Shown: piece by piece, positions 1 to 64,000 of the stretch
Numbering within the stretch: the stretch's first letter is position 1
How the letters are laid out: each line of letters opens with the position of its first letter
Assembly (NCBI GenBank): GCA_002086835.1
Contig: MVIG01000002.1
Location: 124,001-188,000 of the forward strand
Source of the DNA: Mycolicibacterium porcinum
Lineage (GTDB): Bacteria; Actinomycetota; Actinomycetes; Mycobacteriales; Mycobacteriaceae
Direction: 5' to 3'
Length of the DNA: 64,000 nt
Position numbers and translations under genes: made by a program
The notes under the pieces: model-generated
What the model was told of the DNA's origin: nothing
Database searches by the model: none
The model's input: the letters and a program-made list of their open reading frames with translations, nothing else

Positions 1-2
1 GC

Positions 3-29
3 GACGGGGTCATGTTCGATGACCCCGTC
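3..29 (-). terminator. Stem-loop downstream of the amidohydrolase gene
   Basis: A perfect inverted repeat, GACGGGGTCAT and ATGACCCCGTC with a 5-nt loop (gttcg), lies 26 bp beyond the stop codon of the minus-strand amidohydrolase gene. There is no T tract, which is common for actinobacterial terminators. The gene to the left is outside the window, so whether it is shared by convergent genes is unknown. Confidence 0.55.
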
Positions 30-55
30 ATCGGGCGACTGCGCAGCGGACACGA

Positions 56-1189
56 CTACGCCGGCTTGAGGTGGAACAGTTCGCGGGCGTTGAGTTCCGC
101 GATCGCGTGTACCTCGTTGTCCGGCACGTCCCGGACCGCATCGGCCAGGATCTTCCGGCTGTTGGGCCACATCGAGTCCGAGTGCGGGAAATCGCACTCC
201 CACAGGATGCGGTCCAGGCCGATATCGTGCCGCAAGCCGATGCCGGTGGTGTCGACGATGAAGCAGCCCCAGATGTTGCGGCGGAACAGCTCCGAGGGCC
301 GTACCTCCTGGTTGATGGGCTGCCAGAAACGCTGCCGCTCCCACGTCATATCCGCTCGCTCCAGCATCCACGGCATCCATCCGATGCCGCCCTCGGCCAG
401 CACGATCTTGAGGTTCGGGTGGTTGTGGAACACCGGCGAGAAGACGAGATTGATCATCGACTGCATCGAGTTGAGGCCCATCAGCGCGATGAACGTCGCC
501 TCGGGTGCATCCGGCGCGGTGAACGGGCGGGTGCCCGACGTGCCGAAGTGCATCATCAGCGGGATGTCGATCTCCTCGGCGGCGCTGAAGAACGGATCCC
601 AGTAGTCGGTGTGGAACGACGGTAGGTCCAGCGGAGTCGGGCTCTCGATGAAGCTCACGCCCTTGGCGCCCTTCGCCGCCGTGCGGTGTAGCTCAGCCAC
701 GCAGAGGTCGACGTCCCAGACCGGCATGATCACGATGGGTGGCAGCCGATCCGGGTCGGCCGCGGACCATTCGTCGATGTGATAGTCGTTGTACGCCTGG
801 ACACAGCGCAACGCCAGATCGCGGTCGGCGCCCTCGAGGAACAGGGTGCCCGCGAACTTGGGGAACGACGGGAACGCCATTCCGGTGTGCACGCCGTCGA
901 GGTCCATGTCGAGCAGGCGGGCGCTCGAGTCGTAGCAGCCGGGCATCATCTGGTCGAATCGCACCGGGTCCCAACCCCATTCGCGCGGGTCCTTGCCCGC
1001 GACGGCGTTGAGCCCGATGTTGGGGTAGACGGTCCCCTGATAGGTCCAGACTTGGCGACCGTCCTCCCGTTCGATGATCCGGGGGCCCATCTCGTGGTCT
1101 GCACTCGGAAGCCGGTCGAGCCATACCCGCGGGTGCTCGATCAGATGGTCGTCGACCGAGACCAGTTTCATATAGTCCTGTAAGGGCAT
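56..1189 (-). CDS. Amidohydrolase-2 (ACMSD-type) metal-dependent hydrolase
   Basis: This 377-residue protein belongs to the amidohydrolase-2 family, TIM-barrel metal enzymes that include ACMSD, gamma-resorcylate decarboxylase and other non-oxidative decarboxylases and hydrolases. The N-terminal metal motif reads VSVDDH (near residue 13), a strand-end His lies in LMMHFGTSG (near 215), and a late Asp lies in WECDFPHSDSMWP (near 330). The start is ATG, preceded by an aggagac-type ribosome site. It follows the split Rieske pair B1/A1 on the same strand with a 27-bp gap, so it probably acts on the product of that oxygenase. The substrate cannot be read from the sequence. Two further members of the family occur at 45033 and 60904. 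Confidence 0.85.
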   Translation of the reverse strand: MPLQDYMKLVSVDDHLIEHPRVWLDRLPSADHEMGPRIIEREDGRQVWTYQGTVYPNIGLNAVAGKDPREWGWDPVRFDQMMPGCYDSSARLLDMDLDGVHTGMAFPSFPKFAGTLFLEGADRDLALRCVQAYNDYHIDEWSAADPDRLPPIVIMPVWDVDLCVAELHRTAAKGAKGVSFIESPTPLDLPSFHTDYWDPFFSAAEEIDIPLMMHFGTSGTRPFTAPDAPEATFIALMGLNSMQSMINLVFSPVFHNHPNLKIVLAEGGIGWMPWMLERADMTWERQRFWQPINQEVRPSELFRRNIWGCFIVDTTGIGLRHDIGLDRILWECDFPHSDSMWPNSRKILADAVRDVPDNEVHAIAELNARELFHLKPA

Positions 1190-1216
1190 TGATGTCTCCT
1201 ACATCGTGATGTGGCG

Positions 1217-2233
1217 TCAGGCCCGGCGATTGAGGCCGAGTGCTTCCGAGATGTCGCGGCCCGGATCGCCGTCGCTCAGATATGAGTAGTCGCCGGACTT
1301 TTGGCGCTCCACCAGCGCCGCGTACAGCTTGCGGTAACGCAGACCGGCCTTGTCGAAGCGTGAACTGAGGTCACGATCGTCGCCGGCTTCCAGGTAGTTC
1401 GCGTTCTGCTTGCGTACCGCCCAGTTGTCCTGCCTTCCGACGATGTGCGCAGTGTGGGAGAACAGCTGCCGCGCGACCCAGGGCAGATGCATCGGGTTGT
1501 ATGTCACCGGGGTGCGAGTCCGGGTGCGGGTTTCCGGATTGCAGGGGTGCAGCATGCGCATTGACATCCCGGGATTGAAATCGCCGTGCAGGATGCAGAG
1601 TCCACTGCGCACATGAGTGACGGTGACCACCCGGATGTTCTGTGTCGTCGCACCCTTCGCCATGGCCTTCTGTGCGTCGGGAATGGGCCTGCCGTGCGCG
1701 GTGCGGATCATGGTGACGACCTCGGAGGTGGACTCCACTTCGACGATGTCGTCCTCGGACAGCGAATCGCCGGTGAGTTTGGAGTGCAGGAAGTCTGCAT
1801 GCGTGAGATCGAGCAGGTTCTCGGCCACCAGTTCGTTGGTGCAGTCGAACACCACGGTCTTCTGGAAGTGCTTCGGCATTCCCTCCAGCGGCAGGTGTGG
1901 GACCTGCGGGATGAGGCCGGGTGAAGCATTGAGGGGGTCTCCGTACCAGACCCAGGTGTATCCGTAGCGCTCGTGGGTGATGTAGTCGCCACTGCCACCG
2001 GTCAATTCACCTTGTCGACGGTGTTGTGCCGGTGTGCCGGGCATGTCCTCGGTGGCGCGCAGGCGCGCACCGTCGCGCCAGAAGATGACCGGAAAGCCAT
2101 GTATCGCGCGTCGCAGTGGCCGCCGCCCGACGTGTTGCGTGTGGACCAGCGGGAACCAGGTGTCGCGCAGGGCGAACCCGCCCGGATGGAACCGGGACGG
2201 AGCCTTGGTGCGTTGTGGGGCAGCGGTTGTCAT
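1217..2233 (-). CDS. Split Rieske oxygenase, catalytic subunit B1 (mononuclear Fe only)
   Basis: This 338-residue protein matches the catalytic half of VanA/KshA-like Rieske oxygenases. It carries the mononuclear-iron motif N139-x2-D142-x2-H145-x4-H150 within AENLLDLTHADFLH, and a plausible third ligand D269 in VGRQDNW. The N-terminal region has the Rieske-domain framing sequence (WFPLVHT at 26-32; YGYTWVWYG near 90-98), but the CxH and CxxH cluster ligands between them are gone: residues 50-90 contain no cysteine. It cannot bind a Rieske cluster and must receive electrons from another protein, most simply A1, encoded 9 bp upstream. The pattern repeats in B2 (8179-9210). Known precedent for a cluster-less oxygenase served by a separate Rieske domain is NdmC with NdmD in caffeine demethylation. 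Confidence 0.85.
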   Translation of the reverse strand: MTTAAPQRTKAPSRFHPGGFALRDTWFPLVHTQHVGRRPLRRAIHGFPVIFWRDGARLRATEDMPGTPAQHRRQGELTGGSGDYITHERYGYTWVWYGDPLNASPGLIPQVPHLPLEGMPKHFQKTVVFDCTNELVAENLLDLTHADFLHSKLTGDSLSEDDIVEVESTSEVVTMIRTAHGRPIPDAQKAMAKGATTQNIRVVTVTHVRSGLCILHGDFNPGMSMRMLHPCNPETRTRTRTPVTYNPMHLPWVARQLFSHTAHIVGRQDNWAVRKQNANYLEAGDDRDLSSRFDKAGLRYRKLYAALVERQKSGDYSYLSDGDPGRDISEALGLNRRA

Positions 2234-2242
2234 GCGAGCTCC

Positions 2243-3376
2243 TCAGAAGATCCGGGCCCGGCGCAGTGCACGCACACCGGGGTCGACTGATTTCGGCATT
2301 GAGTCCGCCAGTGCTTCGGCGGAGTCGGCGGCTCGTCTGGCCAGTCTCCGACCGGTGGACCATGCTCTCGCGCCGACCGTGCCGAGGCGTCGCTGAGGTC
2401 CCTGCAACGACATCCGCCAGCGCATGACGGTGCGGTGGGCATCGATGGGCGTCAGTCCGATGAAGGCCTGGCACGCCGGGGTCCAGCGGCCGGCGTCGAC
2501 GTCGACGCGGGTGAAACCGGTGGCGGCGACGGTGCTGATCGTCGAGGTGATCTCCCGCTTGCTCAGCGGTTCGAAGGTCGATGCCCGAGGTAGGTCGTAG
2601 GCGTAGCGTTCACGCTGCACGGTGACGACGTTGTCCTCGCGCCGGATGGTGGGGGAGCACAGCTCGTCCCCGGCGCCGAGGAAGGCGCCCAGGCCCAGCA
2701 CGGCTCCGGGATTGTGCAGTAGCGCTTCTGCCACCGAAGTGTGTGGGGCGCGGACCTCCACGGTGCCGGTCGTTGCAATGGCGCCCGTCAAGGTGGCAGC
2801 CGGTGCGTCGGCATGCGTCGCCGAAGGTTCGGCTCCCGTCCAGACGAACACCATGCCGCCGTAGACGAGGGCGTCATACATCGTGGTGCCCACATCGGGT
2901 TCTTCACCGGTGGGCGCACCCACTGCCGGTGCCAGCACGCTGGTCCGCAATCCGAAACCCAAGGCCTCTGCAACATTCTCGGCGGCGGAGAACGCCGCCA
3001 CCTTGATTCCGTTCGGGATGCGTTCGTCGACGCTGAGGTTGGGGATCGCGGTGCAGCGTCCGGTGGCGCCGTCGAAGCTCCAACCGTGATAAGGACATTG
3101 GATCGATCCGTCCTCGGTCAGCCGGCCCATCGACAGTGGCAGCCGCCGATGCGGACACCGGTCCTCGACGGCGCGCACCATGCCGGTGAGGTCTCGATAC
3201 ACCGCGAGCGCCCTGGTGCCCAAGCGGAACGCACCGGGATGCTGATGCACCTCATCGCTGTGTGCGACAGGCCACCAGCCGGTCGGAAGTCCGAACGGCG
3301 ACAAGTCTGATTCGCCGGTCGCGGCTGTGCGCGGCGCGACTCGCAGAGTTCGCGACGATTCTTCGGCCGTGGTCAT
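2243..3376 (-). CDS. Split Rieske oxygenase, Rieske subunit A1 (2Fe-2S only)
   Basis: This 377-residue protein has a complete Rieske motif, C74-P-H76-x17-C94-P-Y-H97, within a domain typical of oxygenase alpha subunits (GWWPVAHSDEV at 33-43, FDGATGRC after the motif). The C-terminal half keeps the length of an oxygenase, but where N-x2-D-x2-H-x4-H is expected it reads ALLHNPGAVLGLG (about 219-230), so there is no mononuclear-iron site. It is therefore an electron-transfer subunit and probably the partner of B1 immediately downstream. The chosen start is ATG 3376. An in-frame GTG at 3388 and ATG at 3460 are alternatives; the long version would add non-conserved residues. The closest relative in the window is A2 (7028). 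Confidence 0.82.
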   Translation of the reverse strand: MTTAEESSRTLRVAPRTAATGESDLSPFGLPTGWWPVAHSDEVHQHPGAFRLGTRALAVYRDLTGMVRAVEDRCPHRRLPLSMGRLTEDGSIQCPYHGWSFDGATGRCTAIPNLSVDERIPNGIKVAAFSAAENVAEALGFGLRTSVLAPAVGAPTGEEPDVGTTMYDALVYGGMVFVWTGAEPSATHADAPAATLTGAIATTGTVEVRAPHTSVAEALLHNPGAVLGLGAFLGAGDELCSPTIRREDNVVTVQRERYAYDLPRASTFEPLSKREITSTISTVAATGFTRVDVDAGRWTPACQAFIGLTPIDAHRTVMRWRMSLQGPQRRLGTVGARAWSTGRRLARRAADSAEALADSMPKSVDPGVRALRRARIF

Positions 3377-3748
3377 GTGACGGTTCGACACCTTTCTGCC
3401 GCCCTGTTGGCGCACCGTTTCCGGTGTCATGAAACTAACATCGACGACTCGGACAAACAAGACAGTAACGACAACATTTGTTCAACTTGCTTCGTGTCTG
3501 GGCCTATCCGGAGCCGGCAGGTCCGGCCTGGCGGCCGACGCAGTCGGGGCGAGTCTGCCTCCTCGCCACACCGCGATCGAGGCCGGCGCCCAACGGGCGA
3601 TAAGTGGATTGCCCATTCCGGATAGTTCGCGGCTCTGCTAATGTCCGATCAAGTGGAAGTACCATTCCAGTTATATGGGCGCGTGGTCGCGACAGGTCCG
3701 CTCCGAGTGGGTTCGTCCTGACGTGCGCTGGGGATCCAGGAGGCAACA
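3377..3748. other. Intergenic region upstream of A1
   Basis: This stretch of about 370 bp has no convincing gene. It holds the A1 promoter side (AT-richer 3420-3490) and an inverted repeat TGGAA-N6-TTCCA at 3654-3669, a possible regulator site for the divergent unit to the right. No clear -35/-10 pair can be assigned. Confidence 0.4.
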
Positions 3749-4176
3749 ATGAACTCAGCGGCCGACGCGCCCCTGATCAGCTTGAGCGTGCCAAGGCCGT
3801 CGCCACCACCGACGGTGCCCCCGCGTTCGAGGTTCGGCGGATGTGCTTTGGGACGGTCTCCACAGCGGTGTTCGCCGGTGCGCTCGCCCTGCTGGTGGGG
3901 GGCTGTTCGGCGTGGACTTTCGTCAGCGCGAACGTGGCGTGCGCCTTGGTTGTGGTCGCCGCATTCGTGATTGACGCTCGCGAAGAACGTAAGCGGGAGA
4001 TGCTCGCTGTCAGTGCGTGTGAGATGCGCGTAGGAACCGCGGATGGTGCAACTGCGACGCTGTGTGGTGATTGCCGAATGCCGTTCGCGTGCGAACCGGT
4101 CCGCACGACCACGCTGAGAGATGTCCCCGAAGCGATCAATTCGCCGGCGGCCGGTCGATGGGCTCAACCGAGATGA
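3749..4176 (+). pseudogene. Small two-helix membrane protein, probably frameshifted
   Basis: A strong ribosome site (ccaggaggcaaca) precedes ATG 3749, but that frame (MNSAADAPLISLSVPR...) soon becomes low-complexity Pro/Arg-rich sequence and stops at 3970. In the neighbouring frame, open to 4176, a plausible membrane protein appears from about 3785: ERAKAVATTDGAPAF, then two hydrophobic segments (about 3847-3903 and 3910-3966), then a charged DAREERKRE turn and a tail with CGDCRMPFAC. Joining the start to the membrane frame needs one frameshift near 3780. It is either a decayed gene or a sequencing error; alternatively a short protein starts at ATG 3841 without the upstream part. No family was recognised. 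Confidence 0.45.
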
Positions 4177-4238
4177 ACCCATCCGTGCGCATGTTGACGT
4201 TGGTGCGAGGTGCTACCGTCCCATCGGTGGAGTCCGGG

Positions 4239-4808
4239 ATGACCACGGTGAGCAACGCGACCGCCGAGCGGATTGTCGCGGGAACGTGGAAGTTGTTGGC
4301 GCGCCATGGGCTTAAGAGGCTGTCGATGCGCGAAGTCGCGGCCGCGGCCGGTATCTCGCGGGCGACGCTGTATGAATACTTCGGTACCAAGCAGGTCCTT
4401 CTCCGGGCGATTGCCACTCGGGTGGAAGATGAGATCCAGTCCGCGGTCGTCGATGCCGTAGCGGCGCAGCCCGACCTGGCCGTGCGGGTTGAGGTCGTCA
4501 TTCTGGCAATGTTCCGTTTCGGTACCGCGCACCCGGACGCTCTCAAGGTGCTGAACGTCGAGCCCGAGTTCAGCATCAACTCGATCCATCACGCGTTCCC
4601 GGCGTTTCTCGAGGTCGTCGAGCCGCTGCTGGTGCCTGCGCTGGAGCTGGCACCGTCGGTGCAAAGCGGTGCGATGTCACCCGGGGCCCTCGCGGAGCTC
4701 CTGCTGCGGGTTGCCGCTACGACCTTCTTCGTCTCCACCGATGATCCCGACGGCATGGCGCGTTCGATTGCCGCGTGGCCGCTACTGCACGGCTCGCCGT
4801 CGTCGTAG
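4239..4808 (+). CDS. TetR-family transcriptional regulator
   Basis: This 189-residue protein has a classic TetR N-terminal helix-turn-helix (SMREVAAAAGISRATLYEYF, then GTKQVLLRAI) at about residues 28-55 and a helical ligand-binding C-terminus. ATG 4239 was chosen because a ggag site sits 7 bp upstream and the HTH is then at the usual distance. In-frame ATGs at 4173 and 4191 are possible. It lies between the two split Rieske pairs and may control one of them; no ligand can be inferred. Confidence 0.85.
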   Translation: MTTVSNATAERIVAGTWKLLARHGLKRLSMREVAAAAGISRATLYEYFGTKQVLLRAIATRVEDEIQSAVVDAVAAQPDLAVRVEVVILAMFRFGTAHPDALKVLNVEPEFSINSIHHAFPAFLEVVEPLLVPALELAPSVQSGAMSPGALAELLLRVAATTFFVSTDDPDGMARSIAAWPLLHGSPSS

Positions 4809-4832
4809 GAGAAGTCGCCGTCGTAGGAGAAG
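4794..4832 (+). repeat. Short tandem repeat over the TetR stop codon
   Basis: tcgccgtcgtcgtaggagaag (4794-4814) is followed directly by tcgccgtcgtaggagaag (4815-4832). The first copy contains the TetR stop codon TAG (4806-4808). It looks like a recent local duplication with a 3-bp difference, at the edge of a damaged region. Confidence 0.6.
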
Positions 4833-4866
4833 CCCCGACAGCCGTCCCAGCCGTAGCGTCATGTGG

Positions 4867-5184
4867 TCAAGGGATGAGGATGATCTTGCCGCGGACTTGT
4901 CCGGTGGAACTGATCTTCCAGGCTTCGGCTGCATCGGCCAGCGGAAGCCGGTCCTGGATGAAGAAGGTGACAACACCCTGCTCGGCGAGTGCGACGGCTT
5001 GGCGATCAGGGAGGCGACCGGGCGGACGGCCTGCTCGCGGCAGCCGTCGGTGAAACCGGACCAGATAACCTCGTCGCCGACTGCGAATTCCGTGACATCG
5101 GGACCGATGGCGTCGACCACGCCGGCGCTCTCGTTGCCCGGGACGATGGGCAGCGGCGTGTCGAATCCGATTGGTGCGCCAAGT
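4867..5184 (-). pseudogene. Zinc-type alcohol dehydrogenase/quinone reductase remnant
   Basis: Two pieces of one MDR-family dehydrogenase remain in different frames. From 5184 to about 4996 one frame encodes an N-terminal-domain segment (GAPIGFDTPLPIVPGNESAG, then VGDEVIWSG). From about 4996 to 4867 another frame encodes the family's C-terminal end (ALAEQGVVTFF, RLPLADAAEAW, GQVRGKIILIP, stop). The Rossmann domain between them, roughly 200 residues, is missing, and so is the start, which would lie inside the preceding gene. This is an internally deleted, frameshifted pseudogene abutting the stop codon of the gene at 5187. Confidence 0.8.
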
Positions 5185-5186
5185 GT

Positions 5187-5825
5187 TCAGTTGCTGATCA
5201 GTGGAAGAGCTCTGATGTAGCGGGTGTCCTCGAGTTGGGCTGTGATGAACGCCGCGATATCGGCCCGTGTCATGGTCCAACCGACCTTGTCCACGCCGAG
5301 GAACCCGGACCGGACGGTGCCTTTCGCAGGTTTGTCCGTCGGCCTGATGAAGCGTACGACGGTCCAGTCCAGGTCGGAGTCGGTGATGGCCTTCGTCATC
5401 GCGATGATTTCGGCCAACGAATTGGGAAACAGTACGCGCGCCATCACGGGGATGAGCCGTCCCCTCAGGGTCGGGCGGTCGCGTGGATCCTTCACTGATG
5501 GGGTGGCCATCCCGATGAGACGTCGCGACTCGCCGGCCTGCATGGCTGCGACGATGGCTCGGGTGCCATCGGACAATGCCGACCCACCCACGCGGCGATC
5601 CAGCGATGGCCCCAGCGCGCTGATTACCCCGTCGGCACCGTTGACCGCCTTGCGTAACCCATCGTGATCGGACAATTCCCCGGCGATCACGGTAAGTCGC
5701 TCGTGTGTCAGTCCTAGTTTCGATGGGGTACGCACGTAAACCGTGACGTCGTGGCCGGCACTCAACAACTGGTCGACAATCAGGCTTCCGATTCCGCCGG
5801 TCGCCCCGAACACCGTGTACCTCAT
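5187..5825 (-). CDS. NAD(P)H-binding (NmrA/atypical SDR) protein
   Basis: This 212-residue protein starts MRYTVFGATGGIGSLIVDQL, the glycine-rich Rossmann motif (GATGGIG) of atypical short-chain dehydrogenases and NmrA/BVR-B-like proteins. Further family marks are VYVRTPSK after the second strand and a mid-protein LIGMATPSVKD. No YxxxK catalytic pair is evident, so it may be a reductase of the flavin-reductase type or an NAD(P) sensor. Its stop codon is immediately followed by the dehydrogenase remnant, so the 3' side of this gene has been rearranged. Confidence 0.8.
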   Translation of the reverse strand: MRYTVFGATGGIGSLIVDQLLSAGHDVTVYVRTPSKLGLTHERLTVIAGELSDHDGLRKAVNGADGVISALGPSLDRRVGGSALSDGTRAIVAAMQAGESRRLIGMATPSVKDPRDRPTLRGRLIPVMARVLFPNSLAEIIAMTKAITDSDLDWTVVRFIRPTDKPAKGTVRSGFLGVDKVGWTMTRADIAAFITAQLEDTRYIRALPLISN

Positions 5826-5849
5826 GACGCAGTCTCCTCATCCGTGACG

Positions 5850-6650
5850 ATGGCCGACGTCGATCCGAATGCCGGTCCCGCACGAGCTTACGCTAAGTGG
5901 ATAGGGTCATCCAGTTTGCCTCAAGGAAGCGAGGCGCGCCAGATCTCCACGCCCGAGGCGAACAAACAGGCCGTGTTGGAGTACTTCGAGTTGCTCTTCA
6001 ACAGACGTCTCGTCGACGAGGCGGTCGATAGATACCAGGCGGCCAACTACGTCCAGCACAATGCCGCGGTACCCAACGAGCCCGAGGCGCTCAAGGCGAC
6101 CACCCGATTGCTCTTCGGGCAGTTCCCGAAGCTTCGTCTCGATGCCAAACGTGCCTTTGCCGATGGCGATTACGTCATTGTGCACTCCGAGATGAGTGGG
6201 GTGAACCTGGCATTGGATGGCGCAGAGGTTGCCTCGGCCGAACCTTCTGATGACGACCTGTCCCGCTATGCGTTGGTCGACATCGTTCGCGTCGAGCGGG
6301 GTCGCATCGTTGAGCACTGGGATGTGGTGCAGAAAATTCCGGAGAGCACTGCGCCGGTTGTCACGACGCTGCGACGGCGCCGGGGACCGCTGGGGGCTCT
6401 CCGGTGTCGATCCATCGCTGCATTCCCCCGCGAAGGCGTTCGTCGATGTATTCGACCAGAACACCACTCTCCTGCGCGGGTTGCATCCAGCACACCATGG
6501 TCGTTCCATCGGGTGCGGCTACCATGCCTTCGATTTGCATTCCCAGCGGTTCAACTCGACGTAGCACCTCGTCGACGCTGTCGACGAACACTCCGATGTG
6601 GTGGAGTCCGGCTCCGTGGCGTTCGAGGGAGTGCAGGCCGGTACCTTTAG
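5850..6650 (+). CDS. SnoaL-like protein with abnormal ends (possible pseudogene)
   Basis: A SnoaL/NTF2-fold core is clear from STPEANKQAVLEYF (from about 5946) through VDIVRVERGRIVEHWDVVQ (to about 6345). These are small cone-shaped enzymes or hydroxylase/cyclase relatives. Both ends are odd. The natural start, eight residues or fewer before the core and after a good aaggaagcgag site, reads ATC at 5943 instead of ATG; the only ATG starts in frame are farther upstream (5850 or 5751). At the 3' end no stop follows the core, and the frame runs about 290 bp antisense through the glyoxalase-fold gene, giving an Arg-rich non-homologous tail. It is 266 residues from 5850, about twice the core. It is probably a rearranged gene. 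Confidence 0.5.
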   Translation: MADVDPNAGPARAYAKWIGSSSLPQGSEARQISTPEANKQAVLEYFELLFNRRLVDEAVDRYQAANYVQHNAAVPNEPEALKATTRLLFGQFPKLRLDAKRAFADGDYVIVHSEMSGVNLALDGAEVASAEPSDDDLSRYALVDIVRVERGRIVEHWDVVQKIPESTAPVVTTLRRRRGPLGALRCRSIAAFPREGVRRCIRPEHHSPARVASSTPWSFHRVRLPCLRFAFPAVQLDVAPRRRCRRTLRCGGVRLRGVRGSAGRYL

Positions 6651-6873
6651 CCTCGGCCAACTCGATCCAGGGCGGTCCTTGGCGTGACCATGCCAAACAT
6701 GAAGAACCCTGGTGCTGTTCGTTGTCTCCGTACTCGCCGGGATCGATTCGGCCCTGTGTCGTCATCACCTGTGGTTCGCCGAAGTCCAGGCCGAGGACGT
6801 CGTTGAACCATTGGATCGCTTTGGCCATGTCGGGTACCAGCACGCCAACGTGATGGAACGTCGATTCCGTCAT
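6361..6873 (-). CDS. VOC-family (glyoxalase/epimerase-fold) protein
   Basis: This 170-residue protein has two betaalphabetabetabeta modules of the vicinal-oxygen-chelate fold. Metal-ligand positions are visible at FHHVGVLV (residue about 5), LHHIGVFV (about 92) and LVEYID (about 140). The length and HHIG/VEYI pattern resemble methylmalonyl-CoA epimerase-like and lactoylglutathione-lyase-like proteins rather than extradiol dioxygenases, which are nearly twice as long. ATG 6873 is preceded by gtggag at 6 bp. It is divergent to A2, with 154 bp between them. Its 3' end is overlapped antisense by the run-on of the SnoaL-like frame. Confidence 0.8.
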   Translation of the reverse strand: MTESTFHHVGVLVPDMAKAIQWFNDVLGLDFGEPQVMTTQGRIDPGEYGDNEQHQGSSCLAWSRQGPPWIELAEAKGTGLHSLERHGAGLHHIGVFVDSVDEVLRRVEPLGMQIEGMVAAPDGTTMVCWMQPAQESGVLVEYIDERLRGGMQRWIDTGEPPAVPGAVAAS

Positions 6874-6946
6874 TTCACTCCACTTCTGCAGTCGAAACGA
6901 GGCCCGGAGGGCCGGTTGAAAGCTTCCTGTTTCATAGACGAATTGA

Positions 6947-6966
6947 ACATACTCTGTCGGATATGT
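6947..6966. promoter_or_regulatory. Inverted repeat in the VOC/A2 divergent promoter
   Basis: ACATA-N10-TATGT lies centrally between the start of the VOC gene (6873) and A2 (7028). The flanking bases extend the match partly (GAACATA/TATGTCC). A dyad of this size between divergent genes is typical of a TetR-type operator; the TetR genes at 4239 and 9247 are candidates. Confidence 0.4.
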
Positions 6967-7027
6967 CCGCTTACAGGTTTCGCCAAGATGCTCCTCCGCG
7001 CGGTACTCGCCGACCAAGGCGCCGCGC

Positions 7028-8182
7028 ATGAGCACGCGCAATGGGGTCGAGCCTGCAGTGGGTACCGCGCCTGCACTGCAAAGCGTTCCGAACAGCCAGC
7101 TTGCTGACGGGTGGTGGCCGATTGCATTCGGAGACGAAATCGGTCAGCATCCAGGGGCTTTTCGGATAGGAGGGCACCGCTTGGCCGCCTACCGCGACGG
7201 GAACGGGGTCGTTCGGGCCGTCGAGGACGCCTGTCCGCATCGCCGGCTGCCACTGTCAATGGGACGTATCACCGAGGATGGCTACCTGCAATGCGGTTAC
7301 CACGGTTGGTGTTTCGATGGTGAGACGGGCCAGTGCACGAAAATTCCAAACCTCGCTCCCGATGAGCGCGTGCCTCGCGGGCTCAAGGTGGCGGTCTATT
7401 CGACCGCGGAGACTGTCGCAGATGTGCTGGGCTGGGGTCTGCGAACGCCGGCGCTGGCACCGCCGGTGGGGCCGCCGACCGGGGAGGAACCCGACGCGGG
7501 CACAACCATGTTCCATACCCAGACCGTGGGACGACTGGTGTTCGTGTGGATCGGTACGCAATCGCCGTCACCGCTCGACGACCTCTCCACCAATGCGGCC
7601 TACGCATTCGATCAACCTGAGTTGTCGGGTCAGGTGACCATCCGCGCGCCACACGCCGAGACGTGCGACGCGCTGGTATGGAATCCCGGCAAGTTGCTGG
7701 GTCTGGGGTGGCTCATCGGAGCCGGCGATGAGGTGGTCGGTCCGTCCGTACACACCGAGGATCACACGGTCCGGGTGAGCCGGCAGCGCTACGCACTTGA
7801 TCTCCCGCGAGCGTCGACATACGACACGCTCGCCAAGCGAGTCGTAACGCACATTGCGGCGACGGACGCGCGCACTGGCCGGACGCGGATCACAGTCGAT
7901 GGCTCGGCCCACCTGCCGGCCGCCGACCTCAGCGTCGCACTGACCCCGATTGGCAGTTACCGCACGGTGATTCGCTGGAGCGTAGCTTTCGACCGAGCGG
8001 CATCCGCACTGAACCGTTCTGCGCTCAAGGTCGCGGCTCGAGCGAGCCGATTGCACGGTGCCGCGCGCGCCGAAGCGGTGGTTGATGCCACCGAAGACGC
8101 GGTGGACGCTGCGGTTGACCGATTACGCGAGCTTCGCCGTCACGCACCTGTGGTACCCACCGATCAAGGAGATGTCTCATGA
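7028..8182 (+). CDS. Split Rieske oxygenase, Rieske subunit A2 (2Fe-2S only)
   Basis: This 384-residue paralogue of A1 has the Rieske motif C69-P-H71-x17-C89-G-Y-H92 in an intact domain (DGWWPIAFGDE upstream, FDGETGQC downstream). At the place of the oxygenase iron motif it reads ALVWNPGKLLGLG, so it too has no mononuclear-iron ligands. Both A proteins share the signatures RRLPLSMGR, PTGEEPD, GTTM, YA-DLPRAST and LTPI, so the family is real and constrained over its whole length, including the non-catalytic C-terminal half. The C-terminus ends in an acidic, Ala-rich helix. It overlaps B2 by ATGA, so the two are translationally coupled and probably form a complex in 1:1 ratio. Confidence 0.85.
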   Translation: MSTRNGVEPAVGTAPALQSVPNSQLADGWWPIAFGDEIGQHPGAFRIGGHRLAAYRDGNGVVRAVEDACPHRRLPLSMGRITEDGYLQCGYHGWCFDGETGQCTKIPNLAPDERVPRGLKVAVYSTAETVADVLGWGLRTPALAPPVGPPTGEEPDAGTTMFHTQTVGRLVFVWIGTQSPSPLDDLSTNAAYAFDQPELSGQVTIRAPHAETCDALVWNPGKLLGLGWLIGAGDEVVGPSVHTEDHTVRVSRQRYALDLPRASTYDTLAKRVVTHIAATDARTGRTRITVDGSAHLPAADLSVALTPIGSYRTVIRWSVAFDRAASALNRSALKVAARASRLHGAARAEAVVDATEDAVDAAVDRLRELRRHAPVVPTDQGDVS

Positions 8183-9210
8183 CTCAGACCGTGGACTCGA
8201 CGAAGCTCGCGCCCAAAAGTTTTCGGCCGGGAAGCTACGCATTGCGAGACGCCTGGTTTCCGTTGGTGCATACCAACCAAGTTCGTCGCTCACCGGTCCG
8301 GCGAGCGATACACGGTGATCCGGTGGTGTTCTACCGGGACAGCGATGGAGCGGTGCGGGCAGCGACCACGACCCCGCCCGGTGTCGGGCGCGAACCCAAA
8401 CGTGCTGGGTTCGCCGCCGAGTACAAGCAGTACCCGGTAATCGAGCGGTATGGCTACGCGTGGGTCTGGTACGGAGATGAGGCGAACGCCTCGCCCGAAC
8501 TCCTGCCGTGCATTCCGCACACGCCTGTCGAGGGGATGCCACGCCGCTTCGAGGCGACGATCGTCTACGACTCCACCTACGAACTGGTCTGCGAGAACCT
8601 CCTTGACCTCACCCACGCCGATTTCCTGCATTCGAAGCTGACCGGCGACGCGCTGTCCGAGGACGACGTGATCGAGGTCGAGTCAACGTCAGAAACGGTG
8701 ACGATGGTTCGTATTGCGCGGGGCAGGCCGATTCCGCAGATGCAGAAGGGTTTCGCAAGAGGTGCGACCACTCAGAATGTCCGCGCTGTCACGATCACCT
8801 ATGTGCGCAGCGGACTATGTGTGCTGCACGGTGATTTCAACCCGGGTATGTCGATGCCGATGATTCATCCGACCAACCCGGAGAGCCGCATTCGGTGCCG
8901 TGTCCCGGCGGTGTTCAATCCGCGCTATATGCCTGCGTTGGGGCGGGCGGTGTTTCCGCTATCCGCGCATCCCGTTGGCCGACAGGATAACTGGGCAGTA
9001 CGTAAACAGAATCTCAACTATCTGAACGGGACCCAGTGGCGGGAGGACAAGGTCGATCTGAGCTCCCGGTTCGACAAGGCCGGTCTGCGTTTTCGGAAGG
9101 TCTATCAACAGCTGGTGGCCCGCCAAGAGCAGGGCGACTATTCCTATCTGTCGGACTCCGGGATCGCACGAGACACCTCCGAGGAACTCGGTCTCGATCG
9201 ACGAGCCTGA
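8179..9210 (+). CDS. Split Rieske oxygenase, catalytic subunit B2 (mononuclear Fe only)
   Basis: This 343-residue paralogue of B1 has the catalytic motif N140-x2-D143-x2-H146-x4-H151 (ENLLDLTHADFLH, identical to B1) and the late Asp in VGRQDNWAVRKQN. The region that would carry the Rieske ligands (about 50-95) has no CxH or CxxH. D143 is the position that in ordinary Rieske oxygenases bridges the Rieske cluster of one subunit to the iron of the next; its conservation suggests that cluster A2 docks against B2 in the same geometry. It starts at the ATGA shared with the A2 stop. No ferredoxin or reductase gene is adjacent. Confidence 0.87.
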   Translation: MTQTVDSTKLAPKSFRPGSYALRDAWFPLVHTNQVRRSPVRRAIHGDPVVFYRDSDGAVRAATTTPPGVGREPKRAGFAAEYKQYPVIERYGYAWVWYGDEANASPELLPCIPHTPVEGMPRRFEATIVYDSTYELVCENLLDLTHADFLHSKLTGDALSEDDVIEVESTSETVTMVRIARGRPIPQMQKGFARGATTQNVRAVTITYVRSGLCVLHGDFNPGMSMPMIHPTNPESRIRCRVPAVFNPRYMPALGRAVFPLSAHPVGRQDNWAVRKQNLNYLNGTQWREDKVDLSSRFDKAGLRFRKVYQQLVARQEQGDYSYLSDSGIARDTSEELGLDRRA

Positions 9211-9225
9211 ATTCTGCCTACCGGA

Positions 9226-9239
9226 CCTCCGAAGGGAGG
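9226..9239. terminator. Small GC hairpin between convergent genes
   Basis: CCTCC-gaag-GGAGG lies between the B2 stop (9210) and the end of the minus-strand TetR gene (9247). The stem is short (5 bp) and there is no T tract, so this is a weak candidate for a shared terminator. Confidence 0.35.
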
Positions 9240-9246
9240 ACGGGCA

Positions 9247-9912
9247 TCACCGCACCTCGCTCGCATCGTCTTTCAGCATGGCGTCGCGCATTCGACGTGC
9301 CGACGGTGCCGGCGCGATGGGATGGGCGTGGTGGGTGTCGCATGCGGCGAGTAGGTAGCTGAGCAGGCGCCTCGACGCCGCGGGTGCGGCATCGGCGGCG
9401 CTGGTGACAACGCCCGCATTCGCCATCAGCAGCATGACCAGATCCTGTGGGCGAAACTCGGGGCGAAGACGTCCGGTCGCCTTGGCCTTGGCTATCAACG
9501 ACTGGAAGCCTCGATAGGTGGCCGAACGCTTGGCCTCGAAGGCGCCGGCTCTGGGAAATGTCATGGTCAGCACGTTGGTGAAGCCGCGGTCCTGATACTG
9601 CATGGTGCAGGCATGTTCGATGAACTCGCAGAACCCGTGCCATGGATCGGGATCGCGAAGGGCCTCGTTGACCGCGTCGTGGTAGCTATTCATCTTCTCC
9701 GCGAAGACGCCGGTGATCAGGTCGTCTCGGGTGGGGAAGCGCCGGAAGAGTGTGGCGATACCGACCCCTGCTCGACGCGCAACCTCGGCCATCGGGGCAT
9801 CGAGCCCCTGCTCGGCGAAGACCTGCCGCGCGGCATCGACAACGGCGGTACGGTTGCGCTCGGCATCGGTTCGTAGGGCCCGCCGGTGGGGGGCATCGCT
9901 GGAAGCCGTCAC
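9247..9912 (-). CDS. TetR-family transcriptional regulator
   Basis: This 221-residue protein starts at a GTG. The HTH is at about residues 35-62 (PMAEVARRAGVGIATLFRRF, then PTRDDLITGVF), a subtype of TetR seen widely in Mycobacterium and Streptomyces. It is convergent with split oxygenase pair 2 and lies 25 bp downstream of the 2-oxoacid oxidoreductase gene on the same strand, so it may be co-transcribed with that gene or regulate pair 2. Confidence 0.85.
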   Translation of the reverse strand: MTASSDAPHRRALRTDAERNRTAVVDAARQVFAEQGLDAPMAEVARRAGVGIATLFRRFPTRDDLITGVFAEKMNSYHDAVNEALRDPDPWHGFCEFIEHACTMQYQDRGFTNVLTMTFPRAGAFEAKRSATYRGFQSLIAKAKATGRLRPEFRPQDLVMLLMANAGVVTSAADAAPAASRRLLSYLLAACDTHHAHPIAPAPSARRMRDAMLKDDASEVR

Positions 9913-9937
9913 CGTGACAGCGTAGCTGCCAATCGGA

Positions 9938-12900
9938 TCAGGCCTTCCACTTCTTTCGCAGCGCCGACGTGTCGACCCCCAGTTCGTCCAGCCGCTCCAC
10001 GTAGCGGCCGATATTGCGCATCTTCACGTCCTCGTAGCCGCGAACCAGGTCCGGGGCCGATGCGGCGGCGACGGCATCGTCGTACGAGTTCTCCGACAGG
10101 TCGGCGAGCAGACCGCGCACCATCTCCTGGTAGTGGTCGGCAATCTGACGTTCGATACGGCGCATACGCGTATGCCCGAATGGGTCCAGCACGGTGCCAC
10201 GTAGGAAGCGGCCCTTGGCCAGGACCCGCAGCGCCCCGTGGGTTCCGGGACGCATGCCGATCTTCTTCTTGCGGCCCAGTGCCTTCAGCAGCGGTGGATG
10301 CAGCTTGTAGGTGAGGTGTTCGCCTTCGGGTACCTGCTTGCGCACCGACTCGATGAAGGCGGGGTCGGTGAGCATGCGGGCCACCTCGTACTCGTCCTTG
10401 TAGGCCATCAGTTTGTGCAATCCCCGCGCGACGGCCTCGGACAAGTCGGTGCGCTCGGTGATGCGTCGTTCCTGCGACCACGCATGGGTGACGAAGTCGA
10501 CGTACCTGGCCGCGATGCGATCCCCCTGGTAGGCAACGAGACCCGCGGCACGTCGCTCAAGAAGGACGCGGGCCTCGCCGACCACCGGGCAACTGGCAAG
10601 CAGGTGGGTCGGCACGACGGTGTCGGAGTGCTGTGCCTGGTTGGGCGGCTGGGTGGCGGTCCGGAACGCAGCCGGGTCGGCTACTGCCACCCGGCCCCAG
10701 CGGAACGCCGCCTGGTTCGCGGCGACGGCCACCCCGTTGATGGCGATCGCCTCCTCGATCGCTGCCGCCGGAATGGGCAGGCCACCAGCCTGATACGCGG
10801 CACCCACAAGGAGGAAGTTCGCCGACAACGTACTGCCGAAGAGGGTGTTGGCGGCGGTCAGGGCATCGAAGGCGGTGAGGGTTTTGGATCGTACGTCCAG
10901 GCGCGACAGCAGAGTGTCGTCGGAGGGATACTCGACCGCGCCGTCGTAGACCATTTCTCCGGTCGGTGTCCTGCTGGTCGAGGCGACGGCGGTGGTGCGA
11001 TTCGGATCGCCATAGCCGACGTTGCGGGCATCGACCGCGGTGAGCAGGTCGAACGCGAGCACGCAGTCGGCCGCGCCGGGACTGATCCGATTCGAGCGCT
11101 CGACCGCGACGGCGCTCAGCCGCAGATGAGACGTCACCGGCCCCGCCTTCTGGCTGAGCCCGGTCTGGTCCAGGCCTTCCACGTGCAGTCGGCTTCGCAG
11201 GGCAGCCATGCCGAGCACTTGGTTGACGGTGACAATGCCTGTTCCACCGATGCCTGCCAGGAAGACGTTGTGAATGCCGGTGATTGGCCGTTGTGCGGGA
11301 TCGGCGACCTCGGGCGGAGTGGGAGCCTGTGGTCGTGCCGCCGCGGACGGCTGATCCGGGACCTCGACGGTGACAAAGGAGGGGCAGTCGCCGTCGAGGC
11401 AGCTGTAGTCGGTGTTGCAGGTCGTCTGATCGATCCGGGTCTTGCGTCCGAATTCGGTTTCGACCGGTTTCACGGACAGGCAATTGCTCTTAACGCCGCA
11501 GTCGCCGCAACCCTCGCACACCGCTTCGTTGATGACGACGCGCGTGCGGCGCACGGGCATGGTGCCGCGTTTGCGCTTGCGCCGCGCGTCGGCGGCGCAG
11601 TGTTGGTCGTAGATCAGCACGGTGACGCCCTTGGTGTCGCGCAACATGCGCTGGGCTTCGTCGAGGCGGTCTCGGTGCCAGACCTGCACGCCGGAGGCGA
11701 ATGTGGCGCCGTCGTGCCGCTCCGGTTCGTCGGCGCAGACGATGACCTTGGTCGCGCCATCGGCGACGAGCTTGTGCGTCAGCTGAGGGACGGTGAGGCC
11801 GGCCTCGACAACTTGAGCACCCGTCATGGCGACCGCGGAGTTGAACAGGACCTTGTACGTGATGTTGACCCCGGCGGCGACGCAGGCCTGGACGGCCAGC
11901 TGACCGGAGTGGAAATACGTTCCGTCGCCGACGTTCTGGAAGATGTGGTCGACGTCGGTGAACGGCGACTGGCCGATCCACTGCGCGCCCTCGCCGCCCA
12001 TCTGAGTCAGTCCGCTCACCTGTGAATCGGTCCTGGCCGACATGGTGACCAAGGTGTGGCATCCGATACCGCCGCCGGCCAACGATCCCTCGGGCACGGC
12101 GGTGGAACGATTGTGTGGGCAACCCGAGCAGAAGTACGCGGTGCGCTTGGTGGGCAGCACCGTCAGCTCCAACGTCGGGGGCGGCGGCGAAGGCAGCGTG
12201 ATCCGCTCCCGCAACACCCGGCGCAGTGGAGCGGTCAGGCGGGCGGCGGTGAGTTCGCCGTCCGGAGGAATGAGCTTGCGGCGCTCGGAATCCCGCTTGC
12301 CGAGTACCTGCGGGCCATCGCTGCGTCCATAGAGCGCGTCCTTGACCTGAGCCTCGACGAATGCGGTCTTGTCCTCGACCACCAGCACTTGCTGGACGCC
12401 GCGGGCGAGCCGGACGATCTTGTCTGCGCCGAGCGGGTACGGCATGCCGACGCGCAGAATTCGGATGCCCGCGCTGTACAGGGCCGCCTCGCTCAGCCCC
12501 AGCTCCAGCAGGGCTTCGCGGACGGAGTCGTAGGCGGTCCCGACGGCGACGATGCCCAACCAGGCGTCGGCCGGATCGACCTCGATGGCGTCGATGTCGT
12601 TGGCCGCGTTGAAGGCTTCCACCATCGCCCAGCGCGGTCCGTACAGGTCGGCCTCGGCGAGCACGCTGTCGGGGGGAGCGGCGAGCACCCGCTGGCGGTA
12701 TGTCCAGGGGCGGCCTTCCCATTCGATGGTGGGTGCCACGATGTCGAAGTCGGCGAAGTCGCGCCTCAGCGTCCACAGACCGTCGGCGACGTCGGCGACG
12801 ATCTTCATGGCCGGCCAGCACCCCGAGGCGCGGGACAGCGCGATTCCGTACAGGCCGAAGGCGACGAGTTCTTCGGCGTTGCGGGGGAAGAAGATCGGCA

Positions 12901-13426
12901 TGGATAGTGCTGCGAGGGATCGTTCACTGGCGGCGGGCACGCTCGATGACTTGGCGGCCGGGTCATCACCGACCAGCGCGAGCGCGCCGCCGCTCGGATT
13001 CGCCCCGTACATCGCGGCATGCCGCAGTGCGTCGCTGGCGCGATCCAGCCCAGGGCCCTTGCCGTACCAGACGCCGACCACGCCGTCGGCGGAACGCTTT
13101 CCGCGTGGCAGTTCCAACTGGCTGCCCCACACCGCGGTGGCCGCGAGTTCCTCGTTCATCCCGGGGACCAGCTTTACGTGGTGATCGGTGCGGAGCTCGG
13201 GAAGGTCGGCCAACAGCTGGTCGAGTCCGGCCAGCGGGCTGCCCTGATAGCCGGAAACGAAAGTGGCGACGTTTTTTTGAGCCCGTAGGTCGCGCACGTG
13301 TTGTTCGACCAACAGGCGCGCAATGGCCTGCACGCCGGTCAACAACACCGGTCCCGACGAGGGGCGGTACCGCTGCTCGAGGGTTGATTCGACGGCTGGT
13401 GTTTCTGGGTTATGCAGATCGGTCAT
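9938..13426 (-). CDS. Indolepyruvate ferredoxin oxidoreductase family protein (fused)
   Basis: This 1162-residue fused 2-oxoacid:ferredoxin oxidoreductase is of the indolepyruvate type, oxidising aryl or branched 2-oxo acids to acyl-CoA with transfer of electrons to ferredoxin. Order: N-terminal pyrimidine-binding domain (FVSGYQGSPLAGLD near residue 58); TPP domain with CSGCPHNRS and GGGIGCHTL (about 430-460) and GEGAQWIGQSPF; a ferredoxin-like cysteine cluster CEGCGDCGVKSNC and CNTDYSCLDGDCPSF (about 635-690); and the gamma domain (IAGIGGTGIVTVNQVLG, about 728) to the end. It is divergent from an Lrp/AsnC regulator across a dyad at 13523, a usual arrangement for amino-acid-derived 2-oxo acid catabolism. 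Confidence 0.9.
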   Translation of the reverse strand: MTDLHNPETPAVESTLEQRYRPSSGPVLLTGVQAIARLLVEQHVRDLRAQKNVATFVSGYQGSPLAGLDQLLADLPELRTDHHVKLVPGMNEELAATAVWGSQLELPRGKRSADGVVGVWYGKGPGLDRASDALRHAAMYGANPSGGALALVGDDPAAKSSSVPAASERSLAALSMPIFFPRNAEELVAFGLYGIALSRASGCWPAMKIVADVADGLWTLRRDFADFDIVAPTIEWEGRPWTYRQRVLAAPPDSVLAEADLYGPRWAMVEAFNAANDIDAIEVDPADAWLGIVAVGTAYDSVREALLELGLSEAALYSAGIRILRVGMPYPLGADKIVRLARGVQQVLVVEDKTAFVEAQVKDALYGRSDGPQVLGKRDSERRKLIPPDGELTAARLTAPLRRVLRERITLPSPPPPTLELTVLPTKRTAYFCSGCPHNRSTAVPEGSLAGGGIGCHTLVTMSARTDSQVSGLTQMGGEGAQWIGQSPFTDVDHIFQNVGDGTYFHSGQLAVQACVAAGVNITYKVLFNSAVAMTGAQVVEAGLTVPQLTHKLVADGATKVIVCADEPERHDGATFASGVQVWHRDRLDEAQRMLRDTKGVTVLIYDQHCAADARRKRKRGTMPVRRTRVVINEAVCEGCGDCGVKSNCLSVKPVETEFGRKTRIDQTTCNTDYSCLDGDCPSFVTVEVPDQPSAAARPQAPTPPEVADPAQRPITGIHNVFLAGIGGTGIVTVNQVLGMAALRSRLHVEGLDQTGLSQKAGPVTSHLRLSAVAVERSNRISPGAADCVLAFDLLTAVDARNVGYGDPNRTTAVASTSRTPTGEMVYDGAVEYPSDDTLLSRLDVRSKTLTAFDALTAANTLFGSTLSANFLLVGAAYQAGGLPIPAAAIEEAIAINGVAVAANQAAFRWGRVAVADPAAFRTATQPPNQAQHSDTVVPTHLLASCPVVGEARVLLERRAAGLVAYQGDRIAARYVDFVTHAWSQERRITERTDLSEAVARGLHKLMAYKDEYEVARMLTDPAFIESVRKQVPEGEHLTYKLHPPLLKALGRKKKIGMRPGTHGALRVLAKGRFLRGTVLDPFGHTRMRRIERQIADHYQEMVRGLLADLSENSYDDAVAAASAPDLVRGYEDVKMRNIGRYVERLDELGVDTSALRKKWKA

Positions 13427-13522
13427 GGCGCCTCACCGTCCAGAGGGTTTGTGCTGTCACTACTCGTATTTGTGATCCGCAGGTATGTCCAACACTTGCT
13501 TTGAATGTCGTTCGGGTCAACT

Positions 13523-13540
13523 ATTAGTGCAATAACTAAT
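13523..13540. promoter_or_regulatory. Perfect AT-rich dyad, probable Lrp/AsnC operator
   Basis: ATTAGT-GCAATA-ACTAAT is a perfect 6-6-6 inverted repeat in the 151-bp space between the divergent oxidoreductase gene and the Lrp/AsnC gene, 38 bp before the regulator's GTG. Lrp-type proteins favour short AT-rich dyads like this. It could serve both autoregulation and control of the oxidoreductase. Confidence 0.65.
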
Positions 13541-13577
13541 CATCAGGGTCAGTTGGCCACTCGGACCTCACGGACAG

Positions 13578-14087
13578 GTGACGAAATTGCTCAGTATCGA
13601 TCGGCTCGACGTCGAGCTTCTCGAAATGCTCGCTTCGGACGCGCGGGTCGGTGTTGTCGAACTGGCGTCCAGACTTGGTATTTCGCGCAATACCGTGCAG
13701 GCCCGCCTGCGTCGGCTCGAGGAGGGCGGATTGCTCACGGGATACCGGCCCGAGCTCATGCTCAAGCAGGCTGGGATCTCGACCGAGGCCTTCATCGGGC
13801 TGGAGGTTCAGCAGGGCCGACTCGCTTCTATCGTCGACGCACTGATCGCGATGCCGCAGGTATTGGAGATTCACGCCACCACCGGGCGCGAGGACCTGCT
13901 GGTGCGCGTGGCCACCGAGACCCAGGCCGAGCTGCAGAAGCTGATCGAAGCCATCGTCGGAACCGTGGGGGTGGTGCACTCGACGACGACGCTGGCCTTG
14001 ACCACACCGTTGCCGTATCGGTCGGTGCCGCTGCTCAAACACGTCGCCCGGGATGCCGGATGGGGGCGGTCGACACCCCGGGCCTGA
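13578..14087 (+). CDS. Lrp/AsnC-family transcriptional regulator
   Basis: This 169-residue protein has the Lrp/AsnC winged HTH at residues 5-60 (LDVELLEMLASDARVGVVEL, then LGISRNTVQARLRRLEE) and a RAM ligand-binding domain in the C-terminal half (VLEIHATTGREDLLVRV). The start is GTG 13578. Divergent placement next to the fused 2-oxoacid oxidoreductase suggests amino-acid-responsive control of that gene. Confidence 0.88.
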   Translation: MTKLLSIDRLDVELLEMLASDARVGVVELASRLGISRNTVQARLRRLEEGGLLTGYRPELMLKQAGISTEAFIGLEVQQGRLASIVDALIAMPQVLEIHATTGREDLLVRVATETQAELQKLIEAIVGTVGVVHSTTTLALTTPLPYRSVPLLKHVARDAGWGRSTPRA

Positions 14088-14118
14088 CGTCCTCGGACTG
14101 ACAGCCGTCTGACGATGA

Positions 14119-14982
14119 TCAGCCGCTTTCGACCGGCTGGTGCCGCCGATCGGCGATGACGAGGGTGAGCTCGCAGCCATCGGGCCCCGCGACGAGTTCG
14201 GGCATCGGTTCGTCGGCCCGCTGCACCCGCATATCGCCGGACCGGTACTCAGCCGTGTCGATGGTGAGGCTGCCACTGGTTACGATGAGGAACTGCTCGG
14301 TGCCGCAGACACTTTGGGGTCGAATGGTCTCGTCGGCAGTGGCATTGATCAGTCGGACGGACGGTCCTGCCGTCGCATCGCCGAACACGCCATGCAGTGG
14401 AGCATCTGTGGCGAGGGTGGCCACGGACCCTTGCAGATAGCCACGCGAACAGCCACCCTTGTCGGTCTCGACAGCGGCGGTTCCCCTGGGCCCGGCGGGA
14501 TGTGCGTAATCGCCGGCGTCGGCTGCGCGGAAGTTGTCGCCGCCGTCGATCAGGGTCTCCTTGTCCGCCTCGGCCATGATCGTCGGCAGTGCCCCGCGGC
14601 GATCGCCGATGATCAGGACGATCCACACCGGATCCCCCGAGGCCGGATGCTCCCGATAGACCTTGCCGGCTTCCTAGAACATGAAGTCGCCGGTGTGCAG
14701 CGGCCTGCCGCCGACGTTCCACTCGCCGCCGGCCAGCACCCGAAACTGGTCGCTGCCATGAAAGTGCGGGGGATCGACCACATGGCGCCAGTCCAGTGGT
14801 TCCTCCGGCATCGAGGTGACCAGCCCGAGTTGTACCAGCGGGCCGGCCTGCGGATCACCGATCCCAAAGGTGTAGTTCTTGATGGACCCGGCCGGGGTCA
14901 TCGATGGCCAGGTGTCCTGCGCCCGGTAACTGATGTCCAGGTGATCACCCTCGAGTGTCAGCACATCTTGCCCGTCGAACAC
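14119..14982 (-). pseudogene. Cupin-domain protein interrupted by an in-frame TAG
   Basis: One continuous minus-strand frame of 288 codons encodes a two-cupin protein: first cupin with PPHFHGSDQFRVLAGGEWNVG and PLHTGDFMF, then TAG at 14674-14676, then EAGKVYREHPASGDPVWIVL in the same frame and a second cupin with EQFLIVTSGSLTI. The conserved reading continues on both sides of the stop, and a single C-to-T change from CAG (Gln) would explain it. Most likely an inactive allele, or two polypeptides if translation restarts. GTG 14982 with gagaag upstream is taken as the start; GTG 15024 is an alternative. Other cupins of this layout are small-molecule dioxygenases or sensors; the function here is unknown. 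Confidence 0.75.
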
Positions 14983-15067
14983 GGTACTTCTCGTTGCCTC
15001 GAAGCCAATGAGCAATTTGAACACACTCCGTTTATTTCGTTCAACGGATTGCGGTATCTTTCGAGGC

Positions 15068-16051
15068 GTGCAAGCAGCTGTGGCGCGGTCGCTGGGGGGC
15101 CCGGATGTGGTTCGGATCGAAGAGGTTGCCTCTCCGGATTTGAGGCCCGGCACCGCACGCGTTGCGGTGCACTCGGCGGCGGTGAACTTTCCCGATCTGC
15201 TTGTGCTGGCAGGCAAATACCAGGCCAAGGTGCTGCCACCGTATACCCCGGGATGCGAGTTCTCGGGCCGGGTGCTCGAAGTCGCCGACGGTGTGACCGG
15301 GGTCCGGGTCGGGGATGTGGTGTTCGGATTGGCGACCCACGGGGCGTTCGCCGAAGAGGTGGTGCTCGACGCCGCCAGGTTGACCGCGTTGCCCGCAGGC
15401 GCCCGCGTGGACATGCGCCAACTTGCCGCGTTCGGCGTGACGTACACGACCGCCTACCACGCTTTGCGGACCTTCGCCGACGTGCAACCCGGTGAGTACG
15501 TGACGGTGCTCGGCGCTGCCGGAGGTGTCGGCCTGGCGGCGGTCGACGTGGCGATCGCCCTGGGCGCCAAGCCTGTTGCGGTCGCAGGATCGGCCGCCAA
15601 ACTTGCCGTCGCCGCCGAGAGGGGGGCCGTCGGCTCCGTCAACTACACGTCAGAAGACGTCAAGGCCCGCCTCAATGAACTCACCGGAGGCGGTGCGTCG
15701 GTGGTCATCGACCCCGTCGGCGGCCCGTTCGCAGAACCGGCCTTGCGTGCGATGCGGTGGGGTGGGCGCTACGTCGTGCTGGGCTTCGCCGCGGGTGACA
15801 TTCCACGAATCCCGCTCAACCTGGTGCTGCTCAAGGGCATTCGGGTGATGGGGTTCGAGAACCGCACCATCCTCGATCATCTGCCCGACGTGGCGGCCGC
15901 CCACCGCACCGAGGTGCTGAAGCTCCTCCTCGACGGCGCGGTGCGACCACACGTCGGTGCGGTGTATCCGCTGGGCGAAATCGATTCTGCATTAACCGAA
16001 CTGGCCGAGCGCCGGGCAGTCGGAAAGGTTGTCGTGAGCATTTCCGAATAG
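15068..16051 (+). CDS. NADPH:quinone oxidoreductase (zinc-independent MDR family)
   Basis: This 327-residue protein is a medium-chain dehydrogenase/reductase without structural-zinc cysteines. N-terminal GroES-like domain: VNFPDLLVLAGKYQ, PPYTPGCEFSG (near 50-75). Rossmann domain: TVLGAAGGVGLAAVDVAIALGAK (about 140-160). The family reduces quinones or enones with NADPH. GTG 15068 is chosen because the VQAAVARSLGGPD N-terminus fits the family; an upstream ATG at 15008 would add 20 unrelated residues. It is divergent from the broken cupin gene and its last 60 bp overlap the 3' end of the P450 gene on the other strand. Confidence 0.87.
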   Translation: MQAAVARSLGGPDVVRIEEVASPDLRPGTARVAVHSAAVNFPDLLVLAGKYQAKVLPPYTPGCEFSGRVLEVADGVTGVRVGDVVFGLATHGAFAEEVVLDAARLTALPAGARVDMRQLAAFGVTYTTAYHALRTFADVQPGEYVTVLGAAGGVGLAAVDVAIALGAKPVAVAGSAAKLAVAAERGAVGSVNYTSEDVKARLNELTGGGASVVIDPVGGPFAEPALRAMRWGGRYVVLGFAAGDIPRIPLNLVLLKGIRVMGFENRTILDHLPDVAAAHRTEVLKLLLDGAVRPHVGAVYPLGEIDSALTELAERRAVGKVVVSISE

Positions 16052-17293
16052 GAGGTCCAGGCGCACGAAGCCCCGTAGCAGTGGGTTGGCGGCGCGTTGG
16101 GGCTCGGTGTCGGTGGCCAGCGACAGGTTGGTCATCCTGGGGAGTAGGCGCGCAAGAGCCAGGCGGCCCTCTGTGCGTGCCAGCCGCGCGCCGAGGCAGA
16201 AGTGCGGCCCCACGCTGAACGCGAGGTGGGGCTTGTAGCCACCGCGGGCACGCCGGTCGAGCACCAGGTCATCGGCGTCGTCGAACACGGTGTCGTCGTG
16301 ATTGGCCGAGCAGTACAAGACGAACACTGTCGACCCGGCAGGAATCGTCACCCCGTGCAACCCGACGTCGCGGGTCGGGAATCGTGGTAGACCCTGTGCT
16401 GGGGCCTCGAGTCGAAGTATCTCTTCGAGGAAAGGCTCGATCAGTGCCGGTGCGTCTCGGAGGGTTTGTGCGAGTGCGGGCTCGGTGGCCAGCCGATGCA
16501 ATGCGCTGGTCAGCATGAACATCGTCGTTTCGTTCCCTCCGACGAGGAAAACCTTGGCCACGTTCACGATCTGGATGTCGGTGAGGCGTTCGCCGTCGAG
16601 TTCGATTGTGGTGAGCAGTGAGAAGAGGTCATTGCGCGGCGCCGCGCGCCGTTCCGATATCAACGAGAAGAAATAGTCGCTCATCTCCGCGATGCCTGTT
16701 GCGACCTCGGCTTGCCGCTCGGGAGTCTGCGGACCCGCCGTCCTGGTCATGATCTCGTCCGCCCAGAACAGGCAGCGGTCGGTCATCGCGGGATCGGCTC
16801 CGAGTGCCAGTGCGGTGACGGCCGCGGGCAACGGCCGGGCGAACTCGGTTGCGAACTCGACGCGGCCGCGGTCGATCCAGGTCGCGGAGAGGTTGTCGAT
16901 GAGGTCGGAGATGTCCGGCTCGAGGGCCGCGACATTGGCTTCGTTGAATACCTTTGCGACCAGACCGCGCACCTTGGTCTGCTCGGGTGGGTCGTTGTCG
17001 AGCAGCGTCGGTATCTCAGGACACGGACGCAGGATCGCGTTGAGTTCGTCCTGTCGCTCGGGTTCGCCGAACCAGGAGAACGGATTTCGCGGTGCTCGAG
17101 ACGAAAAGGTCGCGGTGTCCTTCACCACGCGGAGCACATCCTCATAGCGTGTGACCATGAATACCCCGGGTGCCATCTCGGTAACCGGTGAATGTTCCCG
17201 CAACGCCTTGTATATAGGAAAGGGACACTCGGTCATCGGGGCGAGCGAAGCGACGGGGGGCTCGGTGGCAGGCTCCGATGAAGTGGACATCAT
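15992..17293 (-). CDS. Cytochrome P450
   Basis: This 433-residue bacterial P450 has an I-helix oxygen-activation motif GGNETT (about 244-249), ExxR in EEILRLEAP (about 290) and the haem-binding loop FSVGPHFCLGARLA with the cysteine ligand near residue 367. It is soluble, with no membrane anchor. It starts at ATG 17293 (ATG 17290 possible). The 3' end extends past the family's usual end into 60 bp of the convergent quinone reductase gene, giving a non-conserved tail after RLDLLFG. Confidence 0.9.
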   Translation of the reverse strand: MMSTSSEPATEPPVASLAPMTECPFPIYKALREHSPVTEMAPGVFMVTRYEDVLRVVKDTATFSSRAPRNPFSWFGEPERQDELNAILRPCPEIPTLLDNDPPEQTKVRGLVAKVFNEANVAALEPDISDLIDNLSATWIDRGRVEFATEFARPLPAAVTALALGADPAMTDRCLFWADEIMTRTAGPQTPERQAEVATGIAEMSDYFFSLISERRAAPRNDLFSLLTTIELDGERLTDIQIVNVAKVFLVGGNETTMFMLTSALHRLATEPALAQTLRDAPALIEPFLEEILRLEAPAQGLPRFPTRDVGLHGVTIPAGSTVFVLYCSANHDDTVFDDADDLVLDRRARGGYKPHLAFSVGPHFCLGARLARTEGRLALARLLPRMTNLSLATDTEPQRAANPLLRGFVRLDLLFGNAHDNLSDCPALGQFG

Positions 17294-17307
17294 CCTCCGT
17301 TAGCGAT

Positions 17308-17329
17308 ATGTGGCACGAATTACCCACAT
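17308..17329. promoter_or_regulatory. Inverted repeat upstream of the P450 gene
   Basis: ATGTGG-N10-CCACAT is a perfect 6-bp-arm dyad 15 bp before the P450 start. It is likely an operator over the P450 promoter or leader. The TGTGG/CCACA core resembles the site at 19378, although the spacing differs. Confidence 0.5.
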
Positions 17330-17422
17330 TCTGTCTAATATGTTCCGAGTGTTCACGGAGTGGACTCGCTGAGATCATCGCGAACCGGCTCGACTACCCG
17401 GCAGTTCATCCGGCTCGGACGG

Positions 17423-18181
17423 TTACCGGCGCTGTATTGCCGCCAAACGTTCAGCGAAAGCGGGCGACTGGATCGAATGTGCCTGCGGCCCGAGTTCGAT
17501 GCCCTTGGCAAGCTCGTGTTGCTCGGAGTCCACCGCACCCGGATTGGCCGTAGCCCGCATCGACGCCTTTGTCGCCAGCACCACCTCGCGGGGAGCGGCG
17601 GCGGGCCCGGTGGCCAGCTCGAGTGCGTCCGCGACCGGATCGTCGGACCATCGGAGGGCCAAGCCGTAGCGAACCGCCGCCTCGGCATCGAACGACATAC
17701 CGAACAGGAGTGCCGCCCGGGCGGTCTGGGCGCCTACCGCACGGTTGAACATCCACGTGCATCCCCCGCCGGGATGTATACCCAACTTCTGAAACCGGGT
17801 GTCGAACAACGCGTTTGGTCCAGCTATGCGGATATCTGCGGCCAACGCGAGGTTGAGGCCGGCCCCGACGGCGGCGCCATTGACCGCCGCGATGGTCGGC
17901 AGCGTGCAATTGGCAAGCGCCATGAAACCGTCGTAGAGCCTCAGCAAGCCTTCCTCGGCGGCCGCACCGAGCGCACTCAGGTCGGCGCCCGCGCAAAACG
18001 CCTTGCCCGCGCCGGTAACCACGACGGCGTGCACGCCGGAATCGGTCTCGGCGCGTTCGACCGCCGAGCGCAACTGCGCCGACATCGAATCGTTGACCGC
18101 GTTTCGCCGGTCCGGGTCGTTGACGGTGATCAGCGCGACGCCGTCGGTCGAGCTGTAAAGGACGAGTTCGGCATCGGTCAT
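17423..18181 (-). CDS. Enoyl-CoA hydratase/isomerase (crotonase) family protein
   Basis: This 252-residue crotonase-fold protein has the oxyanion-hole segments [13 protein letters not shown] (about 60-72) and [17 protein letters not shown] (about 105-121), and [11 protein letters not shown] (about 135). The usual first catalytic Glu before LGI-PG is not obvious (FQKLGIHPG), so a hydratase reaction is uncertain; isomerase or hydrolase roles occur in the family. It lies upstream of the P450 gene on the same strand with a 129-bp gap. Confidence 0.85.
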
Positions 18182-18252
18182 GGGAGCTCCGTGATTGGGT
18201 GACTATGGGTACGAGATGTTCGGGGGCGTGTCCCCACGCTGAACGACGTGTT

Positions 18253-18621
18253 CTAGTCGGCCTCTCGTGGCGGTCCGAGCGCGGTCATTGTCCCGAAGAT
18301 CGCGAGGAAGAACCCTGCGGCTCCGATACTGCTGCTGAAGTCGCGGGCTCGAACGTGCGAGCCGACGGCCAGGGCGAAGTACAGGGTGAGCATCGCGGTG
18401 GTCAAACGCCCTAATGCCGGAAAACGCCGCGCTGCCAACAATCCCAGGGCCGCGGCGGCCTTGATCGGCGGAAAGATCCATCGATAGCGCTGCGGGAACT
18501 CGACCTTGTCCAGCCCTTCGGTGACGAGCGGCAGCGGGATGGCGTAAATGACGGCGTCGAACGCCATGAACCAGCCCAGACCTGTATAGGCCCTGCCCGA
18601 CTTCAGTAACCCGATTGCCAT
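18253..18621 (-). CDS. DoxX-like small membrane protein
   Basis: This 122-residue protein has about four hydrophobic segments (FMAFDAVIYAIPLPLV, IKAAAALGLLAA, AMLTLYFALAVG, AAGFFLAIFGTMTAL), the size and pattern of DoxX-like membrane proteins. Function is unknown. It sits between TetR (18657) and the enoyl-CoA hydratase gene on the same strand and may be in their operon. Confidence 0.7.
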   Translation of the reverse strand: MAIGLLKSGRAYTGLGWFMAFDAVIYAIPLPLVTEGLDKVEFPQRYRWIFPPIKAAAALGLLAARRFPALGRLTTAMLTLYFALAVGSHVRARDFSSSIGAAGFFLAIFGTMTALGPPREAD

Positions 18622-18656
18622 GGTGCAACCATAACGGGGTTGATCAAATATTGCGA

Positions 18657-19319
18657 TTATTGTTCAATGTGTTCAGAAGATCGGACCCCTTGTGGGGCGA
18701 GGCAGGCGGGAAGGAAAGCGCGGATGAGTCCTTCGTCGCCGCCGTCCTCGGGCCGGCCGGGTTCGGCGATCAAGCTGAACGCAATGCGTGTGACCCAGCG
18801 CGCCATGGTGTCGGCGGTGAGATCGTCGCGGACTTCGCCGGCCTCCATGGCGACTTCGAGTCGTCGGCCCAGGACTTGTGCAAGGTGCTGGCTCCAAGTT
18901 TCGGAGGCCTCGGCCGCGTGAAAGGTTTTACTCAGATCGTCAGCGCCGATCAGCAGTGCCATGGTGGGCGAGTCCCGTGCCCCGCGCAGCCCAACCGCGG
19001 TGGCCTTGACGAGCTGCTCCAGGAAGGGTTCCTCGGTGTCCCAACAGGGTTCGGAGGCGTCGAGCACGGCACGGATCGCTCGTACGAATGACGCGGCCAG
19101 CAGGGCGTCCTTGGTGGGGAAGTAGTCGTAGACGGTCCGGCGATGCACACCGGCTCTGTTCGCGATATCGCTCATCCTGGTGCGACTCATGCCGCGCTCG
19201 GTGTAGCACGCTTCGGCGGCGGCAAGCAGTCGCTCCCGGGCCTGCTCTTCGCCGACAGGTGCATCGGCACCCCATGGTGCAGCCCGCCCTGAACTCGTCC
19301 GCCCTGACACGCTCGTCAT
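18657..19319 (-). CDS. TetR-family transcriptional regulator
   Basis: This 220-residue protein has an N-terminal HTH (RMSDIANRAGVHRRTVYDYF, then PTKDALLAA) at about residues 43-72. ATG 19319 is preferred; an ATG at 19460 would add 47 residues without TetR character and cover the operator. It is divergent to the CoA transferase at 19657 across 337 bp containing the dyad at 19378, a typical local-repressor layout. Confidence 0.87.
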   Translation of the reverse strand: MTSVSGRTSSGRAAPWGADAPVGEEQARERLLAAAEACYTERGMSRTRMSDIANRAGVHRRTVYDYFPTKDALLAASFVRAIRAVLDASEPCWDTEEPFLEQLVKATAVGLRGARDSPTMALLIGADDLSKTFHAAEASETWSQHLAQVLGRRLEVAMEAGEVRDDLTADTMARWVTRIAFSLIAEPGRPEDGGDEGLIRAFLPACLAPQGVRSSEHIEQ

Positions 19320-19656
19320 TCTCGCAACCCTCGATTTCGCCCTACTTCTTGACTGCAAACCACGTTTCACCCTACCGTGTGGTAGAAACCACATTATTTC
19401 AAATATGTGGTTCAGGAGACTCGGGAATGGATCGGTTGGACCTGCTGGTCTTCCGATCACGACGTGTACCTAGTAATCTATGTTGGCTATGTGATCCGTA
19501 TCTCGACAAGCAGGAACGCCGTTGATACTGTCACTAGATATCGTCGCAGTGATGAGTCATTAATTGAGAACAAGCGCATATGGCAGTCGTCACTCGCGGG
19601 ACCGTGCAGCTCCGCGGCGACAACCTCAGCCCTGGCCCAAGGATGGATGTGGGTAG
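19320..19656. other. Divergent promoter region between TetR and CoA transferase
   Basis: No gene is seen in these 337 bp, which are clearly AT-richer than the surrounding sequence. Several AACCAC/GTGGTT half-sites occur at 19358-19364, 19379-19392 and 19405-19412, which suggests more than one regulator-binding position. Confidence 0.5.
19378..19393. promoter_or_regulatory. Probable TetR operator, TGTGGT-AGAA-ACCACA
   Basis: Perfect 6-bp arms with a 4-bp spacer, 58 bp upstream of the TetR start and facing the divergent CoA transferase. Extra half-sites (AACCAC at 19358, GTGGTT at 19406) flank it. Position and symmetry fit autoregulation by the adjacent TetR. Confidence 0.65.
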
Positions 19657-20886
19657 ATGCAGAAACCGATGACCGGGGTGCGCGTTCTGGAAGTCGCGCA
19701 GTTCACCTTCGTGCCCTCGGCGGGCGCCGTGCTCGCGGACTGGGGTGCCGACGTCATCAAGATCGAGAACCCCGTGACGGGCGATGGGCAACGGGGGCTG
19801 GTGACTGTCAGCGGTCGCTCCGCCACGGCGCCGGGGGTCGCGTTTGCGCCCATGATGGAGGCGCCGAACCGCGGCAAGCGCAGCGTCGGCCTGTCCCTTG
19901 CTCTCAACCAGTCGCGACCGGTGTTCGAGGAGCTTGTCCGTCGCAGTGATGTTTTCCTGACCAACTATCTACCGCAGGCGCGGGCCAAGCTACGCATCGA
20001 CCTCGATGAGATCCGACGGATCAACCCGGCGATCATCTACGTCGCCGGCAGCGGATTCGGCAGCGAAGGGCCCGACCGGGATACCGGCGCTCACGATGTG
20101 ACGGCGTTCTGGGCCCGTTCGGGCAGCGCCGACGGGGTGACACCCACCGAATCGGAAGTGCCGACGGGCATGCCTGCCGGCGGATACGGCGACAATATGG
20201 GCGGGATCACCATCGCGGGTGCGGTGGCCGCGGCCTTGTACGGCAGGCACGCGACGGGGCAAACCTCCGTCATCGACGTCTCTCTGCTCGCAGTAGGGGC
20301 CTGGGCCAATCAGTTCAACCTGAACCTGGCGATGCTGTATGACTGCCCCCTTCCCAAGATCGACCACCGCGGCCAGGCCCCCGGCAACCCGCTGACCGGG
20401 GCCTACCGATGCTCGGATGGCCGGTTCATCCAGTTGTCGATGCTGCAGCCGACCCGCTACTGGTCGCCGATATGCCGGCTGTTCGGTCTGGACGAAGCTG
20501 CCGACGACGAGCGGTTTGCCTCGCTGGAGTCGCTCGCGGCGCACGCCGACGAGGCCTCGGCATTGATATCTTCGGCGGTCGGCGCGCGGACCTTCGAAGA
20601 GTGCAAACACCTACTCAACCTGTCCGGCGGCCAGTGGGCGCCGGTGCAGGATGCCTGGGAGGCAGCCAACGACGAGTCGCTGATCGCCAACGGGCGCATC
20701 GCCGATGTCGTTGATGCACAGGGTAATAAACAGCGATTGGTGGCCAACCCGGTGAGGTTCGACGAGGCGGCCGCCCATCTCACCCGCGCACCGATGTTCG
20801 CCGAACACACCGACGAGGTGTTGCGGGAGTTGGGTATTGGTGATCACGATCTGATCGAGCTGAAGATCGAAGGGGCCATCACCTGA
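19657..20886 (+). CDS. CaiB/BaiF (family III) CoA transferase
   Basis: This 409-residue protein has the family III fold: MTGVRVLEVAQFTFVPSAGA at the start, DWGADVIKIENP (about 30-41), NRGKRSVGLSL (about 70-80), and an Asp in TGAHDVTAFW (about 146) at the place of the nucleophilic aspartate. It moves CoA between carboxylic acids, here probably activating a catabolic intermediate. The start is ATG 19657; an internal ATG at 19669 matches the usual family start equally well. It is divergent to TetR 18657. Confidence 0.88.
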   Translation: MQKPMTGVRVLEVAQFTFVPSAGAVLADWGADVIKIENPVTGDGQRGLVTVSGRSATAPGVAFAPMMEAPNRGKRSVGLSLALNQSRPVFEELVRRSDVFLTNYLPQARAKLRIDLDEIRRINPAIIYVAGSGFGSEGPDRDTGAHDVTAFWARSGSADGVTPTESEVPTGMPAGGYGDNMGGITIAGAVAAALYGRHATGQTSVIDVSLLAVGAWANQFNLNLAMLYDCPLPKIDHRGQAPGNPLTGAYRCSDGRFIQLSMLQPTRYWSPICRLFGLDEAADDERFASLESLAAHADEASALISSAVGARTFEECKHLLNLSGGQWAPVQDAWEAANDESLIANGRIADVVDAQGNKQRLVANPVRFDEAAAHLTRAPMFAEHTDEVLRELGIGDHDLIELKIEGAIT

Positions 20887-20925
20887 GGCTCACCAGGTCA
20901 GCCCGGCGGTTCGCGGATGTACCGC

Positions 20926-21747
20926 TCAGGTCGACACCACTGACGGCGGTGGCTTGAATCCGGGGTTCACCAACGTCGTTGCCATACCGCTGCCGATGGG
21001 CCCCGCCTTGTCGAACAGCGTGGCGACGCCGGTGCCGACCCCGGCATGGCCGTAGTGTGTCACCGCCGCCAAGCCAATGTAGGGACCTTCTGGCAACCGG
21101 CTGAGCGTGAGGGTGTAGTCGGCGTTGATGAATTGCAGTCCGTCAGCGCCCCAATGGGTTATCGAGCTGGTCACGTCCCCGGCCATCGCGGCGCGAGTGA
21201 AAGGGGACAGCGGCTCGTCGTCGACGAGCGACTTCGTCTCCCGCACCCATGCGAACTTCTGTCCACCGTTCCTCCACTCGTCGCCCCCGACACCCGGACT
21301 GCCCATAACCGGGTCGCGGCCGTAGGAGTGGAACAGCATGAGGTGGTCGTCGTTCGGCATGTCGAGTTCCGCAGGGACTTCCGGCATCGTCATCGGCGTT
21401 GTCCACACCTTGTTTGTGGTGTGCTCGCCGTGGCGGAGGAACAAGGCGCTGGCCCGTGCCACCATGACGTCGTTCTGCGTCATGGTGGCGTCGACGAGCC
21501 GAAGTCGGCGTCCGTCACGCACCACCGATGAATGCACCTGCAGGGGTGACAGCGCGACAGGTCTGAGCAGGTCGACTGTCAGCCGGGCGGGCTGCAGATC
21601 AGCATCGGCATCGTTGACTTCCTGCTCGACCGCTCGCCCGAGCAACCCGCCGACGTAGTGACCACTGAGTGATGGACCCCATGGCCCGCGCGCCAAACTG
21701 GTCGGCACGTAACTATCGCCGTCGGTGACGAAGAAACAACTCTGCAC
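20926..21747 (-). CDS. Acyl-CoA thioesterase (double-hotdog, TesB-like)
   Basis: This 273-residue protein has two hotdog-like halves: the first with GHYVGGLLGRAVEQ and ARLTVDLLRPVALSPLQV, the second with SITHWGADGLQFINADYTLTLSR. The layout fits the thioesterase-like family of Actinobacteria that hydrolyses acyl-CoA. It is the last gene of the long minus-strand run and directly abuts the hydrolase gene (21748). Confidence 0.75.
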   Translation of the reverse strand: MQSCFFVTDGDSYVPTSLARGPWGPSLSGHYVGGLLGRAVEQEVNDADADLQPARLTVDLLRPVALSPLQVHSSVVRDGRRLRLVDATMTQNDVMVARASALFLRHGEHTTNKVWTTPMTMPEVPAELDMPNDDHLMLFHSYGRDPVMGSPGVGGDEWRNGGQKFAWVRETKSLVDDEPLSPFTRAAMAGDVTSSITHWGADGLQFINADYTLTLSRLPEGPYIGLAAVTHYGHAGVGTGVATLFDKAGPIGSGMATTLVNPGFKPPPSVVST

Positions 21748-22491
21748 TCACCCTTCTCCTCTCAGCTGGCACCGCTCGATAAGTATGCGTGCCAGTTGTT
21801 CCGGGTGACTGATCATCACATCGTGGCAGGCATCGACGGGGATCACTTCGTTGACCCCGCCGAGTGCCGCGATGCTGGCCTGCTGGGACTTCTGTGACAG
21901 TGCCCGGTCGCGGGTGGTCAGGATCCAGGTGCGGGGCACGTCGTCGGGAAGGGCGCTGCGGTCCACTGGCTCGACACCGATAACGGACGCTTCGTCGTAC
22001 AGCCGAGACATCGCGAACTCACGCTGTTGAGCCGTCATCCCGTTGCAGAAGGCGTACCGCGCCGCGAACTGCGGCACCTTCATCGGCTTGCCGTCCTTCG
22101 CGCCGCGACGGGCGAACCAGGCGAGCGGACCGCCGAGCGTGTCGAAGATGGTCTTACCTTGCGGGGGCACGAACGCGGCGGCGAGGATCATCTCCCGCAC
22201 CCGCGCCGCGCCGAGTTTCGCGACGACGCCCGGCACCGTGACGCCGGCCATGGAGTGGCCGACGATCACGATGTCACCAAGATCGGCATCCTCGATATCG
22301 GCTACCACCGAATCAACCCACTCATCGATCGTGGCGGTGGCCAGATCACCCGGCCTTGCGCCGCGCCCGGGTAGATCCACCGCCAGAGTTCGTAATTCCG
22401 GTTCCTGACGCCGCAATTCGGCGACTGTCAGCTCCCAGCAGTCCGCGGCGTGTTCTCCGCCGTGAACGAGAACGAGGCCGGGCAGAGTCAC
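21748..22491 (-). CDS. Alpha/beta hydrolase
   Basis: This 247-residue protein has the oxyanion segment VLVHGGEHAADCW (near residue 7), nucleophile elbow VGHSMAGV (Ser near 78), a candidate Asp in TTRDRALS and the final His in DACHDVMISHP. The size and short lid suggest an esterase or lactonase of the methylesterase/hydroxynitrile-lyase-like group. It is in the long minus-strand run between the LLM and thioesterase genes. Confidence 0.83.
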   Translation of the reverse strand: MTLPGLVLVHGGEHAADCWELTVAELRRQEPELRTLAVDLPGRGARPGDLATATIDEWVDSVVADIEDADLGDIVIVGHSMAGVTVPGVVAKLGAARVREMILAAAFVPPQGKTIFDTLGGPLAWFARRGAKDGKPMKVPQFAARYAFCNGMTAQQREFAMSRLYDEASVIGVEPVDRSALPDDVPRTWILTTRDRALSQKSQQASIAALGGVNEVIPVDACHDVMISHPEQLARILIERCQLRGEG

Positions 22492-22505
22492 GGGTCGCAG
22501 TCCTC

Positions 22506-23417
22506 TCAGCGGTGGATCAGCTGAGATGCCAGCAGATCGATATCGGTGCGGAAGTCGCTGAAACTGCGGCTGGCCGGCTCGATGGTGATCCAGGTGACGC
22601 CCGCCTCGGCGTAAGCGTCCAGCTTGGGCTGCACCGCAGACGTGAACGCCGTGCAGTCGCCGCTGGCGAGCAGGTCAGCCTCGAACGGCACGAACGACAC
22701 ATCGGCCGGGCCACGGTCGAGCTCGGCCCGTCTCTTGTTCACCGAACCTATCCATTCACTCAACGTCTCGATATCTTCCAGTGGTCGAGCCCGGGTGATG
22801 GCGGCCATCTCGCCCGACGCAGCCATCGGCATCCAGCCGTCGGCCACCTCGACGACACGGCGCTGCGCGGCGGCGCTGTTACCGCCGATCCAGATCGGCG
22901 GACCGCCGGGCGTCTGTGGCGGCGGAAGCGCGAGGTGACCGCTCACTCCGAATTCCGGTCCCTCATGATCCACGCCGGCCCACGTCGACCGCCATGCCGC
23001 GATCGCCTCGTCCAGCAGTGCGCCGCGACGACCGAAATCGGCTCCCAGCGCCTCGAATTCGGACTTCAGGTAGCCGGCACCGGTGCCGAGGGTGAAGCGG
23101 CCGCCGGACAGCAGGTCCAGACTCGCGGCTCCCTTTGCCGTCAAGAACGGGCTGCGGTAACCCGACACCAGGATGTAGGTCATCACCCGGATGCGGGTGG
23201 TCGCGGCAGCGGCGAAACTCAACGATACGAATGGGTCGAACGCGTGGTGGCCACCGTGGGCCAACCACTCCTTGTCTGGGTAGGGGTGCTCCGACATGGC
23301 GAATCCGTCGAAGCCGGCGTCTTCGACCAGCCGCGCGATATCGCCGATGGCGGCGCCCTCGGACCACCGATTCCAATGCTTGACCGCCCGCATCGGGAAC
23401 ATCAGGTTGTAACGCAC
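22506..23417 (-). CDS. LLM-class (F420-type) flavin-dependent oxidoreductase
   Basis: This 303-residue TIM-barrel protein of the luciferase-like family has GFDGFAMSEHPYP (about 34), SLSFAAAATTRIRVMTYILV (about 65), and GGRFTLGTGAGYLKSEFEALG (about 105). GTPIWIGG-type phosphate/cofactor segment: GGPPIWIGGNSAAAQRR. Actinobacterial members mostly use F420 rather than FMN. GTG start. It probably reduces or oxidises an acyl or ketone intermediate of the same operon; substrate unknown. Confidence 0.87.
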   Translation of the reverse strand: MRYNLMFPMRAVKHWNRWSEGAAIGDIARLVEDAGFDGFAMSEHPYPDKEWLAHGGHHAFDPFVSLSFAAAATTRIRVMTYILVSGYRSPFLTAKGAASLDLLSGGRFTLGTGAGYLKSEFEALGADFGRRGALLDEAIAAWRSTWAGVDHEGPEFGVSGHLALPPPQTPGGPPIWIGGNSAAAQRRVVEVADGWMPMAASGEMAAITRARPLEDIETLSEWIGSVNKRRAELDRGPADVSFVPFEADLLASGDCTAFTSAVQPKLDAYAEAGVTWITIEPASRSFSDFRTDIDLLASQLIHR

Positions 23418-23453
23418 GTGACCCCTATCGCCGATAATTAGCGAACTATATAA

Positions 23454-24617
23454 CTATCTCAGCATGGACCTGGCAATGACCTCGCGCTGAACTTCTGTGG
23501 CACCCTCACCGAGCCGCTTGACCCGCAGGTCACGGAACCATCGTTCCAGCGGCAGCTCCGCGGAAATGCCCAGTGCGCCATGGAGTTGGATGCAACGATC
23601 CAGCACTTTGTAGGCGGCCTCGGTGCCGTACATCTTGGCTACCGACGCGTCCACCCGGACGTTGCGGCCCAGGTCGGCGTTCCAGGCTGCCTGGTACATC
23701 AGGAGCCGGGCGGCGCGCAGCTCCACCTCGCTGTCCACCAGCATCCACTGCACGCCCTGCTTGTCGGCCAGCCGGCCGCCGAAGACGTCGCGGTCCTTGG
23801 CCCACTGGCAGGCCAGGTCCAGCGCACTCTGAGCGATCCCGATCGGCCCGGCGGCGTAGATGATCCGGCCGTGGATGAGGAAGTCACTCGCCAGTGAAAA
23901 GCCCTGTCCCTCTGCGCCGATCAACTGATCGTCCGGTAACCGCACGTTGTCGAAGTGCAGTTCGTAAGGGGCGAAGGAGGCCATCACCGGGATACGGCTG
24001 AATGTGACGCCTGGGGTGTCCTTCTCCAGGATGAACGCCGAGATCCCCTGGCGGCCTTCGCCGGTGCGGGCGTACACCACTCCCCAGTCGGCGCCGGGTG
24101 CGTGTGAGATCCACATCTTGGACCCGTTGAGCAGGTAACCGTCACCGTCCCGCGTGGCCTTGAGCTTGATCGCCCGCGCCGGATCGGAACCGCCGGATGC
24201 TTCGGTGATGGCGGTGTACGCCTTGGACATCGTGCCGTCGATGATCGGGCGGGCGTACTTCTCGAACTGGTCGGCCGACGCTTTGAACATGATGATGGGT
24301 GGGTTGCCGCCGAACGCGCCGAGCGCCGGGAAGAACGCTCCCATCCGGCATTTCGCCGCTTCCTCGGCAACCACAACCTGGCCGAGCACGCTCAGCCCGG
24401 CGCCCCCGTACTCCGCGGGAGTCTGGAGCGCCCACAGTCCGAGCTCACGCGCTTTCGCCTGCAGCTCGACCAGTTGCTCGCGGGGTAGCCCCACAGTGTC
24501 GTGGTCGAGTTTCTCCTCGAGCGGATGCACGTGTGCGTCCATGAACCGCCGCACGGTATCGCGCAGCATGACGAGTTCTTCCGGCAGCTCCCAAGAGCCG
24601 CTCTCGTTGCCGCTCAC
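23454..24617 (-). CDS. Acyl-CoA dehydrogenase
   Basis: This 387-residue acyl-CoA dehydrogenase has the FAD/substrate loop AYTAITEASGGSDPA (about 135-150), a mid-domain with LNGSKMWISHAPGADW, and the C-terminal LGEGATEVQR with the catalytic-base Glu in the position of YEGT. So it is probably an active stand-alone dehydrogenase, unlike the pair at 35599/36793. Its ATG overlaps the flavin-reductase stop (ATGA). Confidence 0.9.
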   Translation of the reverse strand: MSGNESGSWELPEELVMLRDTVRRFMDAHVHPLEEKLDHDTVGLPREQLVELQAKARELGLWALQTPAEYGGAGLSVLGQVVVAEEAAKCRMGAFFPALGAFGGNPPIIMFKASADQFEKYARPIIDGTMSKAYTAITEASGGSDPARAIKLKATRDGDGYLLNGSKMWISHAPGADWGVVYARTGEGRQGISAFILEKDTPGVTFSRIPVMASFAPYELHFDNVRLPDDQLIGAEGQGFSLASDFLIHGRIIYAAGPIGIAQSALDLACQWAKDRDVFGGRLADKQGVQWMLVDSEVELRAARLLMYQAAWNADLGRNVRVDASVAKMYGTEAAYKVLDRCIQLHGALGISAELPLERWFRDLRVKRLGEGATEVQREVIARSMLR

Positions 24618-25204
24618 GCTGTGTGCGCAGCAGCCGCCCGCAGGTCACGTGCGCTCTGCAGCTGCGGTTCGTGATTGGCCTCGTACTGCTCGATCCACTC
24701 ATGGGGGAGCTTGCCCCACGCCTCGCCGATACGCAGCCGCTGCTCGGTGCTGAACACCTCGGCGGCCACCACGTCACCGACGAAGATGGTGTTCTCGTCA
24801 TTGTCCAGCGAGCCGGTGATTCGGCACTCGACGTAGCTGTGCGCGTCGAGCAGGATCGGCGCCCCGGTGACACCGGCTTTGGTGCGCAGCTTGGCGATCT
24901 TGTCGCCGTCGCGGCCCGAGCTGCCGCCCAGGGTCATCAGGATGTCCATCGAGGCGTCGATCTCGTCGGGTCCGGCCGAGAGCATGTGCATCACGAAAAT
25001 GCCCGAGTTGACGAGCATGTCGTGTGTCCGGTTGTACTTGGTCAGGCTGACGGTGGCGCGGGGCAGCTCGGGCACGATGCTGGCCGAGCCGGCCGACAGC
25101 GACATCAGGCCGTTCGCGAAACCGTTGTCGATGGTGGTGATGGCTACGGGGAAGGGGCGTAGACCTGCAAGTACTTTGTCAGCCGCCGCGAGGTCGATTG
25201 TCAT
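24614..25204 (-). CDS. Flavin reductase-like domain protein
   Basis: This 196-residue protein has the flavin-reductase split-barrel: PFPVAITTIDNGFANGLMSLSAGSASIV-type strands at residues 17-45, YNRTHDMLVNSGIFVMHML (about 58-76), and YVECRI (about 125). Such proteins supply reduced flavin to two-component monooxygenases, or bind flavin themselves. No matching large monooxygenase is immediately adjacent. It is translationally coupled with the acyl-CoA dehydrogenase gene. Confidence 0.8.
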   Translation of the reverse strand: MTIDLAAADKVLAGLRPFPVAITTIDNGFANGLMSLSAGSASIVPELPRATVSLTKYNRTHDMLVNSGIFVMHMLSAGPDEIDASMDILMTLGGSSGRDGDKIAKLRTKAGVTGAPILLDAHSYVECRITGSLDNDENTIFVGDVVAAEVFSTEQRLRIGEAWGKLPHEWIEQYEANHEPQLQSARDLRAAAAHTA

Positions 25205-25228
25205 GTGTCTCTCCTTTGTCGATTGTCG

Positions 25229-26713
25229 CTACCCGAGCGTGAACGGGTCGCGGGTTGCCCCGGACAGCTCCACCCACACCGCTTTGGTCTCGGTGAAGTC
25301 CTTCACGGCGTCGATGCCGTTCTCCCGGCCGATACCGCTGTGGCCGACACCGCCGAATGGAACATGCGGTGCCACAACGCGATAAGCGTTGACCCAGACC
25401 GTCCCGGCCCGGAGTTTGGCGGCAACGCGGTGGGCCCGGTGGACGTCCTTGGTCCATACCGATGCGGCCAGACCGAACTCAGTGGAGTTGGCGGCGGCGA
25501 TGGCCTCGTCCTCGTCGGAGAACGTCATCACCGCCAGCACGGGCCCGAAGATCTCCTCGGCGACGGCCCGCATCGACGGGTCGACACCGGTCAGCACCGT
25601 CGGCTTGACGAAAAGGCCGCCGAGCTCGCTGTCTGGCTCGCCGCCGTAGGCGATCGTGGCGCCCTGTTCGCGGGCAGAAGCGAAGTGCGACAACACTTTC
25701 TCATATTGCGGCTGATTGGATACCGGGCCCATCTCGGTCGCCGGATCCTTCGGGTCGCCGAGTTTGATGGTCGAAGCCCGCGCCACGATCCGCTGCACCA
25801 GTGCGTCGGCGACGCTTTCGTGGACCAACAACCGCGACCCGGCCAGGCAGGTCTGCCCGGTGGCCGCGAACACACCGGCGATCACGCCGTTGGCCGCGGC
25901 GTCGAGGTCGGCGTCTTCGAACACCACCTGCGCGGACTTACCCCCGAGCTCCAGGGTGAACCGGGTCATGTTCTCGACTGCGGCCTTGCCGACCCGGATC
26001 CCGGTGTCCGTCGACCCGGTGAACGCGATCTTGTCCACACCAGGATGTGACGCCAACGCGGCACCGGTCTGCGGGCCCCAGCCGGTGACGACATTGATCA
26101 CGCCCGGCGGAAAACCCGCCTCCGCGAACAGCTTTGCGAACGCCAGCGTCGAGGTAGGGGTGTGGTCGCTGGGTTTCACCACGAACGTGCAGCCTGCGGC
26201 CAGGCCTGCGGCCAGCTTCCAGGTCAGTAGTAGGAGGGGCGAGTTCCACGGGGTGATCGCCCCGACTACGCCGACCGGCTCGTGCCGGGTGTAGACGAGA
26301 TAGTTGGGCTTGTCGACCGGGACGACCTCGCCCTCGAGCTTGTCGGCCAGTCCGGCGTAATAGAAGTAGTAGTCCGGTAGCGCCCGCATCTGGCCGACCA
26401 TCTCGCGGGTCAGCTTGCCGCCGTCGCGCACCTCCAGCTCGGCCAGCTGCTCAGCGTCGCGTGCGATGAGCTCGCCGAGGCGCCACAGCAGCTTGCCGCG
26501 TGCGGACGCGGTGAGCGCACCCCACGGCCCGTCGAGCGTAGCGCGAGCGGCGGCCACCGCGCGGTCGATATCGGCGGCGCCGCCGTCGGGCACGCGAGCC
26601 CAAGTCTGGCCGGTGAACGGGTCCACGCTGTCGTAGGTCGCCCCCGACGCGGCAGTCGTGGACTCGCCCCCGATCAGGAGCTCGAACTCGACCAGTTGCT
26701 GGGTTTCAGTCAT
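25229..26713 (-). CDS. Aldehyde dehydrogenase
   Basis: This 494-residue NAD(P)-dependent aldehyde dehydrogenase has PWNSPLLLLTWKLAAGLAAG (about 155), FTGSTDTG (about 230), the general-base Glu in LELGGKS (about 255) and the nucleophilic Cys in GQTCLAGSR (about 290). ATG 26713 fits the family; the longer frame upstream is Pro/Arg-rich shadow. In this operon it could oxidise the semialdehyde released by the HpaI-type aldolase or an aldehyde from side-chain cleavage. Confidence 0.9.
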   Translation of the reverse strand: MTETQQLVEFELLIGGESTTAASGATYDSVDPFTGQTWARVPDGGAADIDRAVAAARATLDGPWGALTASARGKLLWRLGELIARDAEQLAELEVRDGGKLTREMVGQMRALPDYYFYYAGLADKLEGEVVPVDKPNYLVYTRHEPVGVVGAITPWNSPLLLLTWKLAAGLAAGCTFVVKPSDHTPTSTLAFAKLFAEAGFPPGVINVVTGWGPQTGAALASHPGVDKIAFTGSTDTGIRVGKAAVENMTRFTLELGGKSAQVVFEDADLDAAANGVIAGVFAATGQTCLAGSRLLVHESVADALVQRIVARASTIKLGDPKDPATEMGPVSNQPQYEKVLSHFASAREQGATIAYGGEPDSELGGLFVKPTVLTGVDPSMRAVAEEIFGPVLAVMTFSDEDEAIAAANSTEFGLAASVWTKDVHRAHRVAAKLRAGTVWVNAYRVVAPHVPFGGVGHSGIGRENGIDAVKDFTETKAVWVELSGATRDPFTLG

Positions 26714-26720
26714 ATGCGCC

Positions 26721-27503
26721 TCATCGAGTTCGCGGCTTCTTCTTGTTGTTGAGGGAGTCGGGGGTGGCACCGGCGTTGCCCAGGTCGGTGTAGAACTTGC
26801 CGTTTCGGGCGGCGAGAGTCGGCGTGAGGTCGCGGGCCTCCCACATCGCGCGGACCGTGCCCTGGATGCCGGCGGGCCGGCGGGCGGCAATCTCGGCGGC
26901 CAATTCCGCGGCACGTGCCCGCAGTTGATCGTCGGGAACCACCTCGGTGACGATGCCGATCCGCAGCGCAGTCTGAGCCGTCATCCGTTCCTCGCTGCCC
27001 AGTAGGGCCCAGCGCATCACTTCGCCGTAGGGCACGCCGAGGGGAAGCATCCCCATCGGCTCCAGTGCAGAGACGATGCCCGCGTTGGCGTGGGGGTCGA
27101 AGAATGTGGTGGTCTCGGCGCAGATCGAGAAGTCACATTCGTTGACGAAGTACATCGCACCGCCGGCGACGATGCCGTGCAATGCCCCGATCACCGGCTT
27201 CCACACCCTGTGCGCCTTCGGTCCCAGCAGCTCGCCCGGATCCTCCTGGTTGAAGATGGACTTGTGTTTCCACCAAGTCCCTTGGGCGACGTCGATGCCG
27301 GTGCAGAAGGCGCGCTCACCGTTGGCTTGTAGCACCGCGACGTGGATGTCGTCGTCGTCGCGGACCCGGGCCCACACCGTGGCGAGATCGGCGGCCATCT
27401 GTTCGGTGAAGCTGTTCAACTTTTCGGGACGGTTGAGCGCCACGGTGGCGACGTGGTCGCTCACGTGAAACTCGATGGTCTCCAGGTCGGTGGTGTTGGT
27501 CAC
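26721..27503 (-). CDS. Enoyl-CoA hydratase/isomerase family protein
   Basis: This 260-residue crotonase-fold protein has NRPEKLNSF, AFCTGIDVAQG (about 67-77), HGIVAGGAMYFVNECDF (about 105) and ADIxF-equivalent AETTTFFDPHANAG. Substrate unknown; it belongs to the ring/side-chain degradation operon. GTG start inside a GTGA overlap with the ligase stop, so the ligase and hydratase are translationally coupled. The C-terminus is basic (NNKKKPRTR). Confidence 0.88.
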   Translation of the reverse strand: MTNTTDLETIEFHVSDHVATVALNRPEKLNSFTEQMAADLATVWARVRDDDDIHVAVLQANGERAFCTGIDVAQGTWWKHKSIFNQEDPGELLGPKAHRVWKPVIGALHGIVAGGAMYFVNECDFSICAETTTFFDPHANAGIVSALEPMGMLPLGVPYGEVMRWALLGSEERMTAQTALRIGIVTEVVPDDQLRARAAELAAEIAARRPAGIQGTVRAMWEARDLTPTLAARNGKFYTDLGNAGATPDSLNNKKKPRTR

Positions 27504-29074
27504 GGGTGCTCCTTCGTTGATCCGGTGGATACCGGCATCATCGCATTGTCGTCGACGACATGGTTCACCTGGTTAGCGATCTCGCGTTTGAGGATCTTTC
27601 CGGCCGGGCCCAGCGGGAACTCGCTCCAGAACAGGAACCGCCGCGGCTGCTTGTAGCCGGCCAGTTCGGCGCGACACAACGTGGCCAGTTCTGTGCTGAG
27701 CGCGTCTCGGTCGGTGACATCCGACTTGGGGATGATCACTGCAACCGGCGTCTCACCCCACTCCGGGTCCGGAGCTCCGACCACTGCCACCAGGTCGACT
27801 CCGGCGTGGTGCGCAATGACCCGTTCGATCTCGGCGGGATACACGTTGAAGCCGCCGGAGATGATCATGTCGGTCTTGCGGCCGGTGATGTGCAGATAGC
27901 CGTCCTCGTCGAGATAGCCGAGGTCGCCGCTGCGCAGTCCGTCTGGCCGGAACGTCTCGGCGGTCTGCTCGGGCCGGTTCCAGTACCCGACGGCGTTGGC
28001 GGGGCTCGCGATCACGATCTCGCCGACCTCGCCGGTGGCGGCGTCGTTGCCGTCCGAGTCGACGACCCGGATCACGCACATGGGTGTTTCCCGACCGCAG
28101 GAGGTGGCGATCGACGTCCGGCCCGCGACGATATCGCGATGATCCTGCGGGGTGAGGATGGTGGCCTGGCCGCCGCACTCGGTCAGCCCGTAGCGCTGCT
28201 GCAGATCGCAGCCGAGCAGGTCCATCGCCTTGCGGGCCAGGCCCGGTGGTACCGGTGCCGAACCGTAGGAAATCCGTCGCAGGCTGGACATGTCCCGCGG
28301 CGGACCGTCCTCCAGGATGGCCAGGGCGCGATGCAGCATCGTCGGGATGAATGTGGTGAACGTGATTCTGCTGTGTTCGATCTCGTCGATCACGGCCTGC
28401 GGGTCGAAACGCTGGTGGATCACCATGGTCTGGCCGAGATACAGCCAGGACACGGTGCGCACCATGCCGCCCGCGGTGAAGAACGGGGTGGTCGCCAGCA
28501 TGACGTCCGAGCGGTTGGCCTCGGTGACCAGATTCGTGTCGGCGGCCTGGTAGAGCAGTGCGCGATGGGTGTGCATCACCCCTTTGGCGCGGCCGGTGGT
28601 GCCGCTGGTGTAGAGGATCACGGCGACGTCGTCGGGAGCGATGTCGGCCGGGGGAACGCTGGGATCTGCTGCCGCCAAGGATGATTCGTAATCCGGTCCG
28701 ATGGTCATGACCACGCCGAGACCGGTCAGTTCGTTGTGGAACTTCTCCGCGTGGTCAGCGTGGATGATCACCGCCCGCGCGCCGGAATCGTCGCGGACAT
28801 GGGCCACCTCGTCGGGGGCCAGCCGGATGTTGACCGGAACGGCGACCAGCCCGGCCTTGGCCAGACCGAACGAGATTTCAGGCCATTCAATGCAGTTGCG
28901 GGCGATCACCATCACCCGGTCCCCGGGCGTCAGCCCCCGGGTAGTCAGGTGGTTGGCGAGCCGCCGGGCCCGTTCGTCGACCTGGGACCAGGTGTGTACT
29001 CGGTCGGCGTCGACGAGCGCGGTCTTGTCTGGGTAGCGGCGGGCGTTGTTGGCCGCGATGTCTCCGATGAGCAT
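27500..29074 (-). CDS. Acyl-CoA ligase (AMP-binding, class I adenylate-forming)
   Basis: This 524-residue protein has the P-loop VILYTSGTTGRAKGVMHTH (about 152-170), A5/A7 region RYGLTECGG and SGDLGYLDEDGYLHITGR, hinge GGFNVYPAEIE (about 415) and the C-terminal catalytic Lys in GPAGKILKREI. It activates a carboxylic acid as acyl-CoA. In context it is probably the entry enzyme for the aromatic or cyclic acid handled by this operon. Confidence 0.9.
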   Translation of the reverse strand: MLIGDIAANNARRYPDKTALVDADRVHTWSQVDERARRLANHLTTRGLTPGDRVMVIARNCIEWPEISFGLAKAGLVAVPVNIRLAPDEVAHVRDDSGARAVIIHADHAEKFHNELTGLGVVMTIGPDYESSLAAADPSVPPADIAPDDVAVILYTSGTTGRAKGVMHTHRALLYQAADTNLVTEANRSDVMLATTPFFTAGGMVRTVSWLYLGQTMVIHQRFDPQAVIDEIEHSRITFTTFIPTMLHRALAILEDGPPRDMSSLRRISYGSAPVPPGLARKAMDLLGCDLQQRYGLTECGGQATILTPQDHRDIVAGRTSIATSCGRETPMCVIRVVDSDGNDAATGEVGEIVIASPANAVGYWNRPEQTAETFRPDGLRSGDLGYLDEDGYLHITGRKTDMIISGGFNVYPAEIERVIAHHAGVDLVAVVGAPDPEWGETPVAVIIPKSDVTDRDALSTELATLCRAELAGYKQPRRFLFWSEFPLGPAGKILKREIANQVNHVVDDNAMMPVSTGSTKEHP

Positions 29075-29090
29075 CAGATCAGGAAGTCCT

Positions 29091-29612
29091 TCAAATCAGG
29101 AATGCCAGGGTCTCGACCGGACCACCGGCATCGATCAGGTTGACGATCTTGCGGATCAGCCATGGTCCGTCGGGTGAGCGGCGAACGGTGTGAGTTACCC
29201 GTCCGGCCCAGAAGCGTTGCCGAATACGGTATTCAAACAGGGCGAAATTGGATTCGATCGTGATGATGTCGCGGTCTTCTTCGATGACCTCGGAGTTGGA
29301 CAACATTCGTCGCATCACCGAGGGCGGCGTCTGGGAGTGCCGGTTGCCGGTGTTGAGTTGAGCCACCCGGCTCTTGATCCGCCGCCGGTTGTCGTTGATA
29401 TAGGCCAGCGTGGTCCGGGGGTTGTCGTCGGGGTGCATGGGGACGCGGTACTCGACCCGGTCGTCGTCATCGGCCCACAGCGCTTCCCACTCCGAGTAGC
29501 GGCCTTCGTCGGCCAGCCGGGCCTCGAGGTAGAGAAACGACAGGATCTCGGCGTCCGGAACCGGCCGCAGGATGGGGCGGACCCGGGGCGAAGTGTCAGC
29601 GGTCACGGTCAT
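29091..29612 (-). CDS. Ring-hydroxylating dioxygenase, small (beta) subunit
   Basis: This 173-residue protein has the NTF2-like fold of aromatic dioxygenase beta subunits: SFLYLEARLADEGRYSEWEAL (about 25-45), WADDDDRVEYRVP, and the strongly typical RRIKSRVAQLNTGNRHSQTPPS-type loop. ATG 29612 lies in an ATGA overlap with the alpha gene. It is structural, and assembles as alpha3beta3 with the product of 29609-30898. Confidence 0.88.
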   Translation of the reverse strand: MTVTADTSPRVRPILRPVPDAEILSFLYLEARLADEGRYSEWEALWADDDDRVEYRVPMHPDDNPRTTLAYINDNRRRIKSRVAQLNTGNRHSQTPPSVMRRMLSNSEVIEEDRDIITIESNFALFEYRIRQRFWAGRVTHTVRRSPDGPWLIRKIVNLIDAGGPVETLAFLI

Positions 29613-30898
29613 GCCTCCCCGCCGACGACGGCCGCCCACCGGGAGTAGAACCCGCGTTGTGGCGTCTCGGCGCTCTTGTCCCGGTTGATGATTCCGGTTT
29701 CGTCGGTAATGTCGTCACTCACGCCGCGAGCCAGTATCAGCCATTCCGGCAGTTCCGCGGCAAGCCCGGCTTGGTTGCGCATCCCGATCTCACCGTCATC
29801 GGCGATGAGGAAGCCCGCCGGGCCCATCGCACCTTCAGATCGGCGCAGTGTGCGTTCGTTGAGGGCATCCTGGCCCGGAATCAGTACCGCGGTGGTGTAG
29901 GCGATGGTCCGGTCGGGAGCCTGCGGCTCGACGAACATGACATTCATCTCGGCCAGGAACAGATTCGGCCAGATCAACGTGTGCGGCGGGCCGACCACCA
30001 GAGCGTCGTGCGCCTGTTCGGGACCGTAGGCGCCTTCCAGGGCCTCCACGTAGCCGGCTAGCTTGGTGCGGGGGATCCGCCCATACCAGACGAATTCCTC
30101 ATCGAGCTTGCGGTATTCGTCGCTGTAGTCGATCTCTGAGTGCCCGTTGCCGAGATCGCGCACCAGCACGTCGACCTTGGTGGGGACATGTGACACCTTG
30201 GCCGGCTTGATCGCGTCATACACCGAGGCGTGTGTGAACAGGGCATGGTAGCCGTCAACGTTGTTCTCCACCACCATCTTCCAGTTGGCGTGGTGCAGAT
30301 GCTTCATCCAATTGGCGCGCAGGTCGATCTTGCGTGTGGGAGACAGGTTCAGGAGGCGGTCGATGGCGCGGGTGGCGTTGCCGAGGTGTTCGAGTAGCGA
30401 CGGCCCATCGGGGGCGAGCGACGCGAAGACGAACCCGCCGTAGTCGTCCACCCGCGGCGCCTGCGCCAGGCCCAATTCGGCGCGCAGCTCGCGGTAGGTG
30501 TCACCGTAGCCCTCACGCATCGGAACACCTTGCAGTGCACCGGTATTGCTGAAAGTCCAGCCATGGTATGGGCACCGGAACGAGTTGGCGTTGCCGATCT
30601 CGGCGTTGCACAGCTTGTTGGCACGGTGGGTGCAGCGGTTGAGTAGCACCCTGACGACGCCGTCCTTGCCGCGCACCACCACGACGGGGTCATGGCCGAT
30701 GAATCGCGTGAGGTAGTCACCTGGCTCGCTGACCTCGCTCTCGTGGGCCACATAGACCCAGCCGGTCTTGAAGATGGTCTCGATCTCGCGCCGGAAGATG
30801 TCAGCGGAGGTGTAAACCGAGCCGTGCACGCGATCGGAATGGACGATTCTGCTGACGTCGAAATCGTCGACTTCAGGAGCGGATTCGAGAGTTGTCAC
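29609..30898 (-). CDS. Ring-hydroxylating dioxygenase, large (alpha) subunit
   Basis: This 429-residue Rieske oxygenase has both centres in one chain: Rieske C-T-H-x17-C-P-Y-H (CTHRANKL...CPYHGWTF, about 91-113) and the catalytic motif NNVDGYHALFTH (about 213-224, N-x2-D-x2-H-x4-H). It belongs with benzoate, phenylpropionate and related aromatic-acid dioxygenases. It makes a useful contrast to the split pairs in the same window. No ferredoxin or reductase gene is adjacent, so electrons must come from elsewhere. No cis-diol dehydrogenase is next to it. Confidence 0.92.
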   Translation of the reverse strand: MTTLESAPEVDDFDVSRIVHSDRVHGSVYTSADIFRREIETIFKTGWVYVAHESEVSEPGDYLTRFIGHDPVVVVRGKDGVVRVLLNRCTHRANKLCNAEIGNANSFRCPYHGWTFSNTGALQGVPMREGYGDTYRELRAELGLAQAPRVDDYGGFVFASLAPDGPSLLEHLGNATRAIDRLLNLSPTRKIDLRANWMKHLHHANWKMVVENNVDGYHALFTHASVYDAIKPAKVSHVPTKVDVLVRDLGNGHSEIDYSDEYRKLDEEFVWYGRIPRTKLAGYVEALEGAYGPEQAHDALVVGPPHTLIWPNLFLAEMNVMFVEPQAPDRTIAYTTAVLIPGQDALNERTLRRSEGAMGPAGFLIADDGEIGMRNQAGLAAELPEWLILARGVSDDITDETGIINRDKSAETPQRGFYSRWAAVVGGEA

Positions 30899-31335
30899 TG
30901 GTCCTCCAGGGTGTCGATGGCTGGTATCGCGACGTCGCCGAGGCGGCGGAAGCCGATGCTCACCGCGGTACCGATACCCGGTGCGGTGTCCGTGGGCTGC
31001 ACGGTCGTCATCACCAGGCGGTGCCCGCTGTCCAGTTCGGTGTCGACGATCGGGTAGGGGATCTGCGCGCGAACCAATCCGGGCTCGCGCCGGTGCATGA
31101 GGGTCGCGGAGTGTACTGTCCCGCGTAATTCAACTGCACACCAATTTGTTTCGGCATCGCCGCAGCGGTCGCATATTTCCTGATCGAGTTCGAGGGGCTG
31201 AGCACAGCCTGCGCAGAACGGCAGCACGAGCTCGCCACGATGGGCGGCCTCGTAGAGCGGCGCCAGCGAATCCCCGTCGACGGTAGGCGCAAGGGTGTTG
31301 TCCAGCAGCCAATCCTGCGTCGTCACGGTGGTCAT
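30895..31335 (-). CDS. DUF35 zinc-ribbon/OB-fold protein (aldolase partner)
   Basis: This 146-residue protein has a rubredoxin-like zinc ribbon (CAGC at about 41-44 and CDRC at about 55-58) followed by an OB-fold (ELRGTVHSATLMHR). DUF35 proteins pair with thiolase-fold enzymes. In cholesterol degradation the DUF35 domain of ChsH2 is needed for the retro-aldolase Ltp2. It overlaps the thiolase-like gene by 4 bp upstream and the dioxygenase alpha gene by 4 bp downstream, so it is tightly coupled to both. Confidence 0.88.
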   Translation of the reverse strand: MTTVTTQDWLLDNTLAPTVDGDSLAPLYEAAHRGELVLPFCAGCAQPLELDQEICDRCGDAETNWCAVELRGTVHSATLMHRREPGLVRAQIPYPIVDTELDSGHRLVMTTVQPTDTAPGIGTAVSIGFRRLGDVAIPAIDTLEDQ

Positions 31336-32486
31336 GCCGCCCGCTCCAGCACCAGCGCGGCGTGGTGGTCCAGTCGACCACCGATGCCGCCGACCAGGGC
31401 GACGGCGGCGTTCGGTACCTGGCGATTGCCTCCGGCGCCGCGCAATTGGATGACCGCCTCGGCCAGCGGGGTCATGCCCTGCAGATAGAAGCCGGACAGC
31501 TGACCGCCGCCGGTATTGGTGGGCAGGGTCCCACCAGGGCCGGTCTGGCCGTCACGCACGAAGTCGCCTGCCGGTACTGCGCCGGTGAGACGGTATTCGT
31601 CGAGCAGCAGCAGCGTCACGATCGAGAACGGATCGTAGAGTTCGGCGATATCGAGGTCTGAACGGCTCATACCGGCCTGATCGAGTGCGTCGTCCACCGC
31701 ACTACGGCCGCCTCCGAACCACGACTCTGCTCCCGCGCGTCGTCGGCGCACCGGATGCTGGCGGCCGGTGCCCCGCACCCGGAGCCGGGCCGGGCCTGTC
31801 GAAGGCTGATTGGTCAGCAGCACAGCGACTGCCCCGTTCACCGGTCGGGCGCAGTCGAGCAGCCGCAGTGGCTCGGCGATCATCGGGCTGGCGTCGTAGC
31901 CGGCCTCGTCGAGGGGTTCGCGGTTGACGGCATCCGGGTTGTCGCGCGCCCAGCGTCGCGCCGTAACAGCAACGGAGCGTAACGCGGCAGGGTCGGTGCC
32001 CGTCGTGTGCAGCCACCGCTGCGCCAACAACGCGTATGTCGGTACCGAGCCGAGCAGTCCGGAGGCGCGTTCCAATCCGCGGACCCCGGCGTTGCCGCCA
32101 CTCTGCGCATACGTGGAACCGGCGCCCTTGCCTGCGACCAGCGGTGCATCAGCGAAGACACAGAGCACGGTAGATGCTTCTCCAGTGGCGATCGCATGGC
32201 GAGCGCGTTGGATCATTGCAATGGTGGTGGCGCCCTTGATCTCGACGTGTTCGAGCAGTCGCAGATCCCGGAAGCCACCTGCGGCGGCGAAACCGACACC
32301 GAGCCGGTCTGGGCGTACACCCTGTGAGGAACCGACGAGGAGCCCGTCAACGTCGGCGCGACCGATTTGAGCGTCGGTCAGCGCGGCGGTGCTCGCCTCG
32401 GTGGCCAACCGTAACGGTGTGGCGCCGGGCCGCAGCGACATCGCCGTCATCCCCAGGCCGATCAGATCCACCTCGGACGGGCTCAT
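31332..32486 (-). CDS. Thiolase-fold protein (probable Ltp2-type retro-aldolase)
   Basis: This 384-residue thiolase-superfamily protein has an N-terminal DVDGLLVGSSQG segment (about 45) and C-terminal domain DIAELYDPFSIVTLLLLDEY, and GGQLSGFYLQGMTPLAEAV with the conserved GG-L-G pattern. At the position of the thiolase nucleophile the sequence is HVEIKGATTIA, without a cysteine, so normal thiolysis is unlikely. With its coupled DUF35 protein it resembles Ltp2-ChsH2, which splits a beta-hydroxyacyl-CoA. The alternative is a non-catalytic lipid-transfer protein. Start ATG 32486 overlaps the upstream small gene. Confidence 0.83.
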   Translation of the reverse strand: MSPSEVDLIGLGMTAMSLRPGATPLRLATEASTAALTDAQIGRADVDGLLVGSSQGVRPDRLGVGFAAAGGFRDLRLLEHVEIKGATTIAMIQRARHAIATGEASTVLCVFADAPLVAGKGAGSTYAQSGGNAGVRGLERASGLLGSVPTYALLAQRWLHTTGTDPAALRSVAVTARRWARDNPDAVNREPLDEAGYDASPMIAEPLRLLDCARPVNGAVAVLLTNQPSTGPARLRVRGTGRQHPVRRRRAGAESWFGGGRSAVDDALDQAGMSRSDLDIAELYDPFSIVTLLLLDEYRLTGAVPAGDFVRDGQTGPGGTLPTNTGGGQLSGFYLQGMTPLAEAVIQLRGAGGNRQVPNAAVALVGGIGGRLDHHAALVLERAA

Positions 32487-32743
32487 GACTGCCCCCGAGG
32501 CCGACGCGCGCCTTGTCCAGGTTCAGACCGGTAGTTGCCGACGCGCAGCCAATTTTCGCGATCCTCCGCGGTGGCTTGCGTGAAACTCGCGAGTTCCAGC
32601 GGACATAGGTAAACGTGCTCGCCGCTCTCCAAGTCTTCTACCAGCAGGCGTGGGCCGTTGCCGTTGACATCCAGCGACACCCGCACGGCCGCGAACTCAT
32701 TCACCAACTCGGCGAGCTCGCGACGTCCGGCAGAAGTGTTCAC
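32483..32743 (-). CDS. Small conserved-looking protein of unknown function
   Basis: This 86-residue protein (NTSAGRRELAELVNEFAAVR at the N-terminus, then GPRLLVEDLESGEHVYLCPLELASF) has no recognised domain. It looks like a compact alpha/beta protein; the one cysteine is in YLCPLE. GTG 32743 is chosen; the frame continues to ATG 32779 but with less convincing sequence. It is the first gene of the long minus-strand operon and overlaps the thiolase-like gene by 4 bp, so it is probably an accessory factor of that enzyme. The second thiolase/DUF35 module also carries a small gene (47830). Confidence 0.6.
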   Translation of the reverse strand: MNTSAGRRELAELVNEFAAVRVSLDVNGNGPRLLVEDLESGEHVYLCPLELASFTQATAEDRENWLRVGNYRSEPGQGARRPRGQS

Positions 32744-32895
32744 CTGCCCAGTTTTACCGCATATGACTGTCAGAAGCAATGCAATGAGTGCCGTCGATGG
32801 GAGATGCAGAACGGGCCGGAGTGGGCGGTTTCAGTGGTTATCTACCGGGGAACATGGCACCATTGACGGGTGAGCGGGGGGCCGAGACAATAAGT

Positions 32896-32909
32896 TGACA
32901 TGATTGTCA
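32896..32909. promoter_or_regulatory. TGAC-N6-GTCA palindrome, site 1
   Basis: TGAC-ATGATT-GTCA, 25 bp before the start of the C-C hydrolase gene, in the divergent promoter shared with the long minus-strand operon. The same pattern occurs twice before 35599, and the match extends to the flank (GTCAGAA here and in inverted orientation at site 3). Likely operator of a pathway regulator that is not encoded next to it. Confidence 0.6.
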
Positions 32910-32933
32910 GAAGGATGATCAGGAAGGGTTGAG

Positions 32934-33863
32934 ATGACCCAAGCGCAGGCGCCGCACACCGCGGCCGACGGGAACGCCGGGCAGGACGCCGACAACTACC
33001 GCAGCATCTGGATGTATCTGAAGGAACTCGAGTTCCGTCAGGGCTTCGTCGACGTCCCGGTCAATGGCGCCGTCGTGCGAACGCGGTACGCCGAGGCCGG
33101 CGCTGGATCGGACAAGCCACACGCGATCCTGCTGCACGGCACCGGCGGGCACTGGGAGACGTTCGCGCCCAACCTCGCCGCGTTGAGCAAGCATTTCCAT
33201 TGCGTGGCCATCGACATGGTGGGCAACGGTTTCTCCGACAAGCCGGACTATGACTACGAGATCGCGGTATACGTCGAGCATGTGCTCGGGGTGATGAACC
33301 ATTTCGGAATGGCGTCGGCCAGCTTCGTGGCGATGTCGCTGGGCGCATTCGTCGCCTCCGCCGTATCGGTGGGCCACCCCGACCGGGTGGACAAGGTGAT
33401 CCTGATGTCGCCGGCGGGCCGGGAAGCCTCGGCCTCGAACATGGCGCGTATTCGTGCCGAACGCACCAAGGCGGTCAACGAGCCGACGTGGGAGTCGCTG
33501 CACGCCGTGTTCGCCCACCTGATCGCCGACGAGGCCAATCGGCTTCCGGACCTGATCGGTTTGCGCCAGTCGATCTACCGGCGTGAGGACACTCGCAACA
33601 CCATCGATCGGCTGCTGATCCTGCAGGACGAGAAGGTGCGCAATCGCAACCTCATCCCGGACGACAAATGGCGCGGCATCACCGCACCCGTGATGATCGT
33701 CTCGTCCGGTAAGGATCACGGCGTGTACCAGGACACCGCGCGCACCATCGCGGAGCTGATTCCGAATTCCGAGGTGTTCGAGATGCCGTCGGTTCGGCAC
33801 TGGCCACATTTCGAGGATCCCGAAGCGTTCAACACCGCTGCGGTCGAGTTCCTGACCAGATGA
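32934..33863 (+). CDS. Alpha/beta hydrolase, probable meta-cleavage C-C hydrolase
   Basis: This 309-residue protein is of the MhpC/BphD/HsaD type: oxyanion segment [12 protein letters not shown] (about 64-75), [12 protein letters not shown] after strand 4, nucleophile elbow [10 protein letters not shown] (Ser near 130), Asp in SSGKDHGVY and His in [13 protein letters not shown]. It is coupled by ATGA to an HpaH-type hydratase, which supports hydrolysis of a meta-ring-cleavage product to a 2-hydroxy-dienoate plus an acid. The extradiol dioxygenase that would make its substrate is not in the window. Confidence 0.83.
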
Positions 33864-34711
33864 CCAGACCCGTTCCCGCTGCGCTCGACGATATCGCTCG
33901 TCGGCTGTATGAGGCCGAGCAGAATCGGAAGCCGATCCGGCAGCTGTCGCTGGACTATCCCGACATGACCATCGAGGACGCTTACGCCGTGCAGCGGGCG
34001 CTGGTAGCGCGCAAAGTCGCCGACGGCCGAAAGGTGAAGGGCCGCAAGATCGGTCTAACCTCCAAGGTGATGCAGCAGGCGGTGTCGATCGACGAGCCCG
34101 ACTACGGTGCGCTGTTCGACGACATGTTCTTCGAGGACGGTGGACGCGTGCCGCTCGGCCGATTCATCCGACCACGGGTCGAGGTCGAGTTGGCTTTCGT
34201 GCTCGGCGAGACGCTGCAAGGTCCGGATGTCACGTTGTTCGACGTGCTGCGCGCCACCGAGTTCGTCACCCCCGCGCTGGAAATCCTCGATGCAAGAGTG
34301 CAGATGTCGGATCCCGAGACTGGCCACCTGCGTACCATCGTCGACACCATTGCCGACAACGCCGCCGACGCGGGTCTGGTGCTGGGCGGGCGGGTGTTCC
34401 GGCCGTTGGACGTCGACCTGCGCTGGGTGTCGGCGCTGCTGCTGCGCAACGGCACCATCGAGGAGTCCGGGGTGGCTGCCGCGGTACTCAACCATCCAGG
34501 CAACGGCGTCGCATGGTTGGCGAACCGTCTGGCTCCGCATGGTGTTTCGTTACAGCGCGGCGAGGTGATCCTGTCCGGATCGTTCACCAAGCCGGTGTTC
34601 GCCGAACCGGGCGATACCTTCGTTGCCGACTACGGGCCGCTGGGCACTGTGTCGGTGTTGTTCGACCGGAGCCGCTCCGGCGGCGATACCGAGCCGGGTG
34701 AGGCCTCGTGA
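33860..34711 (+). CDS. hpaH: 2-oxo-hept-4-ene-1,7-dioate hydratase (HpaH-like)
   Basis: This 283-residue protein matches E. coli HpaH along its length by remembered sequence: [20 protein letters not shown] (about 30), [32 protein letters not shown] (about 79), [14 protein letters not shown] with the metal-binding Glu pair (about 103-116), TISDNAA-like [14 protein letters not shown], and [18 protein letters not shown]. It adds water to the 2-oxo-4-enoate. The close HpaH match suggests a dicarboxylic substrate rather than 2-hydroxypentadienoate. It overlaps both neighbours (ATGA and GTGA). Confidence 0.88.
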
Positions 34712-35469
34712 ATCGATGGGTGCAACGAATCGGGGCAGGGCCACGGTTCGGCATGTGGCTGGCCTCCGGCAGTGGTTACGTCGCCGAGATCTGCGCGGGG
34801 TCGGGCATCGACTGGATGCTGCTGGACCTGGAACACGCCCCCAACGACTTGCGGACCACGCTGGACCAATTACAGGTGCTGGCGGGTTATCCCGACGTTG
34901 ACGTGCTGGTCCGTCCACCGTCCGCCGACCCCGTCGCCATCAAGCGGCTGCTCGACGTCGGTGCGAAGAACATCATGGTGCCGATGATCGACAATGCCGA
35001 GCAGGCCAGCGGGGCGGTGGCGGCCACCCGCTACCCGCCCGCCGGTATCCGCGGTGTCGGCAGCGCACTGGCGCGCGCCTCCCGGTGGAACCGGATATCG
35101 GACTACCTGTCCACGGCGGACGCATCGGTGTCGCTGACCGTTCAGGTGGAAACGGTGGCGGGGCTGGAACAGCTGGGCGACATCGCCGAAGTCGACGGGG
35201 TGGACGCGGTATTCATCGGACCCGCCGACCTGGCCGCGTCGATGGGCAAGCTCGGCCAGCCCGAGCACCCGGATGTAGTGAGCGTGATCGAGGACGCGCT
35301 GGCCACGATCGTGGCACACGGGAAGTGCGCCGGGGTGAACGCGTTCAACGAGAAAATCGCCCGACGGTATGTCGCCGTCGGAGCGGATTTCGTTCTGGTG
35401 GGAGCCGACGTGGCGCTGTTGGCCCGAGGTGCCGAGCAGCTGGCCGACCGGTATCGCCAGTCGTCGTGA
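34708..35469 (+). CDS. hpaI: 4-hydroxy-2-oxo-heptane-1,7-dioate aldolase (HpaI-like)
   Basis: This 253-residue class II pyruvate aldolase has [13 protein letters not shown] (His/Asp metal site region, about 36-48), [39 protein letters not shown] (nearly as in E. coli HpaI), QVETVAGLE with the metal-binding Glu (about 148) and [12 protein letters not shown] with the Asp (about 174). It cleaves to pyruvate and succinate semialdehyde, the latter a possible substrate of the aldehyde dehydrogenase at 25229. The GTG start overlaps the hydratase stop. Confidence 0.9.
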
Positions 35470-35481
35470 AAGATTAGTATC

Positions 35482-35495
35482 TGACTATATTGTCA
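35482..35495. promoter_or_regulatory. TGAC-N6-GTCA palindrome, site 2
   Basis: TGAC-TATATT-GTCA, 13 bp after the aldolase stop and about 104 bp before the acyl-CoA dehydrogenase operon. It shares arms and spacing with sites 1 and 3. Confidence 0.55.
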
Positions 35496-35568
35496 CGATC
35501 TGTGTCGAGGAATAGTGGGCTACAACCGGCATATATCAAGTCACCATATCGCCGCAAGACATTGTTTC

Positions 35569-35582
35569 TGACGATAATGTCA
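35569..35582. promoter_or_regulatory. TGAC-N6-GTCA palindrome, site 3
   Basis: TGAC-GATAAT-GTCA ends 16 bp before ATG 35599, over the likely leader or core promoter. In reverse orientation its sequence GTGACATTATCGTCAGAAA matches site 1 at most positions, including the GTCAGAA flank. Confidence 0.6.
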
Positions 35583-35598
35583 CCTATAATCGCTAACC

Positions 35599-36771
35599 AT
35601 GGACCTGAACTTCACCTCTGATCAGATCGAGTTCCGCGATCAGGTCCGCACCTGGCTCGACGAGAACAAGCCGAGCGAGCCCCGCCCTCGCGACGATGAG
35701 GGCATCCGGGAGTACGACCTGGCCTGGCAGCGCACCCAGTGGGAAGGCGGCTGGGCCGGCATCGCCTGGCCGACCGAGTACGGCGGCAAGGGGCTGACCC
35801 TGCTGCAGCAGCTCATCTGGTACGAGGAGTACGCCGCCAGGGGATTTCCAGGCATCGACGCCTGCTTCGTCGGCCTCTCGCACGCCGGACCGACCCTGAT
35901 CACCCGGGCCACCGATACGCAGAAGTCCTTCCATCTGCCGAAAATCCTTGGTGGCGAGGTCGTCTGGTGCCAAGGCTTCTCCGAGCCGGACGCCGGGTCG
36001 GATCTGGCCGCACTCCGCACCAAGGCAGTGATCGATGGTGACCATCTGGTGGTCTCCGGGCAGAAGTTGTGGACGAGCTTCGCCACGATCTCCGACTACC
36101 AGGAACTCTTGGTACGCACCGACAACACCGGCAGCAAGCACAAGGGCATTACCTGGGTCATCTGCGATATGAAGACGCCAGGGATCGACATCCGCCCGAT
36201 CGAGACGATCGAGGGCGGTGCGGAATTCTGCGAGGTCTTCTACGACGACGTCCGGATCCCACTGTCCAACGTGGTCGGCGACGTCGGTGCGGGCTGGTCC
36301 GTCGCGATGGCCACGTTGTCGTTCGAGCGGGGTACCGCCTTCACCGCCAACCAGGTTCGGCTGGCCAAGATCATCGAAGACCTCATCGACTATGCGCGCG
36401 ATCACGTCGGCCCCGACGGTCGCAGACCCGCGATCGCCGACGACGAGATCGCGCGGCGGTTGGCGCATGCGCGGGCGTCGGTGGCCTCGCTACGGGCGCT
36501 GACCTACACCAACATCTGCGAGGCGTTGAAGACCGAAACTCCTGGACCCCGCGGCTCCATCGTCAAGCTGATGTATGCCGAGTTGGCCAAGCAGATCGGC
36601 AAATTGGCGATGGATGTCATTGGCCCAGCCTCCAGCCGCCATTCCTCGCGATGGGACGTCGACGGGTGGGTGGGGTACTACTACTACAGCTTCTCCCAGG
36701 CCATCGGCGGCGGCACTTCGGAGATCCAGCGCAATATCGTCGGCGAGCGGGTGTTGGGGCTGCCCCGATGA
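35599..36771 (+). CDS. Acyl-CoA dehydrogenase, large subunit of a likely heteromer
   Basis: This 390-residue FadE-type protein has the FAD/substrate loop CQGFSEPDAGSDLA (about 125-138), middle domain SGQKLWTSFA, and C-terminal SQAIGGGTSEIQRNI. The YEGT catalytic Glu position is Gly here (GGGT), as in many actinobacterial dehydrogenases that pair with a second subunit or place the base elsewhere. It is followed 21 bp later by a shorter dehydrogenase-like gene, the layout of the alpha2beta2 enzymes (ChsE1-ChsE2 type) of steroid side-chain degradation. Confidence 0.88.
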   Translation: MDLNFTSDQIEFRDQVRTWLDENKPSEPRPRDDEGIREYDLAWQRTQWEGGWAGIAWPTEYGGKGLTLLQQLIWYEEYAARGFPGIDACFVGLSHAGPTLITRATDTQKSFHLPKILGGEVVWCQGFSEPDAGSDLAALRTKAVIDGDHLVVSGQKLWTSFATISDYQELLVRTDNTGSKHKGITWVICDMKTPGIDIRPIETIEGGAEFCEVFYDDVRIPLSNVVGDVGAGWSVAMATLSFERGTAFTANQVRLAKIIEDLIDYARDHVGPDGRRPAIADDEIARRLAHARASVASLRALTYTNICEALKTETPGPRGSIVKLMYAELAKQIGKLAMDVIGPASSRHSSRWDVDGWVGYYYYSFSQAIGGGTSEIQRNIVGERVLGLPR

Positions 36772-36792
36772 ACGATCAGTCAGGAGACGGGC

Positions 36793-37815
36793 GTGGACCT
36801 GTTACCAGGAGCTGAACAGCTCGAAATCGTGGCAGCGGCAGGGGAGTTCCTCGCCGAACGGATGCCCGTCGAACGCATCCGTGCCGACCGGTACGCTGAA
36901 ACATCAGTGGCCGAGCAACTCTGGCGCGAGGGCGCAGAGATGGGTCTGCTCACTCTCGGACTCGACGAGGAGTTCGGTGGGTCTGGCCGGCCATTTGACG
37001 ACGAGGTGCTGTTGTTCGTCGAGCTCGGTAAGCGCCTCGCACCCGGCCCGTTCCTGGCCTGCACGCTGGCTGCCCGGGTAGCCGCGCGCTGCGGGGACGT
37101 GGAGTTGGCGACCCAGATCGGGGAAGGGCACGCCCTGGTGGCGCTCGCCGTGCTGCGTGGCGACGGTGAAGTCCGGCCCATCAAAGGCACCTTCGACGTG
37201 TTCGAACCAGCCGGGGCCTCCCACGCACTCGTGGTTGCCCGCAGCGGGGCTGCACTCATCGGCATCGAGTCGCTCGGCGAACTAACGCCGCTCGTGGCCG
37301 CCGACCCCGGCACCCGAATCGCCACCGCCACCGTCGAATCGGCCGAGCCTCGGTACTGGCTGCCCGCCGACGACGAGTGGATCTGGGGGCGGGCCATGGT
37401 GCTGACGGCGGCGTTCCTCGCCGGCCTGGCTGCCGCGGCGGGCGCCTCGGCGACCGAACATGCCAAGACACGCGAGCAGTTCGGTAAGCCGATCGGTGTG
37501 CATCAGGCCATCAAACACGCCTGCGTCGATATGGAGATCGCCGCCGAAGCCGCACAGGCACAGACGTTCTTCGCTGCGATCGCACTGGCGGACGGGCGTT
37601 TCGACGCGCTGTGGCAGGTGCTTTCGGCGGTAACCGTCGCAGGCTCGGCGGCGGTCGACAACGCCGCCGCCGGCATCCAGGTGTTCGGCGGCATGGGCTA
37701 CACCTTCGAGAACGACATGCACCTGTATCTCAAACGCGCGCATGTATTCCGGCATCTCTTCGCTGAGCCGACCGAGGTGCTGGCCGAATTGCTGGCGCAG
37801 GACCGCGCCCAGTGA
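36793..37815 (+). CDS. Acyl-CoA dehydrogenase-like small subunit
   Basis: This 340-residue protein has an acyl-CoA dehydrogenase fold with a shortened middle domain: DLLPGAEQLEIVAAAGEFLA at the start, FGGSGRPFDDEVLLFVELGK (about 55-75), TREQFGKPIGVHQAIKHACV (about 225-245) and GGMGYTFENDMHLYLKRA near the end. It lacks the usual GSD FAD-loop region, so it is probably the partner of the preceding protein. The GTG 36793 start follows a caggag site. Confidence 0.83.
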   Translation: MDLLPGAEQLEIVAAAGEFLAERMPVERIRADRYAETSVAEQLWREGAEMGLLTLGLDEEFGGSGRPFDDEVLLFVELGKRLAPGPFLACTLAARVAARCGDVELATQIGEGHALVALAVLRGDGEVRPIKGTFDVFEPAGASHALVVARSGAALIGIESLGELTPLVAADPGTRIATATVESAEPRYWLPADDEWIWGRAMVLTAAFLAGLAAAAGASATEHAKTREQFGKPIGVHQAIKHACVDMEIAAEAAQAQTFFAAIALADGRFDALWQVLSAVTVAGSAAVDNAAAGIQVFGGMGYTFENDMHLYLKRAHVFRHLFAEPTEVLAELLAQDRAQ

Positions 37816-38963
37816 ATCGCGGCGTCGCGGTCGCCGGTGTCGCACTGTCCGACGTCGGTCGTGTCGACGACAAGAGCCCCTATGAGCTGATCGCGCAGGC
37901 CAGTCGGCGGGCCCTCGCCGATGCCGGGCTGACACCGGCCGATGTCGACGGGCTTGCCTCCACCGGGCAGGGCACGCTGCCTCCGGTCGACGTCGGTGAG
38001 TACCTCGGTCTGCGGCCCAGGTGGATTGACTCGACAGCAGTCGGGGGCGCGGCGTGGGAGGTGATGGCCGCACACGCGGCCGACGCGATCGCCGCGGGGC
38101 ATGCGGACGTGGTACTGCTGACCTACGGGTCCACCGCTCGCGCCGATCTTCGAAAAGGCTTGCGGGGGGCAAACATCAACTGGGGCGCGCGCGGACCCCT
38201 GCAGTGGGAGGCGCCGTACGGCCACACCCTGGTATCCAAGTACGCGATGGCGGCCCGACGCCACATGCACACCTATGGCACTACCATCGAGCAGCTGGCC
38301 GAAGTCGCGGTATCGGCACGATTCAACGCCGCGGACAATCCTGATGCGTACTACCGTGAGCCGATCACCGTCGACGACGTACTGGACGGGCCGATGATCG
38401 CTGACCCGTTCACCAAACTGCACTGCTGCATCCGCAGTGACGGCGGAGCGGCCGCGGTTCTGGTCAGCGCCGACCGCGCGAAAGATCTCAAGAACAAACC
38501 GGTCTGGGTGCTCGGAACGGGCGAGACCACCTCGCACATGCTTACCTCGCAGTGGGACGACCTCACCGTCGGCCCAGCTGCCGTCAGCGGTCCGCTCGCC
38601 TTCGCGCGTGCCGGTGTCTCCCCGGCGGATGTGGACGTGGCCGAACTCTACGACGCGTTCACCTACATGCTGTTGCTCACGCTGGAAGACCTCGGTTTCT
38701 GTCCGAAGGGGGAGGGCGGGGCCTTCGTTCAGACCGGCGCGCTGCGGCTGGGCGGAGCACTGCCCACCAACACCGACGGCGGCGGGCTCTCGGCATGCCA
38801 CCCGGGGCAACGCGGACTGTTCCTGCTGGTCGAGGCGACACGCCAGCTACGCGGGGAATGCGGACCGCGCCAGGTTTCCGACGCCAAGATCGCCTGTGTC
38901 AGTGGTACCGGCGGTTGGTTCTGTTCCAGTGGCACCGTGATTCTCGGTGCCGAGGAGCCGTAG
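37812..38963 (+). CDS. Thiolase-fold protein (lipid-transfer/acetyltransferase-like)
   Basis: This 383-residue thiolase-superfamily protein has DVDGLASTGQGTLPP (about 40), the segment STAVGGAAWEVMAAHAADAI (about 73-92) in the place of the nucleophile, with Gly and no Cys, and the C-terminal VAELYDAFTYMLLLTLEDLGF plus TDGGGLSACHPG. It is coupled by GTGA to the dehydrogenase small subunit and followed directly by an acyl-CoA ligase. No DUF35 gene is adjacent, so its activity may depend on a DUF35 protein encoded elsewhere. It probably cleaves a C-C bond in side-chain degradation, or is a carrier. Confidence 0.8.
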   Translation: MNRGVAVAGVALSDVGRVDDKSPYELIAQASRRALADAGLTPADVDGLASTGQGTLPPVDVGEYLGLRPRWIDSTAVGGAAWEVMAAHAADAIAAGHADVVLLTYGSTARADLRKGLRGANINWGARGPLQWEAPYGHTLVSKYAMAARRHMHTYGTTIEQLAEVAVSARFNAADNPDAYYREPITVDDVLDGPMIADPFTKLHCCIRSDGGAAAVLVSADRAKDLKNKPVWVLGTGETTSHMLTSQWDDLTVGPAAVSGPLAFARAGVSPADVDVAELYDAFTYMLLLTLEDLGFCPKGEGGAFVQTGALRLGGALPTNTDGGGLSACHPGQRGLFLLVEATRQLRGECGPRQVSDAKIACVSGTGGWFCSSGTVILGAEEP

Positions 38964-40496
38964 ATGGCTCAGGACCGCGCCGGCACTACGGGTTATGGCG
39001 GATATTCACCGAATTTCGTCATAAACCGTAGTTTCGCGGGTGTGCGCGAGCTGCTGGACGCTGCGGCGTTGGTCCACGGCGATCGGGAAGCTTATGTGGA
39101 GCCGGGTGCGCGGGTCACCTTCGCGGAGTGGGTCGGCCGCGCACGAAGCGTCGCCGCGCAATTCGCCGCGCTCGGAGTCGGCAAGGGCGACGTGGTTACG
39201 CTGTGGCTACCGTCGGGCATCGACTACGCGACGTGCTACGCCGCAGCGGCGATGATCGGAGCCGTTACCACCGGACTCAATCCACGACTGGGCCGTCGCG
39301 AAATCGAATCCATTGTCCAGCAGGCTGATCCCGCGCTGATCGTCGCCGATGCACGATTGGGCGAGGTGTCGACTGCCGGGCGCCGCGTGCTGTCGAGGGA
39401 CGCTCTGTCGACGGATCCCACCGGGCTGGCGCCACCGGTCGAGTTGACCCAACGCGATCTTGTGGCGCTGATCTTCACCAGTGGCACCACCGGAACGCCG
39501 AAGGGTGCGGTGTACGACGCCGACCGGCTGGCGGCCGGCGCCGCATCGGCCGGGGTGATGAGCGCGCCCTACGACCGGCGGCTCACCTCGACGCCGTTCG
39601 CGCACGCCGGGTACATGTTCAAGCTGTGGGATCAGCTGGTCTGGGGCACCACGCTGGTGATCCCACCCGCGCCGTGGTCGGCTCAGGGCATGTTCGACGT
39701 GCTGCGCGAAGAGCGGATCACCGTCGCGGGCGCCGTACCGACCCAGTGGGCCAAGCTGCTTGATATCAACAGCGTGAGCCCACAGACGTTGTCGCACTTG
39801 CGGATCGGCGTGGTCGCGACCGCACCGGCACCTCCCGAGCTGGTGCGCCGGGTGGGTGAACGGATCGGCGTCCCACTGGTGGTGCGGTACGCGATGACCG
39901 AATGTCCGACCATCAGCGGCACCGCACCCGAGGACGCACCCGAGGTGCAGTTCCGCACCGTCGGCCGGCCGGCGCCAGGGATGGATGTTCGCATTGCGCC
40001 GGACGGTGTCGTGGAGGTCAGTGGGCCGTGCGTGATGCGCGGCTACTGGCGTAACCCGGAACTCACCGCCGAGGTGCTGAGTGACGGCTGGCTCCGCACA
40101 GGAGACATCGGGGTGCTCGGTGATGACGGCAACCTCATCCTGGTGGGACGCCGCGGTGACATGTACATCCGTGGCGGCTACAACGTGCACCCCGGTGAAG
40201 TCGAGCGGGCCCTCACTGATCACCCAGGGGTCAAACAAGCTGCCGTCATCGGCCGTCCGGCACCGGTGATCGGTGAGATCGGCGTAGCCGTCGTCGTCCC
40301 GCGTGAATCCGACGCGCCGCTGACACTGGCCGAACTACGCGCGCACGTGGCCGCCGAGCTGGCCGACTACAAGGCCCCAGATGAGCTGCTCGTCGTCGAC
40401 GAGCTGCCTCTGACACCGATGCTGAAGCCTGACCGGGCCGCGCTGCAAGAGCTGATCAGGCTGCACAACAAAGAGGTTCAGCGCCGGGTGGGTTGA
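38964..40496 (+). CDS. Acyl-CoA ligase (AMP-binding)
   Basis: This 510-residue adenylate-forming ligase has the P-loop IFTSGTTGTPKGAVYD (about 170-185), RYAMTECPTISG, TGDIGVLGDDGNLILVGR (about 375) and GGYNVHPGEVE (about 400). The C-terminal catalytic Lys is probably in TPMLKPDRAALQ, a less usual context than TGK. ATG immediately follows the TAG of the thiolase-like gene. It is the last gene of the 35599 operon. Confidence 0.88.
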   Translation: MAQDRAGTTGYGGYSPNFVINRSFAGVRELLDAAALVHGDREAYVEPGARVTFAEWVGRARSVAAQFAALGVGKGDVVTLWLPSGIDYATCYAAAAMIGAVTTGLNPRLGRREIESIVQQADPALIVADARLGEVSTAGRRVLSRDALSTDPTGLAPPVELTQRDLVALIFTSGTTGTPKGAVYDADRLAAGAASAGVMSAPYDRRLTSTPFAHAGYMFKLWDQLVWGTTLVIPPAPWSAQGMFDVLREERITVAGAVPTQWAKLLDINSVSPQTLSHLRIGVVATAPAPPELVRRVGERIGVPLVVRYAMTECPTISGTAPEDAPEVQFRTVGRPAPGMDVRIAPDGVVEVSGPCVMRGYWRNPELTAEVLSDGWLRTGDIGVLGDDGNLILVGRRGDMYIRGGYNVHPGEVERALTDHPGVKQAAVIGRPAPVIGEIGVAVVVPRESDAPLTLAELRAHVAAELADYKAPDELLVVDELPLTPMLKPDRAALQELIRLHNKEVQRRVG

Positions 40497-40506
40497 CCGG
40501 TCAACC
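40491..40506. terminator. 16-bp perfect palindrome containing both convergent stop codons
   Basis: GGTTGACC directly followed by GGTCAACC. The ligase TGA (40494-40496) and the TGA of the minus-strand thioesterase (40501-40503) are both inside. As RNA it can form a 6-bp stem with a CCGG loop in either direction, a compact bidirectional terminator candidate. Confidence 0.5.
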
Positions 40507-40986
40507 ACGCTCGTCCTGTCGCAGCATCATGCTCTGCAACTGAGCTCGGGTATCACTGGGCAGCGGACAAGGTCCGTCGTCGTCGACCGCCACCAGCACG
40601 GTGTCGCACAGACTGATGCACTGATCGCCGAGGAAGACGGCCGAGGATGCGACGAACGACGACGTCCCGACCTCCCCGACGCCGATGGCCGTCCGGAAAG
40701 TGTTGGGCCACAACGTCTCAGCCAGAAAATTCACCACGTTCTGCGCGCTGACCAGACGCAACTGTCCTTGTTGCGGATCGTAGGTTCCGGGCAGCGCGAC
40801 GGCGTTCATTCGGGCGCGCACGTCCTCGTGGAGTGACTCGATGGCCAGGTTGTTGATATGTCCGTAGGCGTCTATATCGGCGTACCGCACCTGCATGTCC
40901 ACTGTGATGGGGTACATGGCGATGTCGGATTGTTTGGGGTGCAGCCGGTCGACCTGCTGGAACACTCCGCTGCCGTCCTGGCTCAC
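40501..40986 (-). CDS. Acyl-CoA thioesterase (4HBT hotdog)
   Basis: This 161-residue protein has the 4-hydroxybenzoyl-CoA thioesterase-type motif VRYADIDAYGHINNLAIESL (catalytic Asp and GHxNN, near 34-55). It hydrolyses acyl-CoA. GTG 40986 is taken as the start because it overlaps the stop of the upstream thioesterase gene (GTGA); an internal ATG at 40917 just before the conserved block is an alternative. It is convergent with the ligase. Confidence 0.82.
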   Translation of the reverse strand: MSQDGSGVFQQVDRLHPKQSDIAMYPITVDMQVRYADIDAYGHINNLAIESLHEDVRARMNAVALPGTYDPQQGQLRLVSAQNVVNFLAETLWPNTFRTAIGVGEVGTSSFVASSAVFLGDQCISLCDTVLVAVDDDGPCPLPSDTRAQLQSMMLRQDERG

Positions 40987-41618
40987 GGCTGGTCCGGACG
41001 CAGTTCGATGAACAGTCCCTCGGCTTCGGCGCACAAGGTATTGCCGTCCTTCAGCTCGGCGCGCAGCAGCCGTTTGCGGCCCTCCTCTTTGGCGAACCAC
41101 CCGCGCACCGTCAGCTCCTTGCCGACCGGCGTGATGGACCGGAAGTCGGTGTGCAGGTAGGCCGTTCGCGACGGTACCCGGTCGCCGGAGTTGGACAGCC
41201 GGCCCAGCACCTCGTCGAAGAGCAGCGGGATCGCTCCACCGTGCACAGCGCCGCCTCCGCCGAGGAAATATCGACCGAACCGCACCGTGCCCCGCACGCT
41301 GTCCCGATCGCCGTCGCCCTGGACGAAGTTCGGTGACATGGTCTGGCCGCGACCGGGCAGGTCGAGCCGGCGGGCGAAAATCTGGCGCCGTTCGCCGACC
41401 GCGGCCGGCGCCAACCGGTCGGCCCATGCACGCAGGTCCCGCGCCAGCTCCACCGTCGTCGCGGTATCCGGCGCCGCGGCGGCAACACCGTCGAGGAAGT
41501 CCCGCAATGCAACGATCATGTCCCCGTACTCGGGGCCGCCACCCGGATTGCGGAGGGCAGGCTCCTGCCATGTGCGGATCTGCGGAAATCCGCCGCGTAT
41601 CGCGGAGTCTTCGGTCAT
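40983..41618 (-). CDS. PaaI-family thioesterase
   Basis: This 211-residue hotdog protein has GRYFLGGGGAVHGGAIPLLFDE (HGG motif, about 122-140), FRSITPVGKELTVRGWF and KLEGRxI-like NTLCAEAEGLFIEL. It has a longer N-terminal helical part than PaaI itself, as in mycobacterial homologues. ATG 41618 is preferred over 41642. It is divergent to the double-domain CoA transferase across the operator at 41650. Confidence 0.82.
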   Translation of the reverse strand: MTEDSAIRGGFPQIRTWQEPALRNPGGGPEYGDMIVALRDFLDGVAAAAPDTATTVELARDLRAWADRLAPAAVGERRQIFARRLDLPGRGQTMSPNFVQGDGDRDSVRGTVRFGRYFLGGGGAVHGGAIPLLFDEVLGRLSNSGDRVPSRTAYLHTDFRSITPVGKELTVRGWFAKEEGRKRLLRAELKDGNTLCAEAEGLFIELRPDQP

Positions 41619-41649
41619 GAGCCGCACCATACAGGCATACATCTAACGC

Positions 41650-41665
41650 TAATGCATTGACATTA
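41650..41665. promoter_or_regulatory. TAATGC-N4-ACATTA, probable TetR operator copy 1
   Basis: A 6-4-6 dyad between the divergent thioesterase (41618) and CoA transferase (41744) genes. It differs by one base from the perfect copy at 44949, so both probably bind the TetR encoded at 44206-44892. Confidence 0.68.
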
Positions 41666-41743
41666 ATCTTGAGCGCTGCCATGCTGACGTGGCGCGCATC
41701 ACAACGTTGCGCTGAGCGCTTGGGCCCGCACGGAGGAGCGAAT

Positions 41744-44200
41744 ATGGCGGCAGATCACCCCACAACAGACGGTCCCCTGGCGGGCCTGGTGGTGGTCGAC
41801 TTGACGACCACGCTGCCTGGTGCACAGGCGACGCAATTCCTCGCCGACTGTGGCGCCGACGTCATCATGGTCGAACCGCCCGACGGTAGCCCGCTGCGCG
41901 ATCTGGCCGGCTGGCCCGCGTTGCTGCGCGGTAAGCGCAGCGTCACGCTCGATCTGCACGATGACACCGACCTGAACCGGTTGCGCGCGCTGTTGCGTCG
42001 TGCCGATGTCATGGTCAACACTTTGCGGCCGGCGTCCGCGGAGCGCCTTGGCCTGAGCCCTCGGGTGTTGTCCGAGCGGTATCCGCAGCTGGTGGTCGCC
42101 AACATCACCGGCTGGGGGTCGACCGGGCCGTGGCGCGACTACAAGGGCTGGGAGGCCCTCGTCATGGCGAAGACCGGCGTCATGCACGAGAAACGTGGTC
42201 TGACCCTGCGCCCCGGGCCGGCCTACATTTCGATGCCCTACGCGTCCTGGGGCGCCGCGCACGCCGCAGTGCAGGGAATTCTGGCCGCGCTCATCGAGCG
42301 TGACACCAGCGGGCTGGGCCAGATCGTCGAGTCGAATCTGGTCACCGGCATGGGTTCAATGGACCCGTACAACTGGTTCTACGAGATGGTGCTCGAACGC
42401 TATCCCGGGGCGTTCGAACCGATGGACGCCGCCTACGACGACTTGGGACGCCCACAGGCCTACCTCATCTATGCCTTGCTGGTTGCGCCGACCAAGGACG
42501 GCCGGTGGCTGCAGTTCGCCCAGGTGTCACCGCGGCTGATCCACGCCTGGCTGACCGAGCTCGACCTGTTGGGCGAGCTGGCCGACCCGAAATGGCAGGG
42601 CTTCCCGATGCTTCCCACCCCCGAACTGCGGACGGAGTGGTGGGACATGATGCTGGAACGGGTGGGAGCCCGCACGCTGGCCGAGTGGGAAGAGACCATG
42701 GCCGCCAATCACGACCTGTCCGGTGAGCTGTTCCGCACCCCGGACGAGGCGCTGGATCATCCCCAGATTGTCCACGACGGCCGCGCCGTCACCGTGATCG
42801 ATCCGGAACTCGGGCCGGTGCGCCAGCCCACCACGCTCATTCATTCCGAGGGCAAACCGCTGACCGAGATCCGGCCGGCGCCCCGGCTCGGCGAACACAA
42901 CTCGTCGGTGAGCTTAGAAGTGCCCGACGCCGGCAATCGGCGGCCCGTCGCCAATACGGCCGATCTACCGCTGGCCGGGGTGACGGTGCTGGAGTTCGGC
43001 AGCATGTTCGCCGGTCCCTACGGCACGACGCTGCTCACCGATCTGGGCGCGCGGGTGATCAAGGTCGAGCCGTTGGAAGGCGACAATATCCGCAACCTCG
43101 TGGCATTCCCCGAGGCAGGCGGGGCGAAGGTGTTGCAGGGCAAGGAAAGTGTCGCGATCGACTTCACCAAGCCCGAAGGGCTGGAGCTCGTCTACGAGTT
43201 GGCGAAACGGTCAGACCTGGTGCTGCAGTGTTTCCGCGGCAATGCCGCCGAACGGGCCGGAATCGACGAGGCCAAGCTCAAGGCGGCGAACCCCGACCTC
43301 GTGGTGTTGGGCATGTCCGGATATGGCGCCGACGGGCCCTATGCCCATCGGTCGGCCTACGCGCCGTCGATCGGCGCCGCGTCAGGGCTGTCCGTGATCG
43401 ACAGCCGCAGCGCGGCGAGCCGGCCGGCAGACCTAGATGAAGCACACCATCGTGCGGTGACCCTGCACGCTGCGAGTGCGGTGCCGGCGGTCCAGTCCGA
43501 TGGCATCGCCGCCCTGGGGGTCGCGTCGGCGCTGCTGGTCGGCTTGTACGCCAAGCGCCGCGGGATAGTGCTGCCGCACCTGACCGCCTCGATGTTCGGT
43601 ACCGCGTTGCAGGCGGTGATCAACCGCAACACCGGATACGCCGGACGCCCCGCGGTCGAATCCGTGGACAATGAGTTCTACGGCCTGAACGCGCTCTATC
43701 GGATGTACCGCGCCGCCGATGGCTGGGTGTTTCTGGCGGCGCCACTGGCTCGCGAATGGCCGGCGCTCACCAAGGCCATGGCGGCCTACATCGACTTGCA
43801 CGCTGACGAGCGGTTTGCGAGCCAGGCATCACGGGCCGAGTATGACCACGCCCTGATCGACGTGCTGACACCGGTGTTTGCCACCAAAGCGGCGGCGGAA
43901 TGGGAGCGCGAGCTCTCGTCGCGAGACGTCGGCTGCGTCGAAGTGGCGGAACGCAACTCCGAGATCCTTCTGCAGACGGACCCGTTCTTCGAGGCCGGCT
44001 ATTCGGTCGAGGCGCGCAGCCCCATTTTCGAAGAGCACCGCCGGTTGGCTCCGCTGTGCCGGTTCTCTCGATCGCGGACAAAGGCCGATGCAGGCTGCAC
44101 GATCGGCCAGCACACCGACGCGGTACTGCACGAGATCGGCGTCGATGACGACAGGATCGCAGCCCTGCGGGCCGCGAAGGTGATCGGCGGCGGCAGCTGA
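41744..44200 (+). CDS. Double-domain CaiB/BaiF (family III) CoA transferase
   Basis: This 818-residue protein holds two CoA-transferase domains in tandem. The first (about 5-390) has DLTTTLPGAQATQFLADCGADVI and LRGKRSVTLDL; the second (about 405-815) has VLEFGSMFAGPYGTTLLTDLGARVIKVEPLEGD and QGKESVAIDF. At the nucleophilic Asp position the first domain reads YKGWEALVMAKTG (Glu) and the second AYAPSIGAASG (none), so catalysis is uncertain or uses Glu. ATG 41744 has an excellent cggaggagcg site; upstream in-frame ATGs are not conserved-looking. Confidence 0.87.
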   Translation: MAADHPTTDGPLAGLVVVDLTTTLPGAQATQFLADCGADVIMVEPPDGSPLRDLAGWPALLRGKRSVTLDLHDDTDLNRLRALLRRADVMVNTLRPASAERLGLSPRVLSERYPQLVVANITGWGSTGPWRDYKGWEALVMAKTGVMHEKRGLTLRPGPAYISMPYASWGAAHAAVQGILAALIERDTSGLGQIVESNLVTGMGSMDPYNWFYEMVLERYPGAFEPMDAAYDDLGRPQAYLIYALLVAPTKDGRWLQFAQVSPRLIHAWLTELDLLGELADPKWQGFPMLPTPELRTEWWDMMLERVGARTLAEWEETMAANHDLSGELFRTPDEALDHPQIVHDGRAVTVIDPELGPVRQPTTLIHSEGKPLTEIRPAPRLGEHNSSVSLEVPDAGNRRPVANTADLPLAGVTVLEFGSMFAGPYGTTLLTDLGARVIKVEPLEGDNIRNLVAFPEAGGAKVLQGKESVAIDFTKPEGLELVYELAKRSDLVLQCFRGNAAERAGIDEAKLKAANPDLVVLGMSGYGADGPYAHRSAYAPSIGAASGLSVIDSRSAASRPADLDEAHHRAVTLHAASAVPAVQSDGIAALGVASALLVGLYAKRRGIVLPHLTASMFGTALQAVINRNTGYAGRPAVESVDNEFYGLNALYRMYRAADGWVFLAAPLAREWPALTKAMAAYIDLHADERFASQASRAEYDHALIDVLTPVFATKAAAEWERELSSRDVGCVEVAERNSEILLQTDPFFEAGYSVEARSPIFEEHRRLAPLCRFSRSRTKADAGCTIGQHTDAVLHEIGVDDDRIAALRAAKVIGGGS

Positions 44201-44212
44201 GCGACTCAGCTG
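44194..44212. terminator. Palindrome containing both convergent stop codons
   Basis: CAGCTGAG-CGA-CTCAGCTG. The CoA-transferase TGA (44198-44200) and the TetR TGA (44206-44208) lie inside the arms. It is a short bidirectional terminator candidate of the same design as 40491-40506. Confidence 0.55.
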
Positions 44213-44892
44213 TCTCCCTGGTCGGCGATGAGCCCGCGAGTCTCGTACGACACCGGCGCGGTGAGCATGCCGACCCAGGCATCGACGTAGTTGTGCAGCT
44301 GAGCCTCACCCACTCCGTGGCCGGCGCGTGCCGCCGCAGCCAGCACGTTGATCAGACTGGTATAGAGCTGGAACGTCCGGCCGCGCCGGATCCGCTCCGG
44401 CAGATCTTGCAGTGCGCCGTCGACCAGGTCCTCCAGCCTTTCCTGGGTCCATGCATCTTCAAGGTGGTCCGGCCAGTAGTCGCTTCGTGCCCGGGGGTCC
44501 TCCATCAGGCGGGCCAGGAACGGCACGAACATTTCACCCGCCGCGATGCTGTTCGCCAAGGGCCGCACCAGCAGCCAGATCACGGCACGGGGATCGGCCT
44601 CCTTGCCCTCGGCGCGCATCGCCTCAAGCATCTGCTGGCGGTCCGTTTCGAGGTTGTGCTGGCGGTGCGCGATGAGTCCACGGATGAGGCCTTCGCGAGA
44701 GCCGAAATGGTACCGGATCACCGAGGTGTTGGATTGCCCGGCGGCCGCCTGGATCTCACGCAGGGTGACCGCCTCGATCCCGCGGGTGGCGAACAAGCGC
44801 TCGGCAACCTCCATCAGCATCACGCGCGTCGACTCACCCGAAGCATTGCGGCGCCGGGCCGCTGTGGGCGTATCGGTGCCTAGTTCGGTCAT
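44206..44892 (-). CDS. TetR-family transcriptional regulator
   Basis: This 228-residue protein has an HTH with VTLREIQAAAGQSNTSVIRY, then HFGSREGLIRGL, at about residues 44-75. ATG 44892 follows gggaggagcacc and is preferred over ATG 44907. It is divergent to the amidohydrolase operon at 45033 and convergent with the CoA transferase. Matching dyads at 44949 and 41650 suggest that it controls both the operon at 45033 and the thioesterase/CoA-transferase promoters. Confidence 0.87.
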   Translation of the reverse strand: MTELGTDTPTAARRRNASGESTRVMLMEVAERLFATRGIEAVTLREIQAAAGQSNTSVIRYHFGSREGLIRGLIAHRQHNLETDRQQMLEAMRAEGKEADPRAVIWLLVRPLANSIAAGEMFVPFLARLMEDPRARSDYWPDHLEDAWTQERLEDLVDGALQDLPERIRRGRTFQLYTSLINVLAAAARAGHGVGEAQLHNYVDAWVGMLTAPVSYETRGLIADQGDS

Positions 44893-44948
44893 CGGTGCTC
44901 CTCCCATCGCTCACAGTTTCGCCCCTTGAGTAGGGTCAGCGAAAAGAA

Positions 44949-44964
44949 TAATGTCTCAACATTA
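44949..44964. promoter_or_regulatory. TAATGT-N4-ACATTA, probable TetR operator copy 2
   Basis: A perfect 6-4-6 dyad (spacer CTCA), 57 bp before the TetR start and 69 bp before the amidohydrolase. Copy 1 at 41650 differs by one base in the arms and keeps the spacing. Confidence 0.7.
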
Positions 44965-45032
44965 AAAATTCTGGACTTTGGGTCTTCCCGCTGGCATCAT
45001 CACGGGAAGAGCCTGCACACCTTGAAGGAGCA

Positions 45033-46169
45033 ATGAGCATGATCTGGACGAATTCGGGTGACTCCCATTTCTTGGAGCCTGAGGATCTGTGGCAGTCCCG
45101 CTTGCCCAAGCGCCTCGCGGATCTGACCCCGCGCGCTGAGAAGGACCCCGACGGCGAGTATGAGACCGTCTCGGTCGACGGGCAGATCTTTCGGCGGAAG
45201 CTGCCGTCCTCGGCGATGGTCGCGTTCGTGGAAGAGAGCATGAAGCCGCAGGGCATCCGTGATGCCAAGGCCCGACTGGGCGACCTCGACAAGGAGGGCG
45301 TCTGGGGTGAGGTGATCTTCCCTTCCCTGGGGATGTGGGGATCGACCTTCCGCACCCCTGAGTTGCTGAAGGCCTGCATGCGAGCCAGCAATGAGTGGGC
45401 TCTTGAGGAAATCGTCGCCGTTTCACCCCGATATGTCGTGACGGCCCAGGTCTCCACGCTGGTGGTCGAGGATGCGATCGAGGAATTGCACTGGGCGGCA
45501 GGCCAGAACTTCAAGGCCGTGTTCCTCCCCACCACGCCGCATCCGAGCGCACCTGACTGGCATCGCAAGGAATGGGAGCCGTTCTGGGCGGCGGCCGAGG
45601 AAGCCGGCATCGTGATCGCCTTCCACATCGGGACCGACCCGGTCGACATGACCGTCGGCGGCGCCACCGGGGGAGCGGGCATGGTCTACCGGGGCCCGGG
45701 CGGAGCCATCATGAACTACGCCGAGACGACGTTCTCCGGCCAGCGCGCGGCGATGAAGATGGTGGCGTCCGGGGCTCTCGATCGTCACCCCAACCTCAAG
45801 GTGCTGATCTCCGAGGGCGGTGCGACCTGGGTGCCGTTCCTGGGTGACCGGCTGCTGGAGGGCTACCGTCAGCACCATATGGCGGTGCGGCCCAAGCTCA
45901 CTCGCAGCCCCAAGGAGATCCTGTACAGCCAGGTTTACGCGTCGTTCCAGCATGACGAGACGGCGGTGGCCGCGTACGACCACATGGGCTACAAGAACGT
46001 GATGTTCGGTAGCGACTACCCGCACATGGAAGGTACTTTCGGCCACACCCAGGACACGTTGAAGGGACTCTTCGACGGCGTGAGCGACGAGACACGACTG
46101 CGGATCACCCAGGGCACCTTCTACGAGCTCTTTCCCGACGTGCCGCCGATCCCGGCTGAATTGGTCTGA
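45033..46169 (+). CDS. Amidohydrolase-2 family metal-dependent hydrolase
   Basis: This 378-residue amidohydrolase-2 protein has a DSH metal motif (NSGDSHFLEPEDLW, residue about 8), a His in IAFHIGTDPVDM (about 198) and an Asp in MFGSDYPHMEGTFGH (about 328). The family covers decarboxylases and hydrolases. It is the first gene of a plus-strand operon with thiolase-like, DUF35, small, SDR and aldehyde dehydrogenase genes, so it probably acts on a catabolic intermediate. The start follows gaaggagca. Confidence 0.87.
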   Translation: MSMIWTNSGDSHFLEPEDLWQSRLPKRLADLTPRAEKDPDGEYETVSVDGQIFRRKLPSSAMVAFVEESMKPQGIRDAKARLGDLDKEGVWGEVIFPSLGMWGSTFRTPELLKACMRASNEWALEEIVAVSPRYVVTAQVSTLVVEDAIEELHWAAGQNFKAVFLPTTPHPSAPDWHRKEWEPFWAAAEEAGIVIAFHIGTDPVDMTVGGATGGAGMVYRGPGGAIMNYAETTFSGQRAAMKMVASGALDRHPNLKVLISEGGATWVPFLGDRLLEGYRQHHMAVRPKLTRSPKEILYSQVYASFQHDETAVAAYDHMGYKNVMFGSDYPHMEGTFGHTQDTLKGLFDGVSDETRLRITQGTFYELFPDVPPIPAELV

Positions 46170-46173
46170 GCCG

Positions 46174-47373
46174 GTGGGACATAAGTCAGGGCTGAGCGAT
46201 GTCGCAATCGCCGGCATCGGGGCAACCCCGTACTACAAGCGTGGTGGTTCGCTGCCGAAGACGACCACCGAGCTGGCCTGTGAGGCCATTCTCGCGGCGT
46301 GCGAGGACGCCGGTCTCCCGGTGACCGACATCGACGGCTTTGCCTACTACTCGGGTGCCTCTGCCGGATACACCGACAAGATGGACACCGCGGATTTCAT
46401 GGAAACCCTTGGGATTCCAGAAGTCCGGTTCACCGCGGCGCTCACGTCGGGCGGCGGTGGCTCAGCCGGCGCGATCGGTTTGGCGCGGGCAGCCATCGTC
46501 GCGGGTGACGCTTCGGTAGTCGTCACGGTGATGGCGTTGCAGCAGTCCAAACAGCGTCTGGGATCTGTGTTCTCGGCTCTGGAGCCGGATCCGGTTAATT
46601 CGTTCCTGCAGCCGTCGGGTCTGGCCGGCCCGGGCCAACTGATGTCAGTGCTCGCGCGCCGTCATATGCACCTGTACGGGACCCGACGCGAAGCCTTCGC
46701 CGAGATCGCCTTGTCCACCCGAGCTAATGCGGCCAACCGGCCCAAAGCCATGCACCCCGAACCGCTGACCATCGAGGACTACTTCAACGCGCGGATGATC
46801 GCGGATCCGCTGTGCCTCTACGACTTCTGCCAAGAGACAGACGGCGCGGTGGCAGTGATCACGACCGCGGCGGACCGGGCGGCCGACCTGCGGCAGCCTG
46901 CTGTTCCGGTGGTGGCGGCCGCACACGGCGGCGTCAAAGACTGGGGCAGGGCATTCGCCTGGATGGGGATGCCCGATGAGTACTTCGCATCATCGGGCAA
47001 CAAGCCCATCGCCGACCGGCTCTACCAGCAGGCGGGCATCGGCGCTGCCGACATCGACGTGGCCCTGCTCTACGACCACTTCACGCCGATGGTGCTGATG
47101 CAGTTGGAGGACTACGGGTTCTGTGCCAAGGGAGAAGGTGGCGCGTTCGTCGAAAGCGGCGCCATCCGCTACGACGGGGGGAGCATCCCGGTCAACACCC
47201 ACGGCGGTCAGCTCTCCGAGGCATACATCATCGGAATGACTCACATCATGGAAGGGGTGGAGCAAATGCGCGGCACCGCCATCAACCAGGTCGCTGACGC
47301 CGAGCTGGCGCTCGTTACCGGCGGCCCGGCCAGCATCCCGGTCAGTGGACTCATTTTGGGGAAGTCGGCATGA
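46174..47373 (+). CDS. Thiolase-fold protein (probable Ltp2-type retro-aldolase)
   Basis: This 399-residue thiolase-superfamily protein has DIDGFAYYSGASAG (about 48), TAALTSGGGGSAGAIGLARAAI at the nucleophile region with no cysteine, and the C-terminal VALLYDHFTPMVLMQLEDYGF and HGGQLSEAYIIGMTHIMEGV. It is coupled by ATGA to a DUF35 protein, as in the first module (31332/30895). This supports a retro-aldolase role on beta-hydroxyacyl-CoA. GTG start. Confidence 0.83.
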   Translation: MGHKSGLSDVAIAGIGATPYYKRGGSLPKTTTELACEAILAACEDAGLPVTDIDGFAYYSGASAGYTDKMDTADFMETLGIPEVRFTAALTSGGGGSAGAIGLARAAIVAGDASVVVTVMALQQSKQRLGSVFSALEPDPVNSFLQPSGLAGPGQLMSVLARRHMHLYGTRREAFAEIALSTRANAANRPKAMHPEPLTIEDYFNARMIADPLCLYDFCQETDGAVAVITTAADRAADLRQPAVPVVAAAHGGVKDWGRAFAWMGMPDEYFASSGNKPIADRLYQQAGIGAADIDVALLYDHFTPMVLMQLEDYGFCAKGEGGAFVESGAIRYDGGSIPVNTHGGQLSEAYIIGMTHIMEGVEQMRGTAINQVADAELALVTGGPASIPVSGLILGKSA

Positions 47374-47825
47374 GCGCTTCGACCGCCACGCTGGCCACCA
47401 CAATTCCCGGCGAGCACATCCGAATCGCGGTGAATGCGACGACCGAACCGTTCTGGGTGGCAGCCAAGGAGAAGCGTCTGGTGGCCCCGCAGTGCGGCGA
47501 CTGCGGCAGCTTCCGCCTGCCGCCGACGCCGTTCTGTCCCAAATGCCAGTCCAAGGCAGTAAACTGGATCGAACTCTCCGGTGAGGCAACGGTATACAGC
47601 TTTGCCGTCGTGCACGGATTCCCCGGAATGCCCGACCTGGTCCTGGTGCCCGCGGTGCTCGATCTGCCCGATGCGCCTGGGGCCCGCCTGGTGTCCAATG
47701 TCGTCGACGTCGTGCCCGAGGCGGTGACGATCGGAACGTGCGTGCAGGTCGACTTCACCCCGATCACCGACGGCTGGCTGCTGCCGATCTTCCGGGTCGC
47801 GCCGTCCCCAGCAAGCAAGGAGTGA
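47370..47825 (+). CDS. DUF35 zinc-ribbon/OB-fold protein (aldolase partner)
   Basis: This 151-residue protein has a zinc ribbon CGDC (about 37-40) and CPKC (about 52-55), then an OB-fold (LSGEATVYSFAVVHGFPG). Its start overlaps the thiolase-like stop by ATGA. It is the likely obligate partner of the 46174 product, as ChsH2-DUF35 is for Ltp2. Confidence 0.88.
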   Translation: MSASTATLATTIPGEHIRIAVNATTEPFWVAAKEKRLVAPQCGDCGSFRLPPTPFCPKCQSKAVNWIELSGEATVYSFAVVHGFPGMPDLVLVPAVLDLPDAPGARLVSNVVDVVPEAVTIGTCVQVDFTPITDGWLLPIFRVAPSPASKE

Positions 47826-47829
47826 GCAC

Positions 47830-48039
47830 ATGTCCGACGACAGCGCGTTGCACGAAAAACCACTGGAGTTCCTGGCCAGCATCGCCAATACCGGCGGGGA
47901 CTGCGACGGCCAGGCGATCCTTCCGGAGAACGGTCATTACCGGTGCACCTGCTCCTGCGACAACTGGGACATCGAAGTCGATGATCCACAGGAAGGTCTG
48001 CGCCAGGCCAGGATTCACACCGGCAGCATCACCGACTAG
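47830..48039 (+). CDS. Small Cys-containing protein of unknown function
   Basis: This 69-residue protein has a Cys cluster (CDG near 24, then RCTCSCDNW near 38-46) and an acidic C-terminus, and no recognised domain. It is too short for an enzyme; the CxC arrangement could bind a metal. It lies 4 bp after the DUF35 gene and 19 bp before the SDR, so it is part of the operon. It is short but flanked tightly by real genes in the same direction and has a gagcac leader. Confidence 0.6.
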   Translation: MSDDSALHEKPLEFLASIANTGGDCDGQAILPENGHYRCTCSCDNWDIEVDDPQEGLRQARIHTGSITD

Positions 48040-48058
48040 ATACTAGGAGCCAGGATCC

Positions 48059-48874
48059 ATGGGAAATCTGGAGGGCAAGGTTGCCTTCATCACCGGTGCC
48101 GCTCGCGGTCAGGGCCGCGCACATGCAGTCCGATTGGCGGCCGACGGCGCGGATATCATCGCGTTGGATATCTGCCACGACATCGAATCAATCGACTACC
48201 CCCAAGCCACTCCCGATGATCTTGCCGAGACGGTGAAGCTGGTCGAGGATCAGGGCAGGCGCATCATCGCTCGCCAGGCCGATGTGCGCGACGCTGACGC
48301 CGTGGAACGGGTGGTCGCCGAAGGTCTCGGCGAGTTCGGACGCCTCGACATCGTGATCGCCAATGCCGGTGTGGTCCGGTTGAGCAGCGATGCCGACGCG
48401 CGGCAGACATTCCGCGACATCATCGACGTCAACCTGATTGGCGCGTGGAACACCGTGCAAGCTGCGACTCCCGCATTGATCGACGGCGGCCGCGGGGGAT
48501 CCATCGTCATCACCAGCTCGAGTGCCGGCCTCAAGGGCACCGGAACCGACCGTGCCGGCGGCCAGGCCTACACCGCGTCCAAACGCGGACTCGTCGGTCT
48601 GATGCAGGTGTGGGCAAATGAACTGGCGCAGTATTCCATTCGCGTCAACACCATCCACCCGACCGGCGTCGCGACGGGCATGGTGATGAACGAAACCATG
48701 GGCAAGCTGTTCGAGGCGGGTGACGTGGCGGTGGCGACCATGCAGAACGCGCTGCCGATTGCGATTCTGATGCCAGAGGATGTCGCCGGGGCGGTGGCGT
48801 TCCTGGTGTCCGATGAGGCGAAATTCATCACCGGCACGGCTTGGCCCCTCGACGCCGGCTTCGCGGTGCGGTAG
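48059..48874 (+). CDS. Mycofactocin-type short-chain dehydrogenase/reductase
   Basis: This 271-residue SDR has the cofactor motif GAARGQGRAHAVRLAADGADI (about 14-33) of the mycofactocin-coupled family, the insertion after strand 2 typical of enzymes with tightly held NAD (DICHDIESIDYPQATPDDLAET), IANAG (about 103) and the catalytic YTASK (about 170). It oxidises an alcohol or diol with re-oxidation by mycofactocin. Good aggagccagg site. Confidence 0.87.
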   Translation: MGNLEGKVAFITGAARGQGRAHAVRLAADGADIIALDICHDIESIDYPQATPDDLAETVKLVEDQGRRIIARQADVRDADAVERVVAEGLGEFGRLDIVIANAGVVRLSSDADARQTFRDIIDVNLIGAWNTVQAATPALIDGGRGGSIVITSSSAGLKGTGTDRAGGQAYTASKRGLVGLMQVWANELAQYSIRVNTIHPTGVATGMVMNETMGKLFEAGDVAVATMQNALPIAILMPEDVAGAVAFLVSDEAKFITGTAWPLDAGFAVR

Positions 48875-48896
48875 CGGTACAGAAAGGGATACCCAG

Positions 48897-50360
48897 ATGA
48901 CCAGTGCAGCAGTCGAAACCGAACGTCCCACAGTCGAGCTGCGCATCGGGTCCGAGCGCCTGACCAGTGGATCCGGCGGTGTGTACCAACACATTGATCC
49001 CACCACCGGCCGGCCCGATGCCGATGTCCCCCTTGCCGGTCCCGATGAGGTTGACCGCGCCGTACAGGTGGCCCACGCCGCCTATCTGGAGTGGCGCCGC
49101 ACCAAGCCTGCCGACCGCCGTCGAATGCTGATGCGGCTGGCCGACCTCATCGAGGATCACGCGGCTGATTTCGGCCGGCTCGCCGCGATGGACAACGGTA
49201 CGCCGGTAGGAACCACATCCGCGATGACTCCCACCGCTGCGGAATGGACTCGCTACTACGCAGGTTGGGCCGACAAGATCAGCAGCGAGGTCACGGCCTC
49301 TCTGCGAGCCGATGGCGAATTCAGCTACACGCTGGCCCAGCCATGGGGCGTGATCGGTGCCATCATCACCTGGAACGGTCCGCTGATCTCGCTGGCGATG
49401 AAAGTGCCCGCGGCCTTGGCGGCAGGCAACACCGTCGTGATCAAGCCATCGGAACTCACACCGTTCACCGCTGGGAACTTCCTCGATCTCGCTGCCCAGG
49501 CCGGAATTCCCGACGGCGTCATCAACGCGGTGACCGGGGGGCCGGAGGCGGGCCAGGCACTGGTCGAGCATCCATTGGTCAAAAAGATCAGTTTCACCGG
49601 CGGCCCCGTGACAGCACGCAAGATCCTGCGCTCGTGCGCGGATCTGATCAAGCCCGCCGTCATGGAGCTCGGCGGCAAATCCGGCAACATCGTGTTCGCC
49701 GATGCCGATCTCGACAACGCTTGCGGTGTCGGAACCATGTTCTCGGTCGGGGCGCTCAGCGGCCAGGGGTGCGCTCTGCCCACCAGGATGATTGTCGAGC
49801 GGTCGGTGTACGACGAGGTCATCGAACGGGTGCGCGCCATCACAGGATTCCTGAAGGTGGGCAACCCCTTTGAGGACGACACTGTCTCCGGCCCGGTGGT
49901 CAACAAGCAGGCGCTTGAACGCATAACCGGAATGATCGACCGTGCCAAGAACAGCGGCGCGCGCCTGATCACGGGCGGTGAACGAATCGGCGGTGACCTG
50001 GCCGACGGCTTCTTCCTACAGCCCACCGTCTTCGCCGATGTCGATCCGTCGTCGGAGTTGGCGCAGAACGAGGTCTTCGGGCCGGTGCTGTCGATCATTC
50101 CGTTCGACACCGACGATCAGGCCATCGAGATCGCCAACAGCACCCCGTACGGGCTATCCGGTTACATATTCACCACCAACCTGCGCCGCGCCCACCGGGT
50201 GGCCGAGGAGCTGGAGACCGGAGAGGTGCTCATCAACGGCGCCGCCAACCTCGGCGTCACCCGGCCGTTCGGTGGTATCGGAATCAGCGGCATGGGCAAG
50301 GAGGGTGGACGGCAGGGTCTCGAAGAATTCCTCCGGATCAAGACGGTCAGCATGGTCTGA
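48897..50360 (+). CDS. Aldehyde dehydrogenase
   Basis: This 487-residue aldehyde dehydrogenase has TWNGPLISLAMKVPAALAAG (about 160), FTGGPVTAR (about 235), the base Glu in MELGGKSG (about 258) and the nucleophilic Cys in GQGCALPTRM (about 292). NAD(P)-dependent. It ends the amidohydrolase operon; an aldehyde made by the upstream SDR is a possible substrate. Confidence 0.9.
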   Translation: MTSAAVETERPTVELRIGSERLTSGSGGVYQHIDPTTGRPDADVPLAGPDEVDRAVQVAHAAYLEWRRTKPADRRRMLMRLADLIEDHAADFGRLAAMDNGTPVGTTSAMTPTAAEWTRYYAGWADKISSEVTASLRADGEFSYTLAQPWGVIGAIITWNGPLISLAMKVPAALAAGNTVVIKPSELTPFTAGNFLDLAAQAGIPDGVINAVTGGPEAGQALVEHPLVKKISFTGGPVTARKILRSCADLIKPAVMELGGKSGNIVFADADLDNACGVGTMFSVGALSGQGCALPTRMIVERSVYDEVIERVRAITGFLKVGNPFEDDTVSGPVVNKQALERITGMIDRAKNSGARLITGGERIGGDLADGFFLQPTVFADVDPSSELAQNEVFGPVLSIIPFDTDDQAIEIANSTPYGLSGYIFTTNLRRAHRVAEELETGEVLINGAANLGVTRPFGGIGISGMGKEGGRQGLEEFLRIKTVSMV

Positions 50361-50414
50361 CGAAGTCTCGGCACGCCGATCCCGTGGTACTGGAGTCGTC
50401 GACCCGTTGATTAC

Positions 50415-50428
50415 GGCAGTCTACTGCC
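50415..50428. promoter_or_regulatory. GGCAGT-CT-ACTGCC inverted repeat
   Basis: A perfect 6-bp-arm repeat, 55 bp after the aldehyde dehydrogenase stop and 72 bp before the next operon. It could be a terminator hairpin (GGCAG-TCTA-CTGCC) or an operator for the downstream operon; the sequence does not decide. Confidence 0.45.
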
Positions 50429-50499
50429 ATAGTGTCGAATGACGCTGCGGCAGAGGTGCTTGGTTCGTCACCGTGGCGCGTCAGATCGAAAGGGTATCG

Positions 50500-51321
50500 A
50501 TGACTCTGCACGCCGACGGTATTCCGATGCCGACCGTCACCAGTCCACCCTTCGCACCGTCATTGGCGTTCACCGTGGCGTGTGTTGCCATCGTGGTGGC
50601 ACTCCTGGTCTGGTGGTGGGCTTCCGGCGAGCGTCGGAGTGAGCCGGTGCTGCCGATGTTTTTTCTCGGAGTCGCGCTATCGGGGATTGTTGTCGAACCG
50701 ATCTTCGACAACACACTGCTGTACTGGTACCCGCCCGACAATCCGCTCGGGGTGTACAACGCCTTTGACCGCACCGTGCCGTGGTTTGTGCCGATCGGAT
50801 ACGCGTGGTTCTTCGGAGGCAGTTCCTACATCCTGTGGCGGCTGTTCGTGCGTGGTGTGACACGGATGCAGATCTGGGTCTGTTTCGCGGTTGTCGTCGC
50901 CATAGATGCGGTCGCCACCTCGACTGTGGGTTGGATCGGAATCAGCGGGTTCTACGGTGATCAACCGTTCATGATCGGCGGCATCAACATCTGGTTCGCC
51001 TTCGCGGACGCCACGGCAGGCGTGGTCGGTGCCGTCATTCTCTACCTGCTGGTACCGCGACTGAAGGGGTGGGGCTGGGCTTGGCTCGTGGTGGTCCCGA
51101 CGATCTCCTACGGAGCTGTGCTGGGCGGCGTGACGTCACCCGTTGTTCTCGGACTGCACTCGGACTGGACATCATTCGGCCGATGGTTGGGCGGCGCCGG
51201 CACCATCGCGTTGTGCTGTGTGGTTGTGCACGGATGCGTTGCCATCGGCGCGCGAGAGTCGTCGTTCAGGGCCGTGGCGGCGGGCGACGTCGAGGCAACC
51301 ACTCCGGAGATGGCAACATGA
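50500..51321 (+). CDS. Multi-pass membrane protein, spirocyclase AveC-like
   Basis: This 273-residue protein has about seven hydrophobic segments (SLAFTVACVAIVVALLVWWW; VLPMFFLGVALSGIVV; WFVPIGYAWFFGG; IWVCFAVVVAIDAVA; IWFAFADATAGVVGAVILYL; WAWLVVVPTISYGAVL; GTIALCCVVVHGCV). The pattern, with EPIFDNTLLYWYP between helices, resembles the AveC-like family found in Actinobacteria. The assignment is from memory of that family and is tentative. ATG 50500 follows gaaaggg; GTG 50473 is possible. It is coupled by ATGA to a P450. Confidence 0.62.
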   Translation: MTLHADGIPMPTVTSPPFAPSLAFTVACVAIVVALLVWWWASGERRSEPVLPMFFLGVALSGIVVEPIFDNTLLYWYPPDNPLGVYNAFDRTVPWFVPIGYAWFFGGSSYILWRLFVRGVTRMQIWVCFAVVVAIDAVATSTVGWIGISGFYGDQPFMIGGINIWFAFADATAGVVGAVILYLLVPRLKGWGWAWLVVVPTISYGAVLGGVTSPVVLGLHSDWTSFGRWLGGAGTIALCCVVVHGCVAIGARESSFRAVAAGDVEATTPEMAT

Positions 51322-52523
51322 GCGAAAAGCAGTTCAGGTCAACATGTCCCGTTTTTAACGTCGAGATGAACACGCCCGACGCGCCCGCGCTGACGCACTT
51401 TCGCCGACTGGATGACTGTCAGGACAGTACGCGGCCGGTATTCCGCAATACCGAGGCCGGGATGGGCTACTGGGTGTTCACCGACAATTCGGTGATCCTG
51501 GACGGCTTGCAGCATCCCGAGCTCTGGTCCAGCAGTGTCATCGTGCCGACCGAACCGGAGCCGCCGTACAAGTGGATTCCGATCATGATCGATCCACCGG
51601 ATCACGCCAAGTGGCGACAGGTGTTGGCGGAGTACTTCTCGCCCGGTCGCGTGAAGGGCCTGCGCGACGCACAGCAGGCGTTGGCCGCCACCCTCGTAGA
51701 CCAGCTGGTCGACGAAGGCGGGTGCGACTTCGTCGAACGAATCTCGCGGGTATTCCCGTCGACGGTCTTTCTGACCATCATGGGCATGCCTGTCGAGGAT
51801 CTGGAGAAGTTCCTCGTGTGGGAGGACATGATCCTGCATCAGAGCGGCGTGGGCGAGGAAGTCAACGCCGCCCGGCTCGAGGGCATGACGCACGTGATGA
51901 GCTACTTCTCCGAGCTCATTCAACAACGCCGGGAGAACCGTGACCCGGAGGCCGACGACATCGTCAGCAAGGCCATCGACTGGACGATCGACGGCGAACC
52001 GATCAACGACCTGGAGCTACTCAACTGTCTCCTGCTGCTGTTCATGGCCGGCCTCGACACGGTGTCCAACCAGTTGTCCTACGCGATGCTGCACCTGGCG
52101 ACCCATCCCAACGACCGCGCCAGGATCGTCGCCGAGCCCGAACTCATTCCGAAGGCGGTGGAGGAGACGCTGCGGGTCTATCCGATCGTGCAAACTGCGC
52201 GAAAGGCGACCCAGGAAATGGACTTCCACGGATGCCCGGTCAAGGCCGGCGACATGGCAGCGTTCTCCTTGGCGTTCGCGGGCCGCGACGCGGCGGCCTA
52301 TGCCGACGCCCGACGATTCGACCTGGATCGGGGCGTGACCCGGCACTTGTCCTTCGGCGGTGGCCCGCACCGCTGCCTCGGCTCGCACCTGGCTCGGCAG
52401 GAAATGGCCGTGGTCCTCGAGGAGTGGCACAAGCGCATCCCGGACTACGAACTCGCTGGGGAGGCCATCGAGCATGGCGGCCAAGTGTTCGGCGTGGATT
52501 CGTTCCGGCTGAGGTGGCGTTGA
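51318..52523 (+). CDS. Cytochrome P450
   Basis: This 401-residue P450 has an I-helix motif AGLDT (about 243-247), ExxR in EETLRVYP (about 284) and the haem loop LSFGGGPHRCLGSHLA (Cys near 352). It resembles bacterial terpenoid or camphor-type P450s of the CYP101/CYP111 group in its PPDH and LSFGGGPHRC blocks. It is coupled to the AveC-like gene; ferredoxin not adjacent. Confidence 0.9.
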   Translation: MSEKQFRSTCPVFNVEMNTPDAPALTHFRRLDDCQDSTRPVFRNTEAGMGYWVFTDNSVILDGLQHPELWSSSVIVPTEPEPPYKWIPIMIDPPDHAKWRQVLAEYFSPGRVKGLRDAQQALAATLVDQLVDEGGCDFVERISRVFPSTVFLTIMGMPVEDLEKFLVWEDMILHQSGVGEEVNAARLEGMTHVMSYFSELIQQRRENRDPEADDIVSKAIDWTIDGEPINDLELLNCLLLLFMAGLDTVSNQLSYAMLHLATHPNDRARIVAEPELIPKAVEETLRVYPIVQTARKATQEMDFHGCPVKAGDMAAFSLAFAGRDAAAYADARRFDLDRGVTRHLSFGGGPHRCLGSHLARQEMAVVLEEWHKRIPDYELAGEAIEHGGQVFGVDSFRLRWR

Positions 52524-52525
52524 GA

Positions 52526-53503
52526 GTGACTCACATTTCTCTGACCTTCGACGTCACCGCAGGTGTCGCCTCTGGCGAGAAGCTGACCCAGGCCGCGTGG
52601 GCGTTCCTGCCCGAGCATCCGGGCGAGGCGGGTGGCGTACTGCTTTGCCTTGCCGGCGGCACCTATGACAAGCGCTACTGGCATCTCGATATCGACGGTC
52701 ACCCTGGGTACAGCTTCGGCGAACACCTGGCCGCTGCCGGCTTCGTCGTGATCGCGGTGGATCATCTCGGGATCGGCGAGAGCACCGATCCAGCTGCCTC
52801 GGGTCCCCTTGGATTGGACTTACTCGCAAAAGGCGACGCCGAAGTCGCGCGCCAGATCAGGGAACGGTTGCCCAGTGGTGAATTACACGAGCATATTCCG
52901 CCGATCACTGCCCCGCTGATCGGTGTCGGACATTCGATGGGTGCCTGCCTGACAACCATGGTGCAGGCGACCACCCATCCCTACGGCGCCGTTGTTCTCC
53001 TGGGTTACGGCGTGCAGGTCACCAACGTGTACGAGAACACCGTCGGTGCAGGTGATCTGGAGCAGCGAATTCAGCAGACCATCGAGTTGTCCTGTCAGAT
53101 CACCGGCGCAGATCCCACCGACTCCCACACCTTCGCCCCACGCTCGTACCTGTCGGACCTGTTCTACGCCGGTGAGGTACCCCAAGTAGTCATCGATGCA
53201 GATAGCGCAGTGCAGAGCCGGGTTCCGGTGCGAGCGGCGGCCGAGGTGACCACCCCGGGTATTGTCGAGCGGTACGCCCCACTGGTGGACGTGCCGGTGT
53301 TCCTCGCATTCGGGGCAGCGATGGATGTCTCACCGAACCCGTACGCGGAGCCCACCAATTACACGGGCTCGCCGGATGTGACGATGCACCTCGTTCCGAA
53401 GTCGGGACACTGTCACAACTTCGCCAGCCACCGCGTACGACTGTGGGACCGCATTGGGGGATGGCTGGCGACGACTGTGTCCGTCCCATCTGTCCAGGTT
53501 TAG
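52526..53503 (+). CDS. Alpha/beta hydrolase
   Basis: This 325-residue protein has the nucleophile elbow GVGHSMGACLTTM (Ser near 133), LLCLAGGTYDKRYW as the oxyanion-hole segment, VDHLGIGES after strand 4, and a His in PKSGHCHNFASH. It is larger than a simple esterase, with an inserted cap region. GTG 52526 fits gaggtgg 8 bp upstream; TTG 52520 and GTG 52514 are possible. Substrate unknown; operon with P450 and AveC-like genes. Confidence 0.82.
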   Translation: MTHISLTFDVTAGVASGEKLTQAAWAFLPEHPGEAGGVLLCLAGGTYDKRYWHLDIDGHPGYSFGEHLAAAGFVVIAVDHLGIGESTDPAASGPLGLDLLAKGDAEVARQIRERLPSGELHEHIPPITAPLIGVGHSMGACLTTMVQATTHPYGAVVLLGYGVQVTNVYENTVGAGDLEQRIQQTIELSCQITGADPTDSHTFAPRSYLSDLFYAGEVPQVVIDADSAVQSRVPVRAAAEVTTPGIVERYAPLVDVPVFLAFGAAMDVSPNPYAEPTNYTGSPDVTMHLVPKSGHCHNFASHRVRLWDRIGGWLATTVSVPSVQV

Positions 53504-53512
53504 GAGAGTGCA

Positions 53513-54331
53513 GTGACCACAGTTGGATTTATCGGTGCCGGCCAACTCGGCGAACCGATGGTTCTCAGATTGCTCGGTGCCGGTCATCGCGTGCTGGTGT
53601 ACAGCCGCCGGCAGGAGGTGCGGGACCGGCTCAGGGACAGTGGTGCCACAGCTGCTGGCTCGGTGGCCGAGCTGGCCTCGCAGAGCGACGTTCTGCTCTC
53701 GTGCCTCTTCTCCGACGCGCAGTTGCGCGAAACCGGCTTGGGTCCTGATGGTTTCATCGGCAATGCCAAGCCGGGTGCGGTGTTTGTCTCTCACACCACC
53801 GGAACCGTGGCCACCCTCGAAGCATTGCGGGACAGCTCGTCGTCGGTGCCGGTGATCCTGGATGCGCCGGTCAGCGGGACGGCGGAGAATATCGCCGCGG
53901 GCACACTGACGGTTCTGGTGGGAGGACCTGCCGATGCGGTGGCGCGGGTGACGCCCGTGCTGGCCGCGTATGCCGATCCGGTGGTGCCGACCGGTGAGCT
54001 GGGCAGCGCGCTGGCCATCAAGCTGATCAACAATCTGCTGTTCGCCGCCAATGCCCAGCTCATCGGTGCCGCAACCGAGCTGGGGGACAAGCTGAATGTC
54101 GATCCGGCAGCGTTGTTGTCCGCGCTTCAGGTATGCAGCGGCCGCAGCGGTGCCGCGACCCATGCCGCGCGTATCGGCGGGATCGACCGGTTCGTGGAGA
54201 TGGCGGGCCCGTTCCTGCGCAAGGACGTCGCGGCCTGCCGAGAGGCCGCTGCTGAGGCGGGCGTTGACCTTGGGCTACTGGGGACCGTCGTGCGCCAAGG
54301 TCCGCTGCCGCTGGAGAACAGCGTCGGCTGA
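53513..54331 (+). CDS. Beta-hydroxyacid dehydrogenase (3-hydroxyisobutyrate type)
   Basis: This 272-residue NAD(P)-dependent enzyme has VGFIGAGQLGEPMVLRLLGAG (about 4-24), LDAPVSGTAENIAAGTLTVLVGG (about 118-140, substrate-binding SG motif) and the catalytic Lys in AIKLINNLLFAANAQ (about 165). GTG start after ttaggagag. It ends the AveC-like/P450/hydrolase operon, so it probably oxidises a hydroxy group released there. Confidence 0.87.
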   Translation: MTTVGFIGAGQLGEPMVLRLLGAGHRVLVYSRRQEVRDRLRDSGATAAGSVAELASQSDVLLSCLFSDAQLRETGLGPDGFIGNAKPGAVFVSHTTGTVATLEALRDSSSSVPVILDAPVSGTAENIAAGTLTVLVGGPADAVARVTPVLAAYADPVVPTGELGSALAIKLINNLLFAANAQLIGAATELGDKLNVDPAALLSALQVCSGRSGAATHAARIGGIDRFVEMAGPFLRKDVAACREAAAEAGVDLGLLGTVVRQGPLPLENSVG

Positions 54332-54341
54332 ACCCGCCGCG

Positions 54342-54358
54342 CTCACTTTTTGGGTGAG
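54342..54358. terminator. Small hairpin between convergent genes
   Basis: CTCAC-N7-GTGAG with a T-rich loop (ttttt) covers the end of the NTF2-like gene (stop 54343-54345) just after the dehydrogenase stop (54331). Short stem, so only a candidate terminator. Confidence 0.35.
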
Positions 54359-54684
54359 GCATCCCAGAAGTCTCGGTTGGTCAGCACCTTGCCGTTACGG
54401 ACGGTGCCGACCGATGCGCCGTGCAGGCCGGCCGGCTGCATCACCCACTCGACGGCGAACTGGTCCCCACTGACCAACGCAGTGAGTACGTCGTAGCTGG
54501 CGCCCGGGACAAGTTTGAGTGCTCCGTCGACAAAGGCGTGGGCCTCGCTTGAGCCCCTGGCGGTGTGGCCGGTCGGCACGTCTTCGAGGACGACGTCGTC
54601 ATCGAACCAGGCGCTGATCGCCTCGGCGTCACCGGAATCCCAGTCGGCGTAGTAGCGCTTGACCCAAGACGCGTCATCGGTCAT
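54343..54684 (-). CDS. NTF2-like/SnoaL-fold small protein
   Basis: This 113-residue cone-fold protein has VKRYYADWDSGDAEAISAWF (about 8-27), VVLEDVPTGH, and the terminal NGKVLTNRDFWD strand of the family. It may be a small isomerase, cyclase or hydrolase such as limonene-epoxide-hydrolase relatives. It overlaps the TetR gene by 11 bp, so the two are co-transcribed. Confidence 0.8.
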   Translation of the reverse strand: MTDDASWVKRYYADWDSGDAEAISAWFDDDVVLEDVPTGHTARGSSEAHAFVDGALKLVPGASYDVLTALVSGDQFAVEWVMQPAGLHGASVGTVRNGKVLTNRDFWDASPKK

Positions 54685-55282
54685 GTGGTTCCTCCTTGTG
54701 TGCGGTGATCAGAATGCGGCGCATTGCCTCTTCGAGCGGCTGGCCGTTGTCGCGGCCCAGCCCGGTCGCGCCGGCAGCGGCCAGCGCGGGGTGAATGGTG
54801 TCGCCTTCGGCGCGACTTCGGGTCGCCAACCAGCCGACGAACATCAAGTACGTGGCCGTGAAGGTCTGCACGGCAACGTCTTCGGTGAATCCGGCGCGAC
54901 GCAGGATCTCCAGGGCGGTATCGGTAAGCCGGGTCGCCGCCGCCGACGGGCCCGTCGACGTCAGTGCGTGCAGACCGGCGCCGGGATAGGCCAGGAACGC
55001 GCGGTCCATCGCCAGGACCAGGCCGAGGTACTGGTCGACCCAGGAAGCATCCGGGTCCACCCGAACATCGATCTGTGCGGCCACCGCCTCGACAACACGA
55101 TCGGCGAGGTCATCACCCCCGCGCAGATGGTAGTGAATGGCCGGGGCCGTCACGCCGCATTCCTCGGCGACTGACCGAACAGTTAACTGCTGCAAGGAGG
55201 ATCGCGCGACGACGCGCATCGCGGCCTCGACCACATCGATCTTCGAAATCGGGGATGGCTGTGTGCCGCCTCGGCGTCCCAC
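54674..55282 (-). CDS. TetR-family transcriptional regulator
   Basis: This 202-residue protein has an HTH with LTVRSVAEECGVTAPAIHYHL, then RGGDDLADRVV, at about residues 33-65. GTG start. It is divergent to the FAD monooxygenase across a dyad at 55317, and so probably represses it together with its own gene and the NTF2-like gene. Confidence 0.85.
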   Translation of the reverse strand: MGRRGGTQPSPISKIDVVEAAMRVVARSSLQQLTVRSVAEECGVTAPAIHYHLRGGDDLADRVVEAVAAQIDVRVDPDASWVDQYLGLVLAMDRAFLAYPGAGLHALTSTGPSAAATRLTDTALEILRRAGFTEDVAVQTFTATYLMFVGWLATRSRAEGDTIHPALAAAGATGLGRDNGQPLEEAMRRILITAHKEEPHDR

Positions 55283-55316
55283 GGTTCACCACCCCTTTTC
55301 ACTGGCATCGACCGAG

Positions 55317-55339
55317 CCCATTATGCCATAGTAAATGGG
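55317..55339. promoter_or_regulatory. CCCATT-N11-AATGGG, probable TetR operator
   Basis: Perfect 6-bp arms with an internal CCAT-N5-ATGG element, in the 77-bp gap between the TetR start (55282) and the FAD monooxygenase start (55360). The position fits control of both genes. Confidence 0.58.
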
Positions 55340-55359
55340 ATTCTAGCGAGAGGAACCTC

Positions 55360-56592
55360 ATGGACGCCGAAGTCGTCATCGTTGGTGGCGGGATCGCCGG
55401 ATGTACGCTCGCGATTCGGTTGGCCGATGCGGGCATCGCGGTGACGGTCCTGGAGCGTGAGCAGGCCTACCGGGATATCGTTCGGGGAGAGGCCATGGTG
55501 CCCTGGGGTTTTCGGGAGGCCGTTGAACTCGGCGTCGCCGACACGATATTGCAGACCGACGGTGTCTCGGTGATGACGAAGATGGTCCCCTACGACGAGG
55601 GCTTCAGCGTCGAGCAGGCCCAACGGCGGTCCCGGGACCTTTCTGCCGCGGTCCCGAACGCGCCGGGCGTCGTCGGCGTGGGCCACCCCGAGCTGCGCGA
55701 AGCCTTGGCCACAGCCGCGGCCAAGGCCGGCGCCGAGGTCGTACGCGGCGTTCGCCGGACTTCAATAAAGGCCGGTGTGACCCCCTCGGTCGGTTACGAG
55801 ACCGACGACGGCCCGCACACAGTCATGTGTCGCTTGATCGTCGGTGCCGACGGCAAGATGTCAGCCACCCGATCGGCGCTCGGTATGACGCTGTTCACGA
55901 CACAGGCCCGAGTTCGCCTATCAGGCATGCTGGTCGACGACGGAGGGGTATGGGATCGCGCGGAAACGGCGATCTCGGTGGACGGCCGGAACCAGTACAT
56001 CGTCCTTCCGCGTGCTGATCACCGGTTGCGGCTCTATGTCGGTCGCAGTGTCGACGATCCCGCCCCTCTGAGGGGGGCTTCTGCAGTCAGCGAATTCATG
56101 AACGCGTTCCGAACGCCGATCTTCCCGAATTCGGATGCGCTCGCAGCGTCCACGCCGATCGGTCCGTGTGCGACGTTTCCGATGAACGACGCCTGGGTGG
56201 ACGAGCCCGTCGTGCCCGGCGCGGTGCTCGTCGGCGATGCGGCCGGCTGGAGCAATCCGGTTACCGCCCAGGGACTCAGCATCAGCATGCGTGACGTGCG
56301 GGTGCTGTCGGAGGCGCTGTTGGGCAGTTCCGACTGGGCACCGCTCGGGCTGGCTGGATACGTCCAGGAACGCCGTCTTCGCATGGGGCGACTGCGTTTT
56401 GCGAGTGCACTGACAGATCTGCTCACTGGTTTCGGCATGCCGGATCGGTTGGCCCGTCGGTCGCGGATGTTCAAGTTGCTGCACCACCGTCCCGAGCTCG
56501 GTGCCGCCCTGGACGCGGTGCACGCCGGGCCGTGGGAGGCCCCCGACGAGGCCTACACACCCGATATCCTGACCACGCTGGCACTGGCCTGA
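55360..56592 (+). CDS. FAD-dependent monooxygenase (PHBH-fold)
   Basis: This 410-residue group A flavoprotein monooxygenase has VVIVGGGIAGCTLAIRLADAG (about 4-24, GxGxxG), a DG motif in LIVGADGKMSATR (about 155) and GAVLVGDAAGWSNPVTAQG (GD motif, about 287-305). Soluble. It hydroxylates or epoxidises with NAD(P)H and FAD. ATG 55360 follows gagaggaa; longer upstream frames are shadow of the TetR gene. Divergent TetR control is likely. Confidence 0.88.
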   Translation: MDAEVVIVGGGIAGCTLAIRLADAGIAVTVLEREQAYRDIVRGEAMVPWGFREAVELGVADTILQTDGVSVMTKMVPYDEGFSVEQAQRRSRDLSAAVPNAPGVVGVGHPELREALATAAAKAGAEVVRGVRRTSIKAGVTPSVGYETDDGPHTVMCRLIVGADGKMSATRSALGMTLFTTQARVRLSGMLVDDGGVWDRAETAISVDGRNQYIVLPRADHRLRLYVGRSVDDPAPLRGASAVSEFMNAFRTPIFPNSDALAASTPIGPCATFPMNDAWVDEPVVPGAVLVGDAAGWSNPVTAQGLSISMRDVRVLSEALLGSSDWAPLGLAGYVQERRLRMGRLRFASALTDLLTGFGMPDRLARRSRMFKLLHHRPELGAALDAVHAGPWEAPDEAYTPDILTTLALA

Positions 56593-56600
56593 GCGAAGCG

Positions 56601-57686
56601 CTACAACTCCCGCAGATATCGCTCGACCAGGTTGACCGCGGACTGCGGGTAGCTACGCGCGGTGGCTACATCCAGGCCGTCGCGCACCAACAGCAACGCC
56701 AGCCGGTTGTTGATCAGCGACAGTACGAAGGCCGCCACCAGCTGGTAGTAGACGATGTCTCCGGTCAGCTTCCCCCCGAATTCCCGGTAACGGCTGACGA
56801 ATTCGTCATCGGTCGGGACCCCCGGAGGCCTGGTGAAGCCCAGCGACTCGCAGAGAAACGTCTCGAACATGAGCCACCAGCCGAGGTCGATGTCTGCGGG
56901 GCCGGTGCTGGCTGTCTCCCAGTCGAACAGGGCAGCTACCGAGAGATCGTCGGCGAAGGACATGTTGCCGACCCGTGCGTCCCCCCACACCACCGTCTCG
57001 GCGTCGGTGCTGGGGGCTTGTTCGAGGATCACCTGCAGCGCGCGATCCAGCGTATCGGCGCCGACCTTGAGGTCGTCGCGACACCAGTCGTACCAGCCCT
57101 GCAGGGTGTTCAGGTAGCGCTGCAGTGCGGTGGACTCACCGGGACCGTCGGCGCGGAGAAACTCCAGATCGTCCGGAGCGTTGACCTGGTGGACCGCTAC
57201 CAGTGCGCGTAGGCCGTTGTCACACAACAATTCCCGTTCCGTTGCTGACAATTCCATAGTCCACCCACGCTTATGCCAGCTTGGGACGTCGGACGGGGTG
57301 CGGCCGTGAACCCGCCGCATCACATAGAACGGTGCTCCGAGTATCGACGGATCTGTCTCGGCGCCGACGATGTGTGGCACCACGATTCCGTGCTGCCCGA
57401 GCCTGCGCATCACCTCGGCTTGCCGGGGCGCATTGGGTGTGGTGAACAGCTGATGGTCCTTGGCCTGCAGTCGCAACACCAGATCCTCGCTGCGAGGATG
57501 GCGCTGCGGATCGGTCCACGTCGCAGTGAAGAACACTGTCTTGCCGGAGTAGCCGGCGTCCGGTGCGCTGAAGCCGGAAATCTCGATCGATGTTGCATTG
57601 TCCGGCGTCAGGCGTTGCGGCAGCCAACCGCGCATGATGTCGTCGATCCCAGAACCGACGTCACCACGCGTTGAGGTGTAGGCCAC
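56601..57686 (-). CDS. APH-fold phosphotransferase family protein
   Basis: This 361-residue aminoglycoside-phosphotransferase-like protein has the catalytic loop VVWGDARVGNMSF (about 232-244; Asp and Asn of the H-x-D-x4-N motif present, His replaced by Trp) and FDWE (about 255) with metal-binding Asp. Many actinobacterial members of this family accompany acyl-CoA dehydrogenases and lipid catabolism rather than resistance. It is divergent to the LLM gene and convergent with the FAD monooxygenase. Confidence 0.83.
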   Translation of the reverse strand: MAYTSTRGDVGSGIDDIMRGWLPQRLTPDNATSIEISGFSAPDAGYSGKTVFFTATWTDPQRHPRSEDLVLRLQAKDHQLFTTPNAPRQAEVMRRLGQHGIVVPHIVGAETDPSILGAPFYVMRRVHGRTPSDVPSWHKRGWTMELSATERELLCDNGLRALVAVHQVNAPDDLEFLRADGPGESTALQRYLNTLQGWYDWCRDDLKVGADTLDRALQVILEQAPSTDAETVVWGDARVGNMSFADDLSVAALFDWETASTGPADIDLGWWLMFETFLCESLGFTRPPGVPTDDEFVSRYREFGGKLTGDIVYYQLVAAFVLSLINNRLALLLVRDGLDVATARSYPQSAVNLVERYLREL

Positions 57687-57713
57687 GGTATACCCCTTTC
57701 GACCACAAAGTGA

Positions 57714-57723
57714 ACACTAGTGT
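57714..57723. promoter_or_regulatory. ACACTAGTGT palindrome between divergent genes
   Basis: A 10-bp perfect palindrome within the 49-bp space between the APH-fold gene (57686) and the LLM gene (57736); the next bases extend as TGA...TCA with one offset. It could be an operator for both promoters, but is short. Confidence 0.4.
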
Positions 57724-57735
57724 CAGAATAGGGCG

Positions 57736-58797
57736 ATGGACCGCGAAATATCCAGTCGCATACCGCTCGGTGCTTACACGCTGCCGGGCAGGGTCTCCGA
57801 CCCCCGGACAGCGGTAGTGCAGGCCGTTGCGGCTGAACGGCTGGGACTGCGGACCCTGTGGCTCAGTGAGCGATGGGGTACCAAAGATCTCGGTGTGATT
57901 GCCGGTGCGCTCAGCCAAGTCACCACAACAGTCAGAATTGCGTCCGGCATAACTCATTTTCAGTCGCGCCATCCGGCGCTGCTGGCATCGCTGGCGATGA
58001 CAGCCCAGTCGTTGTCGGATGGCCGGTTCATCCTGGGTGTCGGACGTTCCGTGGACGCCATGTGGGCGGCGGTCGGGCTGCCGCACTCGACAAACGCGTC
58101 GATCGTTGACCACGCCGACATCTTCCGGCGACTGTGCCGTGGGGAGAAGGTGCGCTACGACGGTCCGGCGGGTAGGTATCCGTCGCTGCGACTCAACGAT
58201 GTGCCCGATCAACCGGTGCCGCCGCTGGTTTTCGCCGCTATCGGGCCGAAGGGTCTGGAGTTGGCCGGTCGGCACTTCGACGGTGTGTTGCTGCACCCGT
58301 TCCTGACTCCGTCGGCGGTGGCGCGCTCTGTGGCGGTGGTGCGGGAAGCCGAGCGATCCGCTGGCCGGCCGATGGGCAGCGTGCGGGTGTTCGCCACGGT
58401 GGTGGTCGCCTGCGATCTGCCCGCCGCGGAGGAGCTCGCCGTCGTGGGAGCCAGGGCGGTCACCTACTACCAAATACCTGGTTTCGGTGAGCGCCTGGCG
58501 GCGGTGAATGGATGGGATCCGGAACCATTGGAGCGCTTACGCTCTCACTCTCTGCTTGCTGGGATCAGGGGTGCGGCGGATTCGGTGCTGACCCGCGAGC
58601 AGTTGGTCGAGGTGGCATCGGTGCTGCCCGTTCAATGGACCGCGGAGGCGGCTGCGGTCGGATCACCGCGCACCTGCCACGAGGCTTTCGAACGCTATCG
58701 CGATGCGGGGGCGGATGAGCTCGTCCTACACGGCAGTACCCCCGATCGGTTAGGCCCGTTGTTTCCGACTATCAAGGCAGGTCCCGGACATGAATGA
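57736..58797 (+). CDS. LLM-class F420-dependent oxidoreductase
   Basis: This 353-residue luciferase-like TIM-barrel protein has LGAYTLPGRVSDPRTAVVQA (about 10-29), TLWLSERWGTKDLGV, LSDGRFILGVGRSVDAMW (about 96-113) and FAAIGPKGLELAGRHFDGVLLHP (about 170-192). It is of the F420-type subfamily of mycobacteria; substrate unknown. It overlaps the following APH-fold gene by 8 bp. Confidence 0.87.
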   Translation: MDREISSRIPLGAYTLPGRVSDPRTAVVQAVAAERLGLRTLWLSERWGTKDLGVIAGALSQVTTTVRIASGITHFQSRHPALLASLAMTAQSLSDGRFILGVGRSVDAMWAAVGLPHSTNASIVDHADIFRRLCRGEKVRYDGPAGRYPSLRLNDVPDQPVPPLVFAAIGPKGLELAGRHFDGVLLHPFLTPSAVARSVAVVREAERSAGRPMGSVRVFATVVVACDLPAAEELAVVGARAVTYYQIPGFGERLAAVNGWDPEPLERLRSHSLLAGIRGAADSVLTREQLVEVASVLPVQWTAEAAAVGSPRTCHEAFERYRDAGADELVLHGSTPDRLGPLFPTIKAGPGHE

Positions 58798-60121
58798 AAT
58801 CGAGCTGATCAGCGAATGGGTTCGCGCCGACCTGGGTGGTGAGGTTGTCGCGATCGAACGTCAGACCCGGTGGCGGCCGAATTGGCTGGTGGATGTGGTC
58901 ATCGACGGTGAGGGGGTCGAGCTCATGGTTCGTGGGCACCGGATCGACTCGCCGCTGGTGTTCCCGCTGAGCCACGAGATGACCTTCCAGGATCTCCTGC
59001 ACCGCAACGGCATTCCGGTGCCGCGGGTTTATGGCTGGCTCGACGAGCTACCGGCCTACGTGATGGACCGGGTTCCGGGGCGTCCCGACTTCGCCGACTC
59101 CACTACCGCCGAGCGTGACGCGGTGATGGCGGAGTACATGCGGACCCTTGCTCGGATCCACGCGTTGAACGTCGACGAGTTCGAGGCGGCGGGCATCACC
59201 CGTGCGGCAACTCCGTCAACCCCAGGCTCCGTCGGCATGTCCTACTTCGAGAAGCTCTACCGGCAGACCAAGCGCAGGCCGGATCCCTTCGTGGAGTTCG
59301 CACTGGCGTGGCTGCGCCGAAACCCATTGCCCACCAACACCCGCGAAGCTCCTGTGGTGTGGGACTCCGGTCAGTTCCACCATCAGGACGGCAAGATCAC
59401 CGCGCTGCTGGACCTCGAGATCGGGCACCTCGGTGACCCGATGATGGACCTGGCGGCCTTTCGCATGCGCGACACGGTCCTGAACTTCGGCGACTTCGAT
59501 GAGCTCTACGGCATCTACGCCGACGCGGCAGAGGCTGAGCTCGACATGTCGGCGATCCAACACCACCACTTGTCCTTCACCCTGACCAATGAACTTGCCT
59601 TTCATGGTGCCCTCGCCGATCCGACCCCGGGCTCGGCGTATATGACCAATTTGCAGTGGTGTACCGAAACCAACCTGCACTCTGTCGAAGCCTTCGCGGA
59701 GCTACTGGGATACCACCTTGACGAGACGATCGATGTGCCCGAATCGGCGCAGTTCACCAACGATGTGGCGTTCCACCACCTGGTTCAGACGCTGGGCTCG
59801 GTCACGATCGACGAACCGTTCGCCCGCTACGAGGTCCGCAACTCATTTCGACTGGCCAGACATCTACTGCGCAGGCAGGAGATCGGGGCACAACTCGACG
59901 AGCAGGATCTCGATGATCTGACCGCGTTACTCGGGCACCGCCCCCGGGACGTCGGCGCAGCTGACGCCGAGTTGGAGGACTTCGTCCTCGCTGACGACGG
60001 GCGCCACGACGAGGCCCTGGTCCAGTTGTTCTATCGACGGTTCCTGCGCGCCAACGCCGTGCTGGGGCCCGCGGGCTCGGCGATGACCGTCCACCACAAG
60101 GTGCAGCCCTTCAAGAGTTGA
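58790..60121 (+). CDS. APH-fold protein with altered catalytic loop
   Basis: This 443-residue APH-like protein has the N-lobe strand ERQTRWRPNWLVDVVI, hinge YVMDRVPGRPDFAD (about 88-101), and the C-lobe LLDLEIGHLGDPMMDLA (about 205) matching the metal-binding Asp block. The catalytic loop reads VVWDSGQFHHQDGK where H-x-D-x4-N is expected, so the Asp is shifted and the Asn replaced; it may be inactive as a kinase. The C-terminal 150 residues form an extra helical domain. Translationally coupled to the LLM gene. Confidence 0.8.
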   Translation: MNEIELISEWVRADLGGEVVAIERQTRWRPNWLVDVVIDGEGVELMVRGHRIDSPLVFPLSHEMTFQDLLHRNGIPVPRVYGWLDELPAYVMDRVPGRPDFADSTTAERDAVMAEYMRTLARIHALNVDEFEAAGITRAATPSTPGSVGMSYFEKLYRQTKRRPDPFVEFALAWLRRNPLPTNTREAPVVWDSGQFHHQDGKITALLDLEIGHLGDPMMDLAAFRMRDTVLNFGDFDELYGIYADAAEAELDMSAIQHHHLSFTLTNELAFHGALADPTPGSAYMTNLQWCTETNLHSVEAFAELLGYHLDETIDVPESAQFTNDVAFHHLVQTLGSVTIDEPFARYEVRNSFRLARHLLRRQEIGAQLDEQDLDDLTALLGHRPRDVGAADAELEDFVLADDGRHDEALVQLFYRRFLRANAVLGPAGSAMTVHHKVQPFKS

Positions 60122-60126
60122 CATGA

Positions 60127-60152
60127 CCCGCCCGACATCTCAGCGTGGCGGG
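60127..60152. terminator. CCCGCC-N14-GGCGGG hairpin between convergent genes
   Basis: A 6-bp all-GC stem just after the stop of the APH-fold gene (60121), overlapping the end of the minus-strand TetR gene (60140). Candidate shared terminator without T tract. Confidence 0.4.
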
Positions 60153-60775
60153 CCAAGCCGTTGCAGTATCCCGTCGATGACCTCGATGGCATCGTCGCGT
60201 GCCTGACGCGGATCGGGAGCGTTGGCAACGAACTGGGCGGCTTCGTCGGCGGCGGCGAGCAGCACATGGGCAAGCACGTCGAGTGGCTGCGCAATGACGG
60301 CGCCCTGCTCGACTGCCTTCTCCAGGAGCGCGCGAATCGACCCGAGACCGAACTGAACCTGTAGTTCGCGCCACCGCTGCCAACCGAGTACGGCGGGGCC
60401 CTCGATCATGAGGATGCGCTGAACCTCGCCGGTGAGGGATGACTTCAGGTAGGCACGCAGGCCGGCGCGCAGCGCATCCAAGGCGTCGTCGGCGTCCTCG
60501 GGCCGCGGCGCTTGGCTGTCGACTTGTTCCTGGACGGCGAGAAACACCGCGAGGAACAGTGCTTCCTTGTTCGCGAAATGGTGATAGAGCGCGCCTCTGG
60601 TGCCGACGCCGGCGGCAGCGACGATCTCCTCGGTGCCGGTGGCGAAGTAGCCCTTCTCGACGAACAGTCGGCGCCCAGCCGCGATCAGCGCGGCACGCGT
60701 GGCCTCGGCGCGGTCGGCGATCTCTGCCGTGCGGACGGCACGCTTCTGCGCTTTGGGTGGTTGACCACTAGACAT
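60140..60775 (-). CDS. TetR-family transcriptional regulator
   Basis: This 211-residue protein has an HTH with GTEEIVAAAGVGTRGALYHH, then FANKEALFLAVF, at about residues 46-78, a common TetR subtype. ATG 60775 (MSSGQPPKAQKRAVRTAE) is chosen; ATG 60793 would start inside the operator. It is divergent to the amidohydrolase at 60904. Confidence 0.87.
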   Translation of the reverse strand: MSSGQPPKAQKRAVRTAEIADRAEATRAALIAAGRRLFVEKGYFATGTEEIVAAAGVGTRGALYHHFANKEALFLAVFLAVQEQVDSQAPRPEDADDALDALRAGLRAYLKSSLTGEVQRILMIEGPAVLGWQRWRELQVQFGLGSIRALLEKAVEQGAVIAQPLDVLAHVLLAAADEAAQFVANAPDPRQARDDAIEVIDGILQRLGPPR

Positions 60776-60791
60776 GCAGTTTGTATCCTCC

Positions 60792-60808
60792 ACATACAGC
60801 CTGTATGT
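60792..60808. promoter_or_regulatory. Perfect 17-bp palindrome ACATACAGCCTGTATGT
   Basis: 8-bp arms around one base, 16 bp before the TetR start in the divergent promoter with the amidohydrolase gene. A weaker related half (acatgcagtttgtat) lies just inside the TetR gene start. A strong candidate operator for the TetR at 60140-60775. Confidence 0.75.
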
Positions 60809-60903
60809 ACCGCGTGCGGTGACATCAGGTCGATCGGATCAAGTACTCGATGCGGCAAAGGTATCCCGCGCAGCGCCGGATGCCGTGAATGAGGAGCGGA
60901 AAC

Positions 60904-62319
60904 ATGGGCGAGACGCAGGACAAGGTGCTGATCTTCTCGGCGGACGGACATGCCGGCGCGAAACGGATGGCGGATTATCTGCCCTATTTCGACCCGGATG
61001 TGCGGGACGCCGTCAAGGACCTGTTGACGGAGGAAGAGCAGGCCTATCGACGCATGCTGGCTCCCGATTTCAATTCCGGGCCGCGCGAGGAGCCGGCGCC
61101 CGAGTTGGACCCGCGATGGGCACCTGCATTCCCAGACCGCTTCGGCGGCTGGGACATCGGCGTACGTATGGAACAGCTGGACCGCGAAGGCGTCGCGGGC
61201 GAGATGTTGGTACCGGGGCACCAATTCTCGTCACTGCCATTGTTCAGTGTGGTGAACAAGCCCTTCGAGGCGAATTTGCGCGATGCCGGGATGCGGGCGT
61301 ATCACCGGTGGCTGGCCGACTTCATGTCCGGCGGCGACGGTCGGCTCTACGGAATGGCGGACCCGGGTACATGCCACGACATCGATGCCTCCGTTCGCGA
61401 ACTGCATTGGGCGCGTCAGAACGGCTACGTCAGCGTGGGTGTGCCCGGCATCATCGAGGACCCCGCCCTGCCGTCCATCGTCAGTGATCACTACGAACCA
61501 TTCTGGAAGGCATGCGTCGACCTCGACTTCACACTCGCAGTGCATGCCGGGTGGGGATTCCCGCAGGGGCGCTATCAGGAGTTCATCTCTGCGTTCGTGG
61601 CCACTCACCTTGGCGGTGCGGAGGCAAGCCAGATGATGGCCGCTCAGCAGCGACTCGACGAGGAGGCCCGCGAAGCGCTGCAGAAGGAATTCGCGGAGTC
61701 CCCGGCGTCGCCGTTCCGGTTGGACTACGGTCCTCGGCGCCTGCTCTGGCAGTTGATGATCGGGGGAGTGTTCGACCGGTACCCACAGTTGCGCTTCGTT
61801 CTGACCGAGGTTCGCTCGGATTGGCTGCCGACCACGCTGAAGATCCTCGACTCGTGGTACGACCAGCGCGATACCCCGCTGAAGATGCGCCCGAGCGAAT
61901 ACTGGGAGCGCCACTGCTTTGCCACCCCGTCGTCGATCCACAAGGTCGAGGTCGAGGCCCGCGACGACATCGGCGTGAATCGGTTGATGCTGGGAATCGA
62001 CTACCCGCATCCGGAAGGCATGTGGCCCGACACGTGGAACTGGATCAAGGTGGCATTCGACGGTGTTCCGGAGGGAGAGGCGCGAAAGATTCTGGGGGAG
62101 AACGCACTACGTGCCTTCCCGGTGGACGGCGAGCACCTGCGTGCGGTAGCAGACCGGATCGGTCCGGATCTGAGCGACCTGTTGATCGGCGGTGACGCGG
62201 TGCCGACTGAACACGTCGAGCATTACCACCGGCGGGGTGGATTCCTGCGTCCCACCGAACGAGTCGATCAGGACGCGGTTCTCCGGTTCGCCGACCAGGA
62301 CCTTCAGATCACTCGCTGA
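60904..62319 (+). CDS. Amidohydrolase-2 family metal-dependent hydrolase
   Basis: This 471-residue amidohydrolase-2 protein has an N-terminal IFSADGH motif (about 10-15), His in LAVHAGWGFPQ (about 215) and Asp in MLGIDYPHPEGMWPDTW (about 362). It is longer than the other two in the window because of an insertion around residues 25-75. ATG 60904 follows gaggagcgg; ATG 60889 is possible. Likely regulated by the divergent TetR through the 60792 palindrome. Confidence 0.87.
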   Translation: MGETQDKVLIFSADGHAGAKRMADYLPYFDPDVRDAVKDLLTEEEQAYRRMLAPDFNSGPREEPAPELDPRWAPAFPDRFGGWDIGVRMEQLDREGVAGEMLVPGHQFSSLPLFSVVNKPFEANLRDAGMRAYHRWLADFMSGGDGRLYGMADPGTCHDIDASVRELHWARQNGYVSVGVPGIIEDPALPSIVSDHYEPFWKACVDLDFTLAVHAGWGFPQGRYQEFISAFVATHLGGAEASQMMAAQQRLDEEAREALQKEFAESPASPFRLDYGPRRLLWQLMIGGVFDRYPQLRFVLTEVRSDWLPTTLKILDSWYDQRDTPLKMRPSEYWERHCFATPSSIHKVEVEARDDIGVNRLMLGIDYPHPEGMWPDTWNWIKVAFDGVPEGEARKILGENALRAFPVDGEHLRAVADRIGPDLSDLLIGGDAVPTEHVEHYHRRGGFLRPTERVDQDAVLRFADQDLQITR

Positions 62320-62364
62320 ACGTGATGCCGGCATCCAAGGCGCCCTCGCTGTGCAACAGTCGGC

Positions 62365-62402
62365 CCGGGAACGTGATATCGCCGATGATGTCACGTTCCC
62401 GG
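62365..62402. terminator. Strong bidirectional stem-loop
   Basis: Perfect 12-bp arms CCGGGAACGTGA and TCACGTTCCCGG around a 14-nt spacer that adds 3 more pairs after one mismatch. It lies between the convergent amidohydrolase (stop 62319) and nitronate-monooxygenase-like (stop 62445) genes, so it probably ends both transcripts. Confidence 0.68.
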
Positions 62403-62444
62403 ACTGCACGGCCGATCAGTGCGCGGTGCTGGCGCGACGCAACC

Positions 62445-63377
62445 TCAACCGACGTACTGCCGCTCCAGCTCCGCGACACGATCCGCGACCGTGGGGACGT
62501 CGGCGATGCCTGCGACGCTGTGACCACCGCTGAAGACCATCCGCCAGGGCTTGATGTGGCGAGGAATGGTGGGGCGGCGCCTGGTATCCAGGGGCGGTAG
62601 ATTCTTGGGGTCCAACCCGTGCTCCAGTAGTGAGGGCCGAAGAAAGCTGCCCGCGATGCCGCAGATGGCGTCTGTCCACACGACGTCCGCGAGATCCGCC
62701 CTGACCAGCATGCGCTTGTGGTCGTCGTGCACACCCGATTCTTCGGTGGCGATGAAAAGCGTTCCCATGCAGGCCATATCGGCACCGAGCGCCAGTGCGG
62801 CACGGATACCCCCGCCGGTGCATACGCCCCCGGCCACCTGGATGAGACCGTCGAAGAAGCTGCGAACGCGTGGCGCAAAAGCCATCGGCGAGAGATTGCC
62901 GCCGAGACCGCCGGCACCGGCGCACACCAGCATCAACCCATCGACACCCGCTGCGACGGCCCGTTCGGCCTGCGCCACGGACACGGCATCGTGGATCACG
63001 ATGCCGCCCCAATCATGCACCTGGGCAACGACATCGGAGGGGTCGCCGACATTGGTCGTGATGATCTGAACGTTATGACGCCGGCAGAGATCGATCTCTT
63101 GCATGAGCAGCTCGGCGGGCTTTGCGCGCGACACATTGATGTTGACCGCATACGGCGCAGGTGCTGACCCGGTGCGGTCAGCGTGATGACGAAGCGAGGA
63201 GTCAATGCCCTCCAGCCACTGGCCCAGGCCGGTGTCCTTCCACGCGTTGTGCGTGGGAAAGCAGCCCATCACCCCGGCGCGACAGCAGGCGGTGACCAGT
63301 TCCGGCGTCGATGCGATCGACATCGGAGCGGCCATTAGCGGCAGCCGCAACCGGTCCAGCAGCTCGGCCTTGTCCAC
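62445..63377 (-). CDS. Nitronate monooxygenase-like FMN protein
   Basis: This 310-residue TIM-barrel protein of the nitronate monooxygenase/2-nitropropane dioxygenase family has LMAAPMSIASTPELVTACCRAG (about 13-34), VDGLMLVCAGAGGLGGN (about 145-160) and the FMN-phosphate region GGVCTGGGIRAALALGADMACMGTLF (about 183-208). It probably uses FMN to oxidise nitronates or serves as an enoyl reductase-like enzyme; substrate unknown. It lies 9 bp after the SDR on the same strand. Confidence 0.83.
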   Translation of the reverse strand: MDKAELLDRLRLPLMAAPMSIASTPELVTACCRAGVMGCFPTHNAWKDTGLGQWLEGIDSSLRHHADRTGSAPAPYAVNINVSRAKPAELLMQEIDLCRRHNVQIITTNVGDPSDVVAQVHDWGGIVIHDAVSVAQAERAVAAGVDGLMLVCAGAGGLGGNLSPMAFAPRVRSFFDGLIQVAGGVCTGGGIRAALALGADMACMGTLFIATEESGVHDDHKRMLVRADLADVVWTDAICGIAGSFLRPSLLEHGLDPKNLPPLDTRRRPTIPRHIKPWRMVFSGGHSVAGIADVPTVADRVAELERQYVG

Positions 63378-63386
63378 CTCGGCGGC

Positions 63387-64000
63387 CTACCCTCCGAGAC
63401 GTAGCCCCGTATTGCGGGTGCCGAACACATCGGCAGCCATTATCGCGCCCAACTTCTGTGCATCCCAGCGCTTTTGACCGTTGGATACCGAGGCGACCGG
63501 ATGCCAGCCCTTGAGCAGCTGAAGGTTCTCACCCATCGCGCGAATAACCTGGCCGCTGATGTGACCAGCCTCAGGGCTGGCCAGCCACGCCACCACCGGG
63601 GAGCCCAGCGACGGGTCCTTCGGATCGAAATCGTCCTCGGCGCGTTCGTCGGGTTCGATCGCTGCCGCAGCTCCGGGCATAGAGGCCGACATCCGGGTAC
63701 GGCCGCCGGGGCTGATCGCGTTCACGGTGGCGCCGATCGACGCCAGCTCCAGGCTCAGGGTCTGGGTCAGTCCCACGATGGCGGCCTTGGCGGTGCTGTA
63801 GTTGGTCTGACCGAAATGACCGTGCAACCCCGCGCCGGACGTGGTGTTGATGATGCGGCCGTATACCTTGCCACCACTGGATTTTGATTCGTCCCGCCAC
63901 TTGCGGGCGACGGCCCGGCTGGTGAGCCAGCTGCCCCGGACATGCACCCGCATCACCAGGTCGAAATCGTCGACGGTCATGTTCCAGATCGCCTTGTCCC
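63387..64000 (-). CDS. Short-chain dehydrogenase/reductase, 5' part outside window
   Basis: The frame is open to the window edge (DKAIWNMTVDDFDLVMRVHV at the visible start), so the N-terminal cofactor-binding part is cut off. The visible 204 residues have INTTSGAGLHGHFGQTNYSTAKAA with the catalytic Tyr and Lys and NAISPGG. The insertion and C-terminal PEAGHISGQVIRAMGENLQLLKGW tail resemble the hydroxyacyl-CoA dehydrogenase domain of MFE-2/17-beta-HSD4-like SDRs. In operon with the nitronate-monooxygenase-like gene. Confidence 0.85.
   Translation of the reverse strand, partial: DKAIWNMTVDDFDLVMRVHVRGSWLTSRAVARKWRDESKSSGGKVYGRIINTTSGAGLHGHFGQTNYSTAKAAIVGLTQTLSLELASIGATVNAISPGGRTRMSASMPGAAAAIEPDERAEDDFDPKDPSLGSPVVAWLASPEAGHISGQVIRAMGENLQLLKGWHPVASVSNGQKRWDAQKLGAIMAADVFGTRNTGLRLGG

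Follow-up and report, generated by a model that had tools for sequence, protein, structure and literature searches.

Predicted division of a Rieske oxygenase between a cluster subunit and an iron subunit encoded by adjacent genes in Mycolicibacterium porcinum and other bacteria

The analysed window, a stretch of 64,000 nucleotides on contig MVIG01000002.1 of Mycolicibacterium porcinum, contains two adjacent genes, A1 and B1, whose products each carry one of the two metal-binding motifs of a Rieske oxygenase. The features of this pair are as follows.

2243–3376, minus strand: A1, cluster subunit with an intact Rieske domain and a catalytic domain reduced to a remnant without iron ligands
3086–3157, minus strand: Rieske ligand stretch of A1, C74-x-H76 ... 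C94-x2-H97, invariant in 17 of 17 A
1217–2233, minus strand: B1, iron subunit with a catalytic domain containing the facial triad and a shortened Rieske domain that has lost the cluster ligands
1784–1822, minus strand: iron motif of B1, E138-N139-x2-D142-x2-H145-x4-H150, invariant in 19 of 19 B
1427–1429, minus strand: D269 of B1, expected to be the third iron ligand (putative), invariant in 19 of 19 B

A1 comprises 377 residues counted from the ATG at 3376, with an in-frame TTG upstream at 3460, and displays the motif C74-P-H76-x17-C94-P-Y-H97 but no iron site. Its Pfam match is to the Rieske domain (PF00355, E 2.6e-22), while the VanA_C catalytic-domain model reaches 12.5 bits, below its cut-off of 23.5. 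For B1 (338 residues) the sole Pfam match is VanA_C (PF19112, E 1e-32), and a Rieske domain sought in it with Pfam gave no match at E 1. The gene starts 9 bp downstream of the A1 stop codon. The motif and Pfam scans and the coordinates thus agree with the original prediction, made from the sequence of the window, which had described A1 as having Rieske ligands without the iron motif and B1, encoded 9 bp downstream, as having N139/D142/H145/H150 without Rieske cysteines. Residue D142 is expected to be the bridging aspartate; D269 had not been noted before. An assignment of A1/B1 to the 4beta-methylsterol monooxygenase SdmA (NF052579) was rejected on scores of 59.5 bits for A1 and 22.8 bits for B1 against a curated cut-off of 600.

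A second pair in the window, absent from the original prediction, displays the same division of centres and spans positions 7028–9210 of the plus strand.

7028–8182, plus strand: A2, cluster subunit of the second pair, with C69, H71, C89 and H92 at 7232–7303
8179–9210, plus strand: B2, iron subunit of the second pair, with its iron motif at 8593–8631

The two frames overlap by 4 bp. The identity between A1 and A2 is 51%, that between B1 and B2 64%; B2 retains a sub-threshold Rieske trace (14.7 bits, residues 26–62). The other Rieske proteins of the same genome, which contains 28 Rieske matches, served as a control. Twenty of the 26 matches besides A1 and A2 were taken in, and the 16 in which the Rieske motif was recognised by pattern were judged; all 16 also carry the iron motif, with Asp at the bridging position in 13 and Glu in three.

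Relatives were sought with both subunits. A search of 148 genomes of the genus, which we infer to be mycobacterial, with A1 as query gave a match in four at 1e-20. Three of these (G000, G085 and G086, the last counted as one with L001, recorded as Mycolicibacter senuensis) contain two A-type proteins each; the matching protein of the fourth, G055, is a complete oxygenase. Searching the same four genomes with B1 (1e-15) revealed B-type genes in the first three and none in G055. A collection scan with A1, covering 80 of 214 relatives, yielded beyond L001 one A-type frame, in the Cellvibrionales MAG L002, where B comes next as in the other pairs. The matched frame contains both motifs in 69 of the other 78 loci (L003–L080); among the remaining nine, no frame was recognised in L039, the Rieske motif only was seen in L056, L057, L059 and L066, and L069, L072, L078 and L079 were each missed by one motif pattern. 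On plasmids (72,556 searched by tblastn with B1 at 1e-20) four records were retrieved, one from Massilia putida, one from Novosphingobium resinovorum and two from Croceicoccus marinus, all with an A-type gene directly upstream of B. The B profile detected a further copy in G671, the genome of L002 (1e-40), and, in the order of L002, matches in four of 341 genomes, namely G671 (two), G700 (three), G806 and G1006 (1e-60). In samples of the family (201 genomes, 1e-30), the order (397 genomes, 1e-60), the phylum (396 genomes, 1e-60) and the phylum of G671 (398 genomes, 1e-60) the B-search matched the query genome alone, with the proviso that the genome searches evaluated a small number of candidates in each genome, mostly up to 5–13, and may miss some. 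The A/B family is rare but spread over distant bacteria.

Altogether 17 pairs were assembled, six from three mycobacterial genomes, seven from four genomes of the order of L002 and four from plasmids. Because the two Croceicoccus pairs do not differ from one another, nor do those of G806 and G1006, 15 of the 17 are non-identical. The family search for linked genes proposed in the original prediction found every one of the 17 A immediately upstream of its B. The samples searched were also checked for the observation named there as refuting, homologues that occur alone with the missing ligands present, and yielded none; every B met in these genomes and plasmids shares its cluster with an A. Two clusters contain an extra B, in G085 (L119 2653–3669) 160 bp upstream of an A, and in G086 (L120 4941–5960) about 1.3 kb downstream of the second B. 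Because of these additional genes the partnership of A and B is not strictly one to one, and two iron subunits may share one cluster subunit.

The adjacent genes are arranged in the order A then B in all 17 pairs, either overlapping (by 4 bp in the second pair of G086) or separated by at most 41 bp with the starts chosen, the first residue of each translated frame being set to M. The defining features of a Rieske oxygenase are distributed over the two proteins: the cluster ligands C74, H76, C94 and H97 are present in 17 of 17 A, and the 2-His-1-carboxylate set together with the bridging Asp (E138, N139, D142, H145, H150 and D269) in all 19 B, i.e. the 17 paired and the two extra ones. Conversely, the iron motif occurs in none of the 17 A and the Rieske motif in none of the 19 B, so that no polypeptide of either set combines both centres. 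The predicted division of the two centres between two proteins has thus been kept in every linked pair, and we assign it with high confidence. Because the same complementary loss recurs in A2/B2 and in 15 further pairs, its occurrence in A1/B1 is not due to chance. With identities as low as 21% between A proteins and 30% between B proteins, the division is old. Traces of the lost iron site persist in the nine non-identical proteobacterial A, where the motif segment is still visible with its histidines replaced and its Asp kept in eight; the six mycobacterial A exhibit neither the segment nor its Asp. A 38-column insertion after the Rieske domain (A1 residues about 136–173, within 2243–3376 of the minus strand) is found in the six mycobacterial A alone and is absent from the nine proteobacterial rows. 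Beyond the Rieske domain, three residues of the A remnant are invariant (P223, T316 and W320). The distance matrices of A and B correlate with r 0.91 over 15 pairs, a value attained in none of 10000 permutations, although such a correlation is expected from linked inheritance alone.

Profile comparisons point to the origin of both subunits. In hhalign comparisons with 15 complete oxygenases, the alignment of the A family extends over 256 columns (E 1.8e-46); it takes in much of the catalytic domain but leaves out the final 66 columns of A. That of the B family with complete oxygenases extends over 284 columns (E 7.5e-23) and takes in the shortened Rieske domain; the A and B profiles align to each other over 224 columns (E 7.5e-11). 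Among sequences of solved structures, B is nearest to 7qwt (6.7e-14) and DdmC (1e-11), and A to oxygenase alpha subunits (DdmC, 5.5e-21); with the best Rieske ferredoxin at 4.5e-06, an identification of A as a Rieske ferredoxin was rejected. These data show that A and B both derive from complete Rieske oxygenases and sustain the earlier view of A1 and B1 as entire alpha subunits that have each lost one centre. In trees with 34 complete oxygenases, A forms one clade (99/99, on 101 columns) and B another (100/99). NdmC-like sequences constitute a clade of their own, apart from B, but a joint clade was not rejected (AU p 0.44); the NdmC-like L057 row starting at 1738 was out of frame in the B-clade tree and left out of the A-clade tree and of the AU test.

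Selection was compared within the mycobacterial pairs. For A1 and its G085 counterpart dN/dS is 0.03 in the Rieske domain, 0.30 in the insertion and 0.23 in the catalytic remnant, and for the second pairs of G086 and G085 the corresponding values are 0.08, 0.16 and 0.36; between A2 and G085, silent sites of the Rieske domain are saturated, and insertion and remnant give 0.14 and 0.32. For B, remnant and catalytic part amount to 0.05 and 0.055 (B1 versus G085), 0.20 and 0.10 (second pair, G086 versus G085) and 0.37 and 0.07 (B2 versus G085). All 14 computable values of 15 lie below 1. Constraint on the kept centre exceeds that on the remnant in both computable comparisons of A and in two of three of B, and in both computable comparisons the insertion of the mycobacterial A evolves under weaker constraint than the Rieske domain. 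An origin of the pairs by sequencing error, frameshift or pseudogene decay is barely conceivable: nothing in its favour was found, and against it stand dN/dS below 1, open and stop-free frames of coding codon composition and the recurrence of this architecture in 15 more pairs of other assemblies and plasmids.

On this basis, we propose that A and B are obligate subunits of one heteromeric Rieske oxygenase in which the cluster of A reduces the iron of B via Asp142, a reading to which we give a probability of roughly three in four. In ordinary Rieske oxygenases, the widely believed electron path leads from the cluster of one subunit through a conserved Asp to the iron of its neighbour (PMC12445004). 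Because B retains this bridging Asp in 19 of 19 sequences, the simplest functional unit would be a heteromer in which A donates and B accepts the electron. A, which keeps the [2Fe-2S] cluster, would deliver electrons and act as scaffold; B would provide the mononuclear iron and the substrate pocket; and both remnants probably retain the ring-forming surfaces. In the stable heteromer the cluster of A would be placed against the iron site of B, as between neighbouring subunits of an ordinary trimer, such that the electron could pass from a histidine ligand of A (H76 or H97) to Asp142 of B and on to the iron. There, O2 would be activated and probably used to hydroxylate a hydrophobic (aromatic or polycyclic) catabolic intermediate. 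Contact between A and B, electron path, stoichiometry, external reductase, reaction and substrate are what we infer from the sequences, and the assembly of A and B into one complex is advanced with moderate confidence.

In the usual ring of three subunits, A and B have no way to alternate, and an even-numbered ring, A2B or AB2 trimers or a trimer of dimers would be needed; for the A3B3 particle of the original prediction, the choice would lie between a ring with an even number of members and a trimer of dimers. Several observations weigh against the heteromeric reading. The final 66 columns of A find no counterpart in the oxygenases. Just three residues of the A remnant past the Rieske domain are invariant, and this remnant could have a role other than that of a scaffold. 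In one of three comparisons the remnant of B1 is as constrained as its catalytic part (0.049 versus 0.055), and two mycobacterial genomes have the extra B mentioned above.

Alternatively, A might shuttle electrons as a mobile Rieske protein, binding for short times to a cluster-less homotrimer of B in the manner of a ferredoxin, with no fixed heteromer. The faster evolution of the A remnant relative to the A Rieske domain would fit this idea, as would NdmC/NdmD, where a cluster-less oxygenase is supplied by the Rieske domain of another protein (PMC4408171), and Paracoccus-type loci that join a 227-residue Rieske protein with a cluster-less iron protein. A mere carrier, however, would not need the long and recognisable catalytic remnant that A retains under constraint (dN/dS 0.23–0.36), and the Rieske domain of A is of the alpha-subunit type; we consider a carrier function improbable. 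Still less probable, and in our view quite remote, is that A and B are not partners at all because one or both left oxygenase chemistry, B for example cooperating with another Rieske protein and A serving in redox reactions or regulation. The extra B genes of two genomes would be in keeping with such a divergence, and all support for a partnership comes from sequence data. Against it stand the strict adjacency in 17 of 17 pairs across Actinomycetota and Pseudomonadota, the complementarity of the ligands and the constant presence of A in the cluster of each B in the samples searched.

Returning to the heteromer, the principle of splitting is not new: an algal enzyme occurs as two chains, and NdmC/NdmD is a one-sided case. 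The two-chain chlorophyllide a oxygenase (CAO) of Micromonas pusilla, reportedly described by Kunugi in 2013, carries the Rieske motif on one chain and the iron motif on the other, and shares with A/B the two chains with one centre each. It differs in being a eukaryotic plastid enzyme of chlorophyll b synthesis in a green alga, whereas the A/B genes are bacterial, adjacent and located in apparent catabolic clusters, with B of the VanA_C type. The Micromonas enzyme (MpCAO) is described as two polypeptide chains that are suggested to form a heterodimer and are active in vitro, and its assembly as likely something like a trimer of dimers (PMC9615114). The precedent chosen in the original prediction, NdmC/NdmD, is a cluster-less oxygenase served by a foreign Rieske domain and is one-sided; the two-chain CAO, absent from that prediction, is the closest known system (PMC9615114). 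In NdmC/NdmD(/NdmE), the N7-demethylase of Pseudomonas putida CBB5, the cluster resides on a separate protein as in A/B (PMC4408171), yet that of NdmD is fused to a reductase, while A possesses a catalytic remnant and no reductase part; in a domain scan of five of the 17 A (A1, A2, L002, L096 and L114) only Rieske-type models exceeded their cut-offs. Locus L056 is judged NdmC/NdmD-like from its domains, with Fer2 and NAD_binding in the NdmD-like protein and a catalytic domain of the VanA_C type at the locus. Loci of Paracoccus/Pseudooceanicola (L057 4998–6593, L059 and L066 4995–6592) encode a 227-residue Rieske protein beside a cluster-less iron protein of about 290 residues, seemingly an NdmD/NdmC-like split minus the reductase fusion; at the same loci a second cluster-less iron protein adjoins a complete oxygenase.

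Two further types deserve comparison. VanA/DdmC-type oxygenases (PF00355 plus PF19112) represent the broad type from which A and B both derive, but bear both centres on one polypeptide instead of one each. NdmA3NdmB3 is an example of an alpha3 alpha'3 heterohexamer and resembles the proposal for A/B in combining two different alpha-type subunits per particle. The alpha3 alpha'3 arrangement is a named category of Rieske oxygenases (PMC12445004); NdmA and NdmB, unlike A and B, contain both centres each (PMC4408171). In searches of open-access papers, judged from titles and abstract openings, no report describing the bacterial A/B family was found. As a bolder extension, A/B might constitute an ancient, previously undescribed bacterial class of reciprocally degenerate Rieske oxygenases, independent of the algal CAO and built as even-numbered rings or trimers of dimers, in which one A serves interchangeable B, as the extra B genes hint, and the catalytic half is a replaceable module; we offer this tentatively and regard it as possible, with the odds somewhat against it.

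The potential value of the pair lies in the separation of functions. Each subunit of an ordinary Rieske oxygenase is both donor and acceptor, and the electron path consequently has to be inferred. Donor and acceptor appear to have been separated by nature in A/B, so that A-only, B-only and mixed preparations would provide direct measures of inter-subunit transfer, of the role of the bridging Asp and of turnover stoichiometry. The family also points to the reciprocal loss of centres that is known from an alga as a condition maintained in bacteria of two phyla or more, and neighbouring genes that in relatives are annotated “Rieske protein” and “oxygenase” should be interpreted as encoding a single enzyme.

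The genomic surroundings provide hints to the function. Three genes adjoin the pairs in the window.

56–1189, minus strand: amidohydrolase (PF04909, by Pfam), downstream of B1
9247–9912, minus strand: TetR-type regulator beside A2/B2, context only
9938–13426, minus strand: indolepyruvate ferredoxin oxidoreductase family protein adjoining A2/B2, functional context only

A frame with the same sequence start as the amidohydrolase follows the pair in G085 and G086. The window further encodes a ring-hydroxylating oxygenase alpha/beta pair, P450s, AMP-binding ligases, thiolases, acyl-CoA dehydrogenases, an HpaH-like hydratase above its cut-off and an HpaI-like aldolase below its cut-off, and looks like a catabolic island. 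An 847-residue protein with two CoA-transferase family III stretches is encoded at window positions 41657–44200. Neighbours in relatives include an amidohydrolase-like frame, enoyl-CoA hydratases, SnoaL-like and epoxide hydrolase proteins, FAD_binding_2 oxidoreductases and an AMP-binding ligase. A hydrophobic, aromatic or polycyclic substrate is plausible. An estrogen-type substrate, prompted by the indolepyruvate oxidoreductase (EdcC family, PMC7793797), was considered and dropped, the word Rieske being absent from the main text of that paper. On the sphingomonad plasmids, F420-biosynthesis genes (cofC, cofH and npdG, or cofC and cofD) lie beside A/B at L097 13424–18048 and L098 16546–18966, where F420-dependent enzymes are likewise annotated. 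With respect to electron supply, an annotated 2Fe-2S protein near the pair in Novosphingobium and Croceicoccus is a candidate partner; the Novosphingobium protein has no Pfam match at 1e-5. Between two A/B pairs of G085, a 551-residue ferredoxin-reductase fusion is encoded (L118 10573–12228), which consists of an FdxA-like ferredoxin part, scoring below the NCBIfam cut-off, and a reductase-like part, and is a possible electron source for A/B.
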